24,252 bases of DNA from a virus: the IMG/VR virus record IMGVR_UViG_3300047494_000271, positions 1-24,252 of that record; one strand, written 5' to 3'. The position numbers were made by a program, and so were the translations under genes. The notes under the pieces are model-generated. The model made no database searches. It worked only from the letters and a program-made list of their open reading frames with translations, and was not told where the DNA came from. Below, in pieces: positions 1 to 24,252 of this stretch. Numbering within the stretch: the stretch's first letter is position 1; each line of letters starts with the position of its first letter.

Positions 1-237
1 CTATTTCGTCTCCTTGGTTTTTACCAGATCAGTTACAAGTTCACCCACCAGCGCCTTTGCTTGTGGACCCGCGGATGAGTTGTCCGGCAGCAGGATTGAA
101 GCCACCGCACCGGCTAGAAGCGGCGCCGCCTGAATCCAACTCAATTGTTTCAAAAATAACGCGCTGATCGTTGCGACCAGCGCCGATATGCCGGCAACCG
201 TCGTCGGCTGCCGCGCCCAAGCGCGCAGACTATCCAT
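1..237 (-). CDS. Putative holin-like small membrane protein
   Basis: 78 residues, starting MDSLRAWARQ. A longer open frame runs upstream, but GGAGG lies 6 nt before this ATG, and the upstream part is an arginine-rich shadow of the esterase gene. Residues about 13-30 and 33-53 are hydrophobic and look like two membrane segments around a short turn. The tail is charged and ends in KTKETK. Small two-segment membrane proteins after the tail-fibre genes are often holins, which let the endolysin cross the inner membrane. The gene ends at base 1-3 (TAG), so an adjacent lysin would lie outside the window. The holin role is inferred from size, topology and position; no family motif was recognised. Confidence 0.6.
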   Translation of the reverse strand: MDSLRAWARQPTTVAGISALVATISALFLKQLSWIQAAPLLAGAVASILLPDNSSAGPQAKALVGELVTDLVKTKETK

Positions 238-264
238 TCCCGTCCTCCAAACGTTTTCATATAC

Positions 265-285
265 AGGCTGATGATCAACCAGCCT
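265..285. other. Short inverted repeat between esterase and holin-like gene
   Basis: AGGCTG and CAGCCT form a 6-bp stem around a 9-nt loop, in the 76-bp gap between the esterase stop and the holin-like start. No T-tract follows on the minus strand, so this is at best a weak attenuator or RNA-processing hairpin. Nothing else is seen in this gap apart from the holin ribosome-binding site. Confidence 0.25.
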
Positions 286-313
286 CTTGCTCAGGCGCCG
301 CGGTTGTCCCCGC

Positions 314-2101
314 CTACGGCGCCGGAAACATCGACGGCTTGAGCAAGCCTGCGGCCACCGCCGCCTGGTGCAGCGCGGCTGAAGGGTGGACCCCGTCCGC
401 ACTGGCTGAACCCAGATCCGTGCGCCATTTGCCGGATCCGCCTTGATCAGCAAACACGACGTCATCATCGACAACGCCAGCGCACCCAAGTGCGGCAGCC
501 TGATGCCGAAGATAGGTATTGTAGGATTGCCGGTACGTCTCGGCTGCCGATGAGCCAGCAGTCCCACTTCCAAAGCTTAGCTTTGTGGCAGCCGGTATCG
601 CCGTGGCCACTGGAATTGATACGGACAACGACGTGCCATTGACGGCCGTGATGACAGTGCCAGGCGCAATTCCAGACCCCGAAATCGCTTGACCAACGGC
701 AAGATTGGAGACGCTTGCCATGGCAATGACCGCACTGCCCGCCGGCGTGACCGCACTTGAGGTAGTCGCAACCGCGACGGTCCAACTTTGATTTGCCAGC
801 GTCGTCCAACCATCATTGCTCTGCGTCGTTGGTGGTATCGTGAAGCACCAAACCCGCTTTCCAGCAGTGCCGTACCGCGCAGCAATCTGCGCGATACTCG
901 CCTCCAGCTGGGCGTCCGTTTCCTGGAAGGAGAGAATGTCATTGCGACCATCTTCCAGAAGAACGTCCGTCACACCTGTATCCACGGAGAGAGCGTACTG
1001 ACCGTCCCCATGTGCCGCGACCGAAAACGCTGTCGTCGATCCGCGGGCTGCTGTGATGAAGCCAATTGTATTTTCCAGGCTTCGCTGAATATACCCTTGG
1101 AATCCCAAAGCGTCCGCCGCATCGCCAGTGCCCGCGGCAATACTGTCTCCAAGGATCAAAAGCGCCCCTTGCGTACTCTGGCCCGGAGACACTGTCACCA
1201 GCCCGAGCAACGCGACAGGACACCAGTAGCCGCCACCAGTATTGGCAAGCGAACTCGGGATTGTTGTCTGATCAGATAGGCTTGTACTTCGGTTATCGAA
1301 TTCGCCACTTAGCCGGGAGCCCGCGCCAGGATAGTCCATCAACTGCATGCCCACGCCGGACATGGATGCGAAACTCCGGATGTAGAACATGGTGCTGGGC
1401 GGCAACTCGGTTGCAATCGCGTCAGACGTCACAACGTCATGCGCTGGCTCTACTGTAAAGCTGCGCTTGCCACCAAACTTGGCTGGAGTGAACAGGCCAA
1501 TGAAATTGAACGGCTGACCAGCAGCAGTCGCGGCTGTCGTCGGACTGCTGATCGTCACGATTGTGGAAGCCGGTATATTGCCTGAGCCGCCCACAAAGCT
1601 ATTGGCAACGGAAACTACATATGTATTGGGGGCAATTCCCCCACCACTACTGGTGACCATCTGACCGGCGCTTATTGAGTTGGCGCCAAGTGCCGTCGCC
1701 GAGAAGTTGAGCACGGTTGAGCCCACTGGCACGGAGCCGTTGGACACCACGACATTGCTGTTGCCAGTCGGCACATAAACGGCAGCGGTTCCCGTTGCCG
1801 TCACCGGCCGATCGGTCTCACCCTGTTGGGGCTGATCGAACGCCGCGTAAACAAGCTTCAATGCGGTCACTGTGCCGTAAGATGGCGAAATACAAGCCAC
1901 CTGGTCCATCACCACAGTGTTCGTATTGTCAAACCACGCACTTGATCCGTTGATGCCGCGCCTCGAACAGATCGGCACCCAGATTTGCCGTCCAGTCAGT
2001 GCACGCAGAGATTTTTGCGGTGTCACAACGGAGGCTTGCGCCGAAGACATCGGTAGCGCCATTGCCGCGCAGAGCAGACGTCGCATGGCCAAGTGCCGCA
2101 T
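314..2101 (-). CDS. Secreted SGNH/GDSL-family esterase with two beta-repeats
   Basis: 595 residues. A signal peptide is predicted over residues 1-23 (MRRLLCAAMALPMSSAQA). The SGNH catalytic blocks are visible: GDSIAAG at 318-324 (nucleophile Ser320), a Gly at 354 in ARGST, GRND at 385-388 (Asn387), and DGVHPS at 569-574 (Asp569, His572). The family hydrolyses ester bonds, often O-acetyl groups on polysaccharides, so deacetylation of a surface glycan is a reasonable inference. A GSGIAPGT-type repeat occurs twice, near residues 127-187 and 455-510; the second copy sits between the Asn block and the Asp-His block. GGGAGGGG before the ATG is a strong ribosome-binding site. It starts 2 nt after the preceding gene and follows the tailspike module. 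A Sec signal is unusual for a virion protein, so it may act from the lysogen's envelope. Confidence 0.8.
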   Translation of the reverse strand: MRHLAMRRLLCAAMALPMSSAQASVVTPQKSLRALTGRQIWVPICSRRGINGSSAWFDNTNTVVMDQVACISPSYGTVTALKLVYAAFDQPQQGETDRPVTATGTAAVYVPTGNSNVVVSNGSVPVGSTVLNFSATALGANSISAGQMVTSSGGGIAPNTYVVSVANSFVGGSGNIPASTIVTISSPTTAATAAGQPFNFIGLFTPAKFGGKRSFTVEPAHDVVTSDAIATELPPSTMFYIRSFASMSGVGMQLMDYPGAGSRLSGEFDNRSTSLSDQTTIPSSLANTGGGYWCPVALLGLVTVSPGQSTQGALLILGDSIAAGTGDAADALGFQGYIQRSLENTIGFITAARGSTTAFSVAAHGDGQYALSVDTGVTDVLLEDGRNDILSFQETDAQLEASIAQIAARYGTAGKRVWCFTIPPTTQSNDGWTTLANQSWTVAVATTSSAVTPAGSAVIAMASVSNLAVGQAISGSGIAPGTVITAVNGTSLSVSIPVATAIPAATKLSFGSGTAGSSAAETYRQSYNTYLRHQAAALGCAGVVDDDVVFADQGGSGKWRTDLGSASADGVHPSAALHQAAVAAGLLKPSMFPAP

Positions 2102-2103
2102 CC

Positions 2104-2742
2104 TTACCCCTCCCAGGCAGAAAACGTGACCGTGATTGGGGCGTATACCGTGATCGCCCCACGATTGATGAACTGTCCGCTTTCATAGTAAGTCCCTGCG
2201 GCAAAATATGCGCAGTCCGCGCCATTGGGTGCCGCCAATCCGCCCATAACATTCACCCAGATCGCGCTGCCCTGGGGAACTTGGAACGCTAGATAGCGGC
2301 GGCCGGGATTGGCTGGGAACACCTGTGTGCTGGCCGCACCGGTCAGCGTTGTTGTCCGTGACGTCAACGTTCCGCTGACAGGCAGGGATGGAATGCCAAG
2401 TGAGGTTGCAGACCAGACAGCCTTCAGAACCGCAATCATCGAACCGGCCCCGCCGGTGAACACAGGATCGCTGACGGCCCCAATACCCTGCGCCGATTGC
2501 TGCTCGGCCGCGATCTGCTGTTGCTGATTCGCCGCCGATGACCCATTAGGCCCTGACGTCGTCACCAGCGGGTTGGCGGCTGTCCCACATGGCACAGCCG
2601 CGCCATTTGATCCCACGCAGTGCAAAGCCACAGCCGGCGCGCGGTTTGTCCCGTCTGGCAGAACGTAAGAGTTGCCTGCTTTGGCTGGTGCCTCCACGAA
2701 AAGCAGCATAGACACAGCCGCCGAACCAATGAATGTTCGCAT
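2104..2742 (-). CDS. Secreted phage-associated protein of unknown function
   Basis: 212 residues when started at MRTFIGSAAV, where GGGGGAA lies 5 nt upstream; an in-frame Met 16 codons earlier has no such support. Residues 1-22 look like a Sec signal peptide ending near AKAG. A Q/A-rich stretch, including QQQQIAAEQQ, lies near residues 72-86 and could be a short helical or linker segment. The C-terminal half (from about residue 130, TTTLTGAAST) looks like a compact beta-sandwich ending in TVTFSAWEG, a finish common in phage surface proteins. It lies between the coiled-coil protein and the esterase, with 2 nt to the latter, so co-expression is likely. Family not recognised; a partner of the esterase or an adhesin is possible. 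Confidence 0.6.
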   Translation of the reverse strand: MRTFIGSAAVSMLLFVEAPAKAGNSYVLPDGTNRAPAVALHCVGSNGAAVPCGTAANPLVTTSGPNGSSAANQQQQIAAEQQSAQGIGAVSDPVFTGGAGSMIAVLKAVWSATSLGIPSLPVSGTLTSRTTTLTGAASTQVFPANPGRRYLAFQVPQGSAIWVNVMGGLAAPNGADCAYFAAGTYYESGQFINRGAITVYAPITVTFSAWEG

Positions 2743-2790
2743 ACGATTCCCCCTGCCCAAACAGACACTCCCGCGCTCAACTGCTTTCAT

Positions 2791-3216
2791 TCAGTGCTTT
2801 GCAAAACTTGCATTGACCAGCCAGCTATACGCCGGCTCCGCTAGCCAAAGCGCAGCGCTGCCCAGGATTCCGGCCGCGAATAGAACGCCCGCCACACGGG
2901 ATTTATAGCCAAGTATCTCGTCAATCGGCTTCCGCAGCGCGTCGAGCGAGTTGACCATCGTGCGAATTGACCGTGCATTATCCGCTGCCCCGGAGCGCAA
3001 AGCCTCGGTTTCATGTTGAACAATACTCACCACACAGTCGAACTTTTCTTCTAGCTCTCGTTGATCTTGACGAAGTGTCGTAAGGTCAGCACGCAGCAAG
3101 TCATGAAGCTGCTCAGTCTGGGCCTGACGAATAGCCATGGTGTCGTGAAGCGCTCGTATTCCAGTCAGCACCTCACCCATCTGCTGGAACAGCAGATGCA
3201 TCTCCGGTTGCGCCAT
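2791..3216 (-). CDS. Coiled-coil protein with C-terminal membrane segment
   Basis: 141 residues starting MAQPEM. AGGAGG is 5 nt before this ATG and overlaps the tailspike stop codon (TAG), which decides the start over a GTG two codons earlier. Residues 5-75 are rich in Q, L, E and R with heptad-like spacing (QTEQLHDLLRADLTTLRQDQRELEEKF), so a long helix or coiled coil is likely. Residues about 108-130 (VAGVLFAAGILGSAALWLAEP) are hydrophobic and probably one membrane span. This helix-plus-anchor layout is common among small phage proteins encoded near fibres and lysis genes; spanin, holin-helper or tail-associated roles are all possible. No specific family was recognised. Confidence 0.6.
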   Translation of the reverse strand: MAQPEMHLLFQQMGEVLTGIRALHDTMAIRQAQTEQLHDLLRADLTTLRQDQRELEEKFDCVVSIVQHETEALRSGAADNARSIRTMVNSLDALRKPIDEILGYKSRVAGVLFAAGILGSAALWLAEPAYSWLVNASFAKH

Positions 3217-3225
3217 GACCACCTC

Positions 3226-5496
3226 CTAGGCGATACTCAGAACCCCATTGTTGTTCCAAATCTGATTCGAACCTGAAGCTGGTTTGACAGTCGGCAATCC
3301 CGGGGCAAACAGGCCGGTTGCTGGCGACAGCCAAAGTGCTCCCTTTGGCTGCAAGCCAAGCCCGCCTGTGTTTGTGCTGATCAGGCTGAGGTTGCCCGTG
3401 GTGGCATTCTGCAGCGTGGGCCAATTCGTCGCACCTTGCGTGTTCATCAAACTCACAATGTTTCCACTGCCGCTTGTCCCGCCCGCCGCGTTGATAAACA
3501 GGTTGCCGCCCTTTGTTTGAATCACACCATTCACTGTGCCGTCCGCCCCATCGAAGCAGACCGTTGGGGGGTTGGAAGACGTCGCGGCCTGATGCCGTAT
3601 AAAGTTGGCAGCATTCTGGATGTTGCTTATACGGAATAGGATAGACCCGCCCGGATTAGAGAATACATGATCCTTGGAATTACCCCAACCAGCCGGCGCC
3701 CCAGGCTGTGATGGCGTCACAAAAGACAAATAATTGCCGGAGGTTGCGTCGCTGTGATCGATTATCGCCGACGCGAGCGGCACATTGCCCAAGTTAAGGC
3801 CATAGGTAGTCAGGCCAACAGTGCCATTGGACCCGTTGATCTGGATCACGGTCGCCATGTCCTCGAAGTGGCAGCCGTCTATGATGTTATTTGAGGAGTC
3901 GGATGTACTTGAAAAGCTGAAGGCCACGTCGGCGCTGTTGCCCCCTGTAGGACCACCCACGAAGTTGCAGCCGCTAACGTGAAAGTTTGACACATTTGTT
4001 AGGTTGAACAGCACCTGCGGCGTGTTGGGACCGCCATCACGCGTGATATCCAGCCCTGCCAGGAACCCTGCTGTCACATTCGCCAGGAGCACAGTACCCA
4101 GATTTGTGTTCACTTCCCCATGGGATATCCAAAGGCCCAGGAGCATTGTCTTCCCAGGCGCATACCCTGCCCACTTTGTCTGGTCTGTCTGCAGCATCAG
4201 ATAGTCTACGCCGACCACGACTGGCGCGCCGAGATAAATACCTTCGCAATACCCTGTCTGGAGGATGAGAGCGTTTCCATAATACGCCTGGATGCCGTGC
4301 ATCCGCGTGTCGAAGGATTGATTGAGCTCTATCACGGCTGACTGCGTAACGCCCGCGGCAGCCGGGGGGCCGAACCAAGATATGGAATTTATTTCCGTGC
4401 TCCAGCAACCCATCAGCACCAATCCCCGAAGGAACGTCTGTGGAAACGGCGCCAGGCCATTCGCACCATTCGGATAGCCAAAGAATTCGATTTCGGTAAT
4501 GCTGGCAGACACATAGCCGAACGAGGACGTCGCCGGATAGGTGATCCGAATTCCAGCTGCTGTCTGCCCCGCAGAGCTCTCGGCATAGAGCGAAAAACCG
4601 GCCAAAGTGACCTTGCTCAGAATATCACCGGGAGAAATGTCGAACCCGATACCGCCGTGCTGCAAATGCAGCCGTGTTTGACCACGACCGGCACCTTTCA
4701 TTGCAAACGCTTTACCGTTGACAACAACACCGCTGGAAAACCAATACTCCCCGGCCGGGATGAACAGTTCGGCACCCGATGATGGAAGTGCGGCGATTGC
4801 AGCATTAAACGCCGCTGTGCAATCAGGTCCTCCTCGCACCGCGCCAAAATCGAGCACGTTGATGGTGTCACCAGCTCTCTGCGCCACCGATCGTGACGTG
4901 GCGCCAGTCGATACAAGGACCTTTCCAAGGCTGACATCCCCGGCAATCGGCGCCGTCACCTGACCAGCGCCATTCAGCCCGGCAATACCCCCCGTAGGGA
5001 TCCTCGATGCGAGCGTGGCAAGGCTCGCCTGCGTTGTTGAAACTGATTGCGTCAGTGTAGAAAGACTGCCTGACACGCTTGGGTCCGTTGTGGAGGCGAT
5101 GACACCATTCGTGTCAATCGACACGTTGCTGCCGCCGCTGAACAGCGCGCGCAGCCCAGGCAAAGGAAGGCGCTTCGGAATACCGCCAGCGTTGATGATT
5201 GCCTCGTCCCCGGCGCCAAACGTCGTCTCCTGAACAAACGCAGCATGGTCATTGCCGTTTGCGAGCAATGATGCGTTTTGCACGGCCAGCCCCAAGCCCA
5301 ACGAGAGCGCTTCCGGCCCACCCGGACCGAGGGACGCCCGCCCCAGCACGCTCGGGCTGGCAATCTCAATTGCCTGCTGCGTGCCACTCAGCAAGTCAGC
5401 CACTGTGACCGCCCGCGTGATACCAGCCTGGCTCAGCGGGATTTCGTCCTGTGGGCCGGGTGCCGTGGCGGTTGGCAACTGAACGATAGTCGGCAT
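3226..5496 (-). CDS. Tailspike protein with pectate-lyase-like beta-helix
   Basis: 756 residues. The N-terminal 130 or so (TIVQLPTATAPGPQDEIPLSQ, then TRAVTVADLLSG) matches the attachment domain commonly found at the start of phage fibres and spikes. Residues about 145-175 form a short helical segment (LSTLTQSVSTTQASLATLASR). NVLDFGAVRGG near 215 followed by a Pro-Ala-Gly-Glu-Tyr segment (FIPAGEYWFSSG) is the classic entry into a right-handed parallel beta-helix of the Pectate_lyase_3 type. About 350 residues of repeating short strands follow. The last 100 residues are Gly/Asn/Thr-rich and probably a trimerisation or tip region. Such spikes bind and often cleave capsular or lipopolysaccharide; the substrate cannot be read from sequence. 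It is the largest protein in the window, and a specificity determinant. Confidence 0.85.
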   Translation of the reverse strand: MPTIVQLPTATAPGPQDEIPLSQAGITRAVTVADLLSGTQQAIEIASPSVLGRASLGPGGPEALSLGLGLAVQNASLLANGNDHAAFVQETTFGAGDEAIINAGGIPKRLPLPGLRALFSGGSNVSIDTNGVIASTTDPSVSGSLSTLTQSVSTTQASLATLASRIPTGGIAGLNGAGQVTAPIAGDVSLGKVLVSTGATSRSVAQRAGDTINVLDFGAVRGGPDCTAAFNAAIAALPSSGAELFIPAGEYWFSSGVVVNGKAFAMKGAGRGQTRLHLQHGGIGFDISPGDILSKVTLAGFSLYAESSAGQTAAGIRITYPATSSFGYVSASITEIEFFGYPNGANGLAPFPQTFLRGLVLMGCWSTEINSISWFGPPAAAGVTQSAVIELNQSFDTRMHGIQAYYGNALILQTGYCEGIYLGAPVVVGVDYLMLQTDQTKWAGYAPGKTMLLGLWISHGEVNTNLGTVLLANVTAGFLAGLDITRDGGPNTPQVLFNLTNVSNFHVSGCNFVGGPTGGNSADVAFSFSSTSDSSNNIIDGCHFEDMATVIQINGSNGTVGLTTYGLNLGNVPLASAIIDHSDATSGNYLSFVTPSQPGAPAGWGNSKDHVFSNPGGSILFRISNIQNAANFIRHQAATSSNPPTVCFDGADGTVNGVIQTKGGNLFINAAGGTSGSGNIVSLMNTQGATNWPTLQNATTGNLSLISTNTGGLGLQPKGALWLSPATGLFAPGLPTVKPASGSNQIWNNNGVLSIA

Positions 5497-5591
5497 GCCT
5501 GGAAGTCTCCTTGTGCTGTAGGGACGGTGGCCGTCACATCGATTAGGCTGACGTCAGAGTGCGCGACGTCCATACCAACGCGCTGAAGAGC

Positions 5592-6074
5592 TCAGCTTAA
5601 CGTCAGAGGATTACCGGACTGGTCAGTGAGCGGAACGCCATTTTGATCGGTGATGTCGTTGCCGAACGGCATGGGCGCAGCCAGACTCTGAACAGGCAGG
5701 GAAATCGTCCGGGACAGCACCCGTCCACTGTTTGTTCCAATGACAACCGTCACACCGTAGGTGATGCCAGAGAGCCCGTCGCCGAGCCACAGCACCGCCT
5801 GATTGCCATCCGCGCGTGAGCTCACAAGCCTGAGGTCACCGCTATTAGCCGGCATGATCGCCACATCCAGCGTTGCAATCCCGTCACCAACATCGCCCGC
5901 CAAGGCCACAGAGAGGTCGAGCACGTAATCGAGCGTGTCTCCGGGATCTTTGACAGGCCAAGCAAGATTGGGAGGCGTAATCTGCCAGGTTCCGCGTGGA
6001 AAAGGTCCGAACCCCTGAATCGTAACGACGCGTGCCGTGCTCGGCTGCCACGAGAATTGAGCTGGTGTTCCCAC
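5592..6074 (-). CDS. Putative fibre-tail adaptor protein
   Basis: 160 residues with a GTG start and AAGGA about 10 nt upstream. The core DPGDTLDYVLDLSVALAGD, followed by TLDVAIMPANSGDL, AVLWLGDGLSG and a closing TISLPVQSL, resembles the conserved small beta-rich proteins annotated as phage fibre-tail adaptors. These are thought to join receptor-binding fibres to the baseplate. It lies between the glycine-rich fibre and the tailspike, which fits. The C-terminus (DITDQNGVPLTDQSGNPLTLS) holds two similar TDQxGxPLT units, a hallmark I associate with this family. The match is from memory of the motif pattern, so confidence in the exact role is moderate. Confidence 0.6.
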   Translation of the reverse strand: MGTPAQFSWQPSTARVVTIQGFGPFPRGTWQITPPNLAWPVKDPGDTLDYVLDLSVALAGDVGDGIATLDVAIMPANSGDLRLVSSRADGNQAVLWLGDGLSGITYGVTVVIGTNSGRVLSRTISLPVQSLAAPMPFGNDITDQNGVPLTDQSGNPLTLS

Positions 6075-6146
6075 GTCTTTTACATCCTTCTCTTTGGCAG
6101 CCGGCTCAGGCGATCACGCGCGGAAATCCGAGCGTTCAACGCCGGG

Positions 6147-7394
6147 TCACCACTCCACCAGCACAAGGCCCGGTCCGCCTTGCCCCCCCACCCCAGTGCC
6201 CGTTCCGCCGGACGCACCGCTGCCCGGGCCCACACCATTGCGCCCGTTGCTCAACCCAGACCCGCTCACCGGCGCCCCGCCGGTGCTACCGTGCGACCCG
6301 CCGCCAGCCCCGCTCACGAATGTCCCGGCAATCACCATCGCATCGTCGCCTGCGGACCCTGGCAATGACAGCCCGGATCCGGCAGCCACCCCGCCGGACA
6401 CGGCACCAGCACCGGCGCCAGCAGATGAGCCAGCGGCACCCGCAGAGCCCCCAGCAGCAGTCCCAAGGACGCCAAATCCAGAACTGCCTCCGCCAGCGCC
6501 GGACCCAGTCCCGACACCACCGGTTCCAACCGAGACTTGAATGGCTTGTCCTGGTGATACAGCATAATAGCCTTCGCTATAGCCGCCGCCCGCGCCTCCC
6601 CCGCCGGCCCCCCCGAAGCCATTGCCCCCAGCACCACCGCCGCCCCAGATGCGCACCTTAACCGCGCTGACGCCAGCCGGCACAGTCCAAAGTCCCTGAG
6701 TCGTCGGCTGAAAAACCGCCAGGTTGTGAGTCCCGGGCGTAAGTTGAGGCAACTTCCAGCCAATGAAAGGTGCGCCAGGCAGAACACTTATATTTGCTGC
6801 ACTCACCGTCTGCTGCCCATAAGCCACGGTGACTGCGTACAGCCCAACCCAACCCGCATCCACAGACGGCAAGCTCGCGCTGCCAGCCGCCGCGGCAGCT
6901 CCTGGCTTAACAGCAAGCTGAACTGTCTGTCGCCGCTGCGTCATTTGTGCAGTGCCGCTATTACTCGGCCCGCTAAACGGCTGTGAAGGATTGTTGACGT
7001 TATAGTAAGGCAGAATGATGGCACCACCATCGGCTTCCAATAGGCTGGCCTGGATCAGGTAGACGATCGCCTGCCCCGTCGCAGTGGGCGCCGCCAAATT
7101 GAAACTTGTGCTCGCAATATTTATGCCCAACCTCACGAGAGGATTGGATGGCAGCGGCGGTAGCGCACCAAAGGCTGTGCTGTCGATCGCACCCAGCTGC
7201 GTGATACTGCCTGGGCCCACTGTCACTGACATCGATGCCGGTTGCGTTGGAGAGCATGCAAGACCGTCAACGACTGATGACGTTCCCAGAACTATCTGCG
7301 CGAGCTCACCCAGTGCAATCATGGTGTTCCGCTGCACGCTCAGCAGATCCGTGTCGAGTGGAATGCTGCCCGCGTACACGATTTGTCTGTCCAT
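6147..7394 (-). CDS. Tail fibre protein with glycine-rich tip
   Basis: 415 residues from MDRQIVYAGS. AAGGA lies 7 nt before this ATG; an upstream in-frame Met 16 codons earlier is less supported. Residues 1-170 (IVYAGSIPLDTDLLSVQRNT and on) look like a conserved baseplate-proximal domain. WTVPAGVSAVKVRIWGGGG near residue 236 starts a roughly 165-residue region that is mostly Gly, Ala and Ser, with runs such as GGAGGGGAGGG. It ends in a GLVLVEW strand. Glycine-rich tips of this type (polyglycine sandwich folds) are known from T-even-like adhesins, where they set host range. It follows gpI, as the fibre gene does in P2-type clusters. The reverse strand of the Gly-rich part creates long false open frames. 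Confidence 0.8.
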   Translation of the reverse strand: MDRQIVYAGSIPLDTDLLSVQRNTMIALGELAQIVLGTSSVVDGLACSPTQPASMSVTVGPGSITQLGAIDSTAFGALPPLPSNPLVRLGINIASTSFNLAAPTATGQAIVYLIQASLLEADGGAIILPYYNVNNPSQPFSGPSNSGTAQMTQRRQTVQLAVKPGAAAAAGSASLPSVDAGWVGLYAVTVAYGQQTVSAANISVLPGAPFIGWKLPQLTPGTHNLAVFQPTTQGLWTVPAGVSAVKVRIWGGGGAGGNGFGGAGGGGAGGGYSEGYYAVSPGQAIQVSVGTGGVGTGSGAGGGSSGFGVLGTAAGGSAGAAGSSAGAGAGAVSGGVAAGSGLSLPGSAGDDAMVIAGTFVSGAGGGSHGSTGGAPVSGSGLSNGRNGVGPGSGASGGTGTGVGGQGGPGLVLVEW

Positions 7395-7462
7395 CTCGTG
7401 ATCCTTCAGATTCGCAATTTTCTGGAGAAAGCCTCCACCCACTGGGTATGAAGCCGCTATAG

Positions 7463-8104
7463 TCAGTTCTGGATCTGGACCCAGGCAATATAGCCAGTAG
7501 GCAACACTGCCGCGACAGTCCCAAATATGTCCGCGTCCGAAACCGACGTCGCGATGTCGGCAGCACTACCGTAATAGAGCAATCCACCGCTTCCATAGCC
7601 GGCAAGTAAAGCAATCCCTCCGCCCCGTGGTCGCCCCGCTATGACGAAGCACTGGTAAGCCAAAGACAAATTGCCCAAACCGCCAGCCACGCCGTATCCT
7701 GCCCCGCCGGAATTATAGGACCCGGTGTCCGCGGGTCGCATCGGCTCAAAGATTTGCACCGGCTGAGCCGTCAAATCCGTCAGCGCCTCCATCAACGCCG
7801 CACGAGTAGCTCGCGGCCGAAGCAATTCCAGCGACACACGCTGCCTGAACGAGGAGTCGCTCTCCCCCTGCCTGCGCGGGAAGTCGCCGCCGAAGAAGTC
7901 CGTCGAGATGAAGTCAAGAAAGATGCCTGTTGCCGTTCCTATCCGCGTTTGAAGCTTCACCGCGGCAATCAGGTCATACACCGCGACATACGCCGTACCG
8001 ATACCGCTCAGAACTGCATCGGCCAGCGGCGCGACATCAGCAAACCATCCTACCGGCAGAACGCGGCGGAGTCGGCTAATCATATCACCCACATCAACCG
8101 TCAT
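7463..8104 (-). CDS. P2 gpI-like baseplate tail protein
   Basis: 213 residues. The N-terminus (VDVGDMISRLRRVLPVGWFAD) and the segment about residues 60-105, with LDFISTDFFGGDFPRRQGES, DSSFRQRV and LELLRPRATRAALMEAL, match the pattern of phage tail protein I or YmfQ-type baseplate proteins. In P2-type tails gpI sits at the baseplate periphery and connects the J wedge to fibres. It begins 1 nt after the gpJ stop and is followed by the fibre gene after 68 nt, the expected J-I-fibre order. The C-terminal third is Gly-rich (GGAGYGVAGGLG), with a terminal beta-rich part ending AWVQIQN. Confidence 0.75.
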   Translation of the reverse strand: MTVDVGDMISRLRRVLPVGWFADVAPLADAVLSGIGTAYVAVYDLIAAVKLQTRIGTATGIFLDFISTDFFGGDFPRRQGESDSSFRQRVSLELLRPRATRAALMEALTDLTAQPVQIFEPMRPADTGSYNSGGAGYGVAGGLGNLSLAYQCFVIAGRPRGGGIALLAGYGSGGLLYYGSAADIATSVSDADIFGTVAAVLPTGYIAWVQIQN

Positions 8105-8105
8105 C

Positions 8106-9224
8106 TTACGTCACCGAAATACTGTTCAGCAGGATCACCTGGCTCACCGAAGCCTCAAGATCGGAAGATCCGCCATTGACACTACCCACTACGCTGATGA
8201 CACTTAAATCCGCCCCGTGAGCCAGTGCCTCAAGTTTGGATACAGCTAATGTCCCGCCGATTGGCAGCCCAGCTACCCAGTTCGCAATGGCTGTTTGAAT
8301 TGCGAGAACAACCATCGGCTTGGTCAATGGATTCGATGTTACAACACTCATCGCAATATTCGCCCGCAGAATACCGGGCCCTGTCACAGCAAACGTTGAG
8401 CCAATTGGGCGGATTACGTCCACAGCAGCGCTGACACTCGCCAGCAAACTGCTTGGTGGTGAACCAGAGCCGTCATCAGTCACCACCCAGAAGTTCCCAG
8501 GCAGCGGCACGTTGCCGACGCCAGTATTTTCCAATACGGCGTATCGCAGACCTTGCTGTACGGTCGCAACCGCAAAGTCGACAGCGCCAAGCGTCGCCTT
8601 CGATCGGCTGTTTATATAAAGCGGGAACCGTGCACGTAGTGCCGTATCGCTCTCCGGATCCACTCCCCCGCTGAAGGCCGATTGATTAGTGACAGTGTCA
8701 ATGCCCGGCGTCGCTGTTGTCAGAACAACAATCACGTCACTCGAAACGTTACCTGCCGACCCTGCCAATGTTGCCTGCACCGGCACTGTGATGCTCGCAA
8801 GCGCCGGCGCCACGCTGTAACCGGTTGTTCCATTCCAAGCCGCGTTTGTCGGATCCGCGATCACGCTGAAGCTTTGTGTGCCATCACCAGTTCTGACGAT
8901 AGTATTCAGCAGAATTGTCGCAGCCACGCCGGGAGTGTATCGAGCGAATGTCACCAGCCCCACACTTGCGGCGCCAGGCAAACGCATCAATCCAAAGTCC
9001 GTCATCCAACTATCCAGGTCTTGGCCCGTGCTCGTGGCCGCCCGTGTGACCGACAGCACCTGCAAGATCAGCCATTGCATCCACAATGCAACTGCGGCGC
9101 TGGCTTCCAACATCGCGCGCAGCACGCTGCCAACGGATAGATCCACCAATTGGGCGGCGCCGCCCTGAACGCTTGCAGCCATGCTTTCCAGCAGAGCCGA
9201 AAATTTCTGCAGCGGAAGAATCAT
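8106..9224 (-). CDS. Baseplate wedge protein J
   Basis: 372 residues, within the usual range for the gpJ/gp47-like baseplate family. The N-terminus has a helical segment with DLSVGSVLRAMLEASAAVALWMQWL, LSVTRAATSTGQDLDSWMTDFGLMRLPGAASVG and a beta-rich middle with GTQSFSVIADP. SDTALRARFPLYINSRSKATLGAVDFAVATVQ near residues 192-224 is the characteristic baseplate J signature (D..LR.R....). The C-terminal part has IRPIGSTFAVTGP. J is a wedge subunit that rings the hub before contraction. It starts 1 nt after the gpW stop, so translation is probably coupled. Confidence 0.88.
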   Translation of the reverse strand: MILPLQKFSALLESMAASVQGGAAQLVDLSVGSVLRAMLEASAAVALWMQWLILQVLSVTRAATSTGQDLDSWMTDFGLMRLPGAASVGLVTFARYTPGVAATILLNTIVRTGDGTQSFSVIADPTNAAWNGTTGYSVAPALASITVPVQATLAGSAGNVSSDVIVVLTTATPGIDTVTNQSAFSGGVDPESDTALRARFPLYINSRSKATLGAVDFAVATVQQGLRYAVLENTGVGNVPLPGNFWVVTDDGSGSPPSSLLASVSAAVDVIRPIGSTFAVTGPGILRANIAMSVVTSNPLTKPMVVLAIQTAIANWVAGLPIGGTLAVSKLEALAHGADLSVISVVGSVNGGSSDLEASVSQVILLNSISVT

Positions 9225-9225
9225 T

Positions 9226-9594
9226 CTATACGCTCACTGAAAACGAAAGAACCTGCGTTGACTTCATAACCGCGTCAACATACCTTATCTGGACATAGAC
9301 GCTGCCATCACATACCGATTGAACGTCGATCACAGGCTCCGGAAGCCGTAACACAGATGATTCCATGAATATTTGGCTCCTTATGCGAGAGCGAATTGCG
9401 GTCGCGTTGCATGGATCTCCAATGAATTGGGCCAGTCCTGCGCCATAAGTTGGTTGCCAAACATAGTCGCCAGGGTTTGTAAGAAGCCGCCGCAAAATCC
9501 GCTGCTGACCCAACGTAGTGCCGAAGGCCAGCTCCAAGTCACCTGTCGGATTCAGCAGCAGGTCGCCGCCCCAAAGCAACGCCGCATCCTGCAT
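9226..9594 (-). CDS. Baseplate wedge protein W (gp25-like)
   Basis: 122 residues, typical of the gpW/gp25 lysozyme-like baseplate family. A GGA-type ribosome-binding site (GAGGA) is 8 nt before the ATG. Visible family features are the LLLNPTGDLELAFGTTLGQQRILRRLLTNPGDY segment and VWQPTYGAGLAQFIGDP, the usual strand-turn-helix with conserved Gly. The middle helix IRSRIRSQIFMESSVLRLPEPVIDVQSV follows. gp25-like subunits join wedges and nucleate the sheath. Gene order V-W-J-I agrees with P2-type baseplates. Confidence 0.87.
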   Translation of the reverse strand: MQDAALLWGGDLLLNPTGDLELAFGTTLGQQRILRRLLTNPGDYVWQPTYGAGLAQFIGDPCNATAIRSRIRSQIFMESSVLRLPEPVIDVQSVCDGSVYVQIRYVDAVMKSTQVLSFSVSV

Positions 9595-9606
9595 CAGAAA
9601 AGTCCT

Positions 9607-10131
9607 CTAATCCGTTGGTTCGGGTCCGGCGTTGGACGGAGGATGCACATGCTCATTGTAATGACCGCGCAACTGCGCGAGGGACCCGTGCGAATCGAAG
9701 ACATCTCCGCTGACACGAAAGTCTCCGCTATGCGTCCATACCGATGCGGAACTCTCTATTGAGCCATCATTGTGCAATTTCAGGAAACTGCCTGTCTTAT
9801 GCTGCAACCATAGTTCACCCACGGGGATCTCCGGCGGTGGCACAGAGCTCGACCAGAGGCGGGCAACAATTATGCCTTATTCTGAATCTCCTTCTTGCCA
9901 AATGACCAGCACCTGGTCTCCGGGTGCCGGCAAACATGCCAGGCCCCAGCCGGCCCCAACCCAGGCCGACGCTATGGGTAGCCACCCCGACAACACACCC
10001 TCCGGCTGAACACTGACCCGTGCCGAATACGTTGCGGGATTGATGGATGATATGATTGCAAGCCGAGGCTGTGCCCACCCTTGATCAAGTTGCGAGGCCT
10101 GAGCTTTGAGTTGATTTAAGAAATTGTCCAA
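9607..10131 (-). pseudogene. Baseplate spike gpV interrupted by one in-frame TAA
   Basis: A 174-codon frame is split by one TAA at 9877-9879. The first part (84 residues, apparent TTG start with GAGGA about 10 nt upstream) has the gpV N-terminal OB-fold pattern: PRLAIISSINPATYSARVSVQPEG, then SGWLPIASAW and GDQVLVIWQEGD. The same frame continues after the stop with GIIVARLWSSS and then HKTGSFLKLHNDGSIE and HVHPP, the usual remainder of a P2 gpV central spike. The usual sequence here is GDxExGVVxGRLWS, so TAA replaces a single codon and nothing else is lost. A GTG at 9843 could restart the second part, but I see no ribosome-binding site before it. gpV forms the membrane-piercing tip and is essential, so this is a nonsense mutation, a read-through stop, a sequencing error or two reinitiating pieces. 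Confidence 0.75.
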
Positions 10132-11114
10132 GCCGGAATCCTCGCCTCCAGTACTTGCGTAAAGCCATGGTGGAATGATAATCTTCGCTCAACGCTCGTT
10201 ATGCTCCACATACCGTCAAAGTCGGTGTTTGTTTCAACAAGTGTCAGAAGATCGCGCGGACGGGTTGTCAGATCTCCCGGCATCTCTATGCAAACACTTC
10301 TCTCGTGTTGTGCCATCTGCCGCATCAGCCGCTGTGCTTGAATCTGCGCAGCACCCTCAGTTAAATTCGGTTGCGTGATCGAGTAGGACCTGCGCCCCCC
10401 CTGTGCAGACGACGCGATTTGCTCCACGGCGCGTTGTCCTTGGCTATCCCAACTGCGAACAGTTACCGCAATACCACCGCTCAGCGTCGCCAGCCTTTGC
10501 AAACGAATGGATAGGCAGTCACTCGGGCAGAGAGTAAGTTCGGAGGCGGTCTGGTCAGGCGGGGAGAAATATAGCGCCTGTCCCTCCACCCAAACGTCAA
10601 AGCCCTCTGAACCCGCGAGCCCGATGAGGAGGTCCCATTCTGTTGTGAAACGGGCATGCTGGCTCAAAGTAACCCGGGACGTACCGTTCTCAAAATCCCG
10701 TCCAATGATGGACATTGTTGGCGTTATTACCGGCGTAAGACCACGTCGCGCCGCCAGCGTTAAAGCGACCTCACTTGCGGTTTGATTCTCAAAACTTTCC
10801 TGCGTCCTCGACTCTATGAACCGGGATGTCAGATCACGCCCATCGACGTGAACCACACCACGGCCGACATCAACGTCGAGTTGGTCCACTTCCCCATAGA
10901 TCAAACTGGACCAGGCCCCAGCCAGCCCGATCCGGATCTCGACCGACAACACGTCGCTGGCCCACGTATGATACCCAGACGCTGTGAGCGACGCTCGAAA
11001 CCTGAAGCGGTTTGCAGCTAGGTGGTTGTTGCCGATCACCTCCACATCGAGAATGCCCGGCACAAGAACGCCGTTGACGAGTACATTCACGCTGGGAGTT
11101 CGAGCCTCACTCAT
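10116..11114 (-). CDS. Baseplate hub protein D (late control D family)
   Basis: 332 residues with GGAGGAG 5-6 nt before the ATG, overlapping the gpX end by 8 nt. The N-terminal region (VNVLVNGVLVPGILDVEVIG, then FRFRASLTASG) and the middle GEVDQLDVDVGRGVVHVDGRDLTSRFIESRTQ are the strand pattern of P2 gpD and gp27-like hubs. TEWDLLIGLAGSEGFDVWVEGQALYFSPP follows. The C-terminal helix LMRQMAQHERSVCIEMPGDL, then WSITSVERRLSFHHGFTQVLEARIP, is the usual finish of the family. The hub anchors the spike gpV and receives the tail tube. Its stop overlaps the gpV start by 16 nt, linking their translation. Confidence 0.85.
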   Translation of the reverse strand: MSEARTPSVNVLVNGVLVPGILDVEVIGNNHLAANRFRFRASLTASGYHTWASDVLSVEIRIGLAGAWSSLIYGEVDQLDVDVGRGVVHVDGRDLTSRFIESRTQESFENQTASEVALTLAARRGLTPVITPTMSIIGRDFENGTSRVTLSQHARFTTEWDLLIGLAGSEGFDVWVEGQALYFSPPDQTASELTLCPSDCLSIRLQRLATLSGGIAVTVRSWDSQGQRAVEQIASSAQGGRRSYSITQPNLTEGAAQIQAQRLMRQMAQHERSVCIEMPGDLTTRPRDLLTLVETNTDFDGMWSITSVERRLSFHHGFTQVLEARIPAWTIS

Positions 11115-11295
11115 ACCCTACTCCTCCACCCGCAGAGACGTCAGCATCTGGGACAACGAGTGGAGTGAGCCCATCAAGCCATGGATCGTTCAGACCGCTA
11201 AGCGCCGCGATCCGGTTCCATTGTGTCGCGTCATCGAGGAGCTGCGCTGCCACAGCGAATAATGTCCCTCCCGCTACGGTCACATTTTGCGTCAA
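11107..11295 (-). CDS. LysM-type tail protein X
   Basis: 62 residues, the normal size of gpX-like tail proteins. The apparent start is TTG at 11293-11295, overlapping the preceding TGA stop (TTGA). The pattern TVAGGTLFAVAAQLLDDATQWNRIAALSGLNDPWLDGLTPLVVP is a LysM-like fold: glycine-rich entry, a helix with LLDDATQW, then NRIAALNG-type turn and a VVP ending. X proteins sit at the tube-hub junction and are usually found between U and D genes, as here. Confidence 0.72.
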   Translation of the reverse strand: MTQNVTVAGGTLFAVAAQLLDDATQWNRIAALSGLNDPWLDGLTPLVVPDADVSAGGGVGYE

Positions 11296-11972
11296 ACCAG
11301 GATGCCTTCTAAATTCGTGATTGTCCGCCCCACGTAGCCTTGTGCTGTTGCGAGTTGCGCCAAAGTTCCGGACGAACTCACCAGTTCTGACAAGTCTTGC
11401 GAGTCAAGTCCCTGCTCCGCCGTTCCAATGTCGGACGTAATCGCCGTCAAGACAGCACTCAAGTCGCTCAATACCAATGGAATTCCACTTGCGCCTATAG
11501 TCAATGCAGACGGCGTGGAAAGTGTCGTCACGATGGAGGAAACGTTGACATATGATGAAGCCAATGAAAGATCACCAAGCACACTTGAAGCCAAGTCTAG
11601 CGTCAGAGCTGTGCTTGACTGAGCAAGATCGCTCACCACGAGACACTCGATCCGATAAGTAATCCACCATGGATTACAGAAGTCGAACTCGAGTTGGCCG
11701 ATAATCACGTCATAGCAAAATGCATCCCATGCAAGCGCCAGCGCTGCTCCACTCACCCGCATGGCGTCCAATGTGCGCGCACGATCACCAGCATCTGAGC
11801 CTGATAGCACGCCATGCCAGGTCAAGGCGCAGTCATCACGCCCCATCGTGTCTATAATTCTCGCGCCGCCGATCAGGTTATGAATGATCGCCTTCTGCGC
11901 GCCGCCAAATCGGACGTTTGCGGGAACTTCAAAACCGTCAAGCTGCAAAGTCCCGAGAGTCATCAAGGCCAT
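11292..11972 (-). CDS. P2 gpU-like or DNA-circulation-type tail protein
   Basis: 226 residues from the ATG at 11970-11972, which shares its A with the TGA of the tape-measure gene (TGATG). A longer frame upstream lies inside that gene and is rejected. The N-terminal half (LDGFEVPANVRFGGAQKAIIHNLIGGARIIDTMGRDDCALTWHGVLSGSDAGDRA) resembles the beta-rich gpU-type or tail completion/DNA circularisation family. The segment QLEFDFCNPWWITYRIECLVV follows, then a Ser/Thr/Leu-rich C-terminal helical region. Family is inferred from the pattern and from its place between tape measure and X. Confidence 0.6.
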   Translation of the reverse strand: MALMTLGTLQLDGFEVPANVRFGGAQKAIIHNLIGGARIIDTMGRDDCALTWHGVLSGSDAGDRARTLDAMRVSGAALALAWDAFCYDVIIGQLEFDFCNPWWITYRIECLVVSDLAQSSTALTLDLASSVLGDLSLASSYVNVSSIVTTLSTPSALTIGASGIPLVLSDLSAVLTAITSDIGTAEQGLDSQDLSELVSSSGTLAQLATAQGYVGRTITNLEGILV

Positions 11973-13051
11973 CAGGTCCCCACAGTTGCGCCAGGCAACA
12001 GTTGCCCCCGGCGCCCATCGAACCCAGTCGGCCCTGCGGATGCGCGTCCAGCCTCTCGCGCCAGAAAGCGGGACATCCACCTGCCAACCAACATTCCGTC
12101 CAAATATACGTCGCCTTCAACGGGGCCCTGCGTCCCGGCCTTAGGTTCAGCATCGGCCGACGCAGATGAAGCCCTTGCGGGCGCCAACGCAACGCTCGCT
12201 AAAGATGGCGCGGCACTTGATGGTTGCGCTACCTGCTCATGCCATGCATCGCGTCCAACACCTTCGATTTCTTGTCGAGCTGCCGGAGCCCTTTCCGAGT
12301 GCTGTTCGATCCTACGGCCGAAGTCCGGCACATCGGTCGGCCCATAGCTACGCAACGCTCTGTTGACATCCCCACGATTTGTCTGATTCAAAGAAGACCG
12401 GTCTCTACCTTCCGATCTCATCTCTGTTAAGGACGCGGCGGACGATGTCAGAAGTGCTGGCCTCGCCGTTGCCGTCGGCTGTTGAACCCGGATAGTCGGA
12501 ACGCTGTTCCATCTTTCTGAATCTGAAGTTCCCGTAACCTGAATTGCCGTGAATGACGTGCTTTCCGGCGTCACGGCGGGGCTCTGCTCCCGGACCGATC
12601 CATTCATGCCTGTCTTAGGCGGAGCCACATCGACCGCAGGCGCAGAGGGTTTCTGAGCAGATGACTGGACCGCATCCGGACTGAGCGCCTGCTTTGCAGT
12701 TGGCTCGGCCCAATCGCCCCTATCTGTATTATTCGTTTGAGACGCATCCGTATCCGTCAACAATGGCGGTGCGCGCACCAGATCCATCGCCAACGCGCTT
12801 GGCGTTGCTTGATCCATCGGGACCGTGATCGCCGGCGTGCCCGCTGCCTCTCCTCTCACGTCCTGCCCGCCGCCTCGTGGTTGGATTGCCGGATTGGCCT
12901 TCGCCGCCGTCTTCCGCAACTCCGCAATCGAGACCCCACCTGTCGCTAGTACCCGCTGCAGCGTGGCGATTTCCTCGCGAGCGCGCGCTATCCCCTCCGA
13001 CACACCGTCATTAAGGGAAAGCGTGACCCCAACTTCATAAGTCTCGCTCAT
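11972..13051 (-). CDS. Putative tail tape measure protein, short and low-complexity
   Basis: 359 residues. The N-terminus (VGVTLSLNDGVSEGIARAREEIATLQRVLAT) has the short strand plus helix usual at the start of tape measures. The C-terminal 47 residues from 313 (GDVYLDGMLVGRWMSRFLAR, then PTGFDGRRGQLLPG) match the end I associate with tape measures of alphaproteobacterial prophages. Residues about 55-310 are rich in Pro, Ala, Ser, Thr and Gln, with no transmembrane segment or lytic motif, and look disordered rather than coiled. It overlaps the previous gene by 4 nt (ATGA). A tape measure of this length would imply a tail of very roughly 50 nm at about 0.15 nm per residue. It is shorter than usual for a sheath-bearing phage, so it may be reduced. 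Confidence 0.62.
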   Translation of the reverse strand: MSETYEVGVTLSLNDGVSEGIARAREEIATLQRVLATGGVSIAELRKTAAKANPAIQPRGGGQDVRGEAAGTPAITVPMDQATPSALAMDLVRAPPLLTDTDASQTNNTDRGDWAEPTAKQALSPDAVQSSAQKPSAPAVDVAPPKTGMNGSVREQSPAVTPESTSFTAIQVTGTSDSERWNSVPTIRVQQPTATARPALLTSSAASLTEMRSEGRDRSSLNQTNRGDVNRALRSYGPTDVPDFGRRIEQHSERAPAARQEIEGVGRDAWHEQVAQPSSAAPSLASVALAPARASSASADAEPKAGTQGPVEGDVYLDGMLVGRWMSRFLAREAGRASAGPTGFDGRRGQLLPGATVGT

Positions 13052-13323
13052 GGCAGCAACTCCTGAAGCCGTCGTTGTAGTAACGACAGCATTTCTGCCG
13101 TCGTGTGACGCACTGCAGTCTCAACCGGTGCAGATGGCGGCTTGGATAGTCCTCCTCGCTCGGCTAGGTAAACTTTGGCGGAGTTGCTCGTAATTACCAC
13201 TTTGTCATCCAAGACACTCTGGCTCAACTCGTGCGGTAACCCTTGCGAAGCCAATGCCGTCCTGACGCCCTCGGCCAGTAAGTCACCAGCCTCCATCAGG
13301 GCATCGGCTATGGCTTCTTCCAT
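13048..13323 (-). CDS. Small phage protein after the tail assembly chaperone
   Basis: 91 residues. GGAG lies about 9 nt before the ATG, and the first 16 nt overlap the end of the frameshifted chaperone frame. The stop overlaps the tape-measure start (ATGA). The protein is mixed: an acidic/Ala-rich N-terminal helix (EEAIADALMEAGDLLAEGVRTAL), a beta-like middle (VVITSNSAKVYLAERG) and a Leu-rich C-terminal helix (AEMLSLLQRRLQELLP). I do not recognise the family. Position between chaperone and tape measure suggests a tail assembly role, for instance a chaperone partner or a tail-associated factor. Confidence 0.6.
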   Translation of the reverse strand: MEEAIADALMEAGDLLAEGVRTALASQGLPHELSQSVLDDKVVITSNSAKVYLAERGGLSKPPSAPVETAVRHTTAEMLSLLQRRLQELLP

Positions 13324-13819
13324 CGCTGCGTTCTCCAGTCATAATCAAGCCCATCAAAACGCCCCATGACGACAACCCAGACGGTCCGTTCATCCGGCGA
13401 GAGACTGAACGCAACATCAAACGGCACCCCGTTCTTGACCAAATAGAGGCTGTCAACCAGATCGGGGTGCCAACTCAGTTTCCCTGGGCGGCACTCCCCA
13501 ACGCAGGATTGGCCTCTGATGACAATGCAGCGGCAACCGCTGATATACCTATGTCGCCCAACCGGCCAACCAGCGCTTCAACCTGTCCTTCCGTAACGGG
13601 AGGCGGGACCGGAACCGTATCAACGCAGACGACGGATGCCGCAAGCATTGCCATCCCCAGATAAGCATCGTTTTGGGACAATGTCGGCCCAATTGCCTTA
13701 AACAAGCGAAGACGTTCAAGTGCAGACATCCGTCGCAACACGAGTTCTCGTCCACTCGCGTCACTGGTCACGATGGTCGCTGACGATGCCGCTATAATTT
13801 GAGCGCTCGGCGAGCCCAT
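13308..13819 (-). CDS. Tail assembly chaperone, -1 frameshift extended product
   Basis: A -1 slip on GGGAAAC (13478-13484) moves the ribosome past the stop at 13475-13477. The new frame reads LSWHPDLVDSLYLVKNGVPF, then DVAFSLSPDERTVWVVVMGR and FDGLDYDWRTQRWKKP, ending at TAG 13308-13310. The extension is 56 residues and the fused protein 170. The extension (NGVPFDVAFSL, WVVVMG, FDW) looks like the C-terminal domain of phage tail assembly chaperones, which recruits tube subunits to the tape measure. No standard single-frame annotation would report it, because the second part has no independent start codon suited to it. The mechanism is inferred from the site; the frames were read directly. Confidence 0.8.
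13423..13484 (-). promoter_or_regulatory. Programmed -1 ribosomal frameshift signal
   Basis: Reading the minus strand: the heptamer G GGA AAC (13484-13478) lies in the zero frame, then a 6-nt spacer TGAGTT containing the TGA, then GGCACCCCG (13471-13463) which pairs perfectly with CGGGGTGCC (13431-13423). Inside the loop TTGAC (13456-13452) pairs with GTCAA (13439-13435). The pattern X XXY YYZ with 6 nt to a GC-rich 9-bp stem is what stimulates -1 slipping in known phage chaperone genes. All parts were read directly from the sequence. Confidence 0.85.
13475..13819 (-). CDS. Tail assembly chaperone, short (unshifted) product
   Basis: 114 residues from the ATG at 13817-13819, which overlaps the tube stop by 1 nt (TGATG). 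The product (RELVLRRMSALERLRLFKAIGPTLSQ and on) has the helical, hydrophobic character of gpG-type chaperones that bind the tape measure. The stop TGA lies directly after AAC, at 13475-13477. In lambda-like and P2-like phages the short form is made in excess and the extended form is a minor product. The equivalent signal here is described at the frameshift site. Confidence 0.8.
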   Translation of the reverse strand: MGSPSAQIIAASSATIVTSDASGRELVLRRMSALERLRLFKAIGPTLSQNDAYLGMAMLAASVVCVDTVPVPPPVTEGQVEALVGRLGDIGISAVAAALSSEANPALGSAAQGN

Positions 13820-14247
13820 CAAATTCTCTGCCGCTGAGTTGCAAAGAATTCGAGTTTTTGTTTGACCGTCGCATCGCCTCGCCAGGTGCCAGCGTTTACG
13901 AGCTTGAAGACTACGCCGCTATATTGATACGTGGACGTCGACCCGTCCACTTCCGTGATATACTGGTAGACTGTACCCGCCGGCAAGGAGCCCTGGGATA
14001 GGAAAGCCTGTTCAGACGCCGCGATGAAGTCATCAACTGCGCTTGTGCCCCGCTCCACCTCAAAGCTTCCTTCCCAACCTTTGGGCAACTCTGCACCCAT
14101 TGGGATCCCGTCAAGTCGGTCCAGTCGAACCGATTGCGTCATTTGTCTACTTTCGAAGCCTGTCACATAGGTTAGGTCGACACGCCCCTGCGGCCCCATC
14201 ACCACAAGTTGGCAATCGCGCCCGATCGAAAATGAGTTGATCGGCAT
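13819..14247 (-). CDS. Tail tube protein
   Basis: 142 residues, usual for the inner tube of contractile tails. It starts with the family-like MPINSFSIGRDCQLVVMGPQG and continues VDLTYVTGFESRQMTQSVRLDRLDG, IPMGAELPKGWEGSFEVERGT and DGSTSTYQYSGVVFKLVNAG, TWRGDATVKQKLEFFATQRQRI. The alternating strand pattern fits a two-sheet beta-barrel of a tube subunit. GGAG is about 10 nt before the ATG. It lies 62 nt after the sheath, the sheath-tube order of P2-like tails, and polymerises inside the sheath as the DNA channel. Confidence 0.85.
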   Translation of the reverse strand: MPINSFSIGRDCQLVVMGPQGRVDLTYVTGFESRQMTQSVRLDRLDGIPMGAELPKGWEGSFEVERGTSAVDDFIAASEQAFLSQGSLPAGTVYQYITEVDGSTSTYQYSGVVFKLVNAGTWRGDATVKQKLEFFATQRQRI

Positions 14248-14284
14248 ATCCCGTTTTCTCCAAAAAACTGATCACCATCTGCTT

Positions 14285-14296
14285 GCTGCATGCAGC
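14285..14296. repeat. 12-bp perfect palindrome between sheath and tube genes
   Basis: GCTGCATGCAGC reads the same on both strands and sits in the 62-bp gap between the tail sheath stop and tail tube start. It has no loop, so a single-strand hairpin is less likely than a protein-binding site or chance. There is no T-tract after it. Confidence 0.3.
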
Positions 14297-14309
14297 GCTT
14301 AGGTTGGGC

Positions 14310-15881
14310 CTAGACCACCCCGCCAGGCAAAACCTGCCTTTGTATCGCCACGGTTTGACCGCCCTCCACATTTACGATGAACTTTTCATTGATGCTCTGG
14401 AATTGTACCTGCGCATCACTCTGAACAAAGCCCAGGCTCGTGCGGCTAAAGGGATTGTTACTGCTGTCGCAGATTACTGTGAATGGGGGAGTTCCATCCG
14501 TGCTTCCCAGTATCCCCTGCGCGAACAGAGTCTGTAGGAAACTCAGTTGTGTTGATCTTATCTGCTGGAATAGTGCGGTGTTGATAACCTGCCCAACAAA
14601 TTGACCCATGCCAGCCGCGAGGGTAGCAGCGACGTAGTTTGTCAAGCGCGTGTAATTATCCCCATTAGTCGCCGCGTTCGAGGATGTGTTATGTCCGCAC
14701 CGGACGCCCCAATATGCCCCCCCTGGTTGGGGATTAGAGATCACGTCGATGCCATTCTGAAACAGCATTCCAAGCTCGGCATCACTGTACGTAGAGGTTT
14801 GGCCGCTCTGAGGCACTCCGGACCGTTGCGTTCCCACCACGCTGTAGAGCGGCTTGTTGAGGCTGGATTGCTCTGGGGAAAGGTTAGCCAAACGCCCCGC
14901 GACAAACCCCTGTGGAGACACCAGACGTAGCAAACCGTTTGTCTGATCGTTCCAGAAGACCCAGTCCCCAAACATCAACTTAGCCGCGTATGTGTCCAGG
15001 CCTGCCTGTTGCTTGGCTGTAATTGCCCCTGCAATAGTCTGCCCAATTGGCCCGGTCAAAACCATGTATACGCCTTCAGACAGGCCGAACGCTGCCTCCG
15101 TAGACCATTGCGTAGGATCATCCAGATCGGCTAAAACACCAATCCCGCAGCCTTGCGAACGTAGAGCAAACATGCCGGTGCGAGGGATCAGATCCTGCCC
15201 GACGATCATGGCGGCCGTCACTCCCACCGCGCCGTCGCTGCCTCCGGACAGGCTCTGGGCAGCAATCGTCACAGGTGCGCTTGAGGTGACCGTGCCAATA
15301 GTCGCCACCACAACCTGGGACGGTCCCCGAAGCGGCCCGCTGCCGGAGTTTACCGCACTGACCAGTGCTTGCCAAAAGAGGGGCGATGTGGGAGCCACCA
15401 AATTCGGATAGACTTCTGGTACACTGCCAGGCATATGGACAATCAACATCCATTGCCCTGGGGTTGACCCCGGTTGCAACGCCACAGTAACGGTGTTGCC
15501 AAGCGAACCCGTATATCGTGCCGTCAGCAAAACAGCAAAGCTGCCGCCGCTCAGCCCAAGCGCGTAACTTGCTGCGGTGTCAGTACCGTCGGTCACCCTT
15601 ACACAACGGAAAGACGAAGCGCCCTGCTGCACCGCTGTGGCAACTGCCGTTCCCATATCGTATTTGCGCGCCGCAATTGGTCCAAAGCTTGCTGCATAGT
15701 CGGACATTGTAGCAACAGCAACGGGTTGGTTGCTCGGGCCCCAGGATGAGGTCCCAACCATGCCTACGATGTTCGTTGGAACACCGTTCAATACCAGGTT
15801 CTGCGGCGCCACAATCTGCACGTAAAGGTCAGGAACAACAAGCGACGTCGTGTTCAATGAGCCTTGCTGATAGACCGGCAT
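14310..15881 (-). CDS. Tail sheath protein
   Basis: 523 residues, in the family range. AGGGAG is about 9 nt before the ATG. The opening (PGLYVQIVAPQN-like: VVPDLYVQIVAPQNLVLNGV, PTNIVGMVGTSSWGP) and the end (SINEKFIVNVEGGQTV) fit a phage tail sheath. A conserved stretch near residues 265-290 (EGVYMVLTGPIGQTIAGAI) and the C-terminal NGDNYTRLTNYVAATLAAGMGQFVGQVINT are typical. The sheath contracts round the tube during injection, so the phage is myovirus-like. The tube gene follows at once. Confidence 0.92.
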   Translation of the reverse strand: MPVYQQGSLNTTSLVVPDLYVQIVAPQNLVLNGVPTNIVGMVGTSSWGPSNQPVAVATMSDYAASFGPIAARKYDMGTAVATAVQQGASSFRCVRVTDGTDTAASYALGLSGGSFAVLLTARYTGSLGNTVTVALQPGSTPGQWMLIVHMPGSVPEVYPNLVAPTSPLFWQALVSAVNSGSGPLRGPSQVVVATIGTVTSSAPVTIAAQSLSGGSDGAVGVTAAMIVGQDLIPRTGMFALRSQGCGIGVLADLDDPTQWSTEAAFGLSEGVYMVLTGPIGQTIAGAITAKQQAGLDTYAAKLMFGDWVFWNDQTNGLLRLVSPQGFVAGRLANLSPEQSSLNKPLYSVVGTQRSGVPQSGQTSTYSDAELGMLFQNGIDVISNPQPGGAYWGVRCGHNTSSNAATNGDNYTRLTNYVAATLAAGMGQFVGQVINTALFQQIRSTQLSFLQTLFAQGILGSTDGTPPFTVICDSSNNPFSRTSLGFVQSDAQVQFQSINEKFIVNVEGGQTVAIQRQVLPGGVV

Positions 15882-15896
15882 GTTTTAGATCTCCCT

Positions 15897-16067
15897 TTAC
15901 TGCTCGGTTATGGCGCGCGGCACCACCACCTGAATCACATAGTGCGCAAGTGGACCTCTCCCGATCGTCTCAATCATCCGTTCACATGCAATCAGATCAC
16001 CAACGATCGAGTCTTCGAAGGGCTGTATGACAAGCAACACAGGTGCAAGCGGCCTATCATCACCCAT
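15897..16067 (-). CDS. Small protein upstream of the sheath
   Basis: 56 residues starting MGDDRPLAPV. GGAG lies 9 nt before this ATG, while a longer start 15 nt upstream has no such site. It overlaps the preceding gene by 8 nt and ends 15 nt before the sheath gene. The sequence (VLLVIQPFEDSIVGDLIACERMIETIGRGPLAHYVIQVVVPR) is strand-rich with acidic and Val residues. Family not recognised; the position fits a tail completion or neck protein. Confidence 0.5.
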   Translation of the reverse strand: MGDDRPLAPVLLVIQPFEDSIVGDLIACERMIETIGRGPLAHYVIQVVVPRAITEQ

Positions 16068-16869
16068 AGAAAGTTGCTCCATCGAAAATCAAATTGCCGA
16101 ACAGCATAGATGAAGTCGACACCAGCGTGCTTGTTGGATATTCGACATCATAAATCAGGTCGCGGCGATACATCTGCGCGTCTTGTGCATCGTCAAAGGA
16201 GGACGTCGCGCGGTATCGTATGCGCCCTCCCGTTCCGTCGGCGAGCGCGACGAAGCTTGTGGCTGCCAGGGCGCCACCCAGCGCCGAGCATATCACGTCG
16301 CGTGTCACCGGATCAGGGCACCAAGCCGATATCCGGAACCCCTGTTGCTGCCTTGTCCATTCAGTTTGCACAAGACCGTCCGCCGCAACGCGGCCTATCA
16401 ATCGGACAGATCCAGGGCAGCTCAACGTCATCCCAGACAACCAGCAAGCTTGAACATTTCGGATCTGATCCGCCAACGTAGCGGCCACCAGCGTTGCAGT
16501 GTCGCCTGACCGTCCGCGGTAGACGAAGGCCCGGCCATCAACCAACACACCAGCTAATTGGCCTACGCCGCCTGTGCCGCCGAAGGTCACTGAGCCTCCA
16601 GCCGAGTTTACCGTCAAGGATGGTACACCTGCCGTCGTCTGCATCGTCGGCGCCCAACGCGTCGTGTTACGCGTCGCGCCGGGAACCGCGAAAATACTGA
16701 CATTTGCAATACCCGCACCCAAATCTATGCCGAGTGGGCCGGTCAATGGCCAGCCTCGGTAAACTCTGACCTGCTGACCAGTTACACTCGGCGAGCCAAC
16801 GCCTGCGGGGTAGAGTGCGCTTACGACAGCAACGGCCAACGCCGATTCAACGTCAGAGACATCTGCCAA
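16060..16869 (-). CDS. Phage neck or tail-completion candidate
   Basis: 269 residues. The start is TTG (16867-16869) with AGGGAAG close upstream. The sequence has VESALAVAVVSALYP, an SVTGQQVRVYRGWPL strand and, in the second half, TRQQQGFRISAWCPDPVTRDVICSALGGAL with a final DAQMYRRDLIYDVEYPT. I recognise this type from similar prophage clusters as a conserved protein before the sheath but not a named family. It probably takes part in joining head to tail. Its stop overlaps the next gene by 8 nt. Confidence 0.55.
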   Translation of the reverse strand: MADVSDVESALAVAVVSALYPAGVGSPSVTGQQVRVYRGWPLTGPLGIDLGAGIANVSIFAVPGATRNTTRWAPTMQTTAGVPSLTVNSAGGSVTFGGTGGVGQLAGVLVDGRAFVYRGRSGDTATLVAATLADQIRNVQACWLSGMTLSCPGSVRLIGRVAADGLVQTEWTRQQQGFRISAWCPDPVTRDVICSALGGALAATSFVALADGTGGRIRYRATSSFDDAQDAQMYRRDLIYDVEYPTSTLVSTSSMLFGNLIFDGATFYG

Positions 16870-16902
16870 GGCTTCCCTCTCTTCCCCGATCTTGGAATGC
16901 AG

Positions 16903-17526
16903 TCACGCGCCAACTTGTCGCAGCAGCAAGCGCCAGCCAAATATTGTCTCCTCCGCGCTGCCCACGGTGAAGGCATTTCCGAGATCATCGCTCACCACAT
17001 CTGCAGTTTGCGGTGTTGCCGGAAGTCGAGGAAGGAGCAGCGTCCAGCCACCAAATCGCGTCTCACCTATGCGACTCCCACCATGACCCCCTGCTTCCAA
17101 CAGGCTACCCGGCCACAAGATGACCAACGGCTCACCGGGCGTCGCAAAGAAGCCGCTATAGCCGCCCTGCATTGCAGCGGTGGGCCTAACAAGCGTCACA
17201 ACACGATTGACTTGCACACATTGCACCGGCGCCCCCGGCGTCTGAACCGCCACAAAATACGTGTCGCGGTCACCAACCAGATAATCACCCGGCTGCGTAT
17301 AAGATGCGTCAAATACGCCCTGCCAGACTGCTTGGCCGTACGAAGCCCCTCTATTTAGTCCCGCGTCGCCCGGCGTAAAATAAGCGGATAACTCGATGAC
17401 GCGCCCGCGTGGATTGACCGGCTGTAGCGGTCCGCTAGGTCGATAAACTGTATAGGGCGTGCCGCATTTTCGCGCGGCCACCCCGAGTCCTTTACTAATT
17501 TTGTCCTGCAATGCGCCAGCATCCAT
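16903..17526 (-). CDS. Putative head-tail connector/neck protein
   Basis: 207 residues when started at MDAGALQDKI, whose ATG shares its A with the TAA of the preceding gene (TAATG). An upstream TTG or ATG-type start exists in the shadow of that gene. The stretch ISKGLGVAARKCGTPYTVYRPSGPLQPVNPRG is like small phage proteins that follow the capsid and portal. Strand-rich C-terminus: GGWTLLLPRLPATPQTADVVSDDLGNAFTVG. It is probably a connector or minor head protein, but the assignment rests on position and general resemblance. Confidence 0.55.
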   Translation of the reverse strand: MDAGALQDKISKGLGVAARKCGTPYTVYRPSGPLQPVNPRGRVIELSAYFTPGDAGLNRGASYGQAVWQGVFDASYTQPGDYLVGDRDTYFVAVQTPGAPVQCVQVNRVVTLVRPTAAMQGGYSGFFATPGEPLVILWPGSLLEAGGHGGSRIGETRFGGWTLLLPRLPATPQTADVVSDDLGNAFTVGSAEETIFGWRLLLRQVGA

Positions 17527-17900
17527 TACACTGTCCAACTCACACCAGGCCCTGCAAGTCCGCTCCCCTCCGGCACCCCAAAAAAACTGCAGAGTCTTCG
17601 GCGCCACTCATCCAGCAGGAATAACCGTTGTGTAACCTCGTCTCGGTTATGTCGCCAAGAGGCCGCTGCATCGCTATCAAGGTTGTCGCTTGCCGCAGGG
17701 ACAGTCATCTCCAACTGCGTCAGTGTGGACAGGTATCCGATGACAACGGTTATCTCCGCAGCAGACAGATTGTTCATCCGATACTCAAGTAGTCCATAAG
17801 CAGTATAGAAGCGCCAGCCGATGTTTCCTGCTGGATCAGCACCATAGGCAGGATATCCGCAAAAGCGGCGAATGTCGGTTTTCTGCTGATCGGTCAACAT
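17526..17900 (-). CDS. Putative head-completion/adaptor protein
   Basis: 124 residues starting MLTDQQKTDI, with GGAG 6 nt before the ATG; an upstream GTG four codons earlier overlaps that site and is less likely. The protein is mostly helical: RRFCGYPAYGADP, WRFYTAYGLLEYRMNNLSAAEITVVIGYL, and RHNRDEVTQRLFLLDEWRRRL. A small all-helical protein right after the major capsid gene suits a head-completion protein of the gp15/gp6 type. Family not named from sequence alone. Confidence 0.5.
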   Translation of the reverse strand: MLTDQQKTDIRRFCGYPAYGADPAGNIGWRFYTAYGLLEYRMNNLSAAEITVVIGYLSTLTQLEMTVPAASDNLDSDAAASWRHNRDEVTQRLFLLDEWRRRLCSFFGVPEGSGLAGPGVSWTV

Positions 17901-17924
17901 GCGCGTCTCCACCCCGCCGACAAA

Positions 17925-17952
17925 GTGGAGAGGGCTAAGATGCCCTCTCCAC
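17925..17952 (-). terminator. Strong hairpin after the major capsid gene
   Basis: GTGGAGAGGGC and GCCCTCTCCAC form a perfect 11-bp stem with a 6-nt loop, lying 12 nt after the capsid stop. On the minus strand a short TTT follows, so it may be a partial terminator. It would let capsid mRNA end or be protected while some read-through feeds the downstream genes. Confidence 0.55.
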
Positions 17953-17963
17953 GGAAAAGGCGG

Positions 17964-19292
17964 TCAGCCCATATGCTCAATCATCACGGCGCGCTTGAAA
18001 TTTGCGTTTGTTGACGTCGGAACAACCAAGCTATTAGTTGTGGTGTCACTCGGCGCGCAGAACCCGCCAATCCAATACCAGGACTGCGCAATAATCTGCT
18101 GCAGCCGGTCAATCGGCTCACGCGTCACCATGCATACGCTATCCACCATGGACACAATCGCATCCTTCGGTGCCACATCGTCGGCCGCCATTCCGGCGAA
18201 ATCGCCCTCAATTAGCGCGCCCTGTCCCACAACAATCGGGCGCCGCACAATCGCGCCTGCAATCGATGGATGTGACTGCACATAGGACTCAGTCGTCAGG
18301 ACAAAGCGAAGGCCAAGGAATTCGTTCACAACACCTTGGCCTGGGCGGAATATTTCGTTTGCTGACGTGGAACCAATGAATAGTCTCTGGAAGTCCTGGT
18401 CGGCGAACAACTGCCGTGCACTAATGGGATCCAAATAGCAGTTATAGGCGCCATCGATATCCGGCACGGCGTTCAACCGGAGACCCGCCACAGCATCCAA
18501 TATATTAGTCATGGAAAGCGTGTCGCCGGTCGTTAGTTGACCTGTGTTCGTGCGCGCGTTGGGCCGCAGGATCAATGATCCCGTCGCTGCCTGAACGGAG
18601 TTCCCAGCAGTGCCGTCGGCAACAGCCACATTCCCGGAAAGTGTCAGGACGCCACTTTGACCACCAGGCGTCGTGGAGATATTTATGGCATCCGGACCGA
18701 CTCCCACCAGGGAATACGCCCCAGCGCCAATCACCACGGCAAGCGGATTCCCCGTGCTGACGCTCTGCTGCACGCCATTCACGAAGGCGGTCTGGAAACC
18801 GCGGATGTCATCCACCGGAACTGCTGGCCCAGCGCTGCCTAGGGTGGTTCGCACGCGTGTGTTGCCGCCAAAATACGCGGAAAACAGAGCATTGCGCGCC
18901 AAATCGTCCAGGCTGCGGGCCGCCTGCTCTCCATTCACATATGCGTTCTGCAGAAACTGGCTCGCAATGCCCACCCTGCTGGTCACCATGTTCAAATCCA
19001 TGGTCGCAGCATAGTGGTTGAGTGTCAGCGTAAACTGCTCAACGTTCCACGAACCCGGTGTCAGGCCATTGTCCAGATTTGTGTTCGTGGACGCGGCAAT
19101 TGGCGTTGTCACGGATGGCTTCAAGCCAGCCCGGGTTTTCGTGAGGGTCTCGCCAATTCCCACCGCAAAATCTTCTCGGTCAGCGCATGCCCTGTAACCG
19201 ATGCGTGATCGCAGCGCCTGCTGGAATTCACGCTCAAGAAAGCCCTGCTGGATGATGGGCTGCAACGCTGCCGGGAAATTAGAGATGCTCAT
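17964..19292 (-). CDS. Major capsid protein
   Basis: 442 residues starting MSISNFPAALQ, with GGAGGC five bases before this ATG; an upstream TTG in the same frame would place the start inside that site and is rejected. N-terminal features: PIIQQGFLEREFQQALRSRIGY, then GETLTKTRAGLKPS. Middle features: NVEQFTLTLNHYAATMDLNMV and GEQAARSLDDLARNALFSAYFGG. The C-terminal half has DIDGAYNCYLDPISARQLFADQDFQRLFIG and SYVQSHPSIAGAIVRRPIVVGQGALIEGDFAGMA. Length, position after scaffold and the F-rich/E-loop-like parts fit an HK97-fold capsid of the P22-like or phage-coat group. It lies between two strong hairpins. Confidence 0.82.
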   Translation of the reverse strand: MSISNFPAALQPIIQQGFLEREFQQALRSRIGYRACADREDFAVGIGETLTKTRAGLKPSVTTPIAASTNTNLDNGLTPGSWNVEQFTLTLNHYAATMDLNMVTSRVGIASQFLQNAYVNGEQAARSLDDLARNALFSAYFGGNTRVRTTLGSAGPAVPVDDIRGFQTAFVNGVQQSVSTGNPLAVVIGAGAYSLVGVGPDAINISTTPGGQSGVLTLSGNVAVADGTAGNSVQAATGSLILRPNARTNTGQLTTGDTLSMTNILDAVAGLRLNAVPDIDGAYNCYLDPISARQLFADQDFQRLFIGSTSANEIFRPGQGVVNEFLGLRFVLTTESYVQSHPSIAGAIVRRPIVVGQGALIEGDFAGMAADDVAPKDAIVSMVDSVCMVTREPIDRLQQIIAQSWYWIGGFCAPSDTTTNSLVVPTSTNANFKRAVMIEHMG

Positions 19293-19311
19293 GCAAGCCT
19301 CCAAATGAAAA

Positions 19312-19327
19312 GGGGGCCGAAGCCCCC
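19312..19327 (-). terminator. UUCG-tetraloop hairpin just before the capsid gene
   Basis: On the minus strand GGGGGC-TTCG-GCCCCC forms a 6-bp GC stem with the very stable cUUCGg loop, followed by TTTT. It lies 41 nt after the scaffold stop and 19 nt before the capsid ATG. The form is that of an intrinsic terminator or an mRNA-end stabiliser that raises capsid expression. No capsid promoter between hairpin and start could be recognised, so at least partial read-through is required. Confidence 0.65.
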
Positions 19328-19367
19328 CGAAAACAACGATTCACAAAGCTGGGTGCGTCGAGCCTGA

Positions 19368-19772
19368 TCAGCACCGTCGCAGAAGATCCGCTCGTGCTGT
19401 CCGCCATTCCTCAATGCTCATGTCGGTGGCCAGTCGCCTCCGAACAGGCGCAGCTGCAGGCGGTGTCGTGGCACTGCTGGAATGTGAACCACCAAAAAGC
19501 CACGGCTTATCGCGCCGCAGCTTGGCAATGACCTCGCCCGCGTCACTCGTCACTGCGCCCTTAGGCGGTGACCACGCGTCGGGATCCAGCAGACGAAGTC
19601 CGTCAATATCCACGATCCCTGCGCGGACCGCCTCCGCCTTCAACTCTGCCTGCCGGAGCTGGATTAATGATCGCGTTTCCGCTTCATGAAGTTGACGTTC
19701 CAATTCGTCTGCACGCGTCCGCAGCGCCGCTAACACCTCCTCATGCCCAACATCGCCTTCGGCTTCACTCAT
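19368..19772 (-). CDS. Putative capsid scaffold protein
   Basis: 134 residues. The start overlaps the portal stop by 4 nt (ATGA). Residues 8-50 are charged and helical (EEVLAALRTRADELERQLHEAETRSLIQLRQAELKAEAVRA), a probable coiled coil. GIVDIDGLRLLDPDAW near 52-67 resembles the internal motif of phage scaffold proteins, and a basic C-terminus follows (EEWRTARADLLRRC). It sits in the standard place between portal and capsid. No protease motif is seen, here or in neighbouring genes. Confidence 0.68.
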   Translation of the reverse strand: MSEAEGDVGHEEVLAALRTRADELERQLHEAETRSLIQLRQAELKAEAVRAGIVDIDGLRLLDPDAWSPPKGAVTSDAGEVIAKLRRDKPWLFGGSHSSSATTPPAAAPVRRRLATDMSIEEWRTARADLLRRC

Positions 19773-21163
19773 TCCGCCCCCTCGGTTTTGATACGATGCA
19801 ACTCCGCGGCCACATCCTCTATGTCGTAACTTGCAGCCAGCACTTTAAGTGCCGTCTCGCGGGACATCTGCTTGGCTGCAACCAACGCAATCAGCGTCTC
19901 CGCGGTCCTTTGGCCGTCCAGCGCATCATCCGGATACCAGTCGGGCCAGCGCAGGCTAATCGGTGCATCGCAGGCAAGTGGTGCAAGGACCCGTCCTTCC
20001 ACCCGAATTGGGTAGATGTGAGTTGCCCGCAAAATCATCCGTGCGAGCGTGGTCAGTGCGCATTGGCCGTAGCTGATACGCAAATTATCAGCTAGCCACA
20101 GCAAACCCTGGTTCATCATCTGCAGCGCTTTGCCACTTGCTGGCGCTGTCAGCCTGCTCGCATCTGCCCTATTGCCATGCAAACTTTCAAGTGCAAACTC
20201 ACGCAGGATACGTACGTAATCGATCACTGCCTGGCTCGCCGTGCCTCCAATTTCCAGAAGCTTTGCGTCACCCTTCTCGCTTACCACAAGTGCGTTCGCA
20301 GCACCTCGCACCATGGTCCCCGCAACGCCGGCTGGCTCTCGTATTAGAAGAGTCGGATCGCTGCTATACTTTAGGCCTCGTCCAGCCTGACTCAGCTGGT
20401 AGTCGATTTCAATCGACGTATCTATCGCGGCGCGGAACGTACATGCGCCGTCAACCGCCGTACCGCCAGGGAGATTTCGTATCCATACCAGCGGGACAAA
20501 TCCCAGACCATGCCGAATCGTCCGCTTTGAATCCTGGGTTGCAGCCGCTTGGCTTCCCACGGGCAAAGGCTCGTACCACCGCTCAAACTCTGCATCCCAC
20601 ACGCGCTGGAACCAATACGTGGCACCCGGATCAGCCACCGCAAAGCCTTGCGCCGCCAAGGCGGCGCCGCTGACTTTATATCGTTCCGTCACACGCCGCA
20701 GCGTGTCCGGCTCGTCGTCGTCCCACTCGGGCAGAAGGTAGGGTGTATCCAGCACGTCGATGAAAATGCGCCCTCGTAGAACCCGCAGCAGCAGAGCCAC
20801 GGAGCCGATTGCGCCGCGCAGCCCGGCCTCCACCATCACGGCATTCAGCTTCGTGTCCCGTGCCACAGCCTCCAAGGCACTGCGCACCTCAGAATCGGGC
20901 GAATCAAACGCCGGGAAATGTGCCTCACTGAACAGCAGCGCCACACTGTCTTCCACCACCAGTCTAGCCAATCCGTAGCGGACGGACGGCCTGCGCTGCC
21001 GCAGCGGGATATACTCGCCCGCTGAATTACGCTCCTCATGAAATTCGTAAGGCAGCACATCATAAAAGCTGCCATCAAGCAGACGCCGATAGATGGAGAG
21101 CTGGCGTGTCCGCTCGGAGTAGTCGCGGTCATCAGGAATCAAGTCGCAGATTGTGCAATACAA
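19769..21163 (-). CDS. Portal protein
   Basis: 464 residues. The start is TTG at 21161-21163, with GGGGAG 6 nt before it; the next Met is about 110 codons later. Typical regions: YRRLLDGSFYDVLP, RYGLARLVVEDSVALLFSEAHFP, and the C-terminal ALESLHGNRADASRLTAPASGKALQMMNQGLLWLADNLRISYG, the long alpha-helix and wing pattern of SPP1/gp6-like portals. A twelve-subunit ring of this protein is the DNA gate and terminase docking site. It begins 23 nt after the terminase stop. Confidence 0.87.
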   Translation of the reverse strand: MYCTICDLIPDDRDYSERTRQLSIYRRLLDGSFYDVLPYEFHEERNSAGEYIPLRQRRPSVRYGLARLVVEDSVALLFSEAHFPAFDSPDSEVRSALEAVARDTKLNAVMVEAGLRGAIGSVALLLRVLRGRIFIDVLDTPYLLPEWDDDEPDTLRRVTERYKVSGAALAAQGFAVADPGATYWFQRVWDAEFERWYEPLPVGSQAAATQDSKRTIRHGLGFVPLVWIRNLPGGTAVDGACTFRAAIDTSIEIDYQLSQAGRGLKYSSDPTLLIREPAGVAGTMVRGAANALVVSEKGDAKLLEIGGTASQAVIDYVRILREFALESLHGNRADASRLTAPASGKALQMMNQGLLWLADNLRISYGQCALTTLARMILRATHIYPIRVEGRVLAPLACDAPISLRWPDWYPDDALDGQRTAETLIALVAAKQMSRETALKVLAASYDIEDVAAELHRIKTEGAE

Positions 21164-21186
21164 ACTAAACTCCCCTGCTGCAAAGC

Positions 21187-22578
21187 CTAACGGGCGGAGA
21201 AAGAAACATTGGTGAACCGCGCCGGCTCCCGCAGGTCCAGCAGCATGGAAAATGCGCGCGCCAGTGCGTCCACCTGATCGTCCTTCCGCCCCTGGGGAAA
21301 GCTTGCCAGTTCATCCAAAAAAACGCTGTTCCATGCCGCCCGGCGCATTGCCACCGTGCCGCCAGTCACCTGCGCCGCCACCGGCATCGCCCGAACAGAT
21401 TTCGCCCCAGTCTCCGGCGTCGCCACCACCCGGAAGCCAGCCAATAGCTGTGTTAAAAACATCACTTGGCTCTTTCCCGCCTGCCCAGGATCCTGCGGCA
21501 ACCCAACAGGCACAGCGCCACCATCCATCACAGCTGTCGCCCGTATCCGCTCGGCCACCTCGCCCGTCACGGCGCGGAACCGGATCACATCGTCGATGAA
21601 AACCATCCCGCTTCCGGCGCGCACCAGCTTCACGCCCACCGTCCAATCTGGATCGCCGGACCCATCTGCCGTCCCCGCCAGATCCCAGGCCCGCACAGCC
21701 GGGCCGTCCGGCACGCAATCCACCACCCGCACCAGGCGAGGATCGAAAACCTGGCCACCCTCGCGCAATGGCGCCTGCTGAAACAGCGCCGCAAATTGCC
21801 GTTCGCCAAGCATCGCCCGCTTGGCTTCAAGAGCCGCCACGTCTTCCCACGCCGGCCACAGCGCCGCGCCCTCGGCCCGATCCATCGGATCATTGGCCTC
21901 GGCCAACGCCGGCAATCGCAGGGTTTTCCACCCTCCTTGCTCGATCAGCCGGCCCGCGAGGTCATCGCAATGCCATCGCGTCATGATCAGGACCATCCGG
22001 CCCTTCGGCTTCATCCGCGTCACCAGTTCGGACCGAAACCAATCCCAAAGATGCTCGCGCGCTGAAAAGCTCTCCGCGTCCGCGAATGACCGGATGGGAT
22101 CGTCGATCAGCGCCAGATCCGCGCGTCGGCCGGTCACGGCCCCATGCACCCCCACACCAAAATACTCGGCGCCCGTTTCCGTTACAAACCGCCCAGCCGC
22201 CCGTACATCCCCGCGCACCTTCACACCCAGCCAGTCCGAATGTTCGTCCAGCAGCCCGCGCACGCCGCGCCCGAAATGCTCGGCAAGGCTCGCCGTATGG
22301 CACGCGGAAATCACCGCGCTGCGGGGATGCCGCATCAGCCACCAGGCCGGAAACAGCCGGCTGGCATAGGTGCTCTTCGCCGCGCCTGGCGGCAGCAGCA
22401 GCATCAGTTGCCGCGTCTTCCCGCGTGAGACGTCCTCCAGTTCATTTAGAATGCGCAGATGATGGTCGGCCGGCGCCATCCCGCCAGGCTGCAGCGCAAA
22501 CCGCGCCCAGTCGCTAAGGCTCCTCTTGATGTTCCATTGAAGCTGCCGTTCCCGCGCTGCTCGTCCGAAGGAGTTCAT
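21187..22578 (-). CDS. terL: Terminase large subunit
   Basis: 463 residues. Walker A is PPGAAKST at 63-70, an Ala-containing variant of the phage terminase motif. Walker B is DLALIDDP at 154-161, with Asp-Asp in place of Asp-Glu. TRWHCDDLAGRL at 200-211 is the coupling motif. The C-terminal nuclease shows AWDLAGT (D299), PQDPGQAGKS (D363) and KDDQVDALARAF (D433/D437). All motor and nuclease acidic residues are present. It packages DNA into the prohead. Its 5' end overlaps the small-terminase candidate by 65 bp, and homologues often begin a little after this ATG, so the start is approximate. The gene is GC-rich, giving long false frames on the other strand. Confidence 0.93.
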   Translation of the reverse strand: MNSFGRAARERQLQWNIKRSLSDWARFALQPGGMAPADHHLRILNELEDVSRGKTRQLMLLLPPGAAKSTYASRLFPAWWLMRHPRSAVISACHTASLAEHFGRGVRGLLDEHSDWLGVKVRGDVRAAGRFVTETGAEYFGVGVHGAVTGRRADLALIDDPIRSFADAESFSAREHLWDWFRSELVTRMKPKGRMVLIMTRWHCDDLAGRLIEQGGWKTLRLPALAEANDPMDRAEGAALWPAWEDVAALEAKRAMLGERQFAALFQQAPLREGGQVFDPRLVRVVDCVPDGPAVRAWDLAGTADGSGDPDWTVGVKLVRAGSGMVFIDDVIRFRAVTGEVAERIRATAVMDGGAVPVGLPQDPGQAGKSQVMFLTQLLAGFRVVATPETGAKSVRAMPVAAQVTGGTVAMRRAAWNSVFLDELASFPQGRKDDQVDALARAFSMLLDLREPARFTNVSFSAR

Positions 22579-22762
22579 TCAGTTCGTCGTCCCCCAGTGC
22601 GCAGGCCAGCCCCCGTTCCAGCTTCCCGTCCGTCGGCTTGGCGTGCACGTACGGCGCCGCCACCTTGGCCAGCGCCACCGCCTCCGTTTCCCGCCCAGCC
22701 TTCCAATGGTCGCGCATCGCCCTCAACAGCACGTCCAACGGCAACGTGGCGTCCTCCTCCAT
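22514..22762 (-). CDS. Putative small terminase subunit
   Basis: 82 residues starting MEEDATLPLDVLLRAMRDHW. A longer frame starts at 22870, but its first 36 codons use many AT-ending codons (AGT, CCT, TTT, GGT, ACT, TAT) unlike the GC3-rich rest, and two inverted repeats fall in or beside it, so 22762 is preferred. The motif PLDVLLRAMRDHW followed by AVALAKVAAPYVHAKP resembles the core of small terminase subunits, which recognise the packaging site. It lacks an obvious N-terminal helix-turn-helix. Overlap with the large terminase and order are as usual for a terminase pair. The assignment is an inference. Confidence 0.55.
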   Translation of the reverse strand: MEEDATLPLDVLLRAMRDHWKAGRETEAVALAKVAAPYVHAKPTDGKLERGLACALGDDELNELLRTSSAGTAASMEHQEEP

Positions 22763-22779
22763 CCACCCCCCAATTTGCC

Positions 22780-22797
22780 CTAGGTGAAAATACCTAG
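22780..22797. repeat. Inverted repeat upstream of small terminase
   Basis: CTAGGT and ACCTAG are 6-bp arms around a 6-nt AT-rich spacer, 17 bp upstream of the preferred small-terminase ATG. It could be an operator or a hairpin in the mRNA leader; the sequence does not distinguish them. Confidence 0.35.
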
Positions 22798-22870
22798 CAT
22801 ACTGACGGCGACCGCCCTTGGCAGTCGCGGCCCCAGTCACACCAAACATGATCAGAGGTTGGAAACTCAT

Positions 22871-22890
22871 CGGCTTCTCAGAAGAAGCCG
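22871..22890. repeat. 8-bp inverted repeat in the late leader
   Basis: CGGCTTCT and AGAAGCCG form a perfect 8-bp stem with a CAGA loop on the plus strand. On the minus strand it abuts an ATG at 22870. It would lie in the 5' leader of the late transcript if the nearby promoter is right. It hides the region where a ribosome-binding site for 22870 would be, another argument against that start. Confidence 0.45.
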
Positions 22891-22938
22891 CGAGGACCGG
22901 GCACCGGCCGTTCCGCCTAAGCCGCCATCGTTAAAGAA

Positions 22939-22968
22939 AATATACCCAAAGTTGGGTTTCCTGGGCAA
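22939..22968 (-). promoter_or_regulatory. Candidate sigma70-like promoter for the late operon
   Basis: On the minus strand TTGCCC (22968-22963) is followed after 18 nt by TATATT (22944-22939). The -35 matches TTGACA at 4 of 6 positions and the -10 matches TATAAT at 5 of 6. The predicted transcript would start near 22932 and lead into the small terminase. No alternative of equal quality was found in this gap. The call is by motif only. Confidence 0.4.
22944..22957. promoter_or_regulatory. Operator-like inverted repeat inside the candidate promoter
   Basis: ACCCAA-AG-TTGGGT is a perfect 6+6 dyad lying between the -10 and -35 of the candidate promoter. A regulator bound here could control late transcription. 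No binding protein is identified. Confidence 0.35.
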
Positions 22969-22982
22969 CAGAAAAATTGCCC
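22963..22982. repeat. Inverted repeat overlapping the candidate -35
   Basis: GGGCAA and TTGCCC are 6-bp arms around an A-rich 8-nt spacer, the left arm coinciding with the candidate -35. With the neighbouring dyads it makes this gap rich in symmetric sites. Confidence 0.35.
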
Positions 22983-23051
22983 TCAACCGAAGTTTTCCAA
23001 AAACCTTAAATCCCGGCGCCCGCGCACGCTCAAACTGCTAAACCAGCCGCC

Positions 23052-23411
23052 ATGCGCGCCCTTCGTCGTTTTGTCCCCGTCATCCTCCCGCTGGCTGCCT
23101 GCACTGGCATCCAGCCCACCATGATATATGCCGGAGACCAGCGGCCCATCGCGGGCACCTGCAATCCCGCCGGCCGCGCCACCCTGACGCGCCGCGGCAA
23201 TGCCATCGTGCTCGCCCCCGCCGAGGGGACTCTGATCCTCCAGGGCAGCGCCCAGGGAAACGCGATCGCCGCTCACCTCACCGTTCCAGGCATGGACCAT
23301 GTGCCCTATTCGCTCTCCTTCACCGGCCAACTCGATGGCGAAAACATTAACGGCACCTTGACCACGCCAAGGTGCCGTTACGTGCTCGCTCTCAAACTGA
23401 CGTCGGACTGA
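23052..23411 (+). CDS. Small lipoprotein on the opposite strand (moron-like)
   Basis: 119 residues, the only plus-strand gene in the window. The N-terminus has basic residues then a hydrophobic run and the lipobox LPLAAC, with Cys17 for lipidation. The mature part has PIAGTCNPAGRATLTRRGN, TLILQGSAQGNAIAAHL and YSLSFTGQLDGENINGTL, a beta-rich pattern, with two further Cys (about 36 and 109) that might form a disulfide. It is flanked by phage genes on the other strand, the arrangement of a moron expressed from its own promoter in lysogens. Function not recognised. No clear ribosome-binding site is seen before the ATG. A perfect 13-bp inverted repeat lies in its 3' end. Confidence 0.72.
   Translation: MRALRRFVPVILPLAACTGIQPTMIYAGDQRPIAGTCNPAGRATLTRRGNAIVLAPAEGTLILQGSAQGNAIAAHLTVPGMDHVPYSLSFTGQLDGENINGTLTTPRCRYVLALKLTSD
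23348..23380. repeat. 13-bp perfect inverted repeat within the lipoprotein 3' end
   Basis: TAACGGCACCTTG and CAAGGTGCCGTTA flank a 7-nt loop. The repeat codes for the NGTLTTPRCR part of the lipoprotein and is 29 nt before its stop. There is no T-tract after it on either strand. It may slow or end transcription running in from either side, or be a stable mRNA 3' end. Confidence 0.6.
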
Positions 23412-23465
23412 AAAAAGCCTTCGCTCGCGTCCTCGTCCGGCGCCGGCTGCATCTACTGGCGCCGG

Positions 23466-23485
23466 GCCAGGTCATCGGACCTGGC
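23466..23485. terminator. Weak convergent hairpin
   Basis: GCCAGGT and ACCTGGC pair around a 6-nt loop, overlapping the stop of the DUF6362-like gene and 54 nt beyond the lipoprotein stop. There is no poly-T directly after it, although TTTTTT occurs on the minus strand about 50 nt further (23412-23417). It is placed to separate two convergent genes. Confidence 0.35.
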
Positions 23486-23954
23486 GCAACGCAACCACAA
23501 CCATGCCGATCGCCTGGGCATGCCACCGCTGAACAGCCTTGTGATCCGCGCCCAGAACCCCGCCCAACCTGCGCCAGGAAAACAAATGCCGCTCGGTCAC
23601 CGGGCTCACCAGGCTGCGCGCCCCCACAATGCGCCGAAGCACATGCCGCTCGCGCGGGATCAAGGCAATCCAAGCCAACGCCTCGTCCATCCTGCTGATT
23701 CGCGCCGCGGACGGCACAGGTGGCCGGATCCGCCCACCCGCTTCCGTTGCTCCGTAGGCCGCCTGCGCCTCTTGGATCACCTCCAGATGGCTCACCTTCA
23801 GCCGCGTCGAATATCCCGTGCCCGGCAACGCCAGCAGGGTCGCCCCTGCCTCTTCCAGGCGGTAGATCACCGCTGTCGCATCCATCTCCCTGTCATCAGG
23901 TCGTATCACCACGTCATCCATCACGGCCGCATGGGCGTAATCAAAAATGTTCAT
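23472..23954 (-). CDS. DUF6362-like phage-associated protein
   Basis: 160 residues with AAGGA seven nt before the ATG. The middle has DATAVIYRLEEAGATLLALPGTGYSTRLKVSHLEVIQEAQAAYG. Later DEALAWIALIPRERHVLRRIVGARSLVSPV and SWRRLGGVLGADHKAVQRWHAQAIGMV appear, the last looking like a helix-turn-helix with an RWxxxAI recognition helix, as in proteins called DUF6362 found beside alphaproteobacterial terminases. It is likely a DNA-binding regulator or packaging accessory. The name is from memory of that pattern; role unknown. Confidence 0.6.
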   Translation of the reverse strand: MNIFDYAHAAVMDDVVIRPDDREMDATAVIYRLEEAGATLLALPGTGYSTRLKVSHLEVIQEAQAAYGATEAGGRIRPPVPSAARISRMDEALAWIALIPRERHVLRRIVGARSLVSPVTERHLFSWRRLGGVLGADHKAVQRWHAQAIGMVVVALRQVR

Positions 23955-23964
23955 GATTTGTTCC

Positions 23965-24252
23965 TTAAAGAAAAACCGGATACGGATAGGCCTCGCCCTC
24001 TAGCAGCGTCCCGCTTGTAATCAGGCCCCATGTCTCCGGATGGCCCGCCTGCCGCGCGGGCCTGTCGCGCGCCTCCGCCGGCGCCGCCTGCGGGAGCTTG
24101 TCTCGTCGAGCGCCAATCTTCCGCCCACGCTCCAAAACCGTGTTCCTGCCCAGCTCCATGGCGCAGGCAATGCCGTCCCAGGTCATCCCCGCGCTGCGGA
24201 ATTGCCGCAACCTGCCGTCCAGCTCCGGTGTCCATCGCACATGCGCCCGCAT
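23965..24252 (-). CDS. Small helix-turn-helix protein
   Basis: 95 residues; the ATG is at the extreme edge of the window, so a longer 5' end cannot be excluded. RWTPELDGRLRQFRSAGMTWDGIACAMELGRNTVLERGRKIGARR resembles GcrA-like or SANT/Myb-like helix-turn-helix domains: W, L, R, W spacing then a recognition helix starting at GRNTV. The C-terminus (WGLITSGTLLEGEAYPYPVF) is conserved in appearance and separate. It lies 10 nt before the DUF6362-like gene and probably shares its transcript. A regulatory or terminase-accessory role is possible. Confidence 0.58.
   Translation of the reverse strand: MRAHVRWTPELDGRLRQFRSAGMTWDGIACAMELGRNTVLERGRKIGARRDKLPQAAPAEARDRPARQAGHPETWGLITSGTLLEGEAYPYPVFL

Follow-up and report, generated by a model that had tools for sequence, protein, structure and literature searches.

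The window analysed here, which is the entire 24,252-base virus contig IMGVR_UViG_3300047494_000271, raises the question of why a gene for a central tail spike of the gpV type should carry a TAA codon in its interior. The original prediction left three options for this stop: inactivation of the gene, readthrough or suppression, and an assembly error.

The spike gene and its surroundings

The conserved genes of the contig lie on the minus strand and run from the terminase through the head, sheath, tube and baseplate genes to the tail fibres; some of the gene names used here are our own assignments, based on position and on the usual order of such genes. The upstream gpD-like gene shares 16 bases with the start of the spike gene and, together with the baseplate wedge and J-like genes downstream, provides the context expected for a spike gene (table 1). 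The contig had been described as a prophage, a label that our analysis does not bear out: the record is a virus contig standing by itself, in whose scanned genes no integrase was recognised and which has no host flank, although its ends may be missing.

Table 1. Coordinates of the spike gene, its parts and its neighbours in the window.
Feature	Position	Strand	Evidence
gpD-like tail protein gene, upstream of spike; stop TAA	10116..11114	-	phrog_52, E=1e-22
Central spike gene of gpV type; 174 codons, one of them an internal stop; starts at TTG, ends at TAG	10131..9607	-	translation; PF04717; match to P2 gpV
Premature TAA, codon 85	9879..9877	-	translation; sense codon in 44 viral and 2 MAG relatives
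Predicted translated fragment of 84 residues: N-terminal helix and most of OB-fold	9880..10131	-	PF04717, E=7.6e-8 alone; model strands
Predicted untranslated part: final OB strand (86-93), strands of the needle (107-127), HVH at the tip (161-163)	9610..9876	-	alignment, model
Baseplate wedge (gpW/gp46-like) gene, downstream of spike, intact	9226..9594	-	phrog_120 and phrog_975; full length compared with relatives
Baseplate J-like gene, intact; stop TAA	8106..9224	-	phrog_6, E=3e-49

As predicted originally, a single TAA lies inside the gpV gene: codon 85 is the sole interruption of an otherwise unbroken 174-codon frame, and both halves fit one protein. Reading the frame through the TAA for profile and structure searches, we obtained a match to Phage_base_V (PF04717) above the cut-off (E=3.5e-10), further matches to phage baseplate PHROGs, and a profile match to the solved structure of P2 gpV (3qr8) over residues 30-142. 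An AlphaFold2 monomer model of moderate confidence (mean pLDDT 69), built from 30 homologues, retrieved the R2 pyocin spike (4s37) and P2 gpV (3qr8) as its top Foldseek matches (E about 1e-6). The C-terminal HxH tip, where P2 gpV and related spikes have their iron site (PMC6116203), is present past the stop, and HVH or HTH is conserved there in nearly all relatives. The frame encodes a central spike of the P2 gpV/Mu gp45 type and is the contig's only match to this protein; no second spike gene is found on it.

Elsewhere on the contig, the leftmost complete gene (314-2101), located after the tail-fibre genes, encodes a GDSL-lipase/acylhydrolase domain (PF13472, E=7.8e-10), and its product is possibly a fibre- or polysaccharide-modifying enzyme. 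The tape-measure-like gene (11972-13051) is conserved at both ends, while its middle (12160-12900) is almost without matches in any relative. In one relative (L040:2113-3834, corresponding to window positions 11292-13051) the tape-measure-like and DNA-circularisation-like genes are fused into a single frame of 574 codons, while in the window and in loci L011 and L013 the two are separate, the tape-measure-like gene ending on its own and overlapping the next gene in a different frame; the fusion would be explained by a small indel in L040 or by a sequencing error there. The tail-tube-like gene (13819-14247) is 93-95% identical to those of relatives whose spikes are only about 67-72% identical, a contrast that may stem from recombination or from conservation that varies strongly along the tail module.

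Relatives of the spike and the integrity of the genome

The same protein is encoded without an internal stop at all 44 IMG/VR loci and on both MAG contigs in which we found it, one of the latter being labelled Acetobacteraceae and coming from a bog. At each of these loci the two halves of the window frame align to one continuous protein. The gpV-type spike is thus a single uninterrupted gene in every relative and not in the window, whose copy is a broken member of the family. Complete copies in the closest group are all exactly 174 amino acids long, the length that the window protein would have if the TAA were a residue; the more distant loci L041-L045 encode 181-199 amino acids. The original prediction expected CAA, CAG, GAA or a similar codon at the site in relatives; codon 85 specifies His at 24 of the viral loci, Gln at 18, Asn at one and Val at one, with a stop at none. 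TAA is one substitution away from a Gln codon. Start codons in the group vary among TTG, GTG and ATG, and the TTG start of the window gene is therefore not a second defect.

A degenerate pattern search of the viral collection for contigs with TAA or TAG at the codon-85 site found none, and a 25-base pattern likewise recovered no record of the same strain with either allele, in a collection that, as searched, may omit near-identical records. Named phages provide no DNA match and only distant protein matches, the best of them (39% over half of the protein) being to the Komagataeibacter phages phiKX1 and phiKX2. When viral contigs were scanned with the gpI-like protein, nothing was confirmed.

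The half of the gene after the stop appears undecayed. Mean pN/pS between the window and its relatives is 0.20 before the stop and 0.30 after it, compared with 0.23 and 0.34 for pairs of relatives at the corresponding sites, these ratios being read against synonymous sites that are nearly saturated (pS about 0.75), which implies a long branch leading to the window. Of the window's residues, 4 of 83 before the stop and 5 of 89 after it occur in no relative, within the leave-one-out range of the relatives themselves. This lack of decay would be compatible with a stop that arose at the very tip of the branch, with one that is not real, and with a product that is still made.

The claim that no other damage is visible holds as well. 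In ORF-to-ORF comparison with relatives, every other window gene with homologues is full length, and the 24 genes of the window contain one internal TAA in 7,054 codons and no internal TAG or TGA, unlike recoded phages, in which the same stop falls in frame in many genes. As a yardstick, 17 window genes were compared with the DNA of relatives in 370 gene-by-locus alignments (about 88,000 residues; many of the contigs are near-duplicates, and the effective number is smaller), and no true internal stop was encountered. Seven stops were flagged in the relatives' DNA-circularisation-like gene, but all lie upstream of its true start and were discounted. An internal stop is therefore not routine noise in this collection, although a lone case among the roughly 7,000 codons of the window fits either an infrequent mutation or an infrequent base error.

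Explanations for the stop

A naturally split gene, with two cooperating proteins and the second made from an internal GTG at 9843, is mechanically feasible in that a 78-codon ORF does begin there. This GTG, however, lacks a Shine-Dalgarno-like sequence upstream and is not conserved as a start, its product would omit OB strand 86-93, and, when relatives were inspected for two separate conserved genes, none had them; we therefore consider such a split highly improbable. Readthrough or suppression, by a host ochre suppressor tRNA or by leaky termination yielding a little full-length spike, would accord with the normal constraint on the downstream half and with the fact that the spike is required in few copies per virion. 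In-frame stops with downstream constraint have also been reported in prokaryotes (PMC7918605). Against it, the stop is common to no relative, failing the conservation expected of programmed or selected readthrough, and no other in-frame stop occurs in the window genes. The suppressor tRNA proposed as a check was looked for, and the record, which may be incomplete, contains no tRNA of any kind. The genes gpJ, gpD and 17526-17912 all end in TAA, at or close to where their counterparts in relatives end; the base after the premature stop is G, and the following 97 bases fold no better than shuffled sequences (z 0.39), giving no sign of a readthrough-promoting structure. The stop-codon reassignments that PMC11210395 describes for phages involve TAG and TGA. 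Readthrough in general is thus unlikely, its specific form in which spike production depends on the suppressor tRNA of a particular host is far-fetched, and reassignment of TAA is rejected on account of the lone internal TAA, the missing tRNA and the use of TAA as an ordinary terminator. Of the three options originally offered, inactivation and assembly error, both agreeing with a private stop among intact relatives, are those that stand.

Between these two, we favour a single, private nonsense change of very recent origin in an ordinary spike gene of the gpV type, leaving the genome defective for the spike, with a probability of roughly one half. Translation would start at the TTG at 10131 and end after 84 residues, with model strands at 20-31, 36-41, 51-53 and 73-79, just before the strand 86-93 that completes the OB-fold; it would never reach the HxH tip or the membrane-piercing needle. 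Since the last OB strand, needle and tip would be lost, the fragment should not form a working spike and is predicted to be inactive. Supporting a nonsense change are the continuous gene in all relatives, with Gln, a codon of which is a single substitution from TAA, at the site in 18 of them, the undecayed half after the stop, the full length of the other conserved genes, the position of the truncation, and the normal use of TAA to end gpD and gpJ. On the opposite side, no closer relative places the mutation on a dated branch, and a free phage population is unlikely to have lost an essential gene in its majority allele, a consideration that points to either a base error or a clonal copy that is integrated. 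A consensus error of the metagenome assembly (through base calling, damage or strain mixing), the phage gene itself being intact, is accordingly a serious contender, if a somewhat less probable one: a single base is affected on one isolated contig, all else including the downstream half is intact, as is every relative, and no second record of the strain was found. The absence of true stops from the yardstick alignments suggests that such errors are rare in the collection, but the same figure bounds real nonsense changes too and so does not separate the two. On balance we tentatively infer that the base at codon 85 is real.

Comparison with known systems

A lone unshared stop in one metagenomic contig is just what one would expect to see after a recent nonsense mutation, or from a base error, and it gives no ground for claiming recoding or a split gene. 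The most likely interpretation is an ordinary recent mutation or sequencing error rather than a new kind of gene. Belinky et al. (PMC7918605) anticipated that many of the in-frame stops that are not shared would be artefacts, and found that in-frame stops tend to persist for short times only. The prokaryotic in-frame stops with readthrough considered there resemble ours in the constraint downstream, but the stops on which that study relied were common to orthologues, whereas the window stop is shared by none. Phages with reassigned stop codons (translation tables 15 and 4; PMC11210395) likewise have stops inside late structural genes; the window differs in having one TAA in one gene, no suppressor tRNA and TAA at the ends of other genes. 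Closer parallels are nonsense-mutated phage genes and pseudogenes, with one premature stop, the remaining frame intact and intact relatives, though the window stop is that of a metagenome consensus.

The analysis also delimits an uncultured gpV subfamily of 174-amino-acid spikes, with one relative on the Acetobacteraceae MAG contig from a bog. Its window member shares with the spikes of P2 (gpV), Mu (gp45) and R2 pyocin the N-terminal helix, the OB-fold, the short beta needle, the C-terminal HxH and the flanking gpD-, gpW- and gpJ-like genes; it differs from them in the stop at codon 85 and is otherwise an ordinary, shorter spike.

Follow-up and report, generated by a model that had tools for sequence, protein, structure and literature searches.

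A conserved, predicted −1 frameshift cassette in the tail assembly chaperone gene of a contractile-tailed phage and its relatives

Phage P2 carries, in a contractile-tailed virion, a small chaperone gene with a −1 extension ahead of the tape measure gene (E/E'), and the Escherichia coli dnaX gene combines an upstream Shine-Dalgarno (SD)-like element, a slippery heptamer and a downstream stem; the locus described here resembles each of them in those features. The lambda heptamer is presumably of the same type as ours, G GGA AAN, and the P2 E/E' slippery site is one that we take to be different. The Xu-Hendrix-Duda set of 2004 is said to group with lambda G/GT. Lambda makes mostly the short chaperone and a minority of the fusion, at a fixed ratio of about 30:1 (PMC5009743, where the dnaX stem and SD element are also mentioned), and frameshifting of about 6-7% has been measured in HK97-like chaperone genes (PMC3711429). 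In 2012 the gp18/gp19 genes of Burkholderia phage KL1 were reported to have GGGAAAC directly before TGA, with a predicted stem-loop downstream (PMC3483164).

Here we document the anatomy, conservation, RNA-level selection and gene order of a comparable cassette in a 24,252-base IMG/VR virus record (hereafter the window), which holds on its minus strand head and tail genes for the terminase, portal, major head protein, sheath, a tube-family protein, the chaperone, a presumed tape measure protein and the baseplate. The sequence evidence makes it very likely that this is a programmed −1 ribosomal frameshift of the lambda G/GT type in a contractile-tailed phage.

Anatomy of the cassette and its gene neighbourhood

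The zero-frame, G-like open reading frame of the tail assembly chaperone (TAC; 13475..13819, minus strand, like all cassette features below) translates into 114 aa. It runs from an ATG at 13819, which overlaps the stop codon of the tail tube gene, to a TGA at 13477-13475. The slippery heptamer G GGA AAC (13478..13484) lies in zero-frame phase and is directly abutted by this stop (13475..13477). After a 6-nt spacer (13472..13477) begins a 9-bp stem, whose 5' arm GGCACCCCG (13463..13471) pairs perfectly with the 3' arm CGGGGTGCC (13423..13431). The −1 frame encodes a T-like extension (13311..13478) that begins LSWHP and stays open for 56 codons up to a TAG at 13310-13308. A preliminary description of this DNA had listed the in-phase heptamer, the stop, the spacer, both stem arms (13471-13463 with 13431-13423) and the 56-codon frame; all of them were confirmed, and its coordinates proved exact. 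The second, 5-bp helix that it proposed inside the stem loop held up in part: the TTGAC/GTCAA pairing is present (13456-13452 with 13439-13435), but the minimum-energy fold uses only four of its five pairs, together with three others. An RNA folding check of the kind that it had suggested put 13423-13477 at −23.8 kcal/mol; relative to dinucleotide-shuffled sequences the z score is −2.96. One element was absent from its list, a Shine-Dalgarno-like GGGGAG (13494..13499), which, as in dnaX, is a candidate for stimulating the slip from the 5' side; its GGAG core ends 10 nt before the slip codon GGA.

From this arrangement we infer the slippage itself, its rate and the binding roles of its products. 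Most ribosomes would read G GGA AAC and stop at the abutting UGA, yielding the 114-aa chaperone. In a minority both tRNAs would slip back one base at the heptamer, aided by the 9-bp stem that starts 6 nt beyond it and probably also by the upstream SD-like GGAG. These ribosomes would read 56 more codons, and their product would be a fusion of chaperone and extension, 170 aa long. If the roles are those known from lambda, the tape measure protein would be coated by the short form, and recruiting the tube protein would fall to the extension.

The TAC matches phrog_20383 (E=3e-20), as do 46 of 46 homologues; that family is labelled as of unknown function, and neither Pfam nor NCBIfam gave a credible match to the chaperone. 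Searched against 350,542 PDB chains, its AlphaFold model (pLDDT 88.9) had as its top two matches both 2ob9 chains of the HK97 tail assembly chaperone; these are weak (E=0.058/0.12, TM 0.41-0.44) and well separated from the other chains. Two homologues each match chaperone PHROGs (phrog_508, phrog_344; E about 0.002). A sequence search of the PDB with profiles of the chaperone and the extension returned unrelated weak matches only.

The neighbouring genes, all on the minus strand, are those of a contractile tail. Upstream lie the sheath gene (14310..15881; phrog_23, E=1.4e-45) and the tail tube gene (13819..14247), assigned by position and matching phrog_12993 (E=1.6e-43); the same tube gene precedes the TAC in loci L018, L022 and L234. 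Downstream, after the extension and ahead of the tape measure gene, a 91-aa ORF (13048..13323) occupies the place that a tail completion/Neck1-like protein has in relatives; its counterparts in L008, L022 and L234 match phrog_26/phrog_222, and the window copy has no match. It is followed by the presumed tape measure gene (11972..13051, 359 aa), which is likewise assigned by position: the window copy lacks a significant match, and tape measure PHROGs are matched by the corresponding genes of L018, L022 and L234. The TAC thus sits between the tube gene and the positionally assigned tape measure gene, and the order in relatives is sheath, tube, TAC, Neck1-like ORF, tape measure. Gene order and the HK97 structure match together back the chaperone identity given in the preliminary description.

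Other features of the window deserve mention. The presumed tape measure protein, of low complexity, has 359 aa compared to about 580-650 aa in several relatives, and a short tail may be expected from it. Beyond the tail genes, 314-2101 (minus strand) encodes a 595-aa protein that matches a family of lysophospholipase L1-like esterases (phrog_8480). An in-frame TAA at 9877-9879 (minus strand) interrupts the gpV-like gene for the baseplate spike. We considered this split gene as a second recoding event and rejected it: in all 32 relatives where that position could be read it codes for His or Gln (CAT, CAC, CAG or CAA), so the TAA is a lone nonsense codon, possibly an error or decay.

Conservation of the split frame and selection at the RNA level

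We scanned genome and viral contigs for relatives and compared 131 distinct loci, which span Acetobacteraceae, other Alphaproteobacteria, Betaproteobacteria, Pseudomonas (Gammaproteobacteria) and Planctomycetota; L007, L018 and L008 are Acidisoma, Rugamonas and Limnoglobus loci, respectively. Of the 131, 128 retain both the −1 arrangement and a heptamer in phase, namely 126 plus two (L119 and L174) added after inspection. The heptamers of the 126 are GGGAAAC, AAAAAAC, AAAAAAG, AAAAAAA, GGGAAAT and GGGGGAA, mostly GGGAAAC or AAAAAAN; GGGGGAA has already been noted as a motif in SEA-PHAGES joined genes (PMC10885494). Conservation in over a hundred related phages makes the frameshift signal almost certainly real. 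Relatedness makes these sequences statistically dependent (at 60% identity the 126 loci fall into 21 clusters), so the counts given here for conservation and for the stem are not to be read as probabilities. Among 50,697 GenBank phage records, tblastn found no match to the fused protein, to two distant homologues or to the L189 chaperone.

Some loci depart from the common pattern. L119 turned out not to be an exception, its chaperone frame having been misassigned; AAAAAAC sits there 3 nt before TAG. L174 has none of the listed heptamers and carries an in-phase C CCT TTG, found also in a Rhodovastum plasmid copy. In the sub-branch that includes L174 and L284 (the Rhodovastum plasmid, Acetobacteraceae and one viral contig), C CCT TTG is the only in-phase heptamer.

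The extension, which had been described as a conserved-looking domain, proved to be a conserved protein: residues L13, V14, G17, V18, P19 and D21 are invariant among 47 diverse homologues, around a core LVKNGVPFD. Its AlphaFold model is a confidently predicted small helical domain (pLDDT 92.6) with helices at 5-15, 20-25 and 28-41. No Pfam or PHROG family matched the window extension, and a fold search returned nothing significant, only small helical proteins and no solved-structure match. In two RefSeq plasmid relatives the short protein is annotated and the extension is uncalled, as had been anticipated for standard annotation. A conserved domain is thus hidden in the −1 frame, undescribed in the family databases searched and omitted by RefSeq in these two relatives.

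Because the stem lies inside coding sequence, we tested it against random synonymous recoding. For the window sequence, given the encoded peptide, a 9-bp stem arises with P = 0.037 under random synonymous codons, so that the single sequence is only suggestive. Across the family, 92 of 123 loci can form 8 or all 9 of the pairs, where recoding predicts about 11 such loci and yields 20 at most, and sliding one arm by 1-3 bases lowers the mean number of pairs from 7.8 to 3.3-4.3. The codons within the stem are fixed: His is CAC in 64 of 65, Pro is CCC in 68 of 73 and Gly is GGG in 69 of 77, against background shares of 0.58, 0.20 and 0.29, respectively. In the 3' arm GGG GTG is fixed, and the next Pro, whose third base is just outside the stem, varies freely, with all four codons in use. 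Moreover, the pair at alignment columns 15-59 covaries (C-G, A-U, G-U, G-C and U-A). In a sample of 25 stem-bearing loci the sequences fold on average 3.4 SD below their recoded versions; stem-less loci, mostly of AAAAAAN types, show little folding signal relative to recoding. This stem is absent in about 31 of the 123 loci, mainly AAAAAAN types, and as most AAAAAAN-class relatives outside the close group lack it, we do not claim it to be universal. At the level of sequence comparison, RNA-level selection is visible at the cassette, and we regard the family-wide pairing together with the conservation of the heptamer as decisive evidence.

The upstream element is enriched in one class of heptamer. 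Among 65 distinct sequences of the GGGAAAY class, 48 have an SD core at 4-16 nt before the slip codon, compared to 13.4 ± 2.6 after recoding, and the core most often ends 10 nt upstream of that codon; the AAAAAAN class showed no enrichment. As a candidate stimulator, the SD-like GGAG would probably help frameshifting.

These comparisons also bear on other ways of accounting for the split frame. The window is a single metagenomic record and another of its genes has a lone in-frame stop, so a sequencing error or gene decay might have divided one ORF. The chance of this is negligible: the same split recurs in more than 120 distinct loci, and a fused, uninterrupted frame occurs in none of the 131, which already refutes the error or decay reading. 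The preliminary description had named such a fused homologue, along with loss of the heptamer or stem in relatives, as evidence that would count against frameshifting; heptamer and stem are both conserved in relatives. Alternatively, the frames might be joined by transcriptional slippage, a reading favoured by the relatives with A AAA AAA/C/G, which have runs of at least six A. This is highly improbable for the window, as the longest single-base run in its heptamer is three and the conserved RNA structure 3' and SD-like site 5' of the heptamer point to the ribosome.

It is also conceivable that ribosomes terminate at the abutting stop and reinitiate there, so that chaperone and extension are made as two separate, unfused proteins. 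Three loci (L011, L014 and L190) offer a precedent: they have no slippery heptamer, and an in-frame ATG overlapping or near the chaperone stop opens the extension frame. Because of this combination their extension may start at its own ATG, which suggests stop-start coupling in place of frameshifting. In the window, however, the region around the stop offers no ATG from which the extension could start, and what is strongly conserved is not an extension ATG but the heptamer with its stem and SD-like site, so we consider reinitiation very unlikely there. Ribosomal frameshifting remains our preferred explanation.

The stop codon next to the heptamer

The zero-frame stop lies directly 3' of the heptamer in 98 of the 126 loci, one codon on in 12 and six codons on in 16. 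Codon usage in the shifted frame departs from background at these positions. Where the heptamer is AAAAAAC, rare codons are used: CTA encodes the first shifted Leu in 16 of 19 cases (background 0.055), ATA a shifted Ile in 8 of 8 (0.066) and GTA a shifted Val in 5 of 7 (0.082). Where it is GGGAAAC, AGY encodes the Ser that follows Leu in all 78 cases (0.39). Each such choice creates a stop codon at the heptamer or beside it, and, judging from them, the abutting stop is under selection. The identity of the stop tracks the heptamer, with GGGAAAC loci having mostly TGA and AAAAAAN loci mostly TAG; the second shifted residue partly sets it.

When the HIV-1 site was tested in bacteria, as cited in PMC4373837, a stop right after the slippery site lowered −1 frameshifting, the release factor being a competitor. 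For this reason frameshift efficiency in the window may be low. Such competition between stop and slippage, taken with the selected presence of the stop here, suggests that the phages could use termination to hold the frameshift yield down. More tentatively, and with less than even likelihood in our view, the abutting stop might be a selected control element that pits the release factor against the slip, the ratio of short to extended protein following host RF2 activity at GGGAAAC-UGA or RF1 activity at AAAAAAN-UAG; if true, this would be a release-factor-gated phage frameshift family. With more than 120 natural variants, which differ in heptamer, stop, stem and SD-like site, the family is a ready series for studying how phages tune frameshift yield, and it bears especially on why the stop so often abuts the slippery site.

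Relation to described systems

In the library family searches no sequence relation was detected between P2 E/E' and the window cassette, whose extension gave no recognisable E' match there. In dnaX the frameshift shortens the product, whereas in the window cassette it would extend it. Like lambda G/GT, the locus has a predicted −1 slip late in the chaperone gene, lies between the tube and tape measure genes and is expected to yield short and extended forms. It differs from lambda in that the phage is contractile-tailed, the stop abuts the heptamer, a strong stem follows and an SD-like site precedes it; library family searches gave no recognisable sequence match between the window extension and gpT.

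The closest likeness in geometry is to KL1, which has GGGAAAC-TGA, a stem-loop predicted 3' of it and a further gene between the cassette and the tape measure gene (PMC3483164). KL1 is a siphophage, however, with an extended protein of 264 aa and an extension of about 120 aa (PMC3483164), and tblastn against the phage collection did not recover it as a homologue of the window. The preliminary description had singled out the placing of the stop immediately after the slippery site; the placement is real, but it is not novel, KL1 already having an abutting stop. Since the GGGAAAC-TGA geometry of KL1 was published in 2012 (PMC3483164), the window cassette is not a new phenomenon but a new, well-supported family that very likely uses a known phage mechanism.
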